Origin: Porphyromonadaceae bacterium FC4 | GTDB taxonomy: Bacteria; Bacteroidota; Bacteroidia; Bacteroidales; Porphyromonadaceae | Length of the DNA: 64,000 nucleotides | Reading direction: 5' to 3' | Assembly (NCBI GenBank): GCA_900120395.1 | Contig: LT635553.1 | Location: forward strand, 1,594,254 to 1,658,253 | Part shown: piece by piece, positions 1-64,000 of the stretch | Layout of the letters: every line of letters begins with the position of its first letter | Numbering within the stretch: the first letter of the stretch is position 1 | Made by a program: the position numbers and the translations under genes | The notes under the pieces: generated by a model | Told to the model about the DNA's origin: nothing | Databases searched by the model: none | What the model saw: only the letters and a program-made list of their open reading frames with translations

Positions 1-171
1 CACCAGATCCGTAGGCGTCAGGCCGTTCCACTCAGCATGCTGCACCGCAGCGTACCGATAGGTCCACGATCCGGGGTTATTGACCAAGATCATGCCCGCC
101 ACAGTCATGCCACGCAGGACATCAATGGCTACGATTCGCTTACCGGTATGGGGGGATGTGTTGTTACTCAT
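1..171 (-). CDS. NagX-like (HGSNAT/DUF5009-type) membrane acyltransferase, N-terminal fragment
   Basis: The gene runs off the left edge and 57 codons are visible. The N-terminus contains KRIVAIDVLRGMTVAGMILV, then NNPGSW and HAEWNGLTPTDLV. This is the characteristic start of the bacterial heparan-alpha-glucosaminide N-acetyltransferase-like family (NagX/DUF1624/DUF5009), multi-pass inner-membrane proteins thought to acetylate amino sugars. The visible part covers the first membrane helix and the loop after it. ATG at 171 is used. An in-frame ATG at 186 would add five residues, and neither has a clear Shine-Dalgarno sequence. It is divergent from the broken regulator that starts near 549. The exact substrate cannot be told from the fragment. 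Confidence 0.8.
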   Translation of the reverse strand, partial: MSNNTSPHTGKRIVAIDVLRGMTVAGMILVNNPGSWTYRYAAVQHAEWNGLTPTDLV

Positions 172-339
172 GTATCTGTATCGCATGACTTCGGGTGTTG
201 CAACAGGCTCGCCCAATGGTTACGGTAAATATACCACACTTTGTTCAAGGCTCAGCCCCCAACCACCAACAACCCCTCACCTGACTGATAAACAGCAAGA
301 TACAGACGGCGAAAAATTCAGATACCTGACCGCCAAAAA

Positions 340-418
340 TTTCCTACTGGAAACAGTTCTCTTCTATCCGTCAAATCATTTTCTTTCCTACTGGAAACAT
401 TCCGCTTCTATCCGTCAA
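340..418 (+). repeat. 44-bp-unit composite repeat, copy 1
   Basis: Two TTTCCTACTGGAAAC palindromes start at 340 and 384, exactly 44 bp apart. Each is followed by a TCTATCCGTCAA block. An upstream module beginning CTGATAAACA (about 284-339) and a downstream GC-rich block ending GCGAAAATCCC (about 421-450) are shared with other copies. It lies in the 172-548 gap between a divergent gene pair. No coding gene is seen in that gap. Confidence 0.9.
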
Positions 419-548
419 TTTTTTCGGAGCACGCGGCGGGCGAAAATCCCAAACTTTTTGTAAGTTCGTAGCATCAAACCACCAACCGCACATCCAATAA
501 GGTTCGGTCCACGAAAATGGCGGAACCGATGCCGAAGAACTGCAGAAT

Positions 549-1354
549 ATGAACACTCCCCCAACCTCCTACCGTGATCCATGCGTCGTCCCGGCGACTC
601 AGCCGCCTGCCCGAGGGCTTTCGGGCAGTGGTGCATGGGGTCAGTACCGGCGTCCTACACTAGGGGTATTGGTGGTGCTTGTCCTCCTCTTGCTCTCGGT
701 CGTCTCCTGTGACCGGAAACCGGCAGAACACACCCCCGATGATCGGCGTGCGGCGGACTGGAGGTGTGCCGACGGGTGCGCGGCAATGAGATCACCGACC
801 ATATCCCCATCATTGTGGTCACGGCAAAGATCACGGAGGAGGAGCGCATCCGAGGTCTGGAGGCGGGAGCCGATGCGTACCTTGCGAAGCCGTTCAACGC
901 AGATGAGCTGCGCACACGGGTGGAGAAGCTGCTCGAGCGACATCATTTGCTGCGTAATAAGTATAGCCATGATGCCGGAGAAGAGCGGCAGCAGGAGGCA
1001 CCCTATACCGCCGTTGAGCGGCGCTTTCTCGCCAAGGTATCGGATGCCATATACCTCCGGCTCAGCAGCGGAAAGAGTACCGAGGTGTCGCAGATCGCAT
1101 CGGCGATGTGTATGAGCGACCGGCAGTTTTACCGCAAGATCAACGCCATCACGAACAGTACGCCAACGGTCTATATCCAGCGGGTGAAAATCAAGAAAGC
1201 GAAGAGCCTCCTCGATGGCGATGCGCAGATGAGCTTCGGGGAGATCGCTGAGAGATGCGGCTTCAACGACTACTCCAACTTTGTGCGGACCTTCAAGAAC
1301 GCCTACGGTGTCACCCCGACGGAATACCGACGGAGTAATGCCGGAAGTTTGTAA
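549..1354 (+). pseudogene. Hybrid two-component regulator (HTCS) remnant with large internal deletion
   Basis: The 3' part (about 755-1354) encodes the end of a response-regulator receiver (GLEVCRRVRG, IPIIVVTAK, then ADAYLAKPFNADEL) followed by an AraC-type helix-turn-helix domain (SDRQFYRKINAITN, GFNDYSNFVRTFK, GVTPTEYRR). The conserved Thr and Lys of the receiver remain, but the segment with the phospho-acceptor Asp is gone. The 5' part (549-about 735) is in another frame. It encodes a lipoprotein-like signal (GVLVVLVLLLLSVVSC) that could be the original start. Bacteroidota hybrid regulators normally exceed 1300 residues, with periplasmic propeller, kinase, receiver and AraC parts, so most of the gene would be missing. 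An in-frame stop precedes the receiver part. It may have controlled the neighbouring minus-strand locus. That the two ends belong to one gene is an inference. Confidence 0.75.
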
Positions 1355-1379
1355 GTTTTTCCGAAAATCAAATCAAATA

Positions 1380-1482
1380 CCCCGGGTCAGACGCTCCTGT
1401 GAAGCACTGACCCGGGGTTGTGTTGTACGCCCCCGGCAGGGTCGGCAGACCCGGACTCGGGGTGTGACCCCCTAGCGGGGTC
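1380..1482. repeat. GC-rich hairpins (GGGTCAG and GACCCC types)
   Basis: A perfect 11-bp stem is formed by CCCCGGGTCAG (1380-1390) and CTGACCCGGGG (1407-1417). A second hairpin has GACCCC (1466-1471) against GGGGTC (1477-1482). Both match the stem sequences of the large hairpin array at 16371-16747. They sit between the broken regulator and the convergent phosphoesterase gene, so they may end transcription from both sides, but no T-tract follows. Confidence 0.8.
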
Positions 1483-1521
1483 GTGGGTGGTAGGGACATT
1501 CTCGCAGTCCCGGCACGTCGC

Positions 1522-2967
1522 CTACTTCTCGGGGAGGAAGAGCATCTCGGAGGGGATCGGCTGGCGCAGCATGCTGCGGCTGATGAGCCCTACCTCTAGT
1601 TCATTGCCCATATAGTCCTCGAAGTAGTGCACCTCCAGCAGGTGAAATCCCGCCTCGAGTGCCACGGTGCCCTCGATCATCCTAGAGCTGTGGCCGCCAT
1701 CATTATCTACCAGCTTTTGCCCATCGATGTAGAGCACCGACCCGTCATCGGAGTAGGTATAGAAGCGGTAGATCCCGCGCTCCGGGATATGGATGTAGGT
1801 GCGGAACTTGTAGGCGAAGTGGTCAGCAAGATCGGATAGGTCGATATTGAAGTTGGACGTAGTACCTGAAGCGACGGCATGGTCCTCGGTCACCTGAGTT
1901 GTGAGCTTGAACTCGCCCTCATAGTAGGTATACGCCACACCCTGCTTTTCAGGCTTGACTTCCAGTGCGGGTAGGTAAGTGGCTTCGCCCTCCTCTATAG
2001 AATTGATGCCGGAGGGGTAGTAGTAGGTCCCTTCGTGTCCGCCATTAGGCGTAGTGACCCAGGTGTCAAAACGTCGCTCACCCTCATACAGCTTGATGAT
2101 GCGTGCACCGCGGTCAAGCAGTCCGTAGGCTCCCCAGCCGCTCACGCGACCATATCCGAGCGCGACATCGCAGTGGATACCGAGCATGTCGTTGCTGTGA
2201 TCGTGACCGGAGAAGATGCCCATGACATCGCCCATCTCCACGACCGAAGCAAAGAGCCCGGAGTTGAGCTTGGAGGAGGCTACGCCTTCACGCGTGTTTC
2301 CAAAGGTCTTGGGGTTGTCACTGAGAACGCCAAACTCGGGCAGTGGGATGTGAAAGAACATCAGAGCCGGCAGAGGCTCGCCCCCGTTTTCCTCGGTCAT
2401 GGCGGCACTCATCTGACGGTACCAAGCGATTTGGTCAAAGTGGATCCAGTCGTAGTGCTGGATGTACTGGTTGGGAAAGTAGTCGTTGGAGTCCAGGAAG
2501 TAGAGGAGTGTCTTCTGATGCTTATCCCGACTATAGATGGGGACAATACAGTTTCCCATGCCGGTGAGCTCCTCCGGTCCCTTTTCGCCAATGTAGTAAG
2601 GTGAGGTTTTCAGAAGGTCAAAGATCTCCGAGCGAGTCATGTACTCAGGATCGTGGTTCCCGTTGTTGGCTACAAAAGGCACCCGCAGCTCATTCATCAG
2701 ACGGATGAGTTCTTTCCACGCCTCGGGAGCCGGGTTAGCCGTGACGACATCCCCGTTGAAGATCGCCATATCGGGCTTCTCGGTTGCCAATATGCTGCGG
2801 ATGGACTCCAGCGTGCGAGCGTTTGTGCCGGGCTCGCCGCTATTGAGGTGCAGGTCAGAGAAGTGAGCAATGACATAAGTACCATCGGGACGAAACTGCT
2901 GGCTCCCTTGGGCAAAGCCGAGTGAGGTGGTGAGCAGCAGAAGAAGTAAAGGAAGAATTTTTCTCAT
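1522..2967 (-). CDS. Exported calcineurin-like metallophosphoesterase with C-terminal PA14 domain
   Basis: The 481-residue protein has a Sec signal peptide (MRKILPLLLLLLTTSLGFAQ). A metallophosphoesterase domain follows, with the metal-binding motifs FSDLH, NGDVV, NNGNHD and FSGHDHSND. The C-terminal third, from about residue 340, is a PA14-like beta domain (YSDDGSVLYIDGQ) of the kind that binds sugars. ATG at 2967 is chosen over 2994 because it follows directly on the signal peptide and overlaps the stop of the upstream phosphatase gene as ATGA. It is the last gene of a translationally coupled set with PI-PLC, GH92 and alkaline phosphatase genes, so a phosphodiester or phosphomonoester on a glycan is a reasonable substrate. 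The precise substrate is unknown. PGAP5, which removes ethanolamine phosphate from GPI mannose, belongs to the same broad fold. Confidence 0.88.
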   Translation of the reverse strand: MRKILPLLLLLLTTSLGFAQGSQQFRPDGTYVIAHFSDLHLNSGEPGTNARTLESIRSILATEKPDMAIFNGDVVTANPAPEAWKELIRLMNELRVPFVANNGNHDPEYMTRSEIFDLLKTSPYYIGEKGPEELTGMGNCIVPIYSRDKHQKTLLYFLDSNDYFPNQYIQHYDWIHFDQIAWYRQMSAAMTEENGGEPLPALMFFHIPLPEFGVLSDNPKTFGNTREGVASSKLNSGLFASVVEMGDVMGIFSGHDHSNDMLGIHCDVALGYGRVSGWGAYGLLDRGARIIKLYEGERRFDTWVTTPNGGHEGTYYYPSGINSIEEGEATYLPALEVKPEKQGVAYTYYEGEFKLTTQVTEDHAVASGTTSNFNIDLSDLADHFAYKFRTYIHIPERGIYRFYTYSDDGSVLYIDGQKLVDNDGGHSSRMIEGTVALEAGFHLLEVHYFEDYMGNELEVGLISRSMLRQPIPSEMLFLPEK

Positions 2968-4127
2968 GGCTGTGTCAGGTTGAGTGCTTGGCATATTTTA
3001 TGAAAGATCTCTGTATTTTCGTACACACCGGTGAAAGCATTTGCACCGGCGCCATAAGTATAGACGGGTACGAGGACTCCGCTGTGGCTGCCCGTGGAGA
3101 AGTGCCCGACGGTAGTGCCGGTGTGGCGGCTGCCACCGACCAGTGTCAGCCCTCCTGTCTCATGGTCTGCCGTGACCACCACAAGGGTCTCACCGTCCTG
3201 CTCCGCCCACTTCATCACGGCACCGACGGTACGGTCGAAGTCTGCCGTCTCCTGCATGAGCAGATCGAGGTCGTTGAAGTGTCCGTAGTCATCCAGCTGT
3301 GACCCTTCGATCATGATGAAAAAGCCGTCTGGATGTTGGCCTTTGAGCTGATCCATCGCTTGGATAGAGGCGTCACTGAGGTAGTCGCCACGCTCGGCGG
3401 GTAGCGGAGTGTCCTTGTCTGCCACCAATACCAAATGCTTGGGGGCATCGGACCTTTCGGAAAACTCACCCAGGGTGCGGCTGACCGTATAGCCTGCTGA
3501 CTCCATCTCGGCAATGATGTCCCGACCATCGGTACGGTTTTGGAAGAGCTGTGCTCCACCGCCAATGATGAGATCGCAATTGCTCGTGGGGAAGTCCCCG
3601 ATCAAATCCTCCTCCTCGTCTCTGGAAACGTTGTGCGCAAGGAAAGCTGCCGGTGTGGCATCCCATAGGCGACACGTCACGACGACACCCGTACCCAAGC
3701 CGGAAGCATGAGCTAGGTCCACAAGCGTGGTAAGCTCGCGTCCCTCGGGATCGACCGCTATGGAGTGGTAGTTGACCTTCACACCGCAAGCCATGGCTGT
3801 ACCTGCCGCACCGGAGTCGGTGATCAGGGTGTCGGCGGTGGTGGTCTTTGCAAGACCGATCGCCTGAGCATTATCCAGCATATTGACCCGGCCCTTGTTT
3901 GCGGTATAGAGGTTGGCAATGTGCGCCAAGCTCATACCGTCGCCAATCATCAGGACCACATTGCGCACCTTGGCATCTGTAGCTATGGGGGCAACGGAGA
4001 CCGTCTCATAGGTGCCGGGCAAGCTGACTGCTTGTGTCTTGTCGTCTGTGCCTTCGCCATTTTGCTTTTGCACGCCCGGGGTACACCCGAGGAGGAAGGC
4101 AAGTGTTAGGAGTAAGTATCTTTTCAT
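2964..4127 (-). CDS. Alkaline phosphatase family lipoprotein (PhoA-like)
   Basis: The 387-residue protein begins with a lipoprotein signal (LTLAFLLGC, lipid-anchored Cys15). It shows the alkaline phosphatase core: metal Asp63 in MIGDGMS, nucleophile region ITDSGAAGTAM with Ser105, and VTADHETGG near residue 323 for the second metal site. It would remove phosphate monoesters in the periplasm or at the cell surface. It overlaps the GH92 gene upstream and the metallophosphoesterase gene downstream by ATGA, so all three are probably translated together. It is shorter than E. coli PhoA and lacks obvious large insertions. The operon context suggests it strips phosphate from a glycan or inositol product rather than serving general phosphate starvation, but that is inferred. 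Confidence 0.9.
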   Translation of the reverse strand: MKRYLLLTLAFLLGCTPGVQKQNGEGTDDKTQAVSLPGTYETVSVAPIATDAKVRNVVLMIGDGMSLAHIANLYTANKGRVNMLDNAQAIGLAKTTTADTLITDSGAAGTAMACGVKVNYHSIAVDPEGRELTTLVDLAHASGLGTGVVVTCRLWDATPAAFLAHNVSRDEEEDLIGDFPTSNCDLIIGGGAQLFQNRTDGRDIIAEMESAGYTVSRTLGEFSERSDAPKHLVLVADKDTPLPAERGDYLSDASIQAMDQLKGQHPDGFFIMIEGSQLDDYGHFNDLDLLMQETADFDRTVGAVMKWAEQDGETLVVVTADHETGGLTLVGGSRHTGTTVGHFSTGSHSGVLVPVYTYGAGANAFTGVYENTEIFHKICQALNLTQP

Positions 4128-7084
4128 TTCTGTTCGTGATAAAGTTTAAGCGCCTGGTACTTGTTTTCCCCTCTCATTCGCATGCCGGCATCCAGGCCAT
4201 GCCCTTCTTTCCCCTGCCAGTAGCGCACCCGGATGTAGTGAGGTCCGGCAGCGAGTGCCACCTTTCCGGTCGCAGAGACATAGGCGTGTGAGCCGTCATT
4301 GAGCACCACGGCGGTGTCATCGATCTCCAGCACCGAGCCGTCATCGCTGGTGAGGATAAACTCATACACTCCATCTGTCGGTGCCTGAATCAAGCCCTCA
4401 AAGATCAAGCCGTAGTCGTCATCACGCTGGCGGAGTTCATTGGTGATCTTATCGGATGTGTCGCTCTTGACCAGTTTGCCGGCGGCTATCTCATCAACAG
4501 ACGCAAAAGTTCCTTCGTAGAGGCGGTACTGAGCGCCCTCCTGAAGGTTCGTTGCCTCTACGGCGGGCAGGAGCACTGCTTTTGTAGCCAACATCGTGCT
4601 GACACTCGAGGGTTCACCACCGGCTAGCGCAACAGCCTTGATCGTGACATCTTCGCTCACTTCAAAGGGAGCTTCGTAGCGGGTAGACTCTGTGGTAGGA
4701 GTCGTACCGTCAAGGGTGTAGTATATCGTGCTATTGGGCGTAGCGGATGCCAGATCCACAGTCACCTGATCCTCAAAAAGCACCAGGTCTGCAGTGGTAT
4801 ATACAGGAGAAGCTGTCTCCTTAGTCGTGAGGGAGTATGGCTCCTGCTCTACAGCATAGTCCCTGACCGGCTCATTCGTCAGCTCAAACTTGAGCTCACC
4901 TCCCGCCATGATCTCGTCGTACGTGATGAAGAGACGATCCAGCTTCTTGCCATTGAGGCTCACAGACTTGATGTAGCGGTTGTCGTAGGGGGAGTTGGCC
5001 TTGATCACCAGCTCATTGCCGGTAGCTGTGTGCAGGGTCAACTTTGGGAAGAGCGGGGTCGTCAGTATGTACTCTCCTGATCCGGGGGTCACCGGATAGA
5101 AGCCCATTGCAGACATGACGTACCAAGCGGACATCTGACCACAGTCTTCGTTGCCAATGATGCCGTCAGGCTCCGACGAATACATCTCATCGAGAAGGCG
5201 TCGGGTCAGCTCCTGAGTTTTCCAAGGCTGTCCGGCATAGGTATAGAGGTATGCCACATGATGGCTCGGCTCATTGCCGTGAGCATACTGCCCCAGGAGA
5301 CCGGTGATGTCCTGTAGCTCTCCCTCATGCTTGCGGTCATCGCCAAACATATTATCCAGAGACTGAATAAACGCCTCTCGACCGCCGTGCATCTGGATCA
5401 GTCCATTGATGTCGTGCTGTGGAGCATAGCGGTAGTGCCAAGCAGTAGCCTCGGTATAGTTGCGGCTCACGGCATAAGGATCAAAGTTGGGCTCCCATGA
5501 GCCGTCGAAGTTGCGTCCGCGGAAGAAACCGGTGCTACCGTCAAATAGGCGAATGTAGTTGAGGGCTCTGCTCCGGTACGTGTCGTACAGATCCGTCTTG
5601 CCCATCGCTTTTGCCATCATAGCAATCAGCCAGTCATCATACGTGTACTCGAGGGTGCAGGAGACGGACTCATTTTTGCGATCAGCCGGGATGAAGCCAT
5701 ACTCTACATAGTAGTCCGAGCCTTTTTTATTGATATTCGAGGAGTGCACCATCGCCAGCATTGCCCGCTCTGCATCAAAAGAGCCAATCCCTCTCAGGTA
5801 AGCATCAGCGATAACAGATACTGAATGGTAGCCAATCATACAGTGGGTCTCACCACTCATCAGGGGCCAAATAGGCAGCTCGCCCTGCTCATCGTACATG
5901 CGCAGCATGGACCACACCACATTGTCCACCAACTCATGATCCATCAGAGTAAGCAGCGGGTGAAGTGTCCGATAGGTATCCCAGAGTGAAAGGGTACTGT
6001 AGTGCACCTGACCCTCCGGCAGGCTATGTAGCTGTCCATCATTGCCCAGGTAAGTCCCCTCCACGTCGCTCGTACGGTTGGGAGCGATGTAGGCGTGGTA
6101 GAGGGCTGTGTAGAAGACGGTGAGGTCCCGCCTATCGCCCATGGGCACCTCTATCTGACTGAGGACCTCCTGCCAAGCTTCTTCATTAGCGGTCTGCACT
6201 TCGTCAAATGTCCGATCCTCCAGCTGACTCTCGAGGTTGGCCTTTGCAGCCTCATAAGAGGTGGTCGACAGTCCGACATAAGCCTCCAGCGGTGTCGCCG
6301 CATGGTCAAAAGAGAGGATCGCACGTATGGAGTCTCCATCAGCCGTGGCCTCAGGCATCAGGGTGCCGTTTTCGTATACTTCTACCCCCTGTATAGGTCT
6401 GCTGAAGCGTGCATAAAAGTAGACTTTTGTCCCGGTCGTCCATCCGTCTGTTGCTTGCAGTCCTTGGACCTCATACTCGTTGACCTGCTCAAACTTGGTC
6501 TCGAGCATCGTCCGTGGCTTGAGGGTCACTAGGTCGATGACTACAGCCTGCTCCGCATCATCCGGGTAGGTGTATCGGTGCACACCGACCAGCGGGGTCG
6601 TCGTCAGCTCCACATGGATACCATTGTCCATCTTCACACTGTAGTAGCCGGCATGAGCAGATTCATTTTTGTGCGAAAAGCCGGTCTTGGGGAGGTGGCG
6701 CTGTGCTATACTGTCCCTAAAGAGCTGCGGATCGTTGGTCGGGACAAAGAGGACATCACTGAGATCGGTCGCTCCGGTGCCACTGAGGTGCGTATGGGCA
6801 AATCCATACAGGGAGTTGTCCGAGTAGTGATAGCCGGAGCAAGCGTCCCAGCCCTCCCAGCGGGTATCCGGGCTGAGCTGCACCAGACCATTGGGCGACG
6901 TAGCACCGGGGAAGGTGTGCCCGTGGAAGTCTGTGCCAATGAACGGATCTACCTGCTCATACAGTTTGGGATTCACCGGCATGAGCTCTTTATTATTCTT
7001 AGGGGTACACGCCCACACTAAGCTTGCAAGTGCAAATGCACCTATCAGATGGATCTTGAATCGGTTACTTGTCATTTTGTTCAT
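4124..7084 (-). CDS. GH92 alpha-mannosidase lipoprotein with chitobiase-like and PA14 C-terminal domains
   Basis: The 986-residue protein starts with a lipoprotein signal (SLVWAC, Cys26). GH92 signatures run from VDPFIGT and GHTFPGATSPNG near the N-terminus to GNEDCGQMSAWYVMSAMGFY before the end of the catalytic part. GH92 enzymes are calcium-dependent exo-alpha-mannosidases, most often alpha-1,2. After the catalytic modules comes a chitobiase/HEX-C-like segment (IYYTLDGTTPTTES) and then a PA14-like domain (TSDDGSVLEIDD) resembling that of the neighbouring metallophosphoesterase. A GH92 with both extra domains is longer than the usual 730-780 residues. Start codons at 7084 or 7075 both overlap the end of the PI-PLC gene. 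It probably acts at the cell surface or in the periplasm on mannosides released or exposed by its partners. Confidence 0.93.
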   Translation of the reverse strand: MNKMTSNRFKIHLIGAFALASLVWACTPKNNKELMPVNPKLYEQVDPFIGTDFHGHTFPGATSPNGLVQLSPDTRWEGWDACSGYHYSDNSLYGFAHTHLSGTGATDLSDVLFVPTNDPQLFRDSIAQRHLPKTGFSHKNESAHAGYYSVKMDNGIHVELTTTPLVGVHRYTYPDDAEQAVVIDLVTLKPRTMLETKFEQVNEYEVQGLQATDGWTTGTKVYFYARFSRPIQGVEVYENGTLMPEATADGDSIRAILSFDHAATPLEAYVGLSTTSYEAAKANLESQLEDRTFDEVQTANEEAWQEVLSQIEVPMGDRRDLTVFYTALYHAYIAPNRTSDVEGTYLGNDGQLHSLPEGQVHYSTLSLWDTYRTLHPLLTLMDHELVDNVVWSMLRMYDEQGELPIWPLMSGETHCMIGYHSVSVIADAYLRGIGSFDAERAMLAMVHSSNINKKGSDYYVEYGFIPADRKNESVSCTLEYTYDDWLIAMMAKAMGKTDLYDTYRSRALNYIRLFDGSTGFFRGRNFDGSWEPNFDPYAVSRNYTEATAWHYRYAPQHDINGLIQMHGGREAFIQSLDNMFGDDRKHEGELQDITGLLGQYAHGNEPSHHVAYLYTYAGQPWKTQELTRRLLDEMYSSEPDGIIGNEDCGQMSAWYVMSAMGFYPVTPGSGEYILTTPLFPKLTLHTATGNELVIKANSPYDNRYIKSVSLNGKKLDRLFITYDEIMAGGELKFELTNEPVRDYAVEQEPYSLTTKETASPVYTTADLVLFEDQVTVDLASATPNSTIYYTLDGTTPTTESTRYEAPFEVSEDVTIKAVALAGGEPSSVSTMLATKAVLLPAVEATNLQEGAQYRLYEGTFASVDEIAAGKLVKSDTSDKITNELRQRDDDYGLIFEGLIQAPTDGVYEFILTSDDGSVLEIDDTAVVLNDGSHAYVSATGKVALAAGPHYIRVRYWQGKEGHGLDAGMRMRGENKYQALKLYHEQK

Positions 7085-8045
7085 TCAATTCTTGAAGATA
7101 GTTAATCAATTCTCTAGTCTCGCTACGCCCCGCAAAGTCTACGAAGTAGATCCCCGCAGGAGGGGTCGACATACCCTTCAGCAACTCTAGTGCAAAAGGG
7201 TTTATCGCTCTGGCGACACTTAGCGGAAGCGCCGGGGCAGAACCACTGAGGAAGAAGATGTTTAGCTCATCTCCGGGGACTTCTGCAGCCAGCTCGAGGG
7301 CCTCCTTTATGGCTGTCTTTTTGTCACTCTTGTGGATGATGTCTTGCACCTTATAGTCGTCCTCGATCAAGAGTGGAAAAGGCTGCCGGTCCAAGCCCGG
7401 CCAGACGAGAGAGGTCCGAGCAGTCTTATCGTGCCCAAACGAATCATACTGGGCAATAGGCGCTGCGTCCGCAAATTTATTTCTGCTAAATATAACGATT
7501 TTTCCGGCTAAGTCCTTCTTGGTGGTGCGGAGAGTGATCGGTCCACGGTATACGAACGAGGAGACCCGCTCATCATCTAGAGAGTTCAGCAGTGAGGTCT
7601 GATAAGCCTGATGGTGCTCGGCACGCCCATTCTTGTCGTCCTCCTTCCGGAGCGAGATGATGATGAACTCATCCGGATGATCCACCAAGAAACGAGCAAA
7701 AAGAGGCAAGATATCCTCAGTCCACTCCAGTGGATACTTCACGATCCCATGGTAGACGTCCATCTTTCCGGAGCCATCGTACCGATCAACCAATCGTATA
7801 TCAAACGCGCGAATACCTACAGCCAACTGTTCTTCCAGGCTGATATCTTGGCACTTGGCTATACCGTTGATTGCGCCGGAGTCATGCGTACCCGGAATAA
7901 AAAGATCCACCAGTCGCGGTGAATTCTCTTTATGCGGCTGGGGTATGTCATTCAGACCACTACAGGTAGCACTGGAAAGCCCAAATACAAGCAATAGGGC
8001 AATAAGGAACGGGGAAAAAGTTGGGGTTTTACGAGAACGGTTCAT
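7065..8045 (-). CDS. Exported PI-PLC-type phospholipase C (X-domain)
   Basis: The 326-residue protein has an N-terminal signal (FLIALLLVFGLSSATC), either lipoprotein or cleaved. It carries the bacterial phosphatidylinositol phospholipase C motifs: LFIPGTHDSGA with catalytic His54, IRAFDIRL, and VYHGIVKYPLEW near residue 97 with the second His. Known enzymes of this family cleave PI or GPI anchors between the lipid and the inositol phosphate, usually without calcium. Its stop overlaps the start of the GH92 gene, which ties it to mannoside degradation. It is the first gene of the downstream half of the locus. The region upstream holds a repeat element rather than a clear Bacteroidota promoter. 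A PI-PLC in a SusC/D locus is unusual. Substrate preference (PI, GPI or other) is not visible. Confidence 0.88.
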   Translation of the reverse strand: MNRSRKTPTFSPFLIALLLVFGLSSATCSGLNDIPQPHKENSPRLVDLFIPGTHDSGAINGIAKCQDISLEEQLAVGIRAFDIRLVDRYDGSGKMDVYHGIVKYPLEWTEDILPLFARFLVDHPDEFIIISLRKEDDKNGRAEHHQAYQTSLLNSLDDERVSSFVYRGPITLRTTKKDLAGKIVIFSRNKFADAAPIAQYDSFGHDKTARTSLVWPGLDRQPFPLLIEDDYKVQDIIHKSDKKTAIKEALELAAEVPGDELNIFFLSGSAPALPLSVARAINPFALELLKGMSTPPAGIYFVDFAGRSETRELINYLQELNEQNDK

Positions 8046-8199
8046 CGTACATGGGGAAAGGGTTTTGGTTATTATTTAGCAAACGGTTCAGGAGTTAGAC
8101 CATAACAGCTTATTCAAAAGTCTCAAAAAAAGGTTTACCCACCACAGGTGGCCTCAGGCTCATGCATTTGAAGTTTAGAGGTGACGTGTACTGAAAAAG

Positions 8200-8279
8200 T
8201 TTCCTACTGGAAACAGATCGCTACTATCCGTCAAATCATTTTCTTTCCTACTGGAAACATTTCTCTTCTATCCGTCAAA
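8200..8279 (+). repeat. 44-bp-unit composite repeat, copy 2
   Basis: The palindromes TTTCCTACTGGAAAC begin at 8200 and 8244, each followed by CTATCCGTCAAA. The downstream GC-rich block ends GGCAAAAATAGGG near 8313. The copy is part of the extended element 8149-8470. Confidence 0.9.
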
Positions 8280-8337
8280 ACTTTCCGCCCCTCCCCTAGC
8301 GGCAAAAATAGGGGAACCTGGGACCTTGTCGTCTTCC

Positions 8338-8436
8338 TTAGTTCGTCCCCCTGCGGTAGTTGATGTCGTAATTGATGATAAAGTCCGGCTTCTCCGCCAT
8401 AAAGCCCTAATGCTCAGCCTACACCGACATCATCAC
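8338..8436 (-). pseudogene. Decayed C-terminal end of a PglX/Eco57I-type methylase gene
   Basis: The minus strand reads VMMSV, stop, AEH, stop, GFMAEKPDFIINYDINYRRG, TN, stop. From memory, the block resembling HYGFTxEELDFIINYDIKYRMG closes many PglX/Eco57I-type DNA methyltransferases and type IIG restriction enzymes of Bacteroidota. Two internal stops show that it is a relic. It lies beside repeat copy 2 and matches a second relic at 56318-56417. No other part of such a gene is present here. The family assignment rests on about 25 residues. Confidence 0.55.
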
Positions 8437-8522
8437 CCCCGATTATCTCTAAACTGCCTGAGCCCCGCAGGCGGCCTAGAGCAAGCCACCTGATCAGGGC
8501 AAACCAGCATGTACAAAAACAC

Positions 8523-9335
8523 TTATCTCTTTACTCCGGCTTCTACTTTTACAGAGTAGCCGAGTACGCCAGATTGATCAAACAACTTGGTTGTCTCACG
8601 GTGCATGAAGCTTTTCTTGGCGAAAAGGAAGGTCACCTGATTGCCACTTCCTGCCGGACTTACTTCTTTAAACTCGTAACCTGCCACTTTTGGAAAAGCA
8701 GAAATCAGCCCCTTGGATATGGTTCCCAACAACAAGAGATCTTTAGTCCCAGATATGTAGTCGGAAAGTTGGTTTCCTAGGGCAGTAAGTGTCTCTTGGT
8801 CGCTGATGGTGATGACTCCGACGTTGAGGTTGTAGTTTAGCTGCTTCACCGTTGTCGCTTTTAGGTCAGCATTGAAGGAGAGCAAGTAGCTATTCCCAAT
8901 TGGCTGGTTTGCATAGTCTCGGAAGTATTCCTTGTTTAGCACAAGGTTGCCTGTTGGGACTCCGGCGCGGTAGCCTGTGAAGTTATAGCACTGAAAGAGT
9001 TTGGTAGCCACAGGGAGGGCCATAGCTATAGCTGCACCATCAGCGGAAGCATCCGCATTCATTAGCACCGCCATAGAATAACTACTTTTATTGCTTAGCC
9101 ACTTCGAAAGATCCGAGTAATCTTTCTTGGTACCAAAGAGAGCTTTGGAACTATGATTAGAGACGACTACGAACTCTAGGGTGCGATCCTTATTCCATTG
9201 GATTTCCTGGGGGTCTGTTTTGTTAGGAGGTGAAGGAGGAGTCGGTGTGTCGCCACCTTTACCGCCTTTGCATCCTGCAATTGTGACCAAAAGCACAAGG
9301 GTCGTAAGTAGAAGGGAGACCTTTTTCATATCCAT
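8523..9335 (-). CDS. Unrecognised lipoprotein of the uptake locus
   Basis: A 270-residue protein with a clear lipoprotein signal (LLVTIAGC, Cys22) followed by a Gly/Pro/Thr-rich linker (KGGKGGDTPTPPSPPNKTDP) and one globular region without a motif I can name. It begins 9 bp after the EEP-family gene and closes the five-gene set that starts with the discoidin-like lipoprotein, so it is probably exported with the SusC/D machinery. Its content of beta-prone segments and lack of catalytic signatures would suit a surface glycan- or lipid-binding protein. That is inference from position only. ATG at 9329 is an equally good start. Confidence 0.8.
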   Translation of the reverse strand: MDMKKVSLLLTTLVLLVTIAGCKGGKGGDTPTPPSPPNKTDPQEIQWNKDRTLEFVVVSNHSSKALFGTKKDYSDLSKWLSNKSSYSMAVLMNADASADGAAIAMALPVATKLFQCYNFTGYRAGVPTGNLVLNKEYFRDYANQPIGNSYLLSFNADLKATTVKQLNYNLNVGVITISDQETLTALGNQLSDYISGTKDLLLLGTISKGLISAFPKVAGYEFKEVSPAGSGNQVTFLFAKKSFMHRETTKLFDQSGVLGYSVKVEAGVKR

Positions 9336-9344
9336 ATCAATTCA

Positions 9345-10100
9345 TTATTTGGAGTAAGTAAGCTGGGTAAGGACGGCAGCATGATCAGACAAGCTATTAA
9401 AAGACTCTACACGCCTACCACTGGCAGTGAAGGTTCCATTTTTCGAAGCAACGCCTATGTAGTCAACCCAGTTGAACGCCATGCACTTGAAGTTGTCCTG
9501 GAGAATGTAGTTCACTTGCCCCTCTCCCATATTCATATCTCCCATCAAAATAATGGGATGATCAGTCTTCGTGATAGATTCATCCTTTGCGATAGTACGC
9601 AGTTGATCCTCTGCACCTCCGATATGATCCAAGTGGGTTACCACTACTCGAAAAATCTGTCCGGACGGATGAAGAATATCTGCCCACATGACACTACGTT
9701 GGTCAGCAGAGCCTGCCGGCTTTGGCAGCAGCTTGCTATGGACGCTTAGGATCGGAAAACGGCTAATGAGTCCATTGCCATAAAGCCCCACATCCTTGTC
9801 ATAAGATTTTCCAAAAGCTGAATACATACCCAGCTCTGCAGCTAAGTCGGTCAACAAGTTGCGCTGCTCCATACGGCTGGTCAGTATTTCCAGCTCATTG
9901 ATACAGTAGATATCCGCATTTAGATCTCTAAAAGCATCATAGAAAAACTGCATCTGGAAAGATTTACCTCCAGACAGTTCTTGGTTCTCTATTTCAAATG
10001 ACTTGACATTGTACGTACAAACAGTGAAGTTCACTTGAGCCATTAGCTCAAGCGAACTCACTAGTAGTAACGCTGTCAAAAAAAATGAAAGTCTCTTCAT
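9345..10100 (-). CDS. Exported endonuclease/exonuclease/phosphatase-fold enzyme
   Basis: The 251-residue protein has a signal peptide (FFLTALLLVSSLELMAQ). It shows the EEP-fold motifs in order: VCTYNVKS, INELE, GNGLISRFPI, VVTHLDHIGG, GDMNMGEG and LSDHAAV. These give the metal-binding Asn/Glu, the catalytic His/Asp and the final SDH. The fold covers DNases, sphingomyelinases, inositol phosphatases and sugar-phosphate phosphatases. Being exported and sitting 20 bp after susD, it more likely acts on a phospholipid or phosphorylated glycan than on DNA. From memory, a protein of this fold is also part of a Bacteroides thetaiotaomicron yeast-mannan locus. Substrate not determined. Confidence 0.85.
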   Translation of the reverse strand: MKRLSFFLTALLLVSSLELMAQVNFTVCTYNVKSFEIENQELSGGKSFQMQFFYDAFRDLNADIYCINELEILTSRMEQRNLLTDLAAELGMYSAFGKSYDKDVGLYGNGLISRFPILSVHSKLLPKPAGSADQRSVMWADILHPSGQIFRVVVTHLDHIGGAEDQLRTIAKDESITKTDHPIILMGDMNMGEGQVNYILQDNFKCMAFNWVDYIGVASKNGTFTASGRRVESFNSLSDHAAVLTQLTYSK

Positions 10101-10120
10101 ATCTGACAGTTATGTTATGA

Positions 10121-11773
10121 TTAGTACCCGAGGTTTTGCTTCAGGTGTTTGGATTTATCGATAGTCGATTGAGGGATGGGGAATACTTTGTTCTTATCGG
10201 GGCTGAAGCTACGTGCCGGCCACACCTCTACTTTTTTGAGCTCACCTCTACCGGTATTAGCATCGTAGGTAGCAGCAAAGTGTGCAAGATCAAACCCATG
10301 TAGAGGTTGCTCAAGCAACTGGAAGTCACCCCAACGCATAATATCCATCCAGCGTGGCGTATTGAATTCAAACGCCAACTCGTTACGGCGTTCGCGTTTG
10401 AGGTCAGCCTTGGTAGCTTTGCTATTCGCTGGGAGACCCGCTCTGGTGCGTATTGCATTTAGGAGCTCTTTTGCTTCGCCATTACCCTCGCCACGCAGCC
10501 AGATGAGTGCCTCAGCCTTCATCAGCATGACATCGGCGTAGCGCACGACTACTTGTCCAAGAGTCGTCGTCATAAAGTTTCCGTCCGGCAGATATTCAAC
10601 TCCGGCATTCTTCGCTGATCTATAAGGGCTAAGCCACTTTACAAATAGGAGCTTTGTATCTGAGGATAGTTCGTTGCCCTCTTTTGAGCTAGGGTCACCG
10701 ATCCGAACATTAAGATCTACAAAAGTCAGCTCGTCACCAGGGCCGGCGATGGTGTTTTTTCGCCGCTTGTCCCCGTCCTCAAAGGACTCATACAACTCTA
10801 CTGTAGGTGCGAAATAGCCCCAGGTGTTGAACCTAGCCCAGCCTCCATTTTGTCCACTGATTCCATGAAACTTTGGACCGGCATGCACCGTTGCTGAGCC
10901 AAAGAAAGAGAAGATGTACTCGCTGGAGAAGTTATTAGCCGTAGTAAATAGCTTCGTAATGTCGGGGTACAGTGCTCGCTTGTCCTGACCGGAGAGCGAC
11001 ATGATCTTATCGCAGTAGGTGATGACCTTTTCGTAATAAGACTGGTCAAACTGTGCTGCATAGAGGGCAGCCCTTGCAGCCAGTCCCCATGCCGCAGCCT
11101 TCCACGGACGACCGTATTCGCTTTCTGACTGTTGAGATAGAAGCGGTAGGTGCTCTGCAGCTGCATCCATATCAGCTATGATTTGGTCGTAGTTCGCAAG
11201 AACACTCTTGGGGCGCTCCATATCCATATCCTTCACCTCAGTCTTGTGCGTAATGATAGGGATTCCACCGTTGGGACCGTCATCTCCATGCCACGGAGCG
11301 AGCCACAAGTAGGAGAGTCCGCGGTAGAAATAGGCATTTCCTAGGATAAAGTCCTTATCATCACCGGTTACCCCGAGGTTATCTACCGCTTTGATCAGCT
11401 CGTTAGCCGAAGATATGACCTGATACATGGTCTCCCAGTTATCTCTCCAGTCCCGTCCATTGCTGGCATCCATAGTGAAGTTTTTGATCTGGGCTGCCTG
11501 AGCCTGTGGACGTCCGGTAGTAAGGTTGTCACTAGCATTTTCCAACCACATATAGCCACGTCCTGTGACTTCTTCAATGGATACAAATCTACTAAGCGCA
11601 TCCACGGAAGCACGTAGATTGGCCTTATCTTTGTAGTAGTCATTATTGGTATCGCCTTCGGTATAGGGCTCCAAGTTCAGGAAGTCACTGTCCGAGCAGG
11701 AGCTGAGGCCACCGGTCATCAGCAGTAGCGATGTAGCGAGAATGCCTACTTTTATCTTCAAATTAGTTCGCAT
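10121..11773 (-). CDS. SusD/RagB-family nutrient-binding outer-membrane lipoprotein
   Basis: The 550-residue protein has a lipoprotein signal (GGLSSC, Cys26) followed by SDSDFLNLEPYTEGD, the usual SusD opening. TPR-like helices and the late SusD motifs follow (VVRYADVMLMKAEALIWLRG, ELLNAIRTRAGLP, RRNELAFEFNTPRWMDIMRWG, ending KNKVFPIPQSTID). SusD forms a lid over its SusC partner and captures ligand at the cell surface. It lies 50 bp after susC and 20 bp before the EEP-fold gene. The ligand cannot be read from sequence, but the downstream enzymes point to a mannose-containing phosphorylated compound. Confidence 0.95.
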   Translation of the reverse strand: MRTNLKIKVGILATSLLLMTGGLSSCSDSDFLNLEPYTEGDTNNDYYKDKANLRASVDALSRFVSIEEVTGRGYMWLENASDNLTTGRPQAQAAQIKNFTMDASNGRDWRDNWETMYQVISSANELIKAVDNLGVTGDDKDFILGNAYFYRGLSYLWLAPWHGDDGPNGGIPIITHKTEVKDMDMERPKSVLANYDQIIADMDAAAEHLPLLSQQSESEYGRPWKAAAWGLAARAALYAAQFDQSYYEKVITYCDKIMSLSGQDKRALYPDITKLFTTANNFSSEYIFSFFGSATVHAGPKFHGISGQNGGWARFNTWGYFAPTVELYESFEDGDKRRKNTIAGPGDELTFVDLNVRIGDPSSKEGNELSSDTKLLFVKWLSPYRSAKNAGVEYLPDGNFMTTTLGQVVVRYADVMLMKAEALIWLRGEGNGEAKELLNAIRTRAGLPANSKATKADLKRERRNELAFEFNTPRWMDIMRWGDFQLLEQPLHGFDLAHFAATYDANTGRGELKKVEVWPARSFSPDKNKVFPIPQSTIDKSKHLKQNLGY

Positions 11774-11823
11774 ATCTTGTTGTTGTCTTTTCTGAAATTA
11801 TCTTTCTATCCAGTAGTGGCTCA

Positions 11824-14800
11824 TCAGAAGTTAAGATTGAGTCCTAGAGTAAAGGTACGCGCCAGTGGATAGCGTCCTGCATCGATACCGTAGTACCCTA
11901 CCTCAGGATCAATACCTGAGTACTTGGTAAAGGTGAAGAGGTTTTCACCACTGATATAGAACCTCATACTAGAGTTGGGTAACTTCATTGCTTCCATTGC
12001 AGACTTCGGTAGGCTGTAACCGATGGTCAGGTTCTTCAGTCGGAGGTATCCTCCATCCTCTAGGAAGTAGCTGTTGGCAATACTGTAGTTACCGTTGTCA
12101 TCCTTTGCAATACCCAGTCTTGGGATGCCGGAGTTTTTGTCAAAGTTGAATGAGCTCAGCACAAGAGAGTTTAGGTTACCACCGACTCCACGACCTACCA
12201 TAGACATCTGCTTATAGGCGTTGTAAAGCTTGTTTCCGGCAATACCCTGGAACATTACAGAGAAGTCCAGTCCCTTCCAATCTGCATTACCACCAAAAGA
12301 ATAAGTGGTCTTGGGCAGATAAGATCCGAAGAACTTACGGTCCAGGTCGTTGATAACTCCATCACCGTTTTGGTCTACAAACTTGAGGTCACCAGCCTTT
12401 GCGTTGGGCTGAATGGGAGAAGTCTGTCCCGTCTCGCTATTTGTGTGCGTGTAAGCAGCAACATCGTCATCACTCATAAAGAGTCCGTCTACCTCGTAGA
12501 TGTAGAACGACTGCCAAGGCATACCCACTGCCGAGCGAACAGGCTGCATGCTGTTTACGGTAACATCGTCTTGAATGTAGTCACGCCCACCAAGGGAGAG
12601 GACTTCAGACTTGATCAAGCTGAGGTTTCCAAAAACACCAAACTTGACGTCACCAATTCTATCGTTGTAGGCGAGGGTAAACTCCCATCCCTTATTGCTA
12701 ACAGATCCAACGTTGCCGAGCGGCTCTCTTTCTACACCCATGGTCGGAACAATGGGCACCCTCTCGATCAGGTCTTTCGTGGTCTTGTCGAAGTAGTCCA
12801 CCGTAAGGGAGAGCTTACTGAATAGTCCTAGGTCAAGACCTATACCCCAAGACTCGGTTGTTTCCCAGCGAAGGTCCGTATTGGACAGACCGTCCTGATA
12901 GAATCCATAGTAAACATCGTTGTTGACGCCAAAGACAGATCCATACTTTTGTTGCTTCATCGAAACGTTGTAGGCATAGGGGTCAACCATAGCGACGTTA
13001 CCCACCTGTCCCCAGCTACCACGTATCTTGAGAAGGTCGATCGCTTTCACATCCTCCATGAACGACTCACTTGAGATCTTCCAAGACCCTGAGATGGCAG
13101 GGAAGACCGCAGACCTGTTCTTAGGCGCCAGCTTGGACGAAAGGTCATTTCTGACAGATCCGGTAATAAAGTACCGGTCATCGTAGGAGTAGCTGATACG
13201 CCCGAAACCGGAGATCATGGACTCTTCAGTAATTCCTTCTCTAGGTGGTACATTAAATTTTGTACCGTTTTCGAATCTTACCTTAGATGGGTCCTCATTT
13301 GGGTATTCTTGTTTCTCCACCCAGTGGTTACGCCAGTTGTCATAAGCCATGGTGTATCCTGCCATTGCACTGATGTGGTGCACATCTGCCAGGAGAGTAG
13401 AGTATGTAGCTGTATTCTCCCAGAGCCAGCTGGAGTGAAGTGATGAGAAGATAGATCTGGAGTTCTTCTTCATACGGCTACCTACCTCCTTGACTTCAGG
13501 AGTAAAGTTCTCATCCCGTAGCCAGTCTTGGCCTACTGAGAAACGGCTGATGATGTCCAGACCGCGGATAGGCTTGATCGTCAGCGCTGTGGTAGAGAAC
13601 AGCGTAGTTGCCGGCTTATTCTGCCTGAGACGCATGAGCGTAGCAACCGGGTTATTGATCATACCATACCCGGAGACACCTTGGTCTGCATAGTATCTTG
13701 GCACGGTACCTCCCCATACGGGCTGTCCATAGCCATCAAGGACCTGGTTGCCATTTCTATCCAACTCGTACACCGTAGCTGAGGTTGGATAAAACGCAGC
13801 ATCCATGATGATACCCTCGTGACCTTGGTCCCAGACACCGCCCTGACCATTTGAGTAGGCGATGTTCACATTCTGGTTGATATCCAACCAGTCAGTAATT
13901 GCGTAGTCTACATTTAGCCTCCCACCAAACTTCTCTGAGTAAGTATTGAGGAGGATACCTTCGTTCTTGTCGTAAGAAAAAGAGAGGATGCTCCGCAGCT
14001 TGTCGCTACCACCGCTTAGGGTCACAGCGTAGTGCTGTAGTGAACCTGTGCGGAAGATCTCATCCATCCAGTCTGTACGATGGATAGCACCGTAGGGATA
14101 TGCCTTTACATTGGCAACTACGGGCAGCTGCACCCCTTCTGTTTCAGCCAGGTGATTCCAAACCTTTGCATACTGCCCTGCAGTCGTCACTGAAGGGAGC
14201 TTGGTGGCGTTCTTGAAGCTGTATGAGCCGTTGAACTGAACATTCATCCGACCCGATTTCCCTTTTTTGGTGGTCACCACGATCACACCACCCGAGCCAA
14301 CAGATGCACCGTAGATAGCAGCCGAAGCAGCATCCTTGAGTACCGTAATGTTCTCTACATCCTCCACGTTGAACGGAGCGCCGGGCACACCGTCCACTAC
14401 ATAGAGGACAGCGTCTCCACCTCTGGAGCCCTTACCACGAATATTGAGTTCAGCTCCGGAGAGAGGGTCTCCACCATCGTTTTGGATCGTCACACCGGGC
14501 AAGCGTCCCTGCATAATCGATGAGAGGTTGGAGGGGCCAGACTTGAGCTCCTTACCCACACTCATGGTAGAGATAGAGGTAGAGAGGTCTTCCTTTCGAG
14601 ACGCACCATAGCCAATCACCACGAGCTCCTCGAGAGCTTGGCTATCCTCGTACATTTCGATACGGAGGTCAGATGCCGCACCCTTTACGGTATAGGAGAC
14701 CGGCTTATAGCTCACGAAGCTAAACCTTAGCTCAGTCCCGACAGGCACCTCTATACTAAAATGACCATCAAGGTTGGTCGTTGTTCCCTTTGTGGTACCT

Positions 14801-14952
14801 ACCGCTTGGATGGTCACTCCGATAAAGGGCTCATCCATGGTGGCATCAATGACCGTACCACTCACTTTCACATTACTCTGGGCCATTGCCATCAGCGTTC
14901 CCACACTGCTGAGCAAGAGAGCCATCAGAAGGTTCTTTAACCGTGTATTCAT
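11824..14952 (-). CDS. SusC/RagA-family TonB-dependent outer-membrane transporter
   Basis: The 1042-residue protein has a signal peptide (LLMALLLSSVGTLMAMAQ), an N-terminal carboxypeptidase-like beta domain (VSGTVIDATMDEPFIGVTIQ) and a TonB-box-like EELVVIGYG near residue 110. A plug domain follows (GRLPGVTIQNDGG, LNIRGKGSRGGDAVLYVVDG, ENITVLKDAASAAIYGASVG) and then a 22-strand barrel ending in ARTFTLGLNLNF with the terminal Phe. It imports the captured ligand using TonB energy. It pairs with the SusD gene downstream and follows the discoidin-like lipoprotein gene by about 30 bp. Confidence 0.97.
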   Translation of the reverse strand: MNTRLKNLLMALLLSSVGTLMAMAQSNVKVSGTVIDATMDEPFIGVTIQAVGTTKGTTTNLDGHFSIEVPVGTELRFSFVSYKPVSYTVKGAASDLRIEMYEDSQALEELVVIGYGASRKEDLSTSISTMSVGKELKSGPSNLSSIMQGRLPGVTIQNDGGDPLSGAELNIRGKGSRGGDAVLYVVDGVPGAPFNVEDVENITVLKDAASAAIYGASVGSGGVIVVTTKKGKSGRMNVQFNGSYSFKNATKLPSVTTAGQYAKVWNHLAETEGVQLPVVANVKAYPYGAIHRTDWMDEIFRTGSLQHYAVTLSGGSDKLRSILSFSYDKNEGILLNTYSEKFGGRLNVDYAITDWLDINQNVNIAYSNGQGGVWDQGHEGIIMDAAFYPTSATVYELDRNGNQVLDGYGQPVWGGTVPRYYADQGVSGYGMINNPVATLMRLRQNKPATTLFSTTALTIKPIRGLDIISRFSVGQDWLRDENFTPEVKEVGSRMKKNSRSIFSSLHSSWLWENTATYSTLLADVHHISAMAGYTMAYDNWRNHWVEKQEYPNEDPSKVRFENGTKFNVPPREGITEESMISGFGRISYSYDDRYFITGSVRNDLSSKLAPKNRSAVFPAISGSWKISSESFMEDVKAIDLLKIRGSWGQVGNVAMVDPYAYNVSMKQQKYGSVFGVNNDVYYGFYQDGLSNTDLRWETTESWGIGLDLGLFSKLSLTVDYFDKTTKDLIERVPIVPTMGVEREPLGNVGSVSNKGWEFTLAYNDRIGDVKFGVFGNLSLIKSEVLSLGGRDYIQDDVTVNSMQPVRSAVGMPWQSFYIYEVDGLFMSDDDVAAYTHTNSETGQTSPIQPNAKAGDLKFVDQNGDGVINDLDRKFFGSYLPKTTYSFGGNADWKGLDFSVMFQGIAGNKLYNAYKQMSMVGRGVGGNLNSLVLSSFNFDKNSGIPRLGIAKDDNGNYSIANSYFLEDGGYLRLKNLTIGYSLPKSAMEAMKLPNSSMRFYISGENLFTFTKYSGIDPEVGYYGIDAGRYPLARTFTLGLNLNF

Positions 14953-14982
14953 GTTTCTTATCTTACTATTTCTTCTGAGTAA

Positions 14983-15963
14983 TTATTGCTTGTCTGCCCC
15001 CTCTGCTTTTTTCTTGTGGGCATCGATTAGATCCTTTATACCCTCCTCCGGATCGTACACATCCTGTCCGTAAGACTTGGAGAGGTAAAGCTCACCCATA
15101 TGGAAGAAATTATCTCCATCTCCTTGACCCAACATCTCTTCCAAGTTGGTACCATCATGGCGCTCAGTCGGTATAAAGCGAATATACCGAGCTCCGGCAG
15201 GCATCCGGAAAGAATTCCCGTCTACACGGTCGCCGGTCATCGCAGGCACGCGGTAATTGGTCATCGCCACTTCCGTCCAGCTATTGCCATCAGTACTAGT
15301 CATGATGCGAGCTGCCTTTGGTGAGCCTGACGGGTTATTGGGGCGAGGTACGTAGCCAAAGCGTAGGTCTGAGCCCGCATACTTATCGCTCTTCAGATCA
15401 ATCTCGACATAGTGTAGCTCACTCCATACATAGTGCCAATCGGTGTGGAAGTAGTTATTCACATCCCCATCGACTAAGTTTTCTATAGGACCCTCTGTCG
15501 GTTCTTGCGCATTGGTGCTGACCATATCCACGGTCAACTTTATATCCCTAAAGTCTGTCGGAGTATATACCTTCTCCATCGGCAAGCTGGTAGCCTTGAC
15601 CGTGTACAGCTGACCAAATTCACCTGTACTGCTGACCGAATGCACCGTGATCGTATACTCCCCTGCCACCTTGGCAGTATTGGGGATTACCAAGCTGGTC
15701 TCATCCGCTGAAGCCATACGCTCCATCTGAGCATTTGTGATCGGGTCGAAGTAGCTCGCCATGATTCCGATCCGATCCATGTCATCACCGGATGCCTTCC
15801 CTAGATCCCATGAGACAAGGATCTCTGCCGGTCTCACCGAAGTTGCAGTTACATTGGAGATTGGGGTAGCCTTTTTCTGAAAGGCAGGCCAATCATGGTC
15901 GGTACACCCAACCAAGATCAGGGCTAAAAGCCCATAAAAAAACCAGTTTTTTTGCTTGTTCAT
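14983..15963 (-). CDS. Lipoprotein with FN3-like and discoidin-like domains, first gene of the SusC/D set
   Basis: The 326-residue protein starts at the ATG at 15963, giving a clean lipoprotein signal (FFYGLLALILVGC, Cys20). An upstream in-frame extension to 16080 has no signal and runs towards the promoter. A fibronectin-like segment (ISNVTATSVRPAEILVSWDL) is followed by an F5/8 type C-like domain (ENLVDGDVNNYFHTDW, YVEIDLKS, ARYIRFIPT). This is the DUF4959/discoidin arrangement often encoded beside SusC/D pairs. It probably binds glycan at the cell surface. Ligand unknown. Confidence 0.85.
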   Translation of the reverse strand: MNKQKNWFFYGLLALILVGCTDHDWPAFQKKATPISNVTATSVRPAEILVSWDLGKASGDDMDRIGIMASYFDPITNAQMERMASADETSLVIPNTAKVAGEYTITVHSVSSTGEFGQLYTVKATSLPMEKVYTPTDFRDIKLTVDMVSTNAQEPTEGPIENLVDGDVNNYFHTDWHYVWSELHYVEIDLKSDKYAGSDLRFGYVPRPNNPSGSPKAARIMTSTDGNSWTEVAMTNYRVPAMTGDRVDGNSFRMPAGARYIRFIPTERHDGTNLEEMLGQGDGDNFFHMGELYLSKSYGQDVYDPEEGIKDLIDAHKKKAEGADKQ

Positions 15964-16113
15964 AAAACAGGAACTTATATAGATTCTATTTAGTTGATTT
16001 ATATTCCAAAACAAGTGATCCGATCCAAAAACGCAGTGGTTTTTTCTCAGCAAAGATTGATAGCAATTGCATATCATCACTTTACACCCAAAATAATGGG
16101 GTTTTTCTCACCA

Positions 16114-16121
16114 CAAAGTTA
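16114..16121 (-). promoter_or_regulatory. Likely Bacteroidota -7 element (TAACTTTG) of the SusC/D set
   Basis: The minus strand reads TAACTTTG about 150 bp upstream of the lipoprotein start. It fits the TAnnTTTG consensus. A TTTG lies only 14 bp further upstream rather than the preferred 19-21, so the -33 part is uncertain. The region 15964-16370 otherwise contains an AT-rich leader and no gene. Confidence 0.45.
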
Positions 16122-16370
16122 GGCAAAATAAACCACAAAGGATACACCATTCACGCACTCAAAGGCACACTTTGCGTACTTTCGGTTACAAACTTATTAC
16201 TAAACCCGCCCAATTAATAAATTATTAGGCATACAAACCGAGGTGATACTTAAATATATGCATTGCAAACCCACAGCATTGCGAAGTTAAAGCATACTTA
16301 CTACAACTGTGTGAAGATAAGCAAACCAATGCCATCACATCGGGAGCAAAACAAAGGATTAGATCGGTTG

Positions 16371-16747
16371 GCGACCCCTGGCGGGGTCGCGCCATGGTAT
16401 CTGATGGTATGACTCCAACGTCCGTCGGAGTCGTGTTTTGGGAGGGCTCGTATTCCCAGGGTCAGACGCTCCTAACGTCGCTCTGACCCTGGGCTATACT
16501 CTATGACCCCGACATCCGTCGGGGTCACCTCCCCGCCGACTTGCTTTCTTAGGGTCAGAGCTCCTCCGGAGCTCTGACCCTAAGCTATGCTCTATGACCC
16601 CGACGGATGTCGGGGTCACCCTCGGACGACGAAAGACGACCCCGATAGGGGTCGTACAATATAGCCCCGGGTCAGAGCTCCGGAGGAGCGTCTGACCCGG
16701 GGTAACCGTTCCGCCCCTCATCCCCGACCCTGACGCACGTCGGGGTC
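16371..16747. repeat. Array of nine GC-rich palindromes
   Basis: Nine hairpins occur in 377 bp. The arms are 16371-16378/16383-16390, 16411-16416/16427-16432, 16455-16466/16482-16493, 16505-16513/16518-16526, 16549-16564/16568-16583 (a perfect 16-bp stem with a 3-nt loop), 16596-16604/16609-16617, 16636-16643/16648-16655, 16665-16676/16691-16702 and 16726-16734/16739-16747. Two stem types recur: GACCCCGAC against GTCGGGGTC, and GGGTCAGA against TCTGACCC. It lies between the promoter region of the SusC/D set and the 3' end of coaA. It could be a nest of REP-like elements or a strong terminator block. Confidence 0.9.
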
Positions 16748-16768
16748 GTACCACTGAGGGCGCAAAAG

Positions 16769-16848
16769 TTTCCTCTGGAAACATTTTGCTACTATCCGTC
16801 AAATCGTTTTCTTTCCTACTGGAAACTTTTCGCTTCTATCCGTCAAAT
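16769..16848 (+). repeat. 44-bp-unit composite repeat, copy 3
   Basis: The palindromes start at 16769 (TTTCCTCTGGAAAC, one base shorter) and 16812, each followed by CTATCCGTCAAAT. A GC-rich block ending GGTAAAAATGGG follows to about 16880, just before the coaA stop. Confidence 0.88.
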
Positions 16849-16888
16849 TTTTTTGCGGAGTGGCGAAGGGTAAAAATGGGATGGAGGC

Positions 16889-17836
16889 TCAGACCTTACG
16901 GAGCCGGATGTTTCGGACGGAGTGGTCGGGGCTTTTCTCCAGGATAAGCGAGGAGCGAAGTCTGGTGGGCAGGATGTTGTCGCGTAGGTTGGGCAGGTTG
17001 ATTTCCTCCCAGACGTTATTTGCCATGGCGATAGCTTCGCTCTCAGTTAGGTCTGCGTAGTGGTAAAAGAAGGAGTCAGGCTGCTGAAAGGCGGTCTCCT
17101 TGAGGAGCAAAAAGCGGTGAACGTACCAGTTGCGGATGCTCTCCGTATCGGCGTCGACGTAGATGGAGAAGTCAAAGAAGTCGGAGACGAATATCTTTCG
17201 TCTACTGAAGCTGGGGTTGGTGTTGACCTGCAGTACATTGATGCCCTCCACGATGAGCACATCCGGCTGGTCGATGATGTCGTACTCGTCCGGTATCACA
17301 TCGTAGTAGAGGTGGGAGTACTTGGGGCTGAGTAGGTTTCGCCGTCCACTCTTGACTGCCGAGAGGAAGTTGAGGAGCCGCGAGGCATCGTAGCTCTCGG
17401 GGAAGCCTTTGCGGTTGAGGATCCCCTGCTCCTCCAGTACAGAGTTGGGGTACAAAAAGCCATCGGTGGTGATGAGTGCCACCCGTGGGGTGGCAGCGTT
17501 CATGGAGAGGAGCTTATGTAGCACTCGGGCGGTGGTGCTCTTGCCTACCGCCACACTACCGGCGATACCGATCACATAGGGGACGTGCTGGATTTCGCGG
17601 TGAAAGAACTGGCTGTACTCTCGGTGTAGGTTTTTGTGGTGCTGGATGTGTATCTGCAGCAGTCGGCACAGTGGGAGGTAGATGTCTCGGACCTCGTCTA
17701 CAGTCAGAGGCTCGTTTAGCGCCTGAAGGCGAGGCAGGTCAATCTCCGAAAAAGGGAAGTCCGGATGGCTGTCCAGCCGGCTCCACGCCTCGCGACTAAA
17801 GGAGTGGTAGGGTGAAAATGTGGCAATACTCTTCAT
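16889..17836 (-). CDS. coaA: Type I pantothenate kinase
   Basis: The 315-residue protein matches bacterial PanK-I in length and motifs. The P-loop is GIAGSVAVGKSTTARVL near residue 95. It is followed by TTDGFLYPN, KGFPESYD, YSHLYYDVIPDEYDIID and LIVEGINVLQ. It phosphorylates pantothenate with ATP, the first step of coenzyme A synthesis, in the cytoplasm. The start at 17836 overlaps the lipB stop as ATGA. It is the last gene of a minus-strand set that starts at pyrE. Nothing looks damaged. Confidence 0.95.
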   Translation of the reverse strand: MKSIATFSPYHSFSREAWSRLDSHPDFPFSEIDLPRLQALNEPLTVDEVRDIYLPLCRLLQIHIQHHKNLHREYSQFFHREIQHVPYVIGIAGSVAVGKSTTARVLHKLLSMNAATPRVALITTDGFLYPNSVLEEQGILNRKGFPESYDASRLLNFLSAVKSGRRNLLSPKYSHLYYDVIPDEYDIIDQPDVLIVEGINVLQVNTNPSFSRRKIFVSDFFDFSIYVDADTESIRNWYVHRFLLLKETAFQQPDSFFYHYADLTESEAIAMANNVWEEINLPNLRDNILPTRLRSSLILEKSPDHSVRNIRLRKV

Positions 17837-18516
17837 AGGGTCAGAGGTTCTAGAGGTCGGTCAAAGACCTGACTAAATGCGGTGGTGAGCCGATGGTAGG
17901 CTTCGTCCATGGAGACCCGGTGCCCGACCTCCAGGGAGAGGTTGGTCACTCCTTTGTCTGTAAATCCGCAGGGGTTGATCCAGTGAAACGCTTGTGGGGG
18001 TACACTGACGTTGAAAGCGATACCGTGCATGGTAATGAAGTGACTCGCCTTGATCCCAATGGCACAGACCTTTCGCGGCATGGGGGTATCCGTGTGCATC
18101 CAGACCCCGGAAGCTCCGTGGATCCGCTCCCCCACGAGGTCGTAGGTCCCTAGGACTCTAATGGCGACCTCCTCCAGGGCGTGCACGTAGTCACGCACCC
18201 CGAGCCCCAGCTCCATGAGGTCGAACACAGGATAGACCGTCCACTGACCGGGGCCGTGGTAGGTGACATCTCCCCCTCGCGTCGTGCGGTAGACCTCGAC
18301 CCCTGCCTCGGACAGGGCTTCTTTTGGGAAAAGGATGTTGTGAGGATCGGCGTGCTTCCCTAGGGTAAGGACGGGATGGTGTTCGTTGAAGAACAGCCGG
18401 TGCTGCGCCGGTCCGCCGGAGCGGTGAACCGCCACTGCATCGCGGAAGTACTGCTCCTGCTGGCTCAGTGCATCTGCATAAGAGATGCGTCCGTTATTGA
18501 CCACTTGGATGTTCAT
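17833..18516 (-). CDS. lipB: Octanoyl-[ACP]:protein octanoyltransferase
   Basis: The 227-residue LipB moves octanoyl from acyl carrier protein to lipoyl domains. Motifs: HPVLTLGKH, the substrate pocket RGGDVTYHGPGQ, KVCAIGIKASHFITMHG with the catalytic Lys, GIAFNV, and NPCGF with the catalytic Cys. ATG at 18516 is chosen because it overlaps the stop of the AddB-like gene (ATGA). The longer reading to 18567 would add 17 residues lying inside that gene. It is coupled downstream to coaA by another ATGA. Confidence 0.95.
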   Translation of the reverse strand: MNIQVVNNGRISYADALSQQEQYFRDAVAVHRSGGPAQHRLFFNEHHPVLTLGKHADPHNILFPKEALSEAGVEVYRTTRGGDVTYHGPGQWTVYPVFDLMELGLGVRDYVHALEEVAIRVLGTYDLVGERIHGASGVWMHTDTPMPRKVCAIGIKASHFITMHGIAFNVSVPPQAFHWINPCGFTDKGVTNLSLEVGHRVSMDEAYHRLTTAFSQVFDRPLEPLTL

Positions 18517-21500
18517 ACTCTCTTCTTTGCTTTCGGACAAAGGTGGGCTATAGGGCAGTACATACATGCAGAGTCACTCGGCGCAGGTTCAAAAGCCTGC
18601 TCGGGATCAGCTATCTCTGCTATGGCTTGCTCCAAAAGTAGCTGTACGGACGGCTCAAAGTCCGCAAAGTTTTCGACCTCCTCAAAGCGGCTCTTGTCCT
18701 CAGCCATCGTCTGATCCACCTTCAGAGCAAAGAACTCGTCGGTCATCGGCTTGTAGATACTCGGAATGATCTTTTTGAACTTCGGGATCCGGATGGGCCC
18801 TGACCTACCACTGAGGGTGGTGCTGTATTCTACGGGATCATTGAGCATGAGCGCGTACAACAAGAGCTGGATGCCAGCTCTATTGTGGTTCTTTTTGCGG
18901 ATCTTTTCCAGATTCAGAAGGGTGTTTGCTTTGTCACTTCCGGTCTTGAAGTCAACAATGTGCAGGGTCCCATAGGCATCGAGATGCATCCGGTCTATAT
19001 AGCCGATCACATTCACCGTATCACCGGTAGGTATAGGCACTGCTGACTTGAAGCGGAGCTCCCCGCCTACATAGCAGGAGAAGGTGTCGATATTTTCCAC
19101 ATCGTGCTTGATCACGTTGCGGATCATCATGTGTGCACCGGACTCGAATAGTCGGTCGAAATTGCCGACTTGGTCGCGCTTGAACTCTCTTCTATAGCAC
19201 TCGCGGTACTTGCTCTCTATCTCAGTCGGATCGTCGAGCCATTTCTGCAGCACATCGAGATCGGGCTGCCTGCCTTCGAACTGCGCATACAGTGCCTCGA
19301 TCGTGCCGTGTACCAGCGTGCCGAGAGTGCGGCTGTCCAGCGTCTCGGAGAGCTCATCGGTATCCTGGATGCCCTCCACCCTCTTGGCATAAAACTTGAG
19401 CGGGCAGCTGAGGAAGTCGTTGATCGCAGAGGCAGAGAGGTGACGCTTGCCCCCATTGATGATGGTCTCGCGGTAGCCCAAGAACTTTTGGCGGTTCGGC
19501 CGGATGGAGACGACCTCAGAGGTGTCGACACGCAGGGGGTAGCCCGCCGAGCGATAGGTGACCTTCTTCCCATTGGGACTGTAGATGTAGTCAATCAGAC
19601 GGAAGTAGCGCGACGGCTCACCATCGGAGAGGTTGTTCCGGCGGGAGTCGTAGGTGCAGTAGAGCTGCGACGCACGGGAGATCAGGCGTAGGAAGTTGTA
19701 GGCACGGGTCTGCTCATGCCACTTGTACGTTGGCAGCCCCGCACCTACGCGAATGACGTGGGGGATGATGCTCTTGAGGTGGCTGCGCCCGGGCAATACT
19801 CCCTCCGTGGCATCAGGAATAAGCAGGATATCAAAGTCGAGTCCGCGAGTCTCCAGTATCCCCATCACTTGAAGCCCTCTGAGCGGCTCACCCTGGTAGG
19901 GGATACGTGCATAGGTAAAGAGAGTCTGCAGGAGATCCTCCATGATGGAGATGGAGAAAGCACCCGACGAGGGCTCCTTCTCTAAGTGCTCCTGTACCGC
20001 CTCATACCGCTCACGGAGCAAGTCTCGCAAGAAGGGAAGCACGGAATGCTCGGCAGTATAGATTGCTTGATCCTCCTCTGCGTCAGATGGAGCGTCCATG
20101 AGGAGCTCAACGAGATGAAGGAAGTACTCCAGTAGCCACAGTCCACCGTGCGAATCGGCATCCTCCTGTGGAGGGTAAACAAAGAGAGCCTTTAGGAAAG
20201 CAAGCTGGTCGGGGTTGGGACTCACGGCATTCCAGAGGTCAGCCATAGCGTCCTCCGACAGTCGGAAGAGCTTTTCACCGTCTATTGTTGCCGTTATTCG
20301 GGTTCGGAGATCTCCTCCCTCAAATACCGGGTCAAGGGAGCTACCGGCAAGGATCTCCTTGACCTCTACCCCTCTCCAGTAGGACGCACGCTTGTCTGTC
20401 CGTCGCTGCCGTACTTGCTTGAGGATCGCTATGAGCCGTAGGAGCATACCGACCAGGGGCATCTCCCTCAGCGGGTACCCCATGGTCACATTGACCTCGT
20501 ACTCAAAGTCTGCCGGCAGGTTGCTCAGCAGTGGCATGAGCAGTCGCTCGTTGGGAAGGACGACTGCCACCTGGAGGTTTTTGATCCGATCGCCCCACTC
20601 CCGATACATCTGTTTAATGCAGTTATCACCGATGTATACTGCTTGAGCCACTTTGGACGGGATGGAGACGAGGTCGATCTCCGGCAAGGTGTCGACCCGA
20701 TCAAAGACGATGCGATCCTCACCCTCAGGGGGAGGGAAGTTCCTCCGATTTTGTTCAGCAAAGGAGCCGGCTATTCGCTTCCCCTTCATCGCCTCGCCCT
20801 CGTAGTCCCAGTAGAATAAGGTATTCGGATCCTCCTTATAATGCGTGAGCAGCCGCCGCTCAACCTCTGAAAGCGCATTGAGCCCCACAAAGACGTTGTG
20901 CACCCCGTTCCCAACGAGCGAGCGCTCACCTCGGTTGATCCCTTCGTAGATCTCCCGCAGCGTCATCCCGTCGTAGGCGAGTCCTACGTTTCGGAGCCGA
21001 TCCTTGAGCAGACTATAGACCTCGGGCATCTTACTAAAGAGGGACACAAAGGTATCCTCGTGCTTGTACTCGGATATATCCCTGGAGCCTGCCCAACCCA
21101 GAAACGGCTTCAACGCCTCCCACTGTCTATCCTCGATGTAGCTCTTATCCTCGGAGAGTGCTGCGAGGTCAGCCGCATTGAGGTAGATCTCCACGGGATC
21201 CTTGAGGTGCTTATCGATATCCCCAAAGTCATTGATGATGTACTCGCCAAGCTGGTAAAAGTCACTGAAGGACTCCCACTTTTCATCAAGACCGACCTCG
21301 CTTAGCGTGAGGTACAGTTGGTAGATGACCAGCAGCTGATTATTGACATCTACCTCCGGCAGACTACACTCGTGCCTCAGCTGGTCAATGAGCGTGGTCA
21401 CCTGCGGCAGTATGATCGTCCTTCCGTCCGCCCGAGCATACTCCTTGATGTAGTGCTGAAAAAACAGCCCCGCCCTACGGTTTTGGAAATAAAACCGATA

Positions 21501-21572
21501 CTGCTTTAGCTCGTCCCGATGATGGGTATAAAAGTGGTGGGCTATGGACTTGAGAAAGGGGGTATACTTCAC
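18513..21572 (-). CDS. AddB-like PD-(D/E)XK nuclease with iron-sulfur cysteines
   Basis: The 1019-residue protein has the layout of the AddB/RexB subunit. The N-terminal part is helicase-like but degraded, followed by a C-terminal RecB-type nuclease (HLSASAINDFLSCPLKFYAKR near residue 720, VIGYIDRMHLD, IVDFKTGSD). Four cysteines fit the AddB iron-sulfur staple: one in SCPLKF and three in CMYCPIAHLC at the extreme C-terminus. The partner is an AddA-like UvrD helicase-nuclease, which is not in this window. The complex would resect double-strand breaks. It follows the Rieske-like lipoprotein gene by about 40 bp and is coupled to lipB. Confidence 0.85.
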   Translation of the reverse strand: MKYTPFLKSIAHHFYTHHRDELKQYRFYFQNRRAGLFFQHYIKEYARADGRTIILPQVTTLIDQLRHECSLPEVDVNNQLLVIYQLYLTLSEVGLDEKWESFSDFYQLGEYIINDFGDIDKHLKDPVEIYLNAADLAALSEDKSYIEDRQWEALKPFLGWAGSRDISEYKHEDTFVSLFSKMPEVYSLLKDRLRNVGLAYDGMTLREIYEGINRGERSLVGNGVHNVFVGLNALSEVERRLLTHYKEDPNTLFYWDYEGEAMKGKRIAGSFAEQNRRNFPPPEGEDRIVFDRVDTLPEIDLVSIPSKVAQAVYIGDNCIKQMYREWGDRIKNLQVAVVLPNERLLMPLLSNLPADFEYEVNVTMGYPLREMPLVGMLLRLIAILKQVRQRRTDKRASYWRGVEVKEILAGSSLDPVFEGGDLRTRITATIDGEKLFRLSEDAMADLWNAVSPNPDQLAFLKALFVYPPQEDADSHGGLWLLEYFLHLVELLMDAPSDAEEDQAIYTAEHSVLPFLRDLLRERYEAVQEHLEKEPSSGAFSISIMEDLLQTLFTYARIPYQGEPLRGLQVMGILETRGLDFDILLIPDATEGVLPGRSHLKSIIPHVIRVGAGLPTYKWHEQTRAYNFLRLISRASQLYCTYDSRRNNLSDGEPSRYFRLIDYIYSPNGKKVTYRSAGYPLRVDTSEVVSIRPNRQKFLGYRETIINGGKRHLSASAINDFLSCPLKFYAKRVEGIQDTDELSETLDSRTLGTLVHGTIEALYAQFEGRQPDLDVLQKWLDDPTEIESKYRECYRREFKRDQVGNFDRLFESGAHMMIRNVIKHDVENIDTFSCYVGGELRFKSAVPIPTGDTVNVIGYIDRMHLDAYGTLHIVDFKTGSDKANTLLNLEKIRKKNHNRAGIQLLLYALMLNDPVEYSTTLSGRSGPIRIPKFKKIIPSIYKPMTDEFFALKVDQTMAEDKSRFEEVENFADFEPSVQLLLEQAIAEIADPEQAFEPAPSDSACMYCPIAHLCPKAKKRV

Positions 21573-21612
21573 GTCTTGACTTCGTTCGTACGTCAGAGGA
21601 TCAATTAAAAGG

Positions 21613-22122
21613 TCAGTTTGAGATCAACAGCAGATCATCCACTCGTCGGCATCTATACCGGGTCAGTGGAGACTTGGCGGGTCCCCGCACCGGATTTGCG
21701 ACACCCATCGTCAGGTCGTACAGACTATGACACTTGGGACACTCCGCACCCAGCAGCAGCCCACTCGGCAGTTGCGACTCGGGCACCGGCGATACCGGCA
21801 CCAGCGTCGGCCACTCATACGGGCAAGCTACCTCATAGGCACAAAAAGCCCCACGCGCACCGGACAGATGGGTGACCAGCAGTCCGGCATGCCCCAAGCG
21901 ATCCTCCGGAGTCCTCGGATGGGTCAGCGACATTTGGCTCAGCGGCTCCAAAAGGGTATGCCCCTCACTCATGAGGTCCAGCACGTACCACACCGGCGCA
22001 TCAGGCAGCCGACGCTGCTCCTCCGGGGCTGCACTGCGACACCCCACCAGCAGGAGCAGCATGCCTACCGCACCGAGCAGGTATCCTCGATCAGTTGTTC
22101 GCACCCAGTAGTCGGTCGACAT
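21613..22122 (-). CDS. Rieske-like lipoprotein lacking the canonical ligand set
   Basis: The protein has a lipoprotein signal (GAVGMLLLLVGC) and a C-terminal half with the outline of a Rieske domain: FCAYEVACPYEW, then ECPKCHSLYDLTMG and GPAKSPLTRY. In true Rieske proteins the pairs are CxH and CxxH. Here the first His is Tyr and the second loop reads CPKCH, so a normal [2Fe-2S] cluster is unlikely. Similar degenerate lipoproteins are common in Bacteroidota and their role is unknown. The gene overlaps the end of the SRPBCC gene. ATG at 22122 or GTG at 22104 (smaller overlap, compact signal) could be the start. Confidence 0.7.
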   Translation of the reverse strand: MSTDYWVRTTDRGYLLGAVGMLLLLVGCRSAAPEEQRRLPDAPVWYVLDLMSEGHTLLEPLSQMSLTHPRTPEDRLGHAGLLVTHLSGARGAFCAYEVACPYEWPTLVPVSPVPESQLPSGLLLGAECPKCHSLYDLTMGVANPVRGPAKSPLTRYRCRRVDDLLLISN

Positions 22123-22528
22123 CCAGCTGCTCAAGCGCATCAGCCGCTTTTTCGAGCAAAGGGTTCACCTGAGTCTTGATCATCCCGGAGAGAAACGCCG
22201 GGACATCAGCCTCTACGGACACCTGAGCAGAAGTGCTGTTTTCGTCAGTGGGCGTGAGGTAGACGCAGAGGGTCATCGGCACCGGTGTCCCCTCACCTCT
22301 GTACTTCACGACGTTGGGCTCCTCCTCTTCGATTCGGACAAACTTTAGCGCACCAACCATCGGAGCTGTGAAAGAGACGCTGTCCTCCGTCAGGACCACA
22401 TCCTTAGTCGGGAGCTTATCTCTGGTTTTCTCCAAAAAGCCCTCCAGCGACAGCGGGTTTCTGAAAAGCCGGAATACCGTGACGTTATCTTTCTTTATCG
22501 TAAAGGGTCTGCTTGTATAGGTCTGCAT
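22091..22528 (-). CDS. SRPBCC-family (START-like) protein
   Basis: A 145-residue cytoplasmic protein without a signal. It has the alternating beta pattern and final long helix (FLSGMIKTQVNPLLEKAADALEQLDVDRL) of polyketide-cyclase/START-like folds, which bind hydrophobic ligands. It resembles the conserved Bacteroidota SRPBCC proteins encoded next to pyrE, where it also stands here, about 90 bp after pyrE. Function unknown. Confidence 0.7.
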   Translation of the reverse strand: MQTYTSRPFTIKKDNVTVFRLFRNPLSLEGFLEKTRDKLPTKDVVLTEDSVSFTAPMVGALKFVRIEEEEPNVVKYRGEGTPVPMTLCVYLTPTDENSTSAQVSVEADVPAFLSGMIKTQVNPLLEKAADALEQLDVDRLLGANN

Positions 22529-22615
22529 GATCTTTGAGTCTACTTAGTTGTTTTACCGTTGTTTTATCTCGACTGTCACCCGGGTATAGGTGGCACTTTT
22601 TTCTCCTTGCAGGGG

Positions 22616-23251
22616 TCACTCTTTCATCCAGCGGTCCGGCGCCTGCCTCCACTCCTTGAGGGTCTCCAGTTCACCTGTGCCGACCACACCGGAGCGTACT
22701 GCTTCCTCGATCAGCGCATCGTAGTTCGTCAGGGTATGCAGCTCGACCCCCGCCTCAGCAAAGGCCTGCTCTGCCTGGGCAAACTGATGGGTGTAGTTGG
22801 CTACCATCCCCAGCACCTCCAGTCCCGCTTCACGTAGGGCGGCTACAGCTTTTAGGCTGCTGCCACCGGTAGAGATGAGGTCCTCGACCACCACGATCTT
22901 GTCCCCGGACTCTACCTTACCTTCGATCTGATTGCCCCTGCCGTGGTCTTTGGCTTTGCTGCGTACGTAGCAAAAGGGAAGACCCAGATGCTCGGCGACC
23001 AACACCCCCGAGGCAATAGCTCCGGTGGCAACACCGCAGATCATGGTAGCCTCGGGATAGAGCTCTCGGACCAGATCCGCCAACGCCCTGCTGATGTACG
23101 CCCGCACCTCAGGATAGGAGAGGGTCAGTCGGTTGTCGCAGTATATAGGACTCTTCCATCCGGAGGCGAGAGTGAAGGGATCCGTGGGCTGTAGCCGTAC
23201 TGCCTTTACCTCCAGTAGCCTGCGGGCTATCTCATGTTTTACGCTATTCAT
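22616..23251 (-). CDS. pyrE: Orotate phosphoribosyltransferase
   Basis: The 211-residue PyrE makes OMP from orotate and PRPP in pyrimidine synthesis. Motifs: FTLASGWKSPIYCDNR, the PRPP loop VVVEDLISTGGSSLKA, and CYVRSKAKDHGRGNQIEG with the catalytic Lys and the mobile loop. The start at 23251 gives the family N-terminus (MNSVKHEIARRLLEVKAVRL) and lies 49 bp downstream of a TAATTTTG element. The longer reading to 23326 would run through that promoter. It heads the set pyrE, SRPBCC, Rieske-like, addB-like, lipB, coaA. Confidence 0.95.
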   Translation of the reverse strand: MNSVKHEIARRLLEVKAVRLQPTDPFTLASGWKSPIYCDNRLTLSYPEVRAYISRALADLVRELYPEATMICGVATGAIASGVLVAEHLGLPFCYVRSKAKDHGRGNQIEGKVESGDKIVVVEDLISTGGSSLKAVAALREAGLEVLGMVANYTHQFAQAEQAFAEAGVELHTLTNYDALIEEAVRSGVVGTGELETLKEWRQAPDRWMKE

Positions 23252-23299
23252 GGTACTGTACGTCGTATTGTATTGTAATGCTGTATCTGTTTCCAACCC

Positions 23300-23307
23300 C
23301 AAAATTA
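23300..23307 (-). promoter_or_regulatory. Likely -7 element of the pyrE set
   Basis: The minus strand reads TAATTTTG, matching TAnnTTTG, 49 bp upstream of the pyrE ATG. No matching TTTG is seen at the -33 position. Confidence 0.45.
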
Positions 23308-23468
23308 CGGAAAGAATTCCGATCACCCTAATTTATGTACCCCGGGTCGGCAGCACCCCGCCAGGGGTCGCAGCAAGGTTCGATCACTTGGCAAACAACA
23401 ATCACCTATACCGCTGATAAACAACTCAATAGGCATCCTCAAAAACAAAGACAACCGGGAGCAAAAAG

Positions 23469-23547
23469 TTTCCTACTGGAAAGAGATTGCTTCTATCCGT
23501 CAAATCGTTTTCTTTCCTACTGGAAACATTTCCCTTCTATCCGTCAA
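23469..23547 (+). repeat. 44-bp-unit composite repeat, copy 4
   Basis: The palindromes start at 23469 (TTTCCTACTGGAAAG) and 23513, followed by TCTATCCGTCAA. An upstream module begins CTGATAAACA near 23413. A GGGTCGG/GGGGTCGC trace of the hairpin family sits at about 23341-23370. The interval 23252-24027 lies between divergent genes and has no coding gene, but it holds a short-transcript unit at its right end. Confidence 0.88.
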
Positions 23548-23862
23548 TTTTTTTTTCGCCTGCTCCGAACGGGAAATCAAGGGTGTTCTTTTCACGCAAT
23601 CGCACATAAACTTTTAGCAGTCCCGAACAAAGCCGGATCATTTTCCCGCAGCACCCGACACGATCAGAACAAAACACCAAAACTTACAAATTCACCCACA
23701 CGGATAATTTCGATTAATACAAACAAGCGACACAAAGACAACTTATTTGATACATTTAGAGTCGCTAAATACCAGAACGATACGTCATGACCCGGGCGAA
23801 TATACACGCCCAAAGCCCTCAAGCCCGCTGCAAGCCTGGGCAAACCGTAGAAGTATAAACTA

Positions 23863-23894
23863 TTTGTACATATCGGCGGATATCATTACATTTG
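23863..23894 (+). promoter_or_regulatory. Complete Bacteroidota promoter (TTTG-N20-TACATTTG)
   Basis: TTTG at 23863-23866, a 20-bp spacer, and TACATTTG at 23887-23894 match the -33/-7 consensus with optimal spacing. Transcription would begin near 23900 and run into the short terminator-ended unit, then towards the radical SAM gene at 24028. Confidence 0.7.
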
Positions 23895-23899
23895 CACCG

Positions 23900-23966
23900 T
23901 GTTTTTCATAGTATTAGATTTTAGGTTAATATTGAGAAAAGGGTTGTCGGGAGACAACCTTTTTCT
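23900..23966 (+). ncRNA. Short leader or small RNA of about 65 nt
   Basis: Between the promoter and a strong terminator lies about 65 nt containing GTGTTTTTCATAGTATTAG. I recall a very similar block at the 5' end of many Bacteroidales transcripts. It has no open frame of note. It may be a free small RNA or an attenuating leader of the gene at 24028. The transcript ends are inferred. Confidence 0.5.
23937..23965 (+). terminator. Intrinsic terminator with T-tract
   Basis: The stem is GGTTGTC (23942-23948) against GACAACC (23953-23959), with loop GGGA. It is preceded by AAAA and followed by TTTTTC and TTTTT. It lies 60-90 bp before a coding start, which suggests attenuation or the end of a small RNA. 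Confidence 0.75.
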
Positions 23967-24027
23967 TTTTATCTTTACAGCTGAAGCGTGAAGCCAATGC
24001 GGCTCCATCCTAAAAGAGACTCACTCC

Positions 24028-24948
24028 ATGCAAAAACCGTATCGCGACTTTTCGGAATACTTTAGTGCGCACTTCCCCTACAAGGTTCAGAAGATCTCAC
24101 TCAACGCCGGCTGTACCTGTCCGAATCGGGACGGCTCAACCGGCACAGGGGGCTGTACCTACTGCAACAACCGCTCCTTTTCGCCCGAGTACACCGCCCG
24201 GCTCAAGCCGATAGGCGAGCAGATGCAGGAGGGGATGGCTTTCTTTGCACACAAGTACCCTCAGATGCGCTATCTGGCTTATTTTCAGAGCTACACCAAT
24301 ACCTACGGGGATCGCCAAGCACTCCAAGCCATGTACGCCGCGGCATTGGCACAGCCCGGTGTGGTAGGTCTGGTGCTCGGCACCCGTCCGGACTGCATGG
24401 ATGAGGAGTGGCTCCGGTACTTTGCCGACCTCCGGGAGCGGACGCACGTCTTCATCGAGTATGGCGTGGAGAGCACGCTGGACCGGACACTCCGGCGGGT
24501 CAACCGGGGGCACACTTTCAGCCAAGCTGCCGAGTCCATCCGGCGTACATCGGAGCACGGACTGCCCTGCGGGGCGCACCTGATCATAGGACTGCCGGGG
24601 GAGTCTCGGGACGACTTCCTGCACCACATAGACGAACTCAACAACCTGCCGATCACTTCGATCAAGTTGCACCAGCTGCAGATCTTGAGAGGCACGATCA
24701 TGGGCAGAGATTACATGAAAGACCCTGCGGCATTTGGGCTCATGACCGCTGACGACTACCTGGAGATCGCCGTAGACCTCCTCCGACACATGCGTCCGGA
24801 TCTGTACGTCGACCGATTTGTCTCACAGTCCCCACCCGACCTGATCCTGGCACCCAGGTGGTCGATCAAGAACTATATTTTCACCAACAAACTGGTGAAC
24901 ACCATGCTCAATAGAGGATACCGCCAGGGAGACCTCTACGGGAAGTAG
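24028..24948 (+). CDS. YhcC-like radical SAM protein (TIGR01212 type)
   Basis: The 306-residue protein carries the family motif NAGCTCPNRDGSTGTGGC followed by TYC, which supplies the three cysteines of the [4Fe-4S] cluster. It also has YFQSYTNTYGD, LGTRPDC, EYGVESTLDRTLRRVNRGH and HLIIGLPGE. Radical SAM proteins use S-adenosylmethionine to start radical chemistry. Members of this family have been linked to tRNA or metabolic modification but the substrate is unclear. It is alone in its orientation, convergent with ribF and preceded by the short leader unit. Confidence 0.9.
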   Translation: MQKPYRDFSEYFSAHFPYKVQKISLNAGCTCPNRDGSTGTGGCTYCNNRSFSPEYTARLKPIGEQMQEGMAFFAHKYPQMRYLAYFQSYTNTYGDRQALQAMYAAALAQPGVVGLVLGTRPDCMDEEWLRYFADLRERTHVFIEYGVESTLDRTLRRVNRGHTFSQAAESIRRTSEHGLPCGAHLIIGLPGESRDDFLHHIDELNNLPITSIKLHQLQILRGTIMGRDYMKDPAAFGLMTADDYLEIAVDLLRHMRPDLYVDRFVSQSPPDLILAPRWSIKNYIFTNKLVNTMLNRGYRQGDLYGK

Positions 24949-24981
24949 ATTTTTGAAAAGATACGCCGCACGTCGGAAAGA

Positions 24982-25938
24982 CTAGCGGAGGACGAGGGCA
25001 TGATCGGCAAAATAGGCCTTGGTCGCAGCCTCGTCTCGCACCAACTGCTGAGCCAGCTCTTCGCGAGTGGCAAAGGCAATGTCCTGTCGCAAGAAGCTAC
25101 GAAAGGCGATCTCAACCTGCCGACCATACAGGCTCCCGGAGTAGCCAAATAGGAACGCCTCCAACTGGTGCTCGAGGTCAGGAGCAATGGTCGGACGGCA
25201 GCCGTAGTACGCCATGGCGGGGTACACATACTCCCCAACCTTTACCTCAGAGACAAAGATGCCGTCCTCGGGCATGACCAGGTGCGGGTCTATGGGGCGG
25301 ATATTGGCAGTGGGATAGCTGAGGGTGCGCCCGATCTGACTGCCGGAGACCACATCGCCTACGAAAGAATAGGGACGACCCAACATCCGGGCTGCCTTCT
25401 CGAAGTCACCGCTCCGGATGCAGGCTCGTATCGCCGTAGAACTGACGCCTTCATCGCCCACAAATACTCGGCTGATACGGTGTACACTGACTCCCTGACT
25501 GCGGATCCGATCATCAAACTGCCTCAGCGTGACATGCGGCTCCCTTCTCCCAAAGCGGTTATCATACCCCAGCACCAGTCCTTTGAGCCCGATCTCGATC
25601 AGCGGACGCAAGAACTGCTCGGGCGTCTCTGCTGCCAATTCTCTCGTGAACCGAAGCAAGAGAATGGCATCTCCCGGCAATTGCCCCAGTATCCTCAGCT
25701 TGTTTTGGAGCGACATCAGGCAGTCGGGGGGAGGTAGATCCGGTCGGAGGACCTCCTGCGGGTGGTGATCCAGAGTGATGATCACGGAGGCATACCCATG
25801 CTCTGACGCCTGCAGTGCTGTCTGCTCGGCGAGCGCTCGGTGCCCGAGATGCACGCCGTCGAAGTACCCTATCGTAGCAAAGAAAGGGAGCCCGTCCAGC
25901 TGTTTTGCCAGGTCTTCGAGGTCGGTCAGTACGGTCAT
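24982..25938 (-). CDS. ribF: Bifunctional riboflavin kinase/FAD synthetase
   Basis: The 318-residue RibF makes FMN and then FAD. The N-terminal adenylyltransferase domain shows ATIGYFDGVHLGH and ITLDHHPQEVL, then VLGYDNRFGRR and EGVSSTAIR. The C-terminal kinase domain, from about residue 185, has GRPYSFVGDVVSGSQIGRTLSYPTANI, split here only by the reading of motifs, and later DGIFVSEV. The start overlaps the stop of the EnvC-like gene as ATGA, so translation is coupled. Confidence 0.95.
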   Translation of the reverse strand: MTVLTDLEDLAKQLDGLPFFATIGYFDGVHLGHRALAEQTALQASEHGYASVIITLDHHPQEVLRPDLPPPDCLMSLQNKLRILGQLPGDAILLLRFTRELAAETPEQFLRPLIEIGLKGLVLGYDNRFGRREPHVTLRQFDDRIRSQGVSVHRISRVFVGDEGVSSTAIRACIRSGDFEKAARMLGRPYSFVGDVVSGSQIGRTLSYPTANIRPIDPHLVMPEDGIFVSEVKVGEYVYPAMAYYGCRPTIAPDLEHQLEAFLFGYSGSLYGRQVEIAFRSFLRQDIAFATREELAQQLVRDEAATKAYFADHALVLR

Positions 25939-27209
25939 CTCCGAATCCAGGACAGGGGGTTGAGCTTAGTCGTCTCGCGCCATACTTGGAAGTGTAGCTG
26001 TGTGGCTCCTCCAAGCTCAGGATCGGAAAAGATCTTGCCAATCGCTTGCCCCGTACTTACCTTTGCACCTGTGGTGACGTAGACATCCGTGAGGTTGCTG
26101 TAGACCGTCAGGTAGTTACCGTGCCGGACGATGACGGAGTTATTGAACCCCTCGAGGGTAAATACCCGGGTCACCACTCCGTCAAAGACGGACTTAGCCT
26201 GGGCTCCGGGATCGCCTTGGAGGTCGACTCCGGAATTGTTCACACGCACATAGCGCAGCGCTTCATGCTGTTGTTCGCCAAACTCACTCACCACCCTGTA
26301 CGATCCGGTGATCGGAGCCGGCAGTCGGCCTTTGTTGTTCTCGAAGTTGCCGGAGAGCTTGAGCTCCTCCTGGGTCATAGCATAGCCTCCTGACGTTACC
26401 GACTTGCGCTCGGTCACCTTTTCACCCTTTTTCTGCGCCTTTTGGGCAGCAAGGGCAGCACGACGAGCCTCCTCGATCTCCTTGCGGATCTGAGCTTCGA
26501 TCTGCCGATTCAGTTCACGCGCTTGTCGCTTTTGCCTGTCCAGCTCCTTTTTGAGCTCCGACTCTTTTCCTCGAAGCTTCTTGAGGTGCTCCTCGGCTTT
26601 GGCTTGATCCGCCTTGATCTGCTCAGTCTCGGTTATGCGCAGAGCCAGCAGCTGGCTTTTTTCATCCCTGGTCGCTTGCAGCGTCGCCTTTTGTACCTCT
26701 ATCTCTTCTCTAAGTGCTCGAAGCTTGGACGCCTCCTGCTTTTGCCACTGGGCATACTCCTGGAGGTATCTGGCACGGCGGAGGCCCTCGGCAAAGTCTC
26801 GTGCGGAGAGGATGAAGAGGATCTGATCCTCGGCTTTGGCTCCGCGCTGTAGCGCACGAATGGACTTGACGTAGCTCTCCTGACGCTTCTCAAACTTCTT
26901 CTGCAGTCGGTCTATCTCTGCCTCCACCTCCTCGATCTGGCGGTCAGTGGCTTTGATCTCATCATTGAGCGCACGGACCATCTCCTGACGTTTACGCACT
27001 TGGTTCTGGATCAGCGTCAACTGTTGGAGTTGTTGCTTGACGGTCGTACCCGCCTGGCTCAGTAGGCTATTGATGCGGGCGATATCCTCTTGGAGGTTTT
27101 TACGACGTGCCTCCAGTCGAAGGACTTCGGCAGACTTTTGCTGCTGCGCCAGTCCGACCACAGGTGTCTGCAGCAGGAGCAGGAGGATCAGGTACCAAAC
27201 TCTCTTCAT
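25935..27209 (-). CDS. EnvC-like coiled-coil protein with degenerate LytM domain
   Basis: The 424-residue protein has a signal peptide (WYLILLLLLQTPVVGLAQQ), a long coiled-coil region (residues about 25-260, rich in Glu, Lys, Gln and Arg), and a C-terminal LytM/M23 fold from about 310. The zinc-binding positions look lost: the first motif reads NNSGVDLQGD instead of HxGxD-like, and the last reads TQLHFQVW instead of HxH. In E. coli EnvC such a domain activates murein amidases rather than cutting peptidoglycan itself. A role in cell separation is therefore likely. It lies between ribF and the DUF4292 gene, coupled to both by ATGA. Confidence 0.85.
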   Translation of the reverse strand: MKRVWYLILLLLLQTPVVGLAQQQKSAEVLRLEARRKNLQEDIARINSLLSQAGTTVKQQLQQLTLIQNQVRKRQEMVRALNDEIKATDRQIEEVEAEIDRLQKKFEKRQESYVKSIRALQRGAKAEDQILFILSARDFAEGLRRARYLQEYAQWQKQEASKLRALREEIEVQKATLQATRDEKSQLLALRITETEQIKADQAKAEEHLKKLRGKESELKKELDRQKRQARELNRQIEAQIRKEIEEARRAALAAQKAQKKGEKVTERKSVTSGGYAMTQEELKLSGNFENNKGRLPAPITGSYRVVSEFGEQQHEALRYVRVNNSGVDLQGDPGAQAKSVFDGVVTRVFTLEGFNNSVIVRHGNYLTVYSNLTDVYVTTGAKVSTGQAIGKIFSDPELGGATQLHFQVWRETTKLNPLSWIRR

Positions 27210-28018
27210 AGGCTCTTCAGTAGCTCGGTTAGTTCTTTCAGGCTCACCTCCCGATACCTTTCAGGAGGAGTCGTGTTCGCTTGCGTCGTGACCTTATCCC
27301 CCAGGCTGTTCAGTCTGAGCTCCGCTCCATATACCTTGTCGATATCCGTGACCTCTAAAATGGTGGTCATCGGCACACCGGTATCGGAGAAGTCCTCGTA
27401 CCTCACCTCAGCGACACGACCTACCCCCACTTCCACAATACTATGGACGAGCCGGAGCCGGTCATCGTACTCATGGCGAATCCCCTCCCGCTTGTTCTCA
27501 AAAACATAGAGTCCGCCCTCCGTATGCATTCTCATGGACCTCAGGACCTCCACCCCGGTCTCGCGTTTTGTGAACGGTTCATTCTGCGCTACAGCCCGGA
27601 GCACCGCAGGATCTATCCCTGCCAAGTCCGCCACCCCCAAAAGCCCCCGCCGGGACAGAGAGGTACGGAAGTACCGCTTATTCATACGGTCCTGCACCAG
27701 GATGGCGTCATTGGTCACGTCTACCCGACCCGCCTCTACAAACGGCAGCGGACGTACCGAGAGGACCACACTCCGATCCCGCACCATAGAGTAGCTCACC
27801 GGCACCCGGGTACTCTCACTGCCTTTTCGTAAAAAGACCCGCCCCGTCCCCTGCACTTCAGCCGGTGGCTCCTTCGCTGAGTATTGGTGCAAAAATGCGC
27901 TCTTGGACAGGGACAGAGACCCTCCCTCTCCTCCGCTTGTACTCTGCCGCCGGGTCACGCCACAGGCGCTGAGCAAGAGAGCTAAAACCACCGCTACTAA
28001 GGCTGTATGCTTTCTCAT
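27206..28018 (-). CDS. DUF4292-family lipoprotein
   Basis: A 270-residue lipoprotein (LALLLSAC, Cys19) with the beta-rich body of DUF4292, conserved in Bacteroidota and often placed between a TPR gene and an EnvC-like gene, exactly as here. The fold resembles LolB/outer-membrane lipoprotein carriers, so an envelope role is plausible. That role is inferred. ATGA overlaps exist on both sides. Confidence 0.85.
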   Translation of the reverse strand: MRKHTALVAVVLALLLSACGVTRRQSTSGGEGGSLSLSKSAFLHQYSAKEPPAEVQGTGRVFLRKGSESTRVPVSYSMVRDRSVVLSVRPLPFVEAGRVDVTNDAILVQDRMNKRYFRTSLSRRGLLGVADLAGIDPAVLRAVAQNEPFTKRETGVEVLRSMRMHTEGGLYVFENKREGIRHEYDDRLRLVHSIVEVGVGRVAEVRYEDFSDTGVPMTTILEVTDIDKVYGAELRLNSLGDKVTTQANTTPPERYREVSLKELTELLKSL

Positions 28019-29724
28019 TCCTTATTACTTTTGAGTTCTTCGATCTCCAGCACCTCAGCGCAGACCTCTTCTGCGTCTGCGCCATTCTCCAGTGCCTTTC
28101 GCCATGCATCGATGGCAGCGTCGTAGTCCTTGAGCGCCTTTAGGATGTGCGCATAGTGCCGGTAGTACTCTACTGCCGGCTCCTCGCTTTTCTCCAGTGC
28201 ACGCTCCATATATACCTTGGCAAGCGTGTAGGCTCTCCGCTTGTAGAGCACCCAGGCGTAGGTATCCAGGTAGGTGGGTTCGTCGGGGTACTCTTTCACC
28301 ACTGAGGCTGCCAGTTTTTCCGCCAAGAGCAGATCCTCCGGTTCGTCGCTATACTTGGTCAGGAAGTAGGCAAAGTTGTTGGTCCCGCTGACATTACCGC
28401 TCCGGATCACCTGCTCGTAATACTTACGCGCTTCGGGCCAGTTGCCCATCTGCTCGAGGGCATCAGCCTTGACTGCCATGAACTGCATGTACAGATTGCT
28501 CTCCTCCGGTACCACCTCCAGCGCATGGTCCACTTTCTCCAAAAGGGCCGCTTGGTCATCCGGGTGATCCTGAGCAAAAGAGATGAGGTCGTACAGCAAA
28601 AACTGGGCATCATTCGGGTACGCCAGCAGCCCTTGCTTGGCTACATAGGCGATGGAGTCCTCCTTCTCTCCGGACACATAGTCTCGGATCATATACTCAT
28701 ACGCCGACCGCGCCTTGGCTCCCTCCTCGATCAGCCTGGTCGCCTCTTGCCGAGCGCGAACGGTGTCGGACGTAGCCAGGTAATACTCCAGAGCATAGAT
28801 CTGAAAGAAATCGCTGTCCGGGTACTTCTCCGCAAGCTGCTTGGCGAGGGGCATCAGTGCTTGCTTGACACCGGACAGGTCGTCGTAGTAGCCCTCCACA
28901 GCCCTCGTCAGTCCCTCCAGCTCCTCAGCTGTACACCCTTGTGTCTGACTATAGTTGCGAAGCACCTCTACCGCCTTCTGGACAGGCTCCGACTCGGAGA
29001 AGAGGAGGATCTGGATCTCAAGGGCTCGAGGGTTATTGGGGTGCCTTTGGAGCAGGTTGTCAACCACTTCTTTGGCTTCGTCCACACGATCCCCCTGGAG
29101 CAATAGTACGACCAGTATGCGCGATGCGGTCAGCTCGCTTGGCTGCTCACGGAGGTACTCACGGAGCACACGCTCAGCCTCGTCCGGGCGTCCGTTCTCG
29201 ATCAACATCGTACTCAGGCGGTACATGTACTCGCTATTGGACTTATCCATCGCTTGGAGCTCCTTGAGCACATCTATGGCTCGGTCCGTCTCTCTATTCT
29301 CCAGATAGAGACGCATCAGCAAGTAGAGCACCCGCTTATCGTCGGGCTTTTGGCAGAGGAGCTCGTCCTTGGTCTGCCGCAGAAGATCCCACTCCTGGGT
29401 TACCCCGGCGACCATCATCAGCTGCATACCTATCTCTCGGTCGTGCCCGGACTCACGAAAAGCTCTACTCAGATAGTCAGCAGCCACCGAAGCGTCGGCA
29501 TGCGCCAGATCCACGAGCACCGATGGCTGGAGCGAGTCCGCCAGGTAAGCCATCCAGAGGTGGTTCATCCTGGGTGATCGCGCCTGAGGCTCCACAGGGC
29601 TCATCCGCTGTGCCCTACTGTACACACGATCGTACAGGCTCTGTGCCTGTGCCGGGATCGCGCCTGCCAGCACCACTGTCAGCAGCAGGGCCCGACCTAT
29701 ATTCTTGAAGTATTTACTGCTCAT
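28015..29724 (-). CDS. Exported tetratricopeptide-repeat protein
   Basis: A 569-residue protein with a signal peptide (ALLLTVVLAGAIPAQAQ) followed by many TPR-like helix pairs (ELQAMDKSNSEYMYRLSTML, VVDNLLQRHPNNPRALEIQ, YYEQVIRSGNVSGTNNFAYF, DYDAAIDAWRKALENGADAE). It is probably periplasmic and mediates protein-protein contacts. It is the first gene of a coupled set with DUF4292, EnvC-like and ribF. ATG at 29724 is preferred to 29733. Confidence 0.85.
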   Translation of the reverse strand: MSSKYFKNIGRALLLTVVLAGAIPAQAQSLYDRVYSRAQRMSPVEPQARSPRMNHLWMAYLADSLQPSVLVDLAHADASVAADYLSRAFRESGHDREIGMQLMMVAGVTQEWDLLRQTKDELLCQKPDDKRVLYLLMRLYLENRETDRAIDVLKELQAMDKSNSEYMYRLSTMLIENGRPDEAERVLREYLREQPSELTASRILVVLLLQGDRVDEAKEVVDNLLQRHPNNPRALEIQILLFSESEPVQKAVEVLRNYSQTQGCTAEELEGLTRAVEGYYDDLSGVKQALMPLAKQLAEKYPDSDFFQIYALEYYLATSDTVRARQEATRLIEEGAKARSAYEYMIRDYVSGEKEDSIAYVAKQGLLAYPNDAQFLLYDLISFAQDHPDDQAALLEKVDHALEVVPEESNLYMQFMAVKADALEQMGNWPEARKYYEQVIRSGNVSGTNNFAYFLTKYSDEPEDLLLAEKLAASVVKEYPDEPTYLDTYAWVLYKRRAYTLAKVYMERALEKSEEPAVEYYRHYAHILKALKDYDAAIDAWRKALENGADAEEVCAEVLEIEELKSNKE

Positions 29725-29847
29725 CAATCGCACGATTAGTCATTATCCGTGTAAAGATACCCATTTCTCCAAATGTAGTGGATGAAGCCAGCACAAGCAA
29801 CAGGATTGACCCAAATGGATTTTTTCACTTCGGGCACGCACAAAAAA

Positions 29848-29928
29848 TTTGACGGATAGTAGAGAAAAGTTTCCAGTAGGAAAGAGATCGCTTCTATCCG
29901 TCAAATCGTTCGGTTTCCTACTGGAAAC
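29848..29928 (-). repeat. 44-bp-unit composite repeat, copy 5 (rearranged)
   Basis: The left half reads as the reverse complement of the usual element: TTTGACGGATAG, then TTTCCAGTAGGAAA. The middle part (AGATCGCTTCTATCCGTCAA) and the right palindrome TTTCCTACTGGAAAC are in the forward sense. The flank beyond (CTTTTGGCGTTCAGGTACC) is again reverse. So the inner spacer is inverted relative to the other nine copies. The interval 29734-30174 separates divergent genes and holds nothing else that I can name. Confidence 0.88.
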
Positions 29929-30174
29929 TTTTGGCGTTCAGGTACCCAATTTTCAAAGAGTGTGTATCTACCTGTTTAACTGAAAGTTATGAACCCCAAG
30001 CCAGGGTGTGTTAGGATGGAGCATTTTCGGCATCAGCAACCTAAAAAAAGAGCAGAATAAAACGACTTTAGCTCTAACCCATAAAATTTCTCCGGGATTC
30101 CATCGGTAGGCTTCACCCAAACCAGAAGGCAGACGCATAGTAAGCTCAGCCATATAAAGTAAGAGCGAGGAAGA

Positions 30175-30206
30175 TTTGAAAAGAAGAAAAGAAAATAGTA
30201 CCTTTG
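30175..30206 (+). promoter_or_regulatory. Complete Bacteroidota promoter of rpmE2/mnmE
   Basis: TTTG at 30175-30178, a 20-bp spacer and TACCTTTG at 30199-30206 match the consensus with ideal spacing, 64 bp upstream of the L31 start. Confidence 0.75.
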
Positions 30207-30270
30207 CCAAACCATTACACTCCAGAGATAAGACAGACTATAAACAACTAAGGCAGAATAACATAAAGAG

Positions 30271-30528
30271 ATGAAACAGGGTATACATCCAGAGAACTAC
30301 CGCGAGGTGGCATTTAAGGATATGTCAAATGACGAGGTATTCATCACTCGCTCGACGGTAGAAACAAAGGAAACGATCGAAGTGGATGGCAAGACTTATC
30401 CGCTCCTAAAGGTCGAGATCTCCAGCACTTCACACCCCTTCTATACCGGAAAGGCAAAGCTGGTCGACACCGCAGGACGTGTGGACAAGTTCATGAGCCG
30501 CTACGGAAATCGCAACAAAAAGAAATAA
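30271..30528 (+). CDS. rpmE2: 50S ribosomal protein L31, type B
   Basis: The 85-residue protein starts [19 protein letters not shown] and contains [21 protein letters not shown], typical of L31 type B. It lacks the CxxC zinc motifs of the type A protein, so it does not need zinc, a form often used under zinc shortage in other bacteria. It follows a strong consensus promoter. A weak hairpin comes after the stop. Confidence 0.95.
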
Positions 30529-30533
30529 TCCGA

Positions 30534-30552
30534 GAAAGGATCCGGTCCTTTC
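30534..30552 (+). terminator. Hairpin after rpmE2
   Basis: GAAAGGA (30534-30540) pairs with TCCTTTC (30546-30552) around a 5-nt loop. No T-tract follows, so termination would be weak or factor-dependent. Confidence 0.35.
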
Positions 30553-30685
30553 GGTCGAGTCGTGCAGTCACTAAGGCTGCGCAGACAAGAGAAAGAAATA
30601 GACGACGTGGAGTACCACGGACTCAGAGCTACACTCCAGTGCACAGCACATGGGGTGTAGTTTGTATTTAGCAAGCACCATCCCT

Positions 30686-32059
30686 ATGACCAACGATATA
30701 ATAGCCGCAATCGCCACAGCTCCGGGACGAGCTGCACAAGGTGTCATCAAAGTCTGCGGACCGGGATCTATCGATCTGGTAGAGAAGATCTTTCGATCCC
30801 CAAAGGCTCCCCTGAGCACTCTGGAGGGCTACCGCGCCACCTATGGCTGGATCGTGGATCCGGCGAACGGCGAACGGATCGATGACGGCATGGCGCTCGT
30901 GTACCGAGCTCCACACTCCTACACCGGAGAGGATACGGTAGAGCTCACCCTGCATGGCAACCCCTTGATCCTATCGCTCTCCATGCAGCTCCTACTGGAC
31001 CAAGGTGCCAGACTGGCAGAGCCGGGAGAGTACACCCGCCGTGCTTTCGCAGCCGGCAAGATGGACCTGAGCCAGGCAGAGGCGGTAGCAGACATCGTGG
31101 CAAGCGAAAACCGGGCAGCCCTCCGGCTCTCCGTGACACAAATGAGGGGAGGTTTTAGAGACAAGATACGGGGACTGCGGGACCAACTCATAGACCTTGC
31201 CTCGCTGATCGAACTGGAGCTGGACTTTAGCGAAGAGGACGTGGAGTTTGTACCCCGGGAGGAGCTGACCCGGAAGTGCCAAGAGATCCTCCGCGAAACA
31301 ACAGAGCTGGCGGACAGCTACCGAGTCAGCCAAGTGATCAAGGAGGGAATACCCATCGCCATCGTCGGGGAGACAAACGTAGGCAAGTCCACCCTACTCA
31401 ACACCCTACTGGGCGAGGACAAGGCAATCGTATCCGACATACACGGCACCACGCGCGACACGATCGAGGATACCCTGTACATCCGCGGGCAGCAGTTTCG
31501 GATCATCGATACCGCCGGCATCCGCACCACAGAGGACACCATCGAGAACATCGGGATAGAGCGCTCCTTTGCGGCAGTCAAGAAAGCAGCACTGACCCTA
31601 TGGGTCATCGATGCGACAAAGGATACTACTGGGCTGGGAGCCATGTACCGCTCACTCGCCGAGCACACGGAGCCCGAGCGCATAGTACCGGTGATCAATA
31701 AGTGTGACCTCGCCGGACCGGAGCAGGCGCAGCAGGCTATCGGCACCACAGCGCTGACCATATCGGCACGCGAGAGAGGCTCCGTCGAAAAGGTCAAAGA
31801 CCTCCTGAGTCAACGCTTCGACGCCTACCAAGCCGAGGTAGGCGATGTGATGGTGACCAACCTGAGACAGGCCAACGCACTAGCAGAAGCAAGTGAACAC
31901 CTACAGGGAGTACTGGAGAAGCTGGACCTCGGGTTATCAGGCGACCTGATCGCCCAAGACCTAAGGGCAGCTACCGCCGACCTAGCCACGGTCATCGGCG
32001 AAGTCACCACCGACAACCTCCTCCACAACATCTTCGCCAACTTCTGCATCGGCAAATAA
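30686..32059 (+). CDS. mnmE: tRNA uridine-5-carboxymethylaminomethyl modification GTPase MnmE
   Basis: The 457-residue protein has the N-terminal folate-binding domain (IIAAIATAPGRAAQGVIKVCG), a helical region, an inserted G domain (GETNVGKSTLLN, IHGTTRDTIED, IDTAGIR, NKCD) and the invariant C-terminal CIGK. With MnmG it modifies U34 of certain tRNAs. ATG at 30686 fits the family start. The longer reading from 30650 adds 12 unrelated residues. It is the last core gene before the AT-rich island. Confidence 0.96.
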   Translation: MTNDIIAAIATAPGRAAQGVIKVCGPGSIDLVEKIFRSPKAPLSTLEGYRATYGWIVDPANGERIDDGMALVYRAPHSYTGEDTVELTLHGNPLILSLSMQLLLDQGARLAEPGEYTRRAFAAGKMDLSQAEAVADIVASENRAALRLSVTQMRGGFRDKIRGLRDQLIDLASLIELELDFSEEDVEFVPREELTRKCQEILRETTELADSYRVSQVIKEGIPIAIVGETNVGKSTLLNTLLGEDKAIVSDIHGTTRDTIEDTLYIRGQQFRIIDTAGIRTTEDTIENIGIERSFAAVKKAALTLWVIDATKDTTGLGAMYRSLAEHTEPERIVPVINKCDLAGPEQAQQAIGTTALTISARERGSVEKVKDLLSQRFDAYQAEVGDVMVTNLRQANALAEASEHLQGVLEKLDLGLSGDLIAQDLRAATADLATVIGEVTTDNLLHNIFANFCIGK

Positions 32060-32403
32060 GCCCCCCGGCTCACCCTCTGATAGGTGGATAAGGACAGGCG
32101 GCACCGCCGACTCCACTGTCTTTCCGCACCTACCCCACACCTATGCCGTGTCCCAACGCTCTTGCGAACAGGCACCTACACCGTCTCCAAGATGCTGTCC
32201 CGCAAGAATTTCTCCACCACCCAAGTCAACGCCGACATCATCAACACCCAAAAACGCGAAGCCGCGGGAAAAGATCTTCTTGAAGTAAGATTATAATCTC
32301 CTATAGCTACATTCATTACTAAGAACATATAAAACTTACCGAACCACACAAACCTACTAAGACTCACTAACAATGTTTTATCAACGACAAGAACAAATCG
32401 TAT
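32060..32403. other. Left junction of the AT-rich island
   Basis: A gene-free stretch where composition shifts from GC-rich to AT-rich at about 32290. Near its left end is TCTGATAGGTGGATA (32076-32090), which resembles 38540-38554 and loosely the upstream module of the 44-bp-unit repeat. No integrase or tRNA is seen. Confidence 0.5.
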
Positions 32404-33339
32404 TTATTTAATACACCTATCTTCTAATATCCCTTCGTACACATCTTTATACTCTTTAAATCCTACAATACTAAAGCCGACAGATTCTAAGAAAAAACGT
32501 TTCCCATCAGTACAATCATTTTCTAGACAGATATACCATCCTTGTCTTTTCCTTTCAGAAAATTTTCTAAATAGCCTTGCTCTCTCAATTAAAAGCCACC
32601 TTAAATCTATTTCATTATCTTCAAGGCCCAATCCAAATACGCATAAATCTTTTCCAAAAAACACTTCCAACCATGTGTGATCGCCATTCCAACGACTTTG
32701 CTTCTTTTCATCAAAGTATTTAGCTATACCAGTATCTCCATATAGAAAATTTCGCAGCCTAGTTACTTGATATAGGTAGTCTGAGAGACTGAATCTTATG
32801 CTCCTTTTATATTTATGCATTCCATGGATATGCCATACTCCAAAACCGTCTAAAGGTGAATCCAGTTCTGTTTTAGCATAGTATACATCCCACGGATAAA
32901 AGTCAGTAAAACCTCTTCCTGCATTTGTTTTCAACCTAAAGAAATCTAGACCTGAAATTAAATTCTTATCAAAGTTAGTTGTAAGCAGGGGTATTTCCCA
33001 TTCTTTACATTTTGACTGTAATTTAGCATGGTAATCATTAGGTTTCCACTTCTCAAGCTCATTATAGAAAACACTTCGAACTTTTCCATTTGAATTTGAT
33101 TTAAGCTCAATCAAATTATAAAACTCCGTGAACGAAATTCCATTAGGTATTTCACTCAAAGAACCACCTATCATCTCCCTATATATTCTCTTAAGTAGAG
33201 AACTCCAAGAGCAATCATTGTCCTCTACATAGGAATACCTATTAATTCCATTTCCCACAATAAATGCAAGATTATTGTTGTCTTTACTTTTTAATATACC
33301 TTGCTTCATTTCATTATTTAGATCTTCAACTTTACACAT
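32404..33339 (-). CDS. SIR2-like domain protein, possible NAD-degrading defence effector
   Basis: A 311-residue protein without signal or membrane segment. Motifs fit the SIR2-like (SIR2_2) fold of anti-phage proteins: AFIVGNGINR near residue 25 for the nucleotide loop, LLTTNFDKNL near 118, VWHIHGMHKYKRSIRFS near 167 and FGLGLEDNEIDLRWLLIERA near 235. Related domains in Thoeris, DSR and SIR2-HerA systems destroy NAD+ on phage infection. Here the domain is nearly the whole protein, so a sensor must be separate or built in. It is the third of three minus-strand genes (Fic, RhuM, SIR2-like), 62 bp after RhuM. Base composition is much more AT-rich than the core genes. Defence function is inferred. 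Confidence 0.75.
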   Translation of the reverse strand: MCKVEDLNNEMKQGILKSKDNNNLAFIVGNGINRYSYVEDNDCSWSSLLKRIYREMIGGSLSEIPNGISFTEFYNLIELKSNSNGKVRSVFYNELEKWKPNDYHAKLQSKCKEWEIPLLTTNFDKNLISGLDFFRLKTNAGRGFTDFYPWDVYYAKTELDSPLDGFGVWHIHGMHKYKRSIRFSLSDYLYQVTRLRNFLYGDTGIAKYFDEKKQSRWNGDHTWLEVFFGKDLCVFGLGLEDNEIDLRWLLIERARLFRKFSERKRQGWYICLENDCTDGKRFFLESVGFSIVGFKEYKDVYEGILEDRCIK

Positions 33340-33401
33340 GGCTAAAAATAAGTGCTATGATACTCAAATGAAAGATGTCGTTTTGCCTTCTTGTCTCTAG
33401 G

Positions 33402-34427
33402 TTACAACTCAACTGATTTGGGTCTTGTAGCAATACTTTGCTCAATTTGCCGAAGTTCCGTAAGTTCTCTTTGTTCTTCTTCCATTAGAGCCAGTTTTTT
33501 ACGGCGGAGATTAAATGTTTCGTACTCTCGTTCCACCTTGGCTTTCATCTGGGCATTGGATATGGAGCCGCTACCTTTAAGAAGGTTTTTATTTTGGAAA
33601 CTCATGAGTGCATCAACATTATCCCGCCAATAGTCTAAAGTCAGGTCTTTTCGCTCTTTCACCCTTAATTCTGCAGAATCCAAGAAGAGCACTGTGAGCT
33701 GATTTAGGGTCTCTATCTCCTCCTGCTTTAGGTAATTCTTAGCGGTGTATATATCTTGCTTTCTGACCACAGAGCCCTTCCAAGAGGTTAGAGCCATATT
33801 GGGTGCGTTGGCATCCGCACGACTCACAACTATTTCAGCAGCTGTTTGCTGAGTAACTGCATAGAGGAGTTTATTCTGAGTTTCAGCGAAGAACATTTGA
33901 GTCGCCTTATCAGTCTTGTCGTAATCACTACTTAAAGCGAGCAAGTCCCTGACCTTTTGATAGAACCGCTTTTCACTAGCACGAATATCACGTATCCGCT
34001 CAAGAAGTTCATCAAAATAGTCTGGTCTTCCATCAGGATTCTTTAGTCGGTCGTCATCCATGACAAACCCCTTAATCATATACTCCTTAAGGTTGTGATT
34101 AGCCCATCTCCTAAACTGTGTACCTCTCTTGCTCCGAACTCGGAATCCTATGGCTAATACCATATCAAGGGAGTAGAAAGTTACCTGATAATTCTTCCCG
34201 TCTGAGGCAGTTGTTAAGTAATCCTTAACAACTGAATATTCCGCTAACTCTCCTTCTTTCAGTATATTAGATATATGCATACTGATATTGGGAACAGAGG
34301 TGGCAAAAAGTTCTGCCATCTGGTTTTGATTCATCCAGATGTTGCCATCCTTAGCATAGAGGGTTACCCTTGCTTTTCCATCATCTGTATTGTATATGAT
34401 AATCTGATTATCTTTCGCTTGCATCAT
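33402..34427 (-). CDS. RhuM-family protein
   Basis: A 341-residue cytoplasmic protein of the virulence RhuM family: IIIYNTDDGKARVTLYAKDG, IWMNQNQMAELFATSVPNIS (a DNA-binding-like helix-turn-helix), FYSLDMVLAIGFRVRSKRGT and FRRWANHNLKEYMIKGF. The rest is helical, with a Lys/Glu-rich tail. RhuM genes are common on pathogenicity and defence islands and their function is not settled. The start at 34427 is fixed by a textbook Shine-Dalgarno AGGAG 8 nt upstream, rare for Bacteroidota. The gene stands between Fic and SIR2-like genes in the same orientation. Confidence 0.88.
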   Translation of the reverse strand: MMQAKDNQIIIYNTDDGKARVTLYAKDGNIWMNQNQMAELFATSVPNISMHISNILKEGELAEYSVVKDYLTTASDGKNYQVTFYSLDMVLAIGFRVRSKRGTQFRRWANHNLKEYMIKGFVMDDDRLKNPDGRPDYFDELLERIRDIRASEKRFYQKVRDLLALSSDYDKTDKATQMFFAETQNKLLYAVTQQTAAEIVVSRADANAPNMALTSWKGSVVRKQDIYTAKNYLKQEEIETLNQLTVLFLDSAELRVKERKDLTLDYWRDNVDALMSFQNKNLLKGSGSISNAQMKAKVEREYETFNLRRKKLALMEEEQRELTELRQIEQSIATRPKSVEL

Positions 34428-34435
34428 GATATTAG

Positions 34436-34442
34436 CTCCTTT
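34436..34442 (-). promoter_or_regulatory. Strong Shine-Dalgarno of the RhuM gene
   Basis: The minus strand reads AAAGGAG with 8 nt to the ATG at 34427. Most genes of this window have no such site, so it supports the chosen start and a foreign origin. Confidence 0.65.
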
Positions 34443-34559
34443 CCTCCATAATAGCATTGTACTATAAACATATCTACACTCCTCCCCCTTCACAAGTATA
34501 CCCAATTCACACTACATGACGGTTGATTATGGAAGAAATATAATCGAGGTCAAGGCAAG

Positions 34560-35438
34560 TTAATACTTGATGCGGAAGTAGTCAAGGAGGGCTTTGTATT
34601 GGTCTTGGGCAGTAAGGCAGGTATCGATGAGGTAGCCCGGTATCTGTTCCCATTGATCCAAGCCACGGTAATAAAACATCTTGAGTTCGTCTGTGATGAT
34701 AAAGGGGACTGTGCCATGCACCAAACACTCTTTGAACATTATCAGTCGCCCTACTCTACCATTCCCATCTTGAAAAAGGTGGATAGCTTCAAACTGATAG
34801 TGGAAGTCAAGAATATCTTCAAACGCAATTTCTTTGCTCTTATATTCTTTAAGTAGTGCTTGAATAGCAGATGCCACCTCTTCAGGGGCAACAGTCTCTT
34901 TTCCACCCACCTCATTGGGCAGACGTTTATAGTCACCGACAGCGAACCACGACCTATTTGCATCTGTAGTACCAGTCTTGAGAAGCGAGTGTAATTTCTT
35001 TATCATGCTTTCTGTCAATTGCTCATCAGCATGCTCAATGATGAAGTCAAAACAGCGGAAGTGATTAGTGGTCTCAATTATATCATCGACCTTGATAGCC
35101 TCGTCAGAAACACCGATCGTGTTGGTCTCAAAGATATAGCGTGTTTGCTCTTTGGTAAGACGGCTTCCCTCTATATGATTGGAGTTGTAGGTCAGGTCAA
35201 TTTGTGTGCGGTGGTATATGCCTCCTTTGAGTCTGCTTTCCATCTGTTCACGTAAAGCATCCAAAAGGGGCGAAGCCTTAGACTTCTTCTTTTGTGGCAA
35301 AGGAGCATCCGCAGGGATACTCCACGTTTTACCAATCAACTGTGCCCCAGCAATCTTGCCTTGAACACAATAGTTTCTAACGGTTCTTTCAGCTAAACCA
35401 TGAGTAGCCGCATATTCCTTTACAGAGATAAATTCCAT
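34560..35438 (-). CDS. Fic-domain protein with N-terminal helix-turn-helix
   Basis: A 292-residue protein. The N-terminus (MEFISVKEYAATHGLAERTV) is a MerR/helix-turn-helix-like segment. The Fic domain has the active-site motif IHLFQDGNGRVGR with catalytic His and phosphate-binding loop. An inhibitory-helix motif SNHIEG (S/T-x3-E-G/N) lies before the Fic core, which marks a class II, self-inhibited enzyme. Fic enzymes usually attach AMP to target proteins. With its DNA-binding part it may also regulate its own transcription. The start at 35438 matches relatives beginning MEFISVKEYA. It is the first gene of the Fic, RhuM, SIR2-like set (132 bp to RhuM). Confidence 0.9.
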   Translation of the reverse strand: MEFISVKEYAATHGLAERTVRNYCVQGKIAGAQLIGKTWSIPADAPLPQKKKSKASPLLDALREQMESRLKGGIYHRTQIDLTYNSNHIEGSRLTKEQTRYIFETNTIGVSDEAIKVDDIIETTNHFRCFDFIIEHADEQLTESMIKKLHSLLKTGTTDANRSWFAVGDYKRLPNEVGGKETVAPEEVASAIQALLKEYKSKEIAFEDILDFHYQFEAIHLFQDGNGRVGRLIMFKECLVHGTVPFIITDELKMFYYRGLDQWEQIPGYLIDTCLTAQDQYKALLDYFRIKY

Positions 35439-35693
35439 ATCCACCATCACCAAATACTATTCCAATGCAAATATACCCCCTTTCTTGCCGTTATCGGCAT
35501 GAAAACGCGTAAATCTTAACTATCAACACAGTAAACGCACCATGAATGTCACTACAGTTGATCCCAAAGCGAGCTTCAATTCTTGCAATACATCACCCTC
35601 AGAGAGCCAATTTAGCTATCAAACATAACACCCGATTATTCCAAGAATATAATTGATTTCTTCTGATATGCCTCACACTCAATGTTTATTCGG

Positions 35694-35701
35694 TACCTTT
35701 G
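35694..35701 (+). promoter_or_regulatory. Likely -7 element TACCTTTG
   Basis: TACCTTTG lies 33 bp before the start of the gene at 35735. No clear -33 TTTG. It is the only plausible signal in the 296-bp gap between the divergent Fic gene and this gene. Confidence 0.5.
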
Positions 35702-35734
35702 TCATACAGCATTTTGGAATAAGCATAATGCATT

Positions 35735-36415
35735 ATGACACGAGAGATGAATCTTCAGAATAGGCTACCACAAGATTCATACGAAAATCCTCTTGCTATA
35801 GCACATGGAATTAATCCAAGGCACTGGATTTCAGAGAAAGCAAAAGCCTATTCCTACTTTACGAATGGATTTCCAGAAGATTTTGATAAACTTGAAGTAG
35901 AATATCATCACCCTGAAAATGGGTGGCTTAGTACTGTGTTCTATAAAAATGGAGAGAAACAGCTAGATGTTCCATTAAATGACTGGAACGATCCTCTTGT
36001 TTCAATAGTTGACTGGTTAGAGGAGTTAATAGAAAAACACGAAGACCTAAATAATAAAACCCTTCACATTGATTGTGACCTTGGGCTACATTTTGTACTT
36101 CACTATGAGCCTCTAAACGCACGTAATGTAGAGTATGGAATACTTTTCATTTATGGCTCTTGGACAGAGGACTATGAGGAGAGTTGCTTTTCTGTTTTCT
36201 GTACAAAGCTAGATATCATAAATGCGATATATACCCCAATGATTAAACATTGGATAGACTTATCTGAGAAATTTTCAAGAGGGCATAGTGAAGATTGGCA
36301 TGACTGGGGGCTCTCTTTCAAGTCAATTGACTGCCCAAAAGAAATGCTCCAGTATATAAGACGCACATCTATCGAAAGCTACCTCCAAATGAGGTTCCCA
36401 ACCCTTAACCTATAG
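35735..36415 (+). CDS. Unrecognised AT-rich cytoplasmic protein
   Basis: A 226-residue acidic protein, rich in Trp, Tyr, Asp and Glu, with no signal peptide or membrane segment. Features such as LHIDCDLGLHFVLHYEP, ILFIYGSWTEDYEESCF and HWIDLSEKFSRGHSEDWHDW show alternating beta strands and a helix, but no family I can name. The size and acidity resemble immunity or antitoxin-type proteins of accessory islands. That is only an impression. It is divergent from the Fic gene and convergent with the leucine-rich-repeat gene. ATG at 35747 is an alternative start. Confidence 0.65.
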   Translation: MTREMNLQNRLPQDSYENPLAIAHGINPRHWISEKAKAYSYFTNGFPEDFDKLEVEYHHPENGWLSTVFYKNGEKQLDVPLNDWNDPLVSIVDWLEELIEKHEDLNNKTLHIDCDLGLHFVLHYEPLNARNVEYGILFIYGSWTEDYEESCFSVFCTKLDIINAIYTPMIKHWIDLSEKFSRGHSEDWHDWGLSFKSIDCPKEMLQYIRRTSIESYLQMRFPTLNL

Positions 36416-36471
36416 AAATAATGAAGTCAGACTGTATTCTATAGAGTAAAGGGCTAGCCTTGATTTATTGG

Positions 36472-38121
36472 TCATAAGGGGCAAATGTTTTTGAAGCCCC
36501 TCCAAGATGCTTTGTAGGCTTCTATGCTTTCAGCAGGTACATATAAGACACAATTCTTGACATCTCTAGAAAATATCCCTTGCTTATTCTGGCCTGAATC
36601 TATTATCTCTGGTGGGATCAGTGCATGTACTACCATACTCTCTAAGCTTTCACAATCTTCAAATGCTCTAAAGTCAATTTTGTTGACACTTTTAGGAATA
36701 TCCAGCTCCCTAAGTCTTGTGCAGCTATCAAAGGCTCTATGACCAATTTCAAGAAGTCCATCTGGCAGAGTGATAGATTGAAGCTTCGATAATCCCCAGC
36801 AGAATAATGGACCTATAATTTTGGTATCCTTGTCTATATTAAGTGTTTCTGCACTCCGACCATACACACATATCGCTTTATTCTTATCTTTGGTATAAAG
36901 CACTCCATTATCGGCTTTTAAGTATGGGTTGTCTATGTCCACTTCCAGATCAAAAGAGGGGTTAGCTACTCTTACTGCTGTACATTTCTCCGGATTGACT
37001 TCTCGTACTGTTTTTGGGATATATAAATACTTGAGATGATCGCAATTACATAAATCATCGTTAATAACCTCAAGACCTTCATTGAGAATGATTTCTTCAA
37101 GACCATGAGACCAACTCAATGCAACCGACTCGATCACTCTTACTGATTCGGGGAGAGTGATTCTTTTTAAGTTAGGCGTTCCTGTAAAAATCTGCTCGCT
37201 TAAAACCTCAATACTATTTGATAGCCTTACCCGAGTTAAACTTGAACAGTATCTAAAGGCAAGCTCCCTTATTTCGGTGACTGAATCAGGAATTTTCACT
37301 TCAAGCAGGTTCTCACAAAACTGGAAAGACCATCCTTCAATAACCTTTAAGGATGGTGGGAAAGATATTGATGAGATATTAGAGCCCGAAAAAGATCCTT
37401 CTCCTATACACTCCGTTCCTCCTATTACTTCATAATGACTATTCTTATACCCACTAGGAAAAGCTACGACTCTCTTCTTATCACGACTGTAGATGACGCC
37501 ATCAATGGTTATGAAATAAGGATTGCCTGGATCAACAGTGAATCGTTCTATTCCAGTACAACCAAGAAATGCTCCATTCCCAATATGAGACACATTCTTA
37601 GGAATACATATTTCTCTAAGACTTATACAATCACTAAATGCGAAGCTTCCAATTTCTTTTAATCCTGCAGGCAGATTTATCTCATCTAATTTCTCATTAT
37701 TAGAAAATGAGCTGTCAGATAATTTTTCCAAGGTTTCAGGCAGAACAACTCTTTTGAGCTTTGCTGAATTTGAAAAGGCATCAAATTCATTAGTTTCTAT
37801 GATATTCTTTGGGAAAATCAGTTCCTCGAGCTTTGAATAGTATGCAAACCCACCAAAAAAAGAATCATCCACTAAAACACACTCTCCCAAATCAAGTATC
37901 TTCAGGAATGGTGGCTCATCATGGTATGTAATACGATTATCTTCAAGGTCAAACTCTCCATAAGTAGTGCACATATCATCTAACACATCAAAGACATCTC
38001 GATTGTTTATCTTTCCAACTATCTTAAGATGAGTCAAAGTCATCTTTTCTTTCTCTGTGATCAATGTGCTTAGAGTACCTGCTTCCTCAATATAGATGGT
38101 TTTCTTTGCTTCCATATTCAA
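36472..38121 (-). CDS. BspA-like leucine-rich-repeat protein without signal peptide
   Basis: The 549-residue protein is built of LRR_5 repeats (LKRVVLPETLEKLSDSSFSN, LREICIPKNVSHIGNGAFLG, LLEVKIPDSVTEIRELAFRY, LQSITLPDGLLEIGHRAFDS) from about residue 70 to 520. It ends with the Bacteroidota capping segment CVLYVPAESIEAYKASWRGF. BspA-like proteins are usually secreted and bind host proteins or other bacteria. This one begins MNMEAKKTIYIEEAGTLSTL with no Sec signal, so it is probably intracellular or exported otherwise. It lies in the AT-rich island between an unknown gene and a gene-poor stretch. Confidence 0.85.
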   Translation of the reverse strand: MNMEAKKTIYIEEAGTLSTLITEKEKMTLTHLKIVGKINNRDVFDVLDDMCTTYGEFDLEDNRITYHDEPPFLKILDLGECVLVDDSFFGGFAYYSKLEELIFPKNIIETNEFDAFSNSAKLKRVVLPETLEKLSDSSFSNNEKLDEINLPAGLKEIGSFAFSDCISLREICIPKNVSHIGNGAFLGCTGIERFTVDPGNPYFITIDGVIYSRDKKRVVAFPSGYKNSHYEVIGGTECIGEGSFSGSNISSISFPPSLKVIEGWSFQFCENLLEVKIPDSVTEIRELAFRYCSSLTRVRLSNSIEVLSEQIFTGTPNLKRITLPESVRVIESVALSWSHGLEEIILNEGLEVINDDLCNCDHLKYLYIPKTVREVNPEKCTAVRVANPSFDLEVDIDNPYLKADNGVLYTKDKNKAICVYGRSAETLNIDKDTKIIGPLFCWGLSKLQSITLPDGLLEIGHRAFDSCTRLRELDIPKSVNKIDFRAFEDCESLESMVVHALIPPEIIDSGQNKQGIFSRDVKNCVLYVPAESIEAYKASWRGFKNICPL

Positions 38122-38770
38122 AATATTATGATCTCAGTAAAGATATCAAACATAGCGTGAATATTAGCACTTTATGCGAAAATCCTTACTCTAAATTGAG
38201 TGCTCTAGCATGGGAGCTAACCTTTCATCTTCGAGGTGTACCGATAGATTGTTTGTGGGCTGAGAATAAAATAGATACAAAAGGAAGGGAATGACGGGAA
38301 AGTAGTATATCTACATGTAAGCAGGCGTGCAGTACTTTCGTATAGAGAAAGTGTAATATATTGATTTTCAACATTAGTACTATTTCTCGGCATAGTGCAA
38401 TGGTAGAATTAGGGGTACATTTCGGGTACAAAAAAAGATGCGGTACAAGTATTATTTGGCTGAATAGCAAAAAACAAGCATTTGTGGAGCCTTGGTGAAA
38501 AGTCTCCGTGTACCGACTAAAACACTAAAAAGCTGAGTGTCTGATAGGTGAATAGAGTGCATCGGCAAGTAAAATCACCACCGGCTTCCACTAAAGTTCA
38601 AAGGCGTGAGCCCTGAACAAACCTAGAAATTCAAAAAGCCAAGTAAGGTTTTTTTGTATATTGTGCTCATATGCTTGCAATGGTCATCAACTATCCTTGA
38701 AGTGCTATTCGGGATAGCGAAGACCATACTTATTGCCCTATAGGTTAAAACAAACGCAATCAATAGACCT
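38122..38770. other. Gene-poor stretch with repeat relics
   Basis: No convincing gene is seen in these 650 bp. They contain TCTGATAGGTGAATA (38540-38554) like the left junction at 32076, and a relic of the extended repeat at 38573-38614. A short plus-strand frame around 38400-38495 (VELGVHFGYKKRCGTSIIW) could be a gene scrap but matches nothing I know. Confidence 0.4.
38573..38614 (+). repeat. Relic related to the extended repeat end
   Basis: ATCACCACCG, then CTAAAGTTCAAAGGCGTGAG, align with 56414-56453 with about 6 mismatches in 43 positions, and with the reverse complement of 8156-8181. It shows that the extended element also touched this island. Confidence 0.6.
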
Positions 38771-38773
38771 GTG

Positions 38774-41700
38774 ATGAAGTCCGGAGTATACGAACATCTA
38801 ATCAACAAAGAAACTGAACGTGATATTCAGCAAGCCGAGCAGTCCGGGTTGGTATGCGTTCAGCAGCCTATTGACAGTGCTGAGGCGCCCCAATTATTGG
38901 CGAATTATCTTGCCAAGGCTATCTGTCAGAAGCTTGAGGATATCGAAGAGCAACAGGATCGAGTAAATCTTATCAATCGAATTATGATTGATGCGGGATT
39001 GATTGATGACAAGCAGATCGTAAAGCCTACCGATTTATTAGCGGAGGTTATGAGCCGGCAGAAGGCGACTCTACAAACTCAGAGCAGCACACAGACTATT
39101 CGCCCCATATCTGGCTTTCGCGTCAGCAACCTTTTTACAGGTGGTAGTAGCACACTACCTTTGAACGAGGAGATCCGCCGAGAGATTGCGAGTGCTGATG
39201 AGATATGCTTTATCGTATCATTCCTAAAAGTTTCCGGTGTTTGCCTCTTGCTCGATGATCTTACTAAATTCTGTAGCCGTGAGGGAACTCGTTTGCGCAT
39301 CATCACCACGACCTACTGCGGAGCCACACAGGCAAAGGCCATTGTGCAGTTGGCTGAATTGCCGAATACGGAGATAAGGATCTCATATAACACCGGCATA
39401 GAACGCTTGCACGCCAAGTCGTATATCTTTGTTCGCAACTCCGGCATGAACACCGCCTACATCGGCTCATCAAATCTGTCCAAGTCAGCACAGACCGAAG
39501 GTCTGGAATGGAATATGCGCGTCACGAGTGTTGAAAACCCACATATCATAAAGACCGCTCTTGCGACCTTCGATATGTACTGGAATAGTCCCAACTTTGA
39601 GGATTTCAGTCTAGGAGGCATTGAGAAGTTCAATAAAGAAATTCATCGCAACCTATTCCACCTAAATGCTCCTGAGATGGTTTATCAGCACTATTCGTTG
39701 TTACCACATCAAAAGCAGATTCTCGACAAGCTACGAGTAGAGCGTGAGGAGAGGGGCAATTTCAAGAATCTCATTGTAGCCGCAACCGGTACCGGCAAGA
39801 CCGTCATCTCTGCATTCGATTACCAGGAGTTTGCCCGAACCCACTCGAGAGCTCGCATTCTTTTCACAGCTCATAGAGAAGAGATTCTGAGACAAGCATT
39901 GAGTACATTTCGAAGTGTATTGCAGGATGCCAACTTTGGAACACTTTGGGTAGGAGCAAATAGCCCGCGTGACGCGAGTGAGTACGATCATTTGTTTGTC
40001 TCTATCTCCATGTTCAACTCTCGTTTCGAGGAGTTCTTTGCCTCGTTGGATGCGGACTATTACGACTACATTGTCATTGACGAAGCACATCATAGCCAAG
40101 CAAATAGTTATCGTAAGCTATTTGACCACTTCACTCCAAAACTCCTTATCGGTCTGACTGCGACACCGGAGCGTATGGATGGTCAAGACTTGCGCCCCGA
40201 TTTTGGTGGCAGAATAAGTGCTGAAATACGACTACCTCAGGCATTGCAGGCGGGATTGCTAACACCATTCCAATACTTGTGCGTCTCCGATGACACAGAC
40301 CTAAGCGATGAGCGCTTATGGAGTGGGCTGAAGTACAACATTGAGCGTCTTGCCGACAAACTATGCTCCAAGGCAAGAGCAAGACTTATTGCTGACTCGC
40401 TGCGCAAATATCTGGCGGATGAATACACCTGCCGGGCACTGTGCTTCTGCGTAAATAAACGCCATGCCAACTTTATGGCCGAGCAGTTGAGGCGGTATCG
40501 CTTCAAGGCGCAAAGCCTCACATCGGACACGGCACCTGATGAGCGCAGGCAGCTCTCACAGGATTTAAGGGATGGCTCTCTTCATTATCTCTGTGTGGTT
40601 GACATCTTCAACGAAGGTGTCGATATCCCCGAGGTTGATACTGTGTTATTCCTTCGTCCTACCGAAAGCCTTACAATTTTCCTCCAACAGTTAGGTCGTG
40701 GCTTACGTCTTTCTGCCGGAAAAACCGAGCTGACAGTCCTCGATTTCGTAGCACAAGCCAACAGCAAATATGACTTTGCGAGCCGGTTCCGCGCGCTCAC
40801 ACTCCACCCTGAAAAAAACATCCGAAAACAGATAGAAGAAGGGTTCACCCTGCTTCCTATGGGGTGCAGTATCGTGATGGAGAAAATGGCACGACAATAT
40901 ATCCTTGATAATATATCGAGTGCTATCTACAACAAAAGGCGCATCATTAAGGAGATAAATAGCTACACATCGACACCGACGATCTCACAATTCTTAGAGA
41001 ACAACGGGCAGGATATTCGGGTGATCTATCAGGGATCAAATTGCTGGTCTTCTTTGAAGCGTGCCGCCGGACGCATCTCATATAATGATGATCCAATAAC
41101 AAAGCGGTTGGAGAAGGGGATGGCGAATCTGATTCACCACAATTCAGCTTCATTCCTCCACTTTGTCGCACGGTTTATTTCTGGCGAAAGTGTACACCTC
41201 GACAAAGCATATCAAGCCTATGCGCTAATGCTGTATTATGCACTATTCCAGGATAAGATTGGCAAAGCCGGCTTTAGCGACATAAATGAAGCACTGGATC
41301 TACTATTCGACAAAAAATATGCTTGCTTCAAGCAGGAGGCATTAGAAATAGTTTCCTACTTGTTAGATAACATAAGCATCAAAACTACACCCATTGGGAT
41401 CGAGAGTATGCCTGGAATAGAATTGTATGGCTGCTACACTCGTGAGGAGGTGTTTACACTCGTTGGGCGCCAGACGGCAGAAGTAAAAATGCAGGGTGCG
41501 GCATCCGGGGTGTTCAACCTTCAAGAACATAATGCTACGTTATTGTTTGTAACGCTTAACAAGTCAGAAAAGGACTTCTCCCCCTCCACGCAGTATAATG
41601 ACTACTTAATCAATGAAGAATTCTTCCACTGGCAGTCGCAGAATACGGATTCGCACAATAACAACGGTGGTCGCCGATATACAGAGCAATCTCAGACAAA

Positions 41701-41872
41701 AAACAAAATCATACTATTTGTCCGTGAGGAGAGAAAAGATGGATTTGGCTTCACATCCCCGTTCCATTGCTTCGGCTTGGTAGACTATGTTTCATCACAC
41801 GATGACTTCCCAATGAATATAACCTGGAAACTGCAAAATCCCGCCATGCCACAATACCTAAAAGCCATTTGA
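38774..41872 (+). CDS. PLD-nuclease/superfamily 2 helicase/DUF3427 protein
   Basis: The 1032-residue protein combines three parts. An N-terminal phospholipase-D-like nuclease (residues about 110-260) has a single HKD motif, LHAKSYIFVR. A helicase core (about 315-690) has Walker A AATGTGKTVISA, DEAH-box VIDEAHHSQ, motif III-like GLTATPERMDG and late motif QQLGRGLR. A C-terminal DUF3427-type region follows. Such proteins resemble single-gene restriction or defence nucleases and may degrade foreign DNA. GTG at 38771 directly precedes the ATG used. It is the last gene of the island before glyS, on the opposite strand to the Fic/RhuM/SIR2-like set. The defence role is inferred from architecture and setting. 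Confidence 0.88.
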   Translation: MKSGVYEHLINKETERDIQQAEQSGLVCVQQPIDSAEAPQLLANYLAKAICQKLEDIEEQQDRVNLINRIMIDAGLIDDKQIVKPTDLLAEVMSRQKATLQTQSSTQTIRPISGFRVSNLFTGGSSTLPLNEEIRREIASADEICFIVSFLKVSGVCLLLDDLTKFCSREGTRLRIITTTYCGATQAKAIVQLAELPNTEIRISYNTGIERLHAKSYIFVRNSGMNTAYIGSSNLSKSAQTEGLEWNMRVTSVENPHIIKTALATFDMYWNSPNFEDFSLGGIEKFNKEIHRNLFHLNAPEMVYQHYSLLPHQKQILDKLRVEREERGNFKNLIVAATGTGKTVISAFDYQEFARTHSRARILFTAHREEILRQALSTFRSVLQDANFGTLWVGANSPRDASEYDHLFVSISMFNSRFEEFFASLDADYYDYIVIDEAHHSQANSYRKLFDHFTPKLLIGLTATPERMDGQDLRPDFGGRISAEIRLPQALQAGLLTPFQYLCVSDDTDLSDERLWSGLKYNIERLADKLCSKARARLIADSLRKYLADEYTCRALCFCVNKRHANFMAEQLRRYRFKAQSLTSDTAPDERRQLSQDLRDGSLHYLCVVDIFNEGVDIPEVDTVLFLRPTESLTIFLQQLGRGLRLSAGKTELTVLDFVAQANSKYDFASRFRALTLHPEKNIRKQIEEGFTLLPMGCSIVMEKMARQYILDNISSAIYNKRRIIKEINSYTSTPTISQFLENNGQDIRVIYQGSNCWSSLKRAAGRISYNDDPITKRLEKGMANLIHHNSASFLHFVARFISGESVHLDKAYQAYALMLYYALFQDKIGKAGFSDINEALDLLFDKKYACFKQEALEIVSYLLDNISIKTTPIGIESMPGIELYGCYTREEVFTLVGRQTAEVKMQGAASGVFNLQEHNATLLFVTLNKSEKDFSPSTQYNDYLINEEFFHWQSQNTDSHNNNGGRRYTEQSQTKNKIILFVREERKDGFGFTSPFHCFGLVDYVSSHDDFPMNITWKLQNPAMPQYLKAI

Positions 41873-41909
41873 CAATGAAGAATATAGAAGTCGTCACAGC
41901 GGTTACAAA

Positions 41910-41990
41910 TTTGACGGATAGGAGGGGAATGTTTCCAGTAGGAAAGAGAACGGTTTGACGGATAGAAGAGAAAGGTTTCCAGTAGGAAAC
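41910..41990 (-). repeat. 44-bp-unit composite repeat, copy 6
   Basis: Read on the minus strand, the palindromes TTTCCTACTGGAAAC are followed by TCTATCCGTCAAA and CCTATCCGTCAAA. The upstream module (minus strand, about 42052-41995) begins CTGATAAACAAACAGATATA and aligns with copy 1. It lies in the 341-bp gap between the island and glyS. Confidence 0.88.
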
Positions 41991-42147
41991 TTTTTGCGGT
42001 CCAGTGCCGATCTTTTTTGTGTCTATATCTGTTTGTTTATCAGAAGCATAGAGAGGCGAGTACTTTGGTGCATTTTGGAGGACTGAGGGACGCAGCTGTT
42101 TTTGAGGTCGGGGGGTGGCTCAGTTTCTGAAATGGAGCTATTTTGGG

Positions 42148-42155
42148 TAACTTTG
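42148..42155 (+). promoter_or_regulatory. Likely -7 element of glyS
   Basis: TAACTTTG matches TAnnTTTG 60 bp before the glyS ATG. Confidence 0.55.
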
Positions 42156-42215
42156 CCTAAAATAGGGGAGAGACGTATTTGTATATAGACTCAAGACATA
42201 ACTATCGAATAAACA

Positions 42216-43757
42216 ATGGCGGATCAGGACAACCTTTTCAAGAAAATAGTGGCACACTGCAAGGAGTATGGCTTCGTATTTCCCTCTTCTGAGATCTACG
42301 ATGGTCTTGCTGCAGTCTACGACTATGGGCAAAACGGTGTGGAGCTCAAGAATAACCTCAAGCAGTACTGGTGGCAGAGCAACACCCTCCTGCACGACAA
42401 CATTGTCGGGATCGATGCTGCTATCTTCATGCATCCGTCCGTATGGAAGGCCTCCGGGCACGTCGATGCCTTCAACGACCCTCTGATCGACAACAGGGAC
42501 TCCAAGAAGCGGTACCGTGCCGATGTGCTGCTGGAGGACTATATGGCGAAGATCGAGGAGAAGATCGAGAAGGAGGTAGCCAAGGCTAAGAAGCGGTTTG
42601 GCGAGGATTTTGACGAGGCTCTCTTTAGGCAGACCAACGAGCGAGTGCGTCAGAATCAGGAGAAGCTGGACGAGGTGCATGCGCGCTACACGCAGGTGAT
42701 GAACGACAATGACCTGGCGGGTATGCGCCAAATGATCGTGGACCTGGAGATTGCGGATCCGGTTAGCGGCACACGCAACTGGACGGATGTGCGGCAGTTT
42801 AACCTGATGTTTTCGACCGAGATGGGGTCCACGTCCGATGACGCCAAGACCCTCTACCTTCGTCCGGAGACGGCGCAGGGTATTTTTGTGAACTTCCTCA
42901 ACGTCCAGAAGAGCGGGCGGATGAAGGTGCCTTTTGGAATCGCACAGATCGGTAAGGCGTTTCGCAACGAGATCGTGGCGCGGCAGTTTATCTTCCGCAC
43001 CCGTGAGTTTGAGCAGATGGAGATGCAGTACTTCGTACGTCCCGGGACTGAGCTGGAGTGGTTTGAGCACTGGAAGGCTTTCCGCCTGAAGTGGCACAAG
43101 GCTCTGGGCTTGGGGGATGACAAGTACCGCTTTCACGACCACGAGAAGCTGGCGCACTACGCCAACGCCGCGACCGACATCGAGTATGAGATGCCCTTTG
43201 GCTTCAAGGAGGTGGAGGGGATCCACTCGAGGACCGACTTTGACCTGAGCCAGCATGAGAAGGTGAGTGGGAAAAAGCTGAGGTACTACGACCCTGAGCT
43301 ACAGGAGAGCTACATCCCCTACGTGGTGGAGACCTCTATCGGTGTGGACCGCCTCTTCCTCAGCGTGCTTTTTGGCAGCTACGACGAGGAGCAGCTGGAC
43401 AATGGTGAGACCCGTGTCGTCCTGCGCCTGCCGGCACCCATCGCTCCGACTAAGCTCGCCGTACTTCCTCTGGTCCGTAAGGATGGACTGCCGGAGGTGG
43501 CGCAGCATATCATCGATGATCTGAAGTACAGCTTTGCGTGCCAGTATGACGAGAAGGACTCTATCGGTAAGCGCTACAGGAGACAGGATGCACTAGGCAC
43601 TCCCTTCTGCGTGACCGTAGATCATGATACTCTGGAGGACAACTGCGTCACCGTACGCTTCCGAGACACTATGGAGCAAAAGCGGGTACCGATCGCTGAG
43701 CTGCATGATCTGATCGACGGCGCAACGAGCATGAGAAACCTCCTGCGCAAGCTCTAA
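42216..43757 (+). CDS. glyS: Glycyl-tRNA synthetase, dimeric type
   Basis: The 513-residue class II synthetase charges tRNA-Gly. It is the single-chain (alpha2) type: FKKIVAHCKEYGFVFPSSEI at the start, then MFSTEMGSTSDDAKTLYLRP, PFGIAQIGKAFRNEI (motif 2 with the Arg), RTREFEQMEMQYFV, and near the end TSIGVDRLFLSVL (motif 3), then the anticodon-binding domain. The protein lacks the beta subunit of the tetrameric enzyme. It follows repeat copy 6 and its own promoter and is the first gene of a plus-strand run to fabH. Confidence 0.97.
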   Translation: MADQDNLFKKIVAHCKEYGFVFPSSEIYDGLAAVYDYGQNGVELKNNLKQYWWQSNTLLHDNIVGIDAAIFMHPSVWKASGHVDAFNDPLIDNRDSKKRYRADVLLEDYMAKIEEKIEKEVAKAKKRFGEDFDEALFRQTNERVRQNQEKLDEVHARYTQVMNDNDLAGMRQMIVDLEIADPVSGTRNWTDVRQFNLMFSTEMGSTSDDAKTLYLRPETAQGIFVNFLNVQKSGRMKVPFGIAQIGKAFRNEIVARQFIFRTREFEQMEMQYFVRPGTELEWFEHWKAFRLKWHKALGLGDDKYRFHDHEKLAHYANAATDIEYEMPFGFKEVEGIHSRTDFDLSQHEKVSGKKLRYYDPELQESYIPYVVETSIGVDRLFLSVLFGSYDEEQLDNGETRVVLRLPAPIAPTKLAVLPLVRKDGLPEVAQHIIDDLKYSFACQYDEKDSIGKRYRRQDALGTPFCVTVDHDTLEDNCVTVRFRDTMEQKRVPIAELHDLIDGATSMRNLLRKL

Positions 43758-43787
43758 GCAACAACATCCAAAACTTATCACGAGCTC

Positions 43788-44300
43788 ATGAACAGACTAA
43801 AGTATATCCTGCTCCTACTGAGTGTGGTGGTCGGCATCTCTGCCTGCAGTAACCAGCAGAAGATCCTGACACAGCAGGAAAAAGACAGCAACGCCTTCAT
43901 CAAGAAAATAGCGGAGGGGGGCGAGTACACGCCCTACCGCTTTCTGAACGAGGACTACCTGATCTACTACAAGGAGATCAAGAATGCTCCTGAAGAGAAT
44001 CGGGACGTACGCCCTCTCCAAAACAGCAAAGTGCGGGTGATCATCGCCATGGAAAATGCTCAGACAAGACAGGTGCTGCTCTCCGGTTCTGAGCAAGTCA
44101 TCACGATCTTTGGTGTCGACCAAAACGCCCGAAGCATGACTCGGGGACTGCAGATAGCACTGCAATGCATGGAAGTAGGCGACGAGTGGGAAGTGATTGT
44201 ACCGTGGCAGCTCGGCTATGGCTCCTATACCTATCTGAGAGATATCCCCGCCTATACCAACCTCAAGTACCACCTCACCCTCCTCGAGATCATTCAGTAG
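43788..44300 (+). CDS. FKBP-type peptidyl-prolyl isomerase-like lipoprotein
   Basis: The 170-residue protein has a lipoprotein signal (LLSVVVGISAC, Cys20) and a C-terminal FKBP-like fold: GLQIALQCMEVGDEWEVIVP, LGYGS, and LKYHLTLLEI. Several active-site residues of true FKBPs are not evident, so isomerase activity is uncertain. The family (DUF4827/GldI-like) may help fold envelope proteins. It lies 30 bp after glyS and 36 bp before surE. Confidence 0.75.
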   Translation: MNRLKYILLLLSVVVGISACSNQQKILTQQEKDSNAFIKKIAEGGEYTPYRFLNEDYLIYYKEIKNAPEENRDVRPLQNSKVRVIIAMENAQTRQVLLSGSEQVITIFGVDQNARSMTRGLQIALQCMEVGDEWEVIVPWQLGYGSYTYLRDIPAYTNLKYHLTLLEIIQ

Positions 44301-44336
44301 AGAGCTACGCACACGGTGGCTCCTTCACTCAATACT

Positions 44337-45104
44337 ATGGCACAAAGACCCCTCATACTTGTCAGCAACGATGATGGAGTATTTGCTAAAGGACTCCGAG
44401 AGCTGGCGACTGCCCTCATGGACCTGGGCGATATCGTGATCGTCTCACCGGACAGTCCGCGCAGTGGGCAGTCCAGCGCGATCACTACGTCCGTACCGAT
44501 CCACTTTTCCCTGGTATCAACAGAGCCGGGCCTGTCCGTATACAGCTGTAGTGGCACACCGGCAGACTGTGTCAAGCTTGCGCTCAACGAGATTCTCCCC
44601 ACCACACCGGACCTCGTCGTGGCAGGGATCAACCATGGAGGCAACCAGAGCATTGCCGTGAACTACTCCGGCACGCTGGGTGCAGCTATAGAGGGCACTA
44701 TTTTTGGGATCCCCTCCTTTGCCATCTCGCTTATTCATGGCGATCAGGAGAGTGACTTCCTCGACTCTTGTCGCTTTGCCCGCAGCGTGGCCCGACGAAT
44801 CCTCAAAGACGGGATCCCGCGTGGCGTCTACCTCAACATCAACGTCCCCGATGTCCCGGTGGTACGTGGTCTAAAGGTATGCAGCCAGGCTGACGGACGC
44901 TACCACAGCGAGTACGTTCGCCAAGAAACCCCTCAGGGGCGTGACGTCTACTGGCTCAGTGGTGAGCTGGTCCTCAACGAGCCGGTCAATCAAAGCTGGG
45001 ATCAGAGACTCCTGGACCGTGGTTATGCCACGCTTGTCCCCTGCAACATCGACGTCACCGACTACGAGTACATCCAGGAGATCAAGCACTGGGAGGAGCT
45101 TTAG
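44337..45104 (+). CDS. surE: 5'-nucleotidase SurE
   Basis: A 255-residue survival protein. It starts MAQRPLILVSNDDGVFAKG with the metal-binding SNDDG, then SPDSPRSGQSSAIT, YSCSGTPADCV and GINHGGNQ. SurE dephosphorylates nucleoside monophosphates in the cytoplasm. ATG at 44337 gives the family N-terminus. The GTG at 44316 would add seven unrelated residues. It precedes lpxB by 14 bp. Confidence 0.95.
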   Translation: MAQRPLILVSNDDGVFAKGLRELATALMDLGDIVIVSPDSPRSGQSSAITTSVPIHFSLVSTEPGLSVYSCSGTPADCVKLALNEILPTTPDLVVAGINHGGNQSIAVNYSGTLGAAIEGTIFGIPSFAISLIHGDQESDFLDSCRFARSVARRILKDGIPRGVYLNINVPDVPVVRGLKVCSQADGRYHSEYVRQETPQGRDVYWLSGELVLNEPVNQSWDQRLLDRGYATLVPCNIDVTDYEYIQEIKHWEEL

Positions 45105-45118
45105 CAGCCGAAGGGAGG

Positions 45119-46258
45119 ATGAGGTACTTTTTGGTCGTCGGGGAGACGAGCGGAGATCTGCATGCCGCACGGCTCATGGACCAGCTCCGGAAGCTGGATG
45201 ACCGGGCGGAGTTTGCCTACATGGGCGGCAAGCAGATGTCTGAGCGGGGAGGCACCTGCATCGCACGAGCGGAGGAGGTCGCCTTCATGGGCATTGTGGA
45301 CGTAGCGACCCACCTACCTCTGATCCGAAAAACAGCGAAAAAGGTCCAGCAAGCCCTACTCGACTTCCGACCGGACGCCATCATCTGCGTGGACTATGCC
45401 GGCTTTTGCTTTCGCTACATCTTACCTTTTGCCAAAACCCACCTTCCCGCAAGCAAAGTCGTCTACTACATTCCCCCAAAGGTTTGGGCTTGGAAAAAGC
45501 ACCGCATACGCAAGCTCCTCACCTTGACGGACTTAGTCCTTTGCATCCTGCCCTTTGAGGTGGCATTTTTCGAAAAACACAAGCTCACCCATGCCCACTA
45601 CGTAGGCAATCCCACCTATGAGACCATAGCCGGCTACAGCCATACCGCTGCTGTCCCGGAGGGAGAGTACGTCGCCCTACTGTGCGGCAGCAGGAGGTCT
45701 GAAGTGCAGATGAACCTCCCCCTCATGCTCCAGGTGACTGCCGACTTAGGGGTTAGAGCTGTAATTGCTGCAGCACCCGACATCGAGCCCGGGCTGATCA
45801 AGGAGATCGTAGGCGACCACACCCACGTTCAGATTGTGCAGGGTGACACCTACGGAGTAGTCTCCGGTGCGCATGCCGCACTGGTCACCTCAGGAACCGC
45901 CACACTCGAGACCGCACTACTCGGCACCCCGCAGGTTGTCTGCTATGCCGTCCGAGGGGGACACCTTGCCAACTTTGTCTACACCCACTTCTTCACCGCT
46001 CCATACATTTCCCTGGTCAACCTCATTGCCGGACATGAGGTGGTACCCGAGCTCTTTGGCGGGCTCTTTAGAAAAGAGACGGTGCGCCAGCACCTGAACC
46101 AACTCATGCAAGACCCCGCCGCTCGCACCACCATGCTTCGTGGGTACGACGAGGTGCGCCAAAAACTTCGGACCGACACCTCCGCCTCCGAAAATGCCGC
46201 CACTCGGATCCTCCGACTGCTCGCTGCCGGACCTATGGGAACGACCGCCGAGGACTAG
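45119..46258 (+). CDS. lpxB: Lipid-A-disaccharide synthase
   Basis: The 379-residue LpxB joins UDP-diacyl-glucosamine and lipid X in lipid A synthesis at the inner membrane. Motifs: VVGETSGDLHAARLM at the start, FMGIVDVATHLP, CVDYAGFCFRY, YYIPPKVWAWK, CILPFEVAFF and VTSGTATLETALLGTPQVVCY. GGGAGG stands immediately before the ATG. It is the last of glyS, FKBP-like, surE, lpxB, followed by repeat copy 7. Confidence 0.96.
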   Translation: MRYFLVVGETSGDLHAARLMDQLRKLDDRAEFAYMGGKQMSERGGTCIARAEEVAFMGIVDVATHLPLIRKTAKKVQQALLDFRPDAIICVDYAGFCFRYILPFAKTHLPASKVVYYIPPKVWAWKKHRIRKLLTLTDLVLCILPFEVAFFEKHKLTHAHYVGNPTYETIAGYSHTAAVPEGEYVALLCGSRRSEVQMNLPLMLQVTADLGVRAVIAAAPDIEPGLIKEIVGDHTHVQIVQGDTYGVVSGAHAALVTSGTATLETALLGTPQVVCYAVRGGHLANFVYTHFFTAPYISLVNLIAGHEVVPELFGGLFRKETVRQHLNQLMQDPAARTTMLRGYDEVRQKLRTDTSASENAATRILRLLAAGPMGTTAED

Positions 46259-46303
46259 AGCAAGAAGCCCAAACTTAAAAACCGACTGCCTGACGGCGAA
46301 AAG

Positions 46304-46383
46304 TTTCCTACTGGAAACCGTTTGCTACTATCCGTGAAATCGTTTTCTTTCCTACTGGAAACTTTTCTCTTCTATCCGTCAAA
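46304..46383 (+). repeat. 44-bp-unit composite repeat, copy 7
   Basis: The palindromes begin at 46304 and 46348, followed by CTATCCGTGAAAT (one base changed) and CTATCCGTCAAAT. A block ending GGACAAAAATTCC follows to about 46412. It lies in the 258-bp gap between lpxB and the YeiH-family gene. Confidence 0.9.
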
Positions 46384-46472
46384 TTTTTTGCCCGAATCCG
46401 AAGGACAAAAATTCCTAGTGCGTCAACTCTGTGACTAAGGGCAATCGGTCGGGATAAAGCGTGGTTTTTCGT

Positions 46473-46480
46473 TAACTTTG
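46473..46480 (+). promoter_or_regulatory. Likely -7 element TAACTTTG
   Basis: TAACTTTG 36 bp before the YeiH-family ATG. No -33 match. Confidence 0.5.
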
Positions 46481-46516
46481 CCCTTTTAGGATTCATCCGA
46501 AACAGAAACCGACACT

Positions 46517-47566
46517 ATGTCACGACTCAATACGGGCACTTTGCGAGGATTGCTGCTGGTTGCACTCTTAGGCTCGGCAGCCTATTCCCTGGCACAGCTC
46601 CCACTCTTTAGCACCACACTCAGGCTCTCGCCGCTCATCCTGGGCATCCTAATCGGTATGGTCGTCGCAAACACCGTACACCACCGTATCCCCAAAGACT
46701 GGCACTCCGGACTGGCTCTGGCGAGCAAGCAGATCCTGCGCCTCGCCATCGTGCTGTATGGATTTAGGCTGACCCTCTCCGATGTTGCTTACGCCGGATG
46801 GGAAGCTCTGCTCATCGATATGCTGATGGTCAGCAGTGTGCTCCTGCTGGGGTGGCTGGTCGGCAGGTGGCTGGGGCTGGGGAACCGGCTTTCACTCCTC
46901 TGCGCCACGGGTAGTGCCGTATGCGGAGCAGCAGCCGTGCTCGGAGCCGAGCCTGTGCTCCGAGCCCGTACAGATCAGACCGTGATAGCGGTGAGTACGG
47001 TGGTGATCTTTGGGACCCTCCTGATGTTTGTATACCCCGTGCTCTACCACAGTGGGCTGCTCGGTCTGTCGGATCATCAGATGGCCATATACACCGGTGC
47101 TACACTGCACGAGGTAGCCCATGTGGCGGGAGCCGGCGCCGCCATGGGTGGAGAGATTGCCGGACTGGCTACCATCACCAAAATGATCCGGGTGATCCTG
47201 CTTGCGCCGGTACTGCTGGTCCTTAGTTTTTGCTTCAAGTCTGCTGATTCAGACCACGGTGTGGGTGCTGCGAAGATTCCCTTTCCCTGGTTTGCCGTGT
47301 ACTTTGTACTCGCCATACTCGCTAATAGTGGTCTGGACTACCTATCCCAGGCACAGGGATGGCAGGAGCTGTATACCTCCGGAATGTCGGGCATGAAAGT
47401 AGTGGACGACTTTCTACTCACGATGGCAATGACCGCGATAGGTATGGATGCACAGGTTGCACGATTCAAGCAGGCAGGATGGCGGCCGTTCCTCCTCGCT
47501 TTGGTCCTTTGTCTCTGGCTCGTGGGTGGCGGATATCTGGCGGTACGGCTCATCGTGCCGGCGTGA
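46517..47566 (+). CDS. YeiH/UPF0324-family membrane protein
   Basis: A 349-residue inner-membrane protein with about nine to ten hydrophobic helices. Family features include [58 protein letters not shown] and [23 protein letters not shown]0324/YeiH proteins are putative anion (possibly sulfate or sulfonate) exporters. The substrate is not known. It has its own promoter-like element after the repeat. Confidence 0.9.
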
Positions 47567-47641
47567 CGAGTCCCTACGAACTGATTGCACACTTTGCTAT
47601 TTATACACTTCACACTGCACTCATCTTTGTTACTTTTTTCG

Positions 47642-47649
47642 TACCTTTG
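47642..47649 (+). promoter_or_regulatory. Likely -7 element of fabH
   Basis: TACCTTTG lies about 95 bp upstream of the fabH ATG, preceded by a T-rich run. Confidence 0.5.
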
Positions 47650-47744
47650 CGCTGATAGAGTTGAGGTTTTCGGAATTACACACCGGTGTAATAACAGACT
47701 TCACGCTCGCCGAAAAAAGACATTATTGCATAACAAATAACACC

Positions 47745-48752
47745 ATGGCAACAGACAAGAAAGTAACAGCAGCCATAACTGCCGTCGGCGGCTATGTCCC
47801 CGAAGATATCCTCACCAACGCTGATATCACCAAGATGGTCGACACCTCGGACGAGTGGATCACGACCCGTGTGGGGATCAAAGAGCGACGTATACTCAAG
47901 GATGACACGAAGGGATCGTCCTATCTGGGCATCAAAGCAGTGGAGGATCTGCTGGCACGCCACCCAAATATCAAGGTAGAAGATATCGACATGGTCGTTG
48001 TCTCGTCCAATACCCCTGACTACCACTTTCCAACGACGGCATCGGTCATCGCTGACGGAGTCGGCATCCCCCTGGGGGTACCGTGCTTTGATTTTCAGGG
48101 CGCCTGCCCCGGCTTTTTGTACGGTCTCCAGATCGCACGCGGCTTTGTAGAGAGTGGGCTGTACAAAAAGGTCCTGCTCATCTCCGCAGAGAAGATGAGC
48201 GCCATCGTTAATCAGAAGGATCGTGCCACTCTGCCGCTGTTTGGTGACGGAGGTGCTTGTGTCGTACTCGAGCCGACCACCGATGGCACCGGCATCCAAG
48301 ATGTCATCCTGCGCAACGACAACGCCGGCAACGCCGAGCACTTGATCATGAAGGCGGGCGGCTCTGCCTGTCCTCCCTCGCACGAGACGGTGGATAAGGA
48401 TATGCACTACGTATACCAGGAGGGTCAGCAGGTGTTCAAGGCTGCCGTCACACAGATGGGCGACGTCTCCGCAGAGATCATGGAGCGCAACGGCTTGTCT
48501 CATGAGGATGTCGCCTGGGTGGTCCCTCACCAGGCAAATATGCGCATCATCACTGCAACAGCACGACGCATCAACCTCGACATGGATCAGGTCATGGTCA
48601 ACATCGACAAGTATGGTAATACCAGCTCGGCATCCATCCCCCTCTGTCTCTGGGACTATGAGGAGCGTCTCCACAAGGGCGACAACCTAGTCCTTACCGC
48701 CTTTGGTGCGGGATTTACCTACGGCAGTGTTTACCTCAAGTGGTCGTACTAA
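47745..48752 (+). CDS. fabH: 3-oxoacyl-[ACP] synthase III
   Basis: The 335-residue FabH begins fatty acid synthesis by joining acetyl-CoA (or a branched acyl-CoA) with malonyl-ACP. Motifs: [46 protein letters not shown] with catalytic Cys, [10 protein letters not shown] with His, and [16 protein letters not shown] with Asn. ATG at 47745 fits the family. The longer frame upstream is unrelated sequence. It is followed 4 bp later by era. Confidence 0.96.
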
Positions 48753-48756
48753 GGTC

Positions 48757-49650
48757 ATGACAGGATTCAAGAGTGGCTTTGTCAATATCGTAGGCAACCC
48801 CAACGTAGGGAAGTCTACCCTCATGAATAAGCTCGTAGGGGACAAGGTGAGCATCATCACCAATAAGTCTCAGACGACGCGACACCGCATCATCGGGATC
48901 GTCAATGAGGAAAACCTGCAGATCGTCTATAGCGACACTCCGGGCGTCCTGCACCCATCGTACAAGATGCAGGAGCAAATGCTCATCTTCTCCAAGAGTG
49001 CCCTGAGCGACGCCGACGTCCTACTGTACGTGACGGACACGCAGGAGGATCCGGAGAAGAACATTGAATTCCTCGACGCAGTCCGTCACTCGGAAGCGCC
49101 GGTACTGGTGCTGATCAACAAGGTAGACCTGACCAAAAGCCCGGAGGAGGTGGAGCGTCTGGTGAGCTTTTGGCAAGATGCGCTACCCAATGCCACAGAA
49201 GTTCTCCCCATCGCAGCATCGCACGGCGCGGGGGTCCCCTACATCGAGCAGAGGGTGATCGAGCTGCTTCCGGAAAACCCACCTTACTTCGAGACGGATG
49301 CGTTCACGGATCGTCCGGCACGGTTCTTCGTGTCGGAGATCATCCGCGAGAAGATATTCCTCTACTACCAGCAGGAGGTACCCTACTCTACCGAGGTGGT
49401 GGTGGAGAGCTTCAAGGACGAGCCCGACTTCCTCCGTATTGAAGCGGTGATCTACACCGAGCGTGAGTCCCAAAAAGGGATACTGATCGGTCCCAAGGGC
49501 GCTGCACTGAAAAAGGTAGGCACGGCAGCACGTCGTGACCTGGAGCGCTTCTTTGAGAAAAAAGTCTTTCTCAAGCTCTACGTAAAGGTGGAGAAGGACT
49601 GGCGCAACCGAGATAAGATTCTAAAAAACTTTGGATACAAGTCGGAATAA
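48757..49650 (+). CDS. era: GTPase Era
   Basis: A 297-residue GTPase needed for 16S rRNA maturation and 30S assembly. G domain: [40 protein letters not shown], then a C-terminal KH domain (ILIGPKGAALKKVGTAARRD, GxxG-like). The start is the ATG at 48757, four bases after the fabH stop. It is coupled in order to der. Confidence 0.96.
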   Translation: MTGFKSGFVNIVGNPNVGKSTLMNKLVGDKVSIITNKSQTTRHRIIGIVNEENLQIVYSDTPGVLHPSYKMQEQMLIFSKSALSDADVLLYVTDTQEDPEKNIEFLDAVRHSEAPVLVLINKVDLTKSPEEVERLVSFWQDALPNATEVLPIAASHGAGVPYIEQRVIELLPENPPYFETDAFTDRPARFFVSEIIREKIFLYYQQEVPYSTEVVVESFKDEPDFLRIEAVIYTERESQKGILIGPKGAALKKVGTAARRDLERFFEKKVFLKLYVKVEKDWRNRDKILKNFGYKSE

Positions 49651-49668
49651 CACCGGCAACTAATACCT

Positions 49669-50991
49669 ATGGCAAAAAACAGACTGGTGGCCATCGTGGG
49701 CCAACCCAATGTAGGAAAATCGACCCTCTTCAACCGTCTCACCAAGTCCCGTACCGCTATCGTCACGGATGAGCCGGGGACCACGCGCGACCGTCAGTAC
49801 GGCAAGTGCGAGTGGAACGGCGTCCACTTTTCTGTCGTAGACACCGGCGGGTGGATCGAGCGCTCGGAGGATGCCTTTGAGCCGGAGATCAACAAGCAAG
49901 TAGCAGTCGCCATCCAAGAGGCGGATCTCATCCTCTTCATCGTAGATATCCAAAACGGGCTGACCCCTCTGGACGAAGCGGTGGCGCAGCTGCTTCGTCG
50001 CTCCGAGAAGCCGGTACTGCTGGTTGCCAATAAGTCGGACAACTTCAGCATGGGGCTCAATGCGTCTGAGTTTTACAGCCTTGGGCTGGGTAATCCCTTT
50101 CCCATCTCCTCCATCAACGGCAGCGGCACCGGAGATCTCTTGGATCAGGTGGTAAAGAAGCTGCCGGGTGATCTGCCGGAGGACGACATCGACCCGGACA
50201 TTCCGAGGATTGCCATTGTCGGTCGCCCAAACGCCGGCAAGTCTTCGCTCATCAATGCCTTCCTCGGCGAAGAGCGGCACATCGTCACAGATGTCGCCGG
50301 CACTACGCGAGACTCCATCTACACGCAGTACAACAAGTTTGGCCACGAGCTCTCACTCGTCGACACTGCGGGCATACGCAGGCGGGGCAAGGTGGACGAA
50401 AACCTCGAGTACTACTCCGTGCTCCGCAGCATCCGAGCCATAGAGAATAGTGACGTCTGCATCCTTATGCTCGACGCCACAAAGGGGATAGAGGGGCAGG
50501 ATCTAAACATCTTCTCCATCATCCAGAAGAACAAAAAAGGCTTGATCGTCTGTGTCAATAAGTGGGACCTCGTAGAGGAAAAGACCAATGCGACCATGGA
50601 CCACTACATCTACGCCATACGCGAGCGCTTGGCACCATTCACCGACTTCCCGATCCTCTTCATCTCCGCCACCGAAAAGCAGCGGATCATGAAAGTACTC
50701 GACCAGGCTCAGGAGATCTACGACAAGCGCAAGAAGCGCATCCCCACCGCACAGCTCAATGGTGTCCTCCTACCCATCATCTCCAGGACACCGCCCCCTG
50801 CATGGAAGGGCAAGTACATCAAGATCAAGTACATCACCATGCAGCCGACAGCCATGATCCCGACCTTCATCTTCTTTTGCAACCTTCCCCAGTGGATCAA
50901 GGAGCCGTACCGAAGGTTTTTGGAAAACCAGATCCGGGAGAAGTGGGACTTTAGCGGGACACCTATCAACCTAGTTTTCCGAGAGAAGTAA
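49669..50991 (+). CDS. der: GTPase Der (EngA)
   Basis: A 440-residue protein with two tandem G domains: first [20 protein letters not shown] with DTGGW, second [20 protein letters not shown] with [10 protein letters not shown], and a C-terminal KH-like domain ([20 protein letters not shown]). It acts in 50S ribosome assembly. It follows era by 18 bp and precedes the TetR-family gene by 6 bp. Confidence 0.97.
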
Positions 50992-50997
50992 TCATCT

Positions 50998-51594
50998 ATG
51001 AGACTCCGCAACCTACGAGCAGACACCAAGCAAGCATTCATCCGGGCAGCTCGCCAGCTCTTTGCTGAAAATGGCTTCCAAGGCACCACCATGAACGCCA
51101 TCGCCCAAAGTGCGGGCAAGAGCAGGCGCACCCTCTACACCTACTTCAATACGAAGCAAGACATCTACATGGAGGTGATCCAGATGGAGCTCCACAACCT
51201 ATACGAGGAGTTGGAGACCTTTGTCAGCCGCCCCCTCGCACCGATGGAGAAGCTGATGCAGTACATCGCACGAAGACAGGTCGCAGTCAATGAGGTTGTC
51301 AAGTGGAACGGCTCGCTGGAGGCTGAGTTTTTCAACGACATTGCCACTGTAGAGCGGGCGCGCTTACGCTTCGACGTAATTGAGCGAAGCCTCATCGCCA
51401 GCATCCTTCGCGAGGGCATAGAGTCGGGAGACTTCAAGCGTGTCGACGTCAAGCGCACAGCCATACTCCTGCACGCATGCCTGAAGGGTCTGGAGGTCCC
51501 CTTCATCCGGGGGCATTTCGGCAAGACCGAGGAGTCCATCCGCGAGACCTACCGCAGCGTGCGCTCCCTCATCAGCCATGGAATTTGCAAGTGA
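50998..51594 (+). CDS. TetR-family transcriptional regulator
   Basis: A 198-residue protein. The N-terminal helix-turn-helix (FAENGFQGTTMNAIAQSAGK, SRRTLYTYFNTKQDIY) is typical of TetR. The helical C-terminal ligand domain is not recognised. It follows der closely and may sense acyl-CoA or lipid state, given the fatty-acid genes nearby (fabH, fabG), but this is a guess. Repeat copy 8 follows. Confidence 0.9.
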   Translation: MRLRNLRADTKQAFIRAARQLFAENGFQGTTMNAIAQSAGKSRRTLYTYFNTKQDIYMEVIQMELHNLYEELETFVSRPLAPMEKLMQYIARRQVAVNEVVKWNGSLEAEFFNDIATVERARLRFDVIERSLIASILREGIESGDFKRVDVKRTAILLHACLKGLEVPFIRGHFGKTEESIRETYRSVRSLISHGICK

Positions 51595-51653
51595 CACTCT
51601 CTACAGCCGGCTGCCACAGCGGGATCTTTGGCACTCCGGATTCGGACAAAAAA

Positions 51654-51734
51654 TTTGACGGATAGTAGCGAAAAGTTTCCAGTAGGAAAGAAAACGATTT
51701 GACGGATAGAAGCAAACTGTTTCCGGTAGGAAAC
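51654..51734 (-). repeat. 44-bp-unit composite repeat, copy 8
   Basis: Read on the minus strand: TTTCCTACCGGAAAC, CTTCTATCCGTCAAATCG, TTTCCTACTGGAAAC and CTACTATCCGTCAAAT, then the block TTTTGTCCGAATCCGG. It occupies the 252-bp gap between the TetR gene and fabG. Confidence 0.9.
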
Positions 51735-51846
51735 TTTTTGGCAGTCAGTCAGGCGGTTTTTACAGCAGTGCGAACGGCCTCTGTGACAGGCGTCAGTGCC
51801 TGGGATCGGATCAGTCATCAAAAAAAAAACAAAACAAGATACACCA

Positions 51847-52599
51847 ATGAGTACAGATACACTGAAAGGAAAAGTAGCCATCGTCACCGGTGGCAGTAGA
51901 GGGATTGGTCGTGCCATCGTCCTAAAGCTCGCCGCCTGTGGCGCAGACGTGGCTTTTAGCGGACGCAGCCTCAACGACAACACCGCTTCTCTGGAGAAAG
52001 AGGTAGCCGCACTGGGGCAAAGGGCAAAGGGCTACGCCGCTGATGCAGGTGACTACGAGGCATCCCAGGCATTTGTCCAACAGGTGATCGAGGACTTTGG
52101 AAAAGTAGACATCCTGGTCAACAACGCCGGGATCACCCGCGACAACCTCCTCATCCGCATGAGCGAGGAAGAGTGGGATGCCGTACTCAAGAGCAACCTC
52201 AAGTCGGTCTTCAACATCACCAAGGCTGTCGTCCCCTCCATGATGAGGGCACGGAGCGGCTCCATCATCAACATCGCCTCAGTCGTGGGGCGCTACGGCA
52301 ATGCGGGTCAAGCCAACTACTCCGCCTCCAAGGCAGGGATGATCGCCTTCACCAAGTCCATTGCGCAGGAGTTTGGCTCCCGCGGGATACGTGCCAATGC
52401 CATTGCCCCCGGCTTCATCAGCACCGATATGACAGCGGACCTCTCCGAGGAGGTGCTCAAGAGCTGGACCGCTGCCATCCCACTCAAGCGTGCCGGCACG
52501 CCCGAGGATATTGCGAAGGTGGTGGCATTCTTTGCAAGCGATGACTCTGCCTACATCACGGGACAGGTGCTCAACGTCTGCGGCGGCATGAAGATGTGA
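51847..52599 (+). CDS. fabG: 3-oxoacyl-[ACP] reductase
   Basis: The 250-residue short-chain dehydrogenase reduces beta-ketoacyl-ACP with NADPH. Motifs: VTGGSRGIGRAIV (cofactor loop), NNAGITRDNLL, SIINIASVVGRYGNAGQ, and active-site YSASKAG with PGFISTDMT. Length and motifs match FabG. The ATG at 51847 gives the family start. The following pseudouridine synthase gene begins about 25 bp after the stop. Confidence 0.93.
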   Translation: MSTDTLKGKVAIVTGGSRGIGRAIVLKLAACGADVAFSGRSLNDNTASLEKEVAALGQRAKGYAADAGDYEASQAFVQQVIEDFGKVDILVNNAGITRDNLLIRMSEEEWDAVLKSNLKSVFNITKAVVPSMMRARSGSIINIASVVGRYGNAGQANYSASKAGMIAFTKSIAQEFGSRGIRANAIAPGFISTDMTADLSEEVLKSWTAAIPLKRAGTPEDIAKVVAFFASDDSAYITGQVLNVCGGMKM

Positions 52600-52622
52600 G
52601 CACACCCGATCCCCACTCTCCT

Positions 52623-53327
52623 ATGCCGACCGACCTACCCGATCTCGAAGTCCTCTATGAGGACAACCACCTGATTGCGGTCAACAAAAGACCCGGAGAC
52701 ATCGTCCAGGGCGACAAGACCGGCGACACCCCGCTCTCTGAGAAAGTCGCGGAGTACCTTCGTATCAAGTACCGGAAGCCTGGAAACGCCTTCGTAGGCG
52801 TCATCCACCGTCTGGATCGTCCCGTCTCGGGCGTGGTGGTCTTTGCCAAGACGAGCAAGGCGCTTGCCCGTATGAATGCCCTATTTGCTAAAAAGACTGA
52901 GGTGACCAAGCGCTACTGGGCAATTGTCGAGCAGGCACCGGAGCTGCCCCGGGGAGAACTGGAGCACTGGCTGCGTAAAAATGCAAAGCAAAACAAGTCT
53001 TACCCCACCGCTCCCAATGCCAAGGGAGCCAAAAAAGCTCTTCTGGAGTACCGCACCCTGGGCGTAGGCGACCACTATGCGCTGCTGGAGGTGACCATCC
53101 TGACCGGTCGGCACCATCAGATACGGGCGCAGCTCTCTGCCATGGGCTGTACCATTCGGGGCGATCTCAAGTACGGTGCCAAGCGCTCACTGCCCGATGC
53201 CTCCATCGCTCTGCACGCCCGTCAGCTCACTTTTGTACACCCTGTGTCGCACGAGCTCGTGGACATTTTAGCTCCATGTCCTCAGGGCAATGGGGATCTT
53301 TTTCGTACCTTAGTGCAAGGAAACTAA
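52623..53327 (+). CDS. RluA-family pseudouridine synthase
   Basis: A 234-residue RNA pseudouridine synthase. It has LEVLYEDNHLIAVNKRPGDI, the catalytic HRLDRPVSGVVVFAKT with Asp, GRHHQIRAQLSAMGC and LHARQLTFVHP. No S4 domain is seen at the N-terminus. It modifies rRNA or tRNA, but the position is unknown. A GTG at 52596 overlapping the fabG stop could be an alternative start. Confidence 0.92.
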   Translation: MPTDLPDLEVLYEDNHLIAVNKRPGDIVQGDKTGDTPLSEKVAEYLRIKYRKPGNAFVGVIHRLDRPVSGVVVFAKTSKALARMNALFAKKTEVTKRYWAIVEQAPELPRGELEHWLRKNAKQNKSYPTAPNAKGAKKALLEYRTLGVGDHYALLEVTILTGRHHQIRAQLSAMGCTIRGDLKYGAKRSLPDASIALHARQLTFVHPVSHELVDILAPCPQGNGDLFRTLVQGN

Positions 53328-53354
53328 CCATCTCACCAACGGACACAGCAACCA

Positions 53355-54671
53355 ATGAACATCCGAATAGCCATTGCCAGCGACCTGCACGTCATGGCAC
53401 CCGAGCTGCTGATCGCACCCGGTGCTGCATTTGAGCGCACACTGCGGAGCGACCGCAAGCTTTTGGTAGAGAGCACTGAGATCATCAGCCAACTGACTCG
53501 GCAACTCCTGCAGCAAAACATCGACCTCGTGCTCATCCCCGGAGACCTCACCAAGGATGGAGAGCGGGTCAGCCATCAACTGACCGCACAGCTCCTCCAA
53601 CCCCTCCTCGACGCAGGCATACGCACCTACGTCGTCCCCGGCAACCACGATATATACAACCCTCTGGCAGCAGAGTACGACGGTGACGAACGACGACATA
53701 CCGACTACGTCAGCCCCGAGGACTTTGCACAAATCTATGCCGCCTACGGCTACGGAACCGATGCCCCGGACATCATCGAGCGGGGACCACGGCTATCCTA
53801 CTTGGCTGAGCCGCTACCGGGGCTGTGGGTCTGCGCACTCGACAGCAACATCTACGACAGCAACATCGAGGACAACTACCCTAGGACGATCGGGAAACTG
53901 ACGCCCGAGACCCACGACTGGATACGGGAGGTGGGTCTTCGAGCCAAGCGGGAGGGCAAGCGGCTACTCACGATGCTCCACCATGGCGTACTCGAGCACT
54001 TTCCACTACAGTCGGTAGTGGCTGCCGACTATCTGCTCGAGGATTGGCTCTACGACTCGCGTAAGCTCGCCGCCGCCGGGATAGAGGTCGTATTCACAGG
54101 CCACTTCCATGCGCAGGATGTGGTGTGCCGTCGCTTCAAGCACGGCACCCTATACGACATCGAGACAGGCTCACCCGTCACCTACCCTTGCCCCTACCGC
54201 ATCGTGACCCTCCACGACGATCGCCTGGAGGTGACCTCACACCGGATACAGCTACAGGGGGAGGTCACCGGAGGGCTTCCGCTGGAGGAGTACGCCTACC
54301 GGCACTTGCAAGAAGGCATCCCCGGCATGGGAGCGTTCCTCACGGAGTACGTTCTCAGACGCCACCCGAAGTACATGACCCCTCAGATTGCGCAGACCAT
54401 CAACGCCGCCATACCCGACTTTGTGGACCTGATCATGGCTATCTACACCGGTCACCTCTGCGGAGACGAGATGGGACTGCAGTACAGCAAGACTCGGGAA
54501 GAATCCTTTAACGACCCCCTACCGGGCGACAAGCTCGACCAGCTCCGCAACCTTGCAAAAGCCATGTACCCTCAGTACGAACTTCTTTTTGACATCTTCG
54601 AGAACGCACTGTACGACACATCCGTCCCCGACAACAACCTCACCATACCGCTCACGCCCCTACAATCATGA
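53355..54671 (+). CDS. Cytoplasmic calcineurin-like metallophosphoesterase
   Basis: A 438-residue protein without signal peptide. Metal-binding motifs: IAIASDLHVMA at the start, LIPGDLTKDGE, YVVPGNHDIYNP, LHHGVLEHF and VFTGHFHAQD. Substrate unknown. It is translationally coupled (ATGA) to the glycosyltransferase gene, which hints at a joint role in a lipid- or nucleotide-sugar pathway, but nothing in the sequence fixes it. Confidence 0.9.
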   Translation: MNIRIAIASDLHVMAPELLIAPGAAFERTLRSDRKLLVESTEIISQLTRQLLQQNIDLVLIPGDLTKDGERVSHQLTAQLLQPLLDAGIRTYVVPGNHDIYNPLAAEYDGDERRHTDYVSPEDFAQIYAAYGYGTDAPDIIERGPRLSYLAEPLPGLWVCALDSNIYDSNIEDNYPRTIGKLTPETHDWIREVGLRAKREGKRLLTMLHHGVLEHFPLQSVVAADYLLEDWLYDSRKLAAAGIEVVFTGHFHAQDVVCRRFKHGTLYDIETGSPVTYPCPYRIVTLHDDRLEVTSHRIQLQGEVTGGLPLEEYAYRHLQEGIPGMGAFLTEYVLRRHPKYMTPQIAQTINAAIPDFVDLIMAIYTGHLCGDEMGLQYSKTREESFNDPLPGDKLDQLRNLAKAMYPQYELLFDIFENALYDTSVPDNNLTIPLTPLQS

Positions 54672-55396
54672 ACGAAATACTCGTGGCTCTGCCCACCTAC
54701 AACAATGGTGGCACTCTTGCCGAAGTCCTGGAGCGTGTCCAAAAGCAAGGACTGCCTGTCTTGGTCGTCAATGACGGATCCACAGACCAGACCGCTGAGG
54801 TGCTCAAAAACTTCCCCGACATCCATGTCGTGACCCACGAAACCAACAAGGGCAAAGGAGCCGGTCTCCGGACCGCTTTTGACTGGGCTTATGAGCAGGG
54901 CTACCGCTACGTCATCACCATCGACTCCGATGGGCAGCATTACCCCGAGGATATCCCGCTCTTTGTACGTGCGATAGAGCAGACACCGGACACACTGCTG
55001 GTGGGGTCCCGAGACATCGAGGCGGAAAACATGCCGGCACAAAACACTTTTGCCAATAAGACCTCCAACTTTTGGTTCACCGTCTCCACCGGCGTCCACC
55101 TTCCGGACACCCAGACCGGCTTTCGCCTCTACCCCATCCGACGGCTGCGCAACCTCAAGCTCATCAGTGGCAAGTACGAGTTTGAGATGGAGATCTTGGT
55201 TCGTGCCATCTGGCGAGATATACCTGTCCGCCCCATACCCGTCCGTGTTTACTACGCTCCGGGCGAGGAGCGGGTGAGCCACTTCAGACCTCTTCAGGAC
55301 TTCCTGAGGATTGTCGGGCTCAACATCCTACTTGTCCTCATTGCTATTTTTTGGTTTTACCCCTCCAAGCTGTTAAAGAGGCTTCAGAAAAAATAA
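54668..55396 (+). CDS. GT2 glycosyltransferase, dolichol-phosphate-mannose-synthase-like
   Basis: A 242-residue family 2 glycosyltransferase: ILVALPTYNNGGTLAEVL, VLVVNDGSTDQTAEVL, ITIDSDGQHYPEDIP, LVGSRD, and TQTGFRLYPI. A C-terminal hydrophobic segment (ILLVLIAIFWFY) may anchor it to the membrane. It probably moves a sugar from a nucleotide donor to a lipid carrier. Its start overlaps the metallophosphoesterase stop by 4 bp. Confidence 0.9.
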   Translation: MNEILVALPTYNNGGTLAEVLERVQKQGLPVLVVNDGSTDQTAEVLKNFPDIHVVTHETNKGKGAGLRTAFDWAYEQGYRYVITIDSDGQHYPEDIPLFVRAIEQTPDTLLVGSRDIEAENMPAQNTFANKTSNFWFTVSTGVHLPDTQTGFRLYPIRRLRNLKLISGKYEFEMEILVRAIWRDIPVRPIPVRVYYAPGEERVSHFRPLQDFLRIVGLNILLVLIAIFWFYPSKLLKRLQKK

Positions 55397-55433
55397 CGTT
55401 GTCCAAGACTGCCGCTTCCTCCAAAGATGTAGC

Positions 55434-55441
55434 TATATTTG
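55434..55441 (+). promoter_or_regulatory. Likely -7 element TATATTTG
   Basis: TATATTTG lies about 50 bp upstream of the DUF4294 gene and fits TAnnTTTG. No -33 match. Confidence 0.45.
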
Positions 55442-55490
55442 TCACGTTTGGAAAGGGACGATCAGTCGATTTTTCCGACAGCGTTGTTAG

Positions 55491-56135
55491 ATGAACAAGC
55501 AAACACACCACCATACCCATCCACGGACTTTTGCGTGGTTCCTCTGCCTGCTGCTCCATGCCGTAGGTATGGGTACCGCCTCGGCTCAGGTGGCGCTAAC
55601 GCCCAAGGAAAAGCCTATCACAGGGTATATCGTCCCCATCACCGTAGAGGATGGGGTGAGCCTGCCGACAATACGGTTTAGAGAGGTCTTTCTCTACGCT
55701 CCGATGACCTTTCGGAGCGAACAAGAGCGGGTCCGGTACACACGCCTGGTCCACGATGTCAAGCGAGTACTCCCCTATGCCAAGATTGTCTCCGGCACAC
55801 TCAAGGAGACCTACGAGTACATAGAGACCATCCCCGACGAGGGGGAGAAAATGAAGCACCTCAAGCGCATGGAGCGCGACCTCTACAAGCAGTACTCCCC
55901 CGAGCTCCGCAAGCTCACCCTGCGACAGGGCAAGCTGCTCATGAAGCTCATTGTACGAGAGACCAATAGCTCCAGCTACCAGCTCATCGAAGCCTTTCTA
56001 GGGGGATTCACCGCCGGCTTCTGGAACACTTTCGCCAAGATCTTTGGCACGACCCTCAAGACCACGTGGGATCCCGAGGGCGAGGACGCCGCTATTGAGC
56101 GCGTCTGCGTACAGATCGAGTACGGACTCATCTGA
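55491..56135 (+). CDS. DUF4294-family exported protein
   Basis: A 214-residue protein with a signal peptide (FLCLLLHAVGMGTASAQ) and the DUF4294 body (YTRLVHDVKRVLPYAKIV, MERDLYKQYSPELRKLTLRQ, KLLMKLIVRETNSSSYQLIE). The family is conserved in Bacteroidota and its function is unknown. It is followed by repeat copy 9. Confidence 0.88.
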   Translation: MNKQTHHHTHPRTFAWFLCLLLHAVGMGTASAQVALTPKEKPITGYIVPITVEDGVSLPTIRFREVFLYAPMTFRSEQERVRYTRLVHDVKRVLPYAKIVSGTLKETYEYIETIPDEGEKMKHLKRMERDLYKQYSPELRKLTLRQGKLLMKLIVRETNSSSYQLIEAFLGGFTAGFWNTFAKIFGTTLKTTWDPEGEDAAIERVCVQIEYGLI

Positions 56136-56183
56136 GTCAAGCCCCCTGTCTTGCACAAAGCCCTTTGACGTGTACCAAAAAAG

Positions 56184-56263
56184 TTTCCTACTGGAAACAG
56201 ATCGCTACTATCCGTCAAATCATTTTCTTTTCTACTGGAAACATTTCCCTTCTATCCGTCAAA
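56184..56263 (+). repeat. 44-bp-unit composite repeat, copy 9
   Basis: The palindromes are at 56184 and 56228 (second reads TTTTCTACTGGAAAC), followed by CTATCCGTCAAAT. GACGTGTAC stands just before, as in copy 2. It is part of an element extending to about 56453 that matches 8181-8470, in a convergent gap. Confidence 0.9.
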
Positions 56264-56317
56264 TTTTCCACCCCTCCCCGAGCGGTAAAATAAGGGAACT
56301 TGATGCCTTGTCGTTTT

Positions 56318-56417
56318 CCTTAGTTCGTCCGTTCCCATGCGCTACTTGATGTCGTAATTGATGATAAAATCCGGCTCCTCCGTAAAGCCATAATGCTCAA
56401 ACAATACCGACATCATC
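56318..56417 (-). pseudogene. Second decayed methylase C-terminus
   Basis: The minus strand reads VLFEHYGFTEEPDFIINYDI followed by K and a stop, which is even closer to the HYGF...DFIINYDIKYRMG ending than the copy at 8338. A stop replaces the expected Tyr codon, and RMG follows. It adjoins repeat copy 9 in the same relative arrangement as the relic beside copy 2, so both probably derive from one duplicated segment. Confidence 0.6.
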
Positions 56418-56476
56418 ACCACCGACTACCTCTAAACTTCAAATGCGTGAGCCTTGGGGGTGATAGCAAAAGAGCC

Positions 56477-57907
56477 TTACCGGACGAAGGTATCGAGGAG
56501 GAGCTGCTCCAGACCTCTCCGAATATCCGAGTAGCGACCATAGTAGTTATTGACCATGACGGCTACCGTGTAGGTCTTATCCCCCACATAGACATAGCCG
56601 GCATAGCAAACCACATTACGAAGCGTCCCGCTCTTGAGTCGCGCAGAGTCCTCAAGCTTTGTCTTCTTCAAAAATTGAGACAGAGTCCCCTCCTTCCCGG
56701 CACGGGGCAAGGTCCGTGCAAAAGAGCGAGACGGATCTCCACGGTGGATCTTACCCAGCATGGTCGTGAGGAAGTACGGGGTGACTTTATTCTCCGGAGA
56801 GAGGCCGCACCCGTCCAGCATCTCCAGCTCGTCCATATTCATTCCACGCCCTTCCCAGTAGTCGTAGACAGCCATGATGGATCGCTGAGTATGATTATGC
56901 CCGGGCATGACGGCTTGCTCCCGGCCCAGGAGCCTTAGGATGGACTCTGCATAGAGGTTATGTGAGTACACGTTTGTCGTAGAGACCAGCTCTTGGAGAG
57001 GCTTGGAGGCATACTCATAGAGGCTGCTTAGGTTCTCCTCGGGGAGCTCAGAGACTGCAGCTGCTTTGCCGACAACCGAGACACCTCCCGCCACCAGCAC
57101 ATCACGCAGGTGCTGAGCAAAGAAGAGCGGCGGGTCGGGGATGGCTCCTCGTACCGTCCGACGCGGCGCACGACCGGGGTAAGCCCCCGTGATCAGCGTA
57201 TGCCCATCGGCGTCACGATTGGGCGAGATGTAGAGCGAGTCACCGGACCTCGTGTCGGATATGCCGTACACCGCCTTGAGATTGAGATCGGGGATGCTGG
57301 GGCTCACCGACAGCTGCTTGCCGTTCTGCGTAATAGTGACGGTATAGGTATTATCGTAGAGGTTGAGATCGTACGCTCCCGCAGCGTAGTAGTTACCCGT
57401 ATCGTACACGGGCCAACGGGGGTTCACCGCCTGAAAGTCGGTCCACGGCTTGAGTGCAAGGACACTCCCCGATATTCTCCGGATACCAAGTTGCTGAAGG
57501 GCTGAGGTGGCTTCTTTGAAAAACTGCTCCGGATCCTCACGCCAGAGGTATTTTGATCCGAGGGACGGGTCGCCGGCACCGACGATGTAGAGGTTGCCCT
57601 CCTGTGTACCATCCACCACCGTTCCGTCAGTACAGAGGCAAGTCTTGATCCGATAGTCCGGTCCCAACACCTCCATCGCCGTTGCCGTGCTGACCAGCTT
57701 GAGGGTGCTGGCAGGGGTCATGAGGGTATGTGCGCGGAGGTCGACGAGCTGCTCGCCCGTATCGGCATCTTGTACACTGTACGCCCAGAGGGTATTGTTC
57801 AGCTGTGCCGGCGTCTCCGGCACCCGTACACTCTGCGCTGAGAGCAGGGATGGAAAGGATAAAAACAGTAGGAATAGTAGGAAAACCGCACTTTTCTGTC
57901 GCATCAT
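56477..57907 (-). CDS. dacB: D-alanyl-D-alanine carboxypeptidase/endopeptidase (PBP4 type)
   Basis: The 476-residue protein has a signal peptide (VFLLFLLFLSFPSLLSAQ) and the three penicillin-binding motifs: SxxK in TPASTLKLV near residue 65, SxN in YSHNLYAESIL, and KSG in RLKSGTLRN in place of the common KTG. It trims or cuts peptidoglycan in the periplasm. It lies alone on the minus strand, convergent with the DUF4294 gene. The start may be the second Met. Confidence 0.92.
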   Translation of the reverse strand: MMRQKSAVFLLFLLFLSFPSLLSAQSVRVPETPAQLNNTLWAYSVQDADTGEQLVDLRAHTLMTPASTLKLVSTATAMEVLGPDYRIKTCLCTDGTVVDGTQEGNLYIVGAGDPSLGSKYLWREDPEQFFKEATSALQQLGIRRISGSVLALKPWTDFQAVNPRWPVYDTGNYYAAGAYDLNLYDNTYTVTITQNGKQLSVSPSIPDLNLKAVYGISDTRSGDSLYISPNRDADGHTLITGAYPGRAPRRTVRGAIPDPPLFFAQHLRDVLVAGGVSVVGKAAAVSELPEENLSSLYEYASKPLQELVSTTNVYSHNLYAESILRLLGREQAVMPGHNHTQRSIMAVYDYWEGRGMNMDELEMLDGCGLSPENKVTPYFLTTMLGKIHRGDPSRSFARTLPRAGKEGTLSQFLKKTKLEDSARLKSGTLRNVVCYAGYVYVGDKTYTVAVMVNNYYGRYSDIRRGLEQLLLDTFVR

Positions 57908-57913
57908 TTTTGG

Positions 57914-57921
57914 TATATTTG
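57914..57921 (+). promoter_or_regulatory. Likely -7 element TATATTTG of the permease gene
   Basis: TATATTTG lies 111 bp before the start at 58032. On the other strand, TAGTTTTG at 57996-58003 could serve the divergent dacB gene. Neither has a clear -33 element. Confidence 0.35.
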
Positions 57922-58031
57922 CTTACAATATGGAGAGGTCTACGCCGTTGCAAAGGCATCCCGGCAAAGTCTCTCCGAAAAGATTCTAAAGTTACCAAAA
58001 CTATCCCCATTAATGTCCTAAGCCTATAGAT

Positions 58032-59207
58032 ATGGACGACTTTTTCAAGAAACCCTTCACACTAGATCGGATCGCCCGCATATTTTTCGTCGTAGCCCTC
58101 TTCGTGCTGCTGATCTACCTGGTTGGGGGGATCTGGCGCATGCTTGTACCGTTTGCCGTTGCTTGGATCACCGCTGTCATGCTGATGCCTGCGGTGAAGT
58201 TCTTTCAGCACAAGGTAAAGATAAAAAATAGGATCGCCGCCATCTTCGTCGTGTTGCTCCTATTCATCATCGTCGTTACCGGCGTGATCGCACTACTTCT
58301 TCCCTCCATCGTCGCAGAGGGGCGCAAGGCGTGGGAGCTATTCTCATACTACTTCACCCCCGACCTACTGCTGAGCTTTGTACCGGAGCAGTACCGAGCA
58401 GACGTAGCAAATGCCCTCAACCTAGACTACCTCTTCTCTCAGTTCGACTTCCAGGAGATCCTCCACTACATTCAGTCGCTCTTTGAGCGCGGCTGGAGCA
58501 TTCTCTCCAGTACGATCACCTTCTTCCTCAGCTTTGCGGTGGTCGGTATTTTCCTACTGTACACATTCTTCATCCTGAAAGACTACGAAAAAATAAACCG
58601 CGGGGTCATCCGCCTCTTTCCTGAATCCGCTAGGCCATACGTCCATGAGCTGGGAGAGAACATCAATAAGTACGTCACCAACTACTTCAAAGGGCAGGGA
58701 CTGATAGCCCTGATCTGCGGGATCTTTTTAGCGGTAGGCTTTTGGCTCATGGGTATGCCCCTGGGGATCACCTGCGGGCTCTTCATTGGTATGCTCAACC
58801 TGGTACCCTATATGCAGATCTTTGGCATGCCGCCGATGATCCTGCTCTGCATGCTGCAGTCCGCCTCCACCGGGCAAAACGTCTGGATCCTCCTGCTGAT
58901 CGCTTTTGGGATCCTGGGTCTGAGCCAGCTCCTCCAGGACGCCTACCTGACCCCCACCATCTTGGGGCACAAGATGGGTATGCTGCCGGCGGTACTACTT
59001 CTGTCCCTGACGGTATGGGGCTCACTCCTCGGCTTCTGGGGACTGATCTTCGCTCTGCCATTGACTATGATCCTCTATACGTTCTACATGAAGTACGTGA
59101 TCAAGGAGCCACTGGCAGAGGAGGAGCCACTGCACAAGCCCAATATATCTGAGTTGACCGAGCGCATCAAAATCAACCGGCCGAATAAAAAGCACGATGA
59201 CGAATAG
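58032..59207 (+). CDS. AI-2E (TerC/YdiK-like) family permease
   Basis: A 391-residue inner-membrane protein with about eight hydrophobic segments (IFFVVALFVLLIYLVGGIW, VLLLFIIVVTGVIALLL, IFLAVGFWLMGMPLGITCGL, FIGMLNLVPYMQIFGMPPMI). It belongs to the AI-2E transporter-like family. Some members export quorum signals or act as Na+/H+ exchangers, so the substrate is uncertain. The C-terminal tail is charged. Confidence 0.85.
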   Translation: MDDFFKKPFTLDRIARIFFVVALFVLLIYLVGGIWRMLVPFAVAWITAVMLMPAVKFFQHKVKIKNRIAAIFVVLLLFIIVVTGVIALLLPSIVAEGRKAWELFSYYFTPDLLLSFVPEQYRADVANALNLDYLFSQFDFQEILHYIQSLFERGWSILSSTITFFLSFAVVGIFLLYTFFILKDYEKINRGVIRLFPESARPYVHELGENINKYVTNYFKGQGLIALICGIFLAVGFWLMGMPLGITCGLFIGMLNLVPYMQIFGMPPMILLCMLQSASTGQNVWILLLIAFGILGLSQLLQDAYLTPTILGHKMGMLPAVLLLSLTVWGSLLGFWGLIFALPLTMILYTFYMKYVIKEPLAEEEPLHKPNISELTERIKINRPNKKHDDE

Positions 59208-59250
59208 TCTGATGATGCCCCGTGACAAGGGAGGTGTGCACTATTCTTGG

Positions 59251-59258
59251 TAACTTTG
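59251..59258 (+). promoter_or_regulatory. Likely -7 element of the prenyl synthase gene
   Basis: TAACTTTG lies 17 bp before the ATG at 59276. Confidence 0.5.
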
Positions 59259-59275
59259 TAAGAGAAGACAAAGAA

Positions 59276-60259
59276 ATGGCACAGAGAATATTTCCGACCC
59301 TACCTCCATCTACGTCTCAGGCTATGGATCGCTTTGATGAGCTGTACTTGGAGACCCTTGAGAGCGAGGCTCCCACGATAGCTCAGGCACTGGTGCACCT
59401 GCAGAAAGGATTAGGGAAGCGTCTGCGACCCCTCATCGTGATCCTGACTGCAGAGTGCTTCGGCGTGCGCAACGATCGAGTCATACAGGCTGCTGTATCC
59501 CTCGAGCTGCTGCATATGGCGTCCCTCATCCACGACGACATCGTCGATGAGAGTATGGTGCGCCGCGGCGAGCCCTCCTTCAACGCACTTCTGGGCAACC
59601 ACAAGTCGGTACTCCTCGGAGACTACATTCTCTCCAACGCCTTCAACCTCGCCATCAGCCTGGGCATCCCTCCGCTGGTCCAAAGGATGGCAAAGCTGGG
59701 CGCCAGCCTGAGCGAGGGGGAGCTCCTGCAGCTGGATATCGCACAGCTGGCAGACACCAGCGAGGAGCAGTACATGACGGTGATCCGGCAAAAGACCGCC
59801 GCACTCATACAGTGCTGCATGATGACCGGGGCAACGGTAGCCGGGGTCGAGGATCCGCAGATCCTACAGAACCTAGCCGACGCCTCCATGGACCTGGGCA
59901 TCGCCTTTCAGATCAAGGACGACATCTTTGACTACCTGCCGACACCGCAGCTGGGCAAGCCATCGGGGAATGATCTAAAAGAGCACAAGGTCACCCTCCC
60001 GCTCATCCATGCCCTCAGGAGCTCAAGCGCTGATGCGCTCAAAGCCAAAAAACTACTCCGAAAGCAACAGCTAAGCGAGCGAGAGATCGACTTTCTTGTT
60101 AACTTTGCCATAAGGAGCGGAGGTGTGGAGTACGCCGACGAAGTCATGCGCACCCATGTGAACCAATGCAAGACACTACTCCAAGAGACGCTGCCCGAGA
60201 GTGCGGCCCGAGAGGCACTCCTCAGCGTATGCGACTACGTAGTAGATAGAGATAAGTAA
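59276..60259 (+). CDS. Polyprenyl diphosphate synthase
   Basis: The 327-residue trans-prenyltransferase has both aspartate-rich motifs: LIHDDIVDES and IKDDIFDYL, with GKRLRP and the GNHKSVLLGDYIL region between them. It extends isopentenyl units to a long-chain prenyl diphosphate, probably for menaquinone. The start at 59276 is preferred because it follows the promoter element; the GTG-type extension to 59222 is unrelated sequence. It precedes gpmA by 30 bp. Confidence 0.93.
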   Translation: MAQRIFPTLPPSTSQAMDRFDELYLETLESEAPTIAQALVHLQKGLGKRLRPLIVILTAECFGVRNDRVIQAAVSLELLHMASLIHDDIVDESMVRRGEPSFNALLGNHKSVLLGDYILSNAFNLAISLGIPPLVQRMAKLGASLSEGELLQLDIAQLADTSEEQYMTVIRQKTAALIQCCMMTGATVAGVEDPQILQNLADASMDLGIAFQIKDDIFDYLPTPQLGKPSGNDLKEHKVTLPLIHALRSSSADALKAKKLLRKQQLSEREIDFLVNFAIRSGGVEYADEVMRTHVNQCKTLLQETLPESAAREALLSVCDYVVDRDK

Positions 60260-60289
60260 ACTCACTAACACATTGATAGAGACAACACC

Positions 60290-61042
60290 ATGAAAAGATT
60301 AGTACTGATACGCCACGGGCAAAGCCAGTGGAACCTCGAGAACCGCTTCACCGGATGGACCGATGTAGACCTGACCGAGCAAGGAGTGCGTGAAGCACGC
60401 AAAGCCGGCCAGCAGCTCAAGGATAAGGGCTTTCACTTCACCCAAGCCTACACCAGCTACCTCAAGCGCGCCATCAAGACCCTCAACAACGTCCTCGACG
60501 TGATGGATCTCGACTGGATACCGGTAGAGAAGAGCTGGCGACTCAACGAGAAGCACTACGGTATGCTCCAGGGGCTCAACAAGGCAGAGACAGCGGAGAA
60601 GTACGGTGAGGACCAGGTACTGATCTGGCGCCGGAGCTACGACATCCCCCCCAAGGCTCTGGATGCTGACGACGATCGCTCACCCTTCAAGGATGTCCGC
60701 TACAACGGCATCTCGCACGAGGACCTGCCCCTCACCGAGAGCCTCAAGGAGACTGTGGCACGCATCCAGCCCTACTGGGAGCAGACCATTTTCCCCTCGC
60801 TCAAGGAGCACGACGACGTGGTCGTAGCGGCGCACGGCAACAGCCTGCGCGGAATCGTGAAGGTACTCAAGGGCATCAGCGATGAAGACATCGTCAGCCT
60901 CAACCTCCCGACCGGCATCCCATACGTTTTCGAGTTTGATGAAAACGATGGCTACAAGCTGATCAAGGATTACTTCATAGGCGATCCCGAAGAGATCAAG
61001 AAGCTTATGGAGGCAGTGGCTAACCAGGGAAAGAAGAAGTAA
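60290..61042 (+). CDS. gpmA: 2,3-bisphosphoglycerate-dependent phosphoglycerate mutase
   Basis: The 250-residue glycolytic enzyme interconverts 3- and 2-phosphoglycerate. It has [20 protein letters not shown] with the phosphohistidine, [19 protein letters not shown] and [15 protein letters not shown] with the second His. A good intrinsic terminator follows 76 bp later. Confidence 0.97.
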
Positions 61043-61117
61043 GAGAGACCCTTGCAGGATGCCGGTAGCAAGCGGCAGACTGCAGGGCACTCAATAAAGT
61101 ACCAAGCCCGCACTAAT

Positions 61118-61166
61118 ACAGCCCTTTCCCTCGTGTATTTCATCCCGAGGAGAGGGCTGTTTTATT
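61118..61166 (+). terminator. Intrinsic terminator after gpmA
   Basis: ACAGCCCT (61118-61125) pairs with AGGGCTGT (61153-61160), with inner pairing of CCCTCG with CGAGG, followed by TTTATTTT. Confidence 0.8.
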
Positions 61167-61259
61167 TTGCGCAAACCAAAGTCAGAGGATCTCTCAAAAA
61201 CGACAAAAAGAAGAGGCGGCACCACGGTAGAAAAACAAAAGGTGCGTGTGAGCAAAATC

Positions 61260-61340
61260 TTTCCTACAGGAAACCGTTCGCTTCTATCCGTGAAACGCTT
61301 CTCTTTCCTACCGGAAACAGTTTGCTTCTATCCGTGAAAT
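61260..61340 (+). repeat. 44-bp-unit composite repeat, copy 10 (diverged)
   Basis: The palindromes TTTCCTACAGGAAAC at 61260 and TTTCCTACCGGAAAC at 61304 are 44 bp apart, followed by CTATCCGTGAAA. Compensating loop and block changes mark it as older. It lies in the 369-bp gpmA-asd gap, upstream of the asd start. Confidence 0.85.
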
Positions 61341-61411
61341 CTTTTCGTCCTCGCGGAGTCCTGACAATCAGACCGTTACAAATCACTCAAACACCGCATA
61401 CTTTCAGACCA

Positions 61412-62413
61412 ATGAATATAGCAATAGTAGGCGCCAGTGGTGCCGTCGGCCAAGAGCTTTTGCGCCTGCTCCAAGAGCGCAACTTTCCCTACCAATCCCT
61501 TCGTCTCTTTGGGAGCTCTCGCAGCGCCGGGAGCACCTACACCGTCCGGGGAGAGGAACTAACCGTCCAAGAGCTCCGAGAGGGAGACGACTTTGCAGGG
61601 ATAGACCTCGCTTTTGTGAGTGCCGGTGCCGGTACATCGCTGCGCTTTGCGGAGACCATCACCAAGCATGGAGCCATCATGATTGACAACTCGAGTGCTT
61701 TTCGGATGGAGAAGGATGTGCCTCTGGTGGTGCCCGAGGTGAATGCTTCTGCCGCACTACATCGCCCCCGAAACATCATCGCCAACCCCAACTGTACAAC
61801 GATCCAGATGGTGGTTGCACTCAAGGCGATCAACGATGTGAGCCGCATCCGCCGTGTACATGTGGCGACCTACCAGAGTGCCAGCGGTGCCGGAGCCAGT
61901 GGCATGGAAGAGCTGGAGACGCAGGTGAAGCAGTGTGCCGCCGGCGAGGAGCTCACGGTACAGAAGTTTGCCCACCAGCTGCTCTACAACGTCATCCCAC
62001 ACATAGACGTCTTTACCGACAACGGCTATACCAAGGAGGAGATGAAGATGTACAACGAGACCCGCAAGATCATGGACAGCGACATAGAGGTCAGCGCCAC
62101 CTGCGTGAGGGTGCCCACCCTGCGTGCCCACTCCGAGGCGATATGGGTCGAACTGGAGCGACCGCTCTCTACTCAGGAAGCTCGAGAAGCCTTTGCAGCC
62201 GCAGAGGGAATAACGCTCATCGACAACCCGGCAAACAACGAGTACCCCATGCCCCTCTATCTGTCGGGCAAAGATGATGTCTACGTCGGTCGGGTACGCC
62301 AAGACCTCGCCAATCCCCACGGACTTTCCTTCTGGTGCGTGAGTGATCAGATCCGCAAGGGTGCGGCACTCAACGCCATTCAGATCGCCGAGTACCTATA
62401 CCGCCAAGCCTGA
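61412..62413 (+). CDS. asd: Aspartate-semialdehyde dehydrogenase
   Basis: The 333-residue enzyme reduces aspartyl phosphate in the lysine, threonine, methionine and diaminopimelate pathways. It has the N-terminal NADP loop [38 protein letters not shown] and the catalytic Cys in [15 protein letters not shown] at 61412 is used. An in-frame reading further upstream, to 61052, runs through the terminator and repeat copy 10 and is not coding. Confidence 0.96.
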
Positions 62414-62434
62414 ATTTTTCCAAAACAAATAACG

Positions 62435-64000
62435 ATGCGTCGACTACACCTGCTCTCCCTATTTCTAGTACTCAGTCTCACCGCACTTGCACAGACGACC
62501 CCCACGCTGCTCCGGGATGCCAACCGCTACAGGGCAGCCGAGCAGTATGCCGAGGGGCTGCTCGCCACCCTTAGCACACGACAAAAGGTGGCGCAACTGG
62601 TGATGCCGATGGTCTGGCCAAAGACCGACAGCAGCTCGCTCAGACAGTGGGAGCAGATGGTGACACAGGAGCAGTACGGCGGAGTACTCTGGCAAAAAGG
62701 GACGCCGGAGAATCAGCTCCGACTCACCAACTACATGCGCCAAAATGCACGGGTACCCATGCTGGTGGCGATCGATGGGGAGTGGGGACTCTCCATGCGG
62801 TTGTCCGGGACACCCAAGTGGCCCCGAAACATCTTCCTCGGTGCCGCCAATGACGAAGCACTTGCCTACGCCTACGGTCAGGCGACAGCCCGAGAGGCAA
62901 AGCGACTGGGCGTGCAGGTCAACTTTGCACCAGTGCTGGATGTGAACAGCAACCCCCAAAACCCGGTCATCGGCACGCGCAGCTTTGGGTCGGATGTCGC
63001 TACTGTCACTCGACTGGGTCTTGCCTATGCCCGAGGGATGGAGGAGGGGGGCGTCCTTTCGGTCGCCAAGCATTTCCCTGGACATGGCGACACCTCCGCA
63101 GACTCCCACCATGCCCTCCCCATCATCTCCAAGAGTCCGGAGGAGCTGAAGCAGGTCGAGCTGGCTCCCTTTGAGGCCTACATACGCTTAGGTCTCAGCG
63201 GGATGATGGTGGCGCACCTGCAGATACCGGCACTCGGTACCGGAGACCGGGCGTCGAGTGCCAGCCCGTCCGTCGTGACGGATCTGCTGCAAAAGGAGCT
63301 CGGGTTTCGTGGGCTTATTTTCACCGACGGACTGGGGATGAAGGGGATCATCTCCGGTGTCGGCAGCAGCTCGGTAGCCGTGGAGGTTTTCAAGGCGGGC
63401 AGCGACATCCTGGTTGCGCCCTCCAACCCCCGACAAGCGGTCGACGACCTCATGAAGGCTCTGGAGAGTGGAGCGATCACGCTGAGCGAAGTGGAGCAGA
63501 GGGTAAAGAAAGTACTCATCTACAAGTACCTGTCGGGAGCGACGGACAAGACACCCCTACCCTCCGATCACCTCACCTCGGACCTCAACCCCGACACAGC
63601 GCAAGAGCTGATCCGACAGATCAATCGCCGGGCGATGACCCTTACCCGCAACAAGGAGGACCTCCTTCCACTCAAGGGACAACCCCGTCTGGCGCTACTG
63701 CGCTACGGGAACACCCGTACACCCGGGCTGCTGACAGCACTCAGGGAGGCAATACCGGGCACAAGGGCGTTCACCATCAACACCAATACCGACAACGCAG
63801 CCCGCAATAAAATCTACCGGCAGCTCAAGGAGTACGATACCGTCATCATTGCGGTGACCGACCAAAAGATCCGCCCCGACTCAGGACTGACCGACCTCAT
63901 CGGCAACACCAGCTCGGTACTGACCTTCCTCACCAGTCCCTATGCTGCCCTTCAGTTTGGTCAAGAGACCTACGCAGCGGCAGCTGTCGCCTTTGCGTAC
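62435..64000 (+). CDS. GH3 beta-N-acetylglucosaminidase-like enzyme (cut by window end)
   Basis: 522 codons are visible and the frame is open to the right edge. The protein has a signal peptide (LLSLFLVLSLTALAQ) and the GH3 N-terminal domain: PMLVAIDGEWG, VNFAPVLDVNSNP, VAKHFPGHGDTSADSHHALP (the KH(F/S)PGHG signature with the His/Asp dyad of NagZ-like enzymes) and FTDGLGMKG with the nucleophile Asp. In Bacteroidota such proteins often continue into a second serine-hydrolase-like domain; that part is not in the window. It probably cleaves GlcNAc-containing peptidoglycan or glycans in the periplasm. Confidence 0.9.
   Translation, partial: MRRLHLLSLFLVLSLTALAQTTPTLLRDANRYRAAEQYAEGLLATLSTRQKVAQLVMPMVWPKTDSSSLRQWEQMVTQEQYGGVLWQKGTPENQLRLTNYMRQNARVPMLVAIDGEWGLSMRLSGTPKWPRNIFLGAANDEALAYAYGQATAREAKRLGVQVNFAPVLDVNSNPQNPVIGTRSFGSDVATVTRLGLAYARGMEEGGVLSVAKHFPGHGDTSADSHHALPIISKSPEELKQVELAPFEAYIRLGLSGMMVAHLQIPALGTGDRASSASPSVVTDLLQKELGFRGLIFTDGLGMKGIISGVGSSSVAVEVFKAGSDILVAPSNPRQAVDDLMKALESGAITLSEVEQRVKKVLIYKYLSGATDKTPLPSDHLTSDLNPDTAQELIRQINRRAMTLTRNKEDLLPLKGQPRLALLRYGNTRTPGLLTALREAIPGTRAFTINTNTDNAARNKIYRQLKEYDTVIIAVTDQKIRPDSGLTDLIGNTSSVLTFLTSPYAALQFGQETYAAAAVAFAY

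Follow-up and report, generated by a model that had tools for sequence, protein, structure and literature searches.

The window, by which we mean the whole 64,000-nucleotide stretch analysed here (G000:C4:1594254-1658253, from a genome of 2.12 Mb in four contigs), contains a dense array of hairpins at positions 16371–16748; genes of SusC/SusD type, together with the Bacteroidetes FopS sRNA described below, suggest that the genome is that of a member of the Bacteroidota. An earlier sequence-only reading had described nine hairpins in 377 bp, and all nine were re-found independently. In order of position, these are a1 (16371–16390, no strand assigned; GCGACCCC tggc GGGGTCGC), b (16406–16437, plus strand, core 16411–16432; GACTCCAAC gtcc GTCGGAGTC) with a conserved A.C mismatch that is G.T on the other strand, c1 (16455–16493, plus strand; CCCAGGGTCAGA ... 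TCTGACCCTGGG) with an ATAG foot on the minus strand, d1 (16504–16527, plus strand; TGACCCCGAC atcc GTCGGGGTCA), c2 (16548–16584, plus strand; CTTAGGGTCAGAGCTCC tcc GGAGCTCTGACCCTAAG), which is c in a compensated form, d2 (16595–16618, plus strand; TGACCCCGAC ggat GTCGGGGTCA), the exact reverse complement of d1, a2 (16636–16655, no strand assigned; ACGACCCC gata GGGGTCGT), e (16664–16703, plus strand; CCCCGGGTCAGA ... TCTGACCCGGGG) with an ATAG foot on its 5′ side, and d' (16725–16748, plus strand; CGACCCTGAC gcac GTCGGGGTCG). The linker CTATRCTCTATGA is repeated within the array, as had been noticed before. Folded as single-stranded DNA, the 377 nt reached −130.2 kcal/mol compared with −66.9 ± 3.9 kcal/mol for shuffled sequences (z −16.2, 0 of 100 shuffles).

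The stems had also been reported to recur near 1380–1482 and as a trace at 23341–23370, and both remnants are real. The first is a small degenerate copy of the array (1379–1485, no strand assigned) consisting of an e-type hairpin at 1379–1418 and an a-type hairpin at 1463–1485, and the second is a remnant of e and a stems (23339–23371, no strand assigned) with an element of another repeat, designated family-2, about 90 bp downstream. A family-2 repeat also adjoins the array of nine hairpins (16764–16856, plus strand; GCAAAAGTTTCC..GGAAAC, with CTATCCGTCAAAT present twice, 44 bp apart). An Rfam search of the window gave as its sole match the Bacteroidetes FopS sRNA family at 23899–23971 (plus strand, 69.8 bits, gathering threshold 56), which lies elsewhere in the window and is unrelated to the array.

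The two stem motifs recognised earlier were upheld and could be refined to two superfamilies with five sub-forms, from which the arrays are built, namely CCC[CA]GGGTCA(GA)/(TC)TGACCC[TG]GGG and GAC[CT]CC(GAC)/(GTC)GG[GA]GTC. The canonical order of hairpins is a - e - d' - b - c - d - a. Hairpins e and c represent one stem in opposite orientations and carry an outer N[TC]AG foot in 49 of about 50 cases; d' and b likewise represent one stem in opposite orientations, and their corresponding strand often contains a G.T wobble (38 oriented sites). As e/c and d'/b each form an inverted pair, the array unit is a nested inverted pair with the geometry of REPINs and BIMEs. In the b stem, 28 of 30 copies have a mismatch at pair 7, which reads A.C on one strand and G.T on the other; irregular or mismatched stem positions serve as contact points in IS608, ISDra2 and the E. 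coli REP (PMC8266576), which may explain why this mismatch has been kept. Compensated arm changes, which the sequence-only reading had regarded as evidence of conserved pairing, are real but few, affecting five pairs in stems b and c (30-copy alignment, matched by 0 of 500 shuffles); the stems are mostly invariant and the variation sits in linkers and loops. The main compensated changes are CCCAGGG/CCCTGGG to CTTAGGG/CCCTAAG, and CCCCGGG/CCCGGGG. A GTAG foot was found at just 4 of 49 c/e hairpins, the remaining c/e feet being N[TC]AG; none of the a, b or d hairpins carries a foot of the GT[AG]G type, and a CGTC foot is present at 0 of 38 d'/b hairpins. Extra recurring modules adjoin the arrays in L047, L048, L051, L052, L056, L061, L063 and L068, consisting of CCCGGGGTCTTCGGTGC..GACACCCGGG and GGCACCCC..GGGGTGC hairpins.

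A genome-wide search for the stems, as had been suggested, returned numerous copies. The d form GACCCCGACNNNNGTCGGGGTC was found at 90 places with up to 3 mismatches (reversed control 3), GGGTCAGASNNCC at 44 (reversed control 1), and the short a form CGACCCC-N3-4-GGGGTCG in 149 exact copies (reversed control 0). From the surroundings of the d and e matches 29 arrays with at least three hairpins were defined, all of them intergenic; the single ORF overlap in the array table is a short over-extended ORF beside the transposase gene described below, the ORF calls being crude. A replication-strand bias of the arrays was not significant (p 0.10), and 11 further members of the genus had no copy of the long-stem d form in their genomes.

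Alternatively, the arrays could act at the 3′ ends of transcripts, as functional RNA or as termination elements, and have been spread or kept for this role, the transposase gene having just happened to land in one of them. The location of all arrays between genes, which by crude ORF calls are convergent at 10 and in tandem at 12 of the 29, would suit such a role, as would the strong hairpins and the T runs that follow some b hairpins. We nevertheless consider it unlikely, because the terminator-like sites in the array region (3 against 1.2 ± 1.2 in shuffles) show no clear excess and are not among the nine hairpins, and because the remaining 7 arrays lie between divergent genes according to the same crude calls. 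A simple terminator of the coaA set, named before as the alternative, is not supported either: no hairpin of the array scores as a terminator, and the about 29 arrays occupy unrelated intergenic regions.

When the complete genome was searched with the Pfam model Y1_Tnp, exactly one gene was identified, a 142-aa ORF located outside the window (L064:5148-5576, corresponding to G000:C4:787647-788072). It sits inside the largest array copy and is flanked on both sides, with one array ending 88 bp upstream and another beginning 17 bp downstream; a family-2 repeat is present at the end of this array as it is in the window. Compared with the other arrays, the window array most closely resembles the 3′ flank of this gene (82% over 359 bp), and both contain the same order of eight hairpins, b-c-d-c-d-a-e-d'. 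The closest kin of the window array is thus the array adjacent to tnpA, which would fit a source-copy relation in whichever direction. Upstream of an ORF starting at L064:6913 the dinucleotide AG is repeated about 16 times (L064 about 6660-6692), which possibly makes this tract prone to slippage.

The transposase carries the motifs DHVH, WQ and YIENQQKHH, and an alignment of 52 relatives shows no variation at H54, H56, W94, Q95, Y114, Q118, H121 and H122. It passed the NCBIfam IS200 equivalog model (76.9 vs a cut-off of 55) and failed the NCBIfam REP_Tyr_transpos model (35.2 bits vs a cut-off of 80), and its tyrosine motif YIENQQKHH is not Y..NP. The AlphaFold model (pLDDT 88) matched ISDra2, IS608 and other TnpA proteins of the IS200 type first, followed by the E. 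coli RAYT (4er8). Y---Q--HH is the signature of TnpA_Y1 subclass 1.2 (PMC6006769), and by signature and curated models, rather than by the original clustering, the protein belongs to the IS200-lineage subclass 1.2 and not to the class-2 TnpA_REP (RAYT) proteins. The RAYT-like transposase that the sequence-only reading had proposed to look for was therefore found in so far as one Y1/HuH gene is embedded in the arrays, but it is of a different subclass. With the published members of subclass 1.2 it shares DH[IV]H, WQ and Y---Q--HH, a length of about 150 aa, low copy number and occurrence in Bacteroidota (PMC6006769). That subclass was entered as REP ‘no’ in 2018 (Table 1 of PMC6006769) and described as having no typical IS hairpins, whereas recurring hairpins, several of them dispersed, accompany most members tested here.

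Passing the IS200 equivalog model and having ISDra2 and IS608 TnpA as nearest folds, the transposase could be part of a normal insertion sequence of the IS200/IS605 type that ends in hairpins, in which case the dispersed hairpins would be decayed ends. The catalytic core and the fold are indeed alike, hairpin substrates are expected, and a mismatch is kept in one stem type. This origin is quite improbable, however, as one gene copy faces 149 exact a-hairpins and about 29 arrays, several hairpins in arrays lie on each side of the gene instead of one hairpin per end, the window array has no gene remnant, and Y---Q--HH is the signature of a non-IS subclass. No tnpB was seen, and unlike in IS608 and ISDra2 the hairpins far outnumber the genes. 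With one gene copy and no fixed ends, transposase and hairpins do not constitute an IS as defined.

The generality of the association between gene and hairpins was assessed at 114 loci with transposase relatives that were chosen by protein similarity only, the flanks having no part in the selection; 102 of them had enough flank for the hairpin test, and 99 of these 102 showed the signature Y---Q--H[HRQKN]. At least two hairpins of a recurring type lay within 500 bp of the gene at 70 of 102 loci and at least three at 42, compared with at least two in 12 of 510 shuffled flanks (2%). Near flanks were positive in 42 of 57 cases and flanks 1.5 kb away in 7 of 57 (Wilcoxon p 4.5e-8). Just two hairpins, as an IS would have, were present at 28 of the 70 positive loci, and the test counts such two-end cases; at 32 of the 102 subclass-1.2 loci recurring hairpins were missing. 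Subclass-1.2 genes were also frequent among the Planctomycetota loci. At L167:2892-4200 (Acidobacteria MAG J023), a subclass-1.2 gene is followed by more than 12 recurring hairpins that are arranged in tandem with a regular period of 123 bp. Recurring hairpins at unrelated subclass-1.2 genes of other phyla are left unexplained if the arrays are RNA or termination elements.

GACC[CT]C hairpins were found within 1 kb of the gene at 15 loci in the order and genus of the window and at 0 of 80 loci from other groups. In a comparison of 392 further genomes of this order, CGACCCCN3-4GGGGTCG was present in 26 of 59 genomes with the gene and in 26 of 333 without it (p 6e-11, phylogeny being considered by family count alone; the reversed control gave one match in one genome). 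Five or more copies of the stem occurred in 11 of the 59 genomes with the gene, spanning 10 families, and in 2 of the 333 without. A different stem, CCCAGGGC/GCCCTGGG, first met beside one subclass-1.2 gene, was counted in five Planctomycetota MAGs with relatives of the transposase and gave 18, 14, 235, 6 and 9 copies; it was missing from a Bacteroidia MAG, and the controls gave 0. The 235 copies of CCCAGGGC-NNN-GCCCTGGG (up to 1 mismatch) are those of G405, a Gemmataceae MAG and the genome of locus L115, counted along with G403, G404, G406 and G407; the hairpin is the one located beside the subclass-1.2 gene of another Gemmataceae MAG. In the sister species G001 and G006 the tested hairpins beside the subclass-1.2 gene stay near the gene; dispersal had been expected for them and was not seen.

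Taken together, we interpret the window array as a REP-like palindrome cluster, similar to BIMEs and REPINs, of a genome-wide family whose likely source and mobiliser is the solitary subclass-1.2 HuH/Y1 transposase, and we assign a probability of roughly three in four to this reading. The hairpins are associated with the transposase, by which they would be mobilised. By homology to IS608, ISDra2 and TnpA_REP, which act on single-stranded hairpins with a tyrosine (PMC8266576), TnpA would bind the hairpins while the DNA is single-stranded during replication or repair and would cut beside the hairpin via Tyr114, His54 and His56 presumably holding a metal ion. It might then move or copy hairpin pairs or entire arrays into other intergenic sites, after which local duplication and recombination could let the arrays grow and diverge; effects on the host (mRNA 3′ ends, supercoiling) would be secondary. 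What speaks against this interpretation, judged from sequence comparison, is that mobilisation is a prediction, that most hairpins have no GT[AG]G foot, that the hairpins of G001 and G006 are not dispersed and that about a third of the loci have no recurring ones.

The likeness to clustered REP/BIME elements suggested by the sequence-only reading holds for the layout, the copies and the embedded gene, and not for membership in the GTAG-REP/RAYT family, for which foot and protein class differ. As in a REPtron (REP/BIME/REPIN with RAYT; PMC2817692, PMC3116915, PMC8266576), dispersed intergenic palindromes form inverted doublets and mosaic clusters, and the repeats of each family flank a single full-length HuH-Y1 gene. 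In contrast to a REPtron, the enzyme has Y---Q--HH instead of Y..NP, hairpins a, b and d lack the GT[AG]G foot while c and e have only N[TC]AG, and the hairpins, about nine of them, are assembled into large composite arrays with a set order. The family thus works like a REPtron yet stands outside the GT[AG]G-REP/RAYT family. The CGTC-tagged REPs, reported in Bacteroidetes among other phyla, are also small palindromes in dimers, but they carry a CGTC tag and have no dedicated transposase (PMC3733652), whereas here a transposase is embedded. The best reading is to file the hairpins as the REP system of a subclass-1.2 transposase.

More broadly, the evidence leans towards subclass 1.2 being a separately arisen REP system, in which an IS200-lineage, usually low-copy enzyme of Bacteroidota, Planctomycetota and other phyla would maintain its own short, mostly perfect hairpins (7–8 bp stem, 3–4 nt loop, no GT[AG]G guide), stem and enzyme evolving together. 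Searches of the open-licence literature turned up no earlier description of REPs linked to subclass 1.2. An orphan branch of HuH transposases thereby gains candidate cognate DNA, and it becomes testable how REP systems arose, as REP-dispersing enzymes may have evolved twice, independently, within one superfamily: in class 2, which goes with the GT[AG]G foot, and in class 1.2, which does not. The GACCCC/GGGGTC stem is kept beside enzymes that are just about 40–50% identical, and these natural pairs in many genomes are suited to the study of recognition rules. Searches for a GT[AG]G foot overlook this widespread class of repeats.

One element of the family-2 repeat lies within about 250 bp of 26 of the 29 arrays (L047-L070 and the window element), which exceeds the 52–58% base rate of long array-free intergenic gaps (p 2e-5 to 2e-4) and the 21% obtained at random positions. 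The excess of family-2 elements beside arrays is real but modest. It could mean that the hairpin arrays go with this commoner repeat and are moved by its mobiliser, tnpA being incidental, which is very improbable: half of the comparable gaps also hold an element, side and orientation are random (7/6/6/5), and the link between gene and hairpins recurs in other phyla with different stems. A fixed geometry of array and family-2 element was ruled out by the same random distribution. The repeat of about 95 bp has the arrangement GCAAAAAGTTTCCTACTGGAAAC..CTATCCGTCAAAT (twice, 44 bp apart)..TTTTTTGC and was found at 357 mostly intergenic sites of the genome with up to 1 mismatch (reversed control 0), outnumbering the hairpin arrays. 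The 11 additional genomes from the genus are essentially free of it, and it shows no strand bias (91/91 in an even 800 kb sample). Within the window, its CTATCCGT sites are located at 364, 8224-8268, 16792-16836, 23493, 29743-29894, 41910-41954, 46328-46372, 51654-51698, 56208-56252 and 61284-61328.
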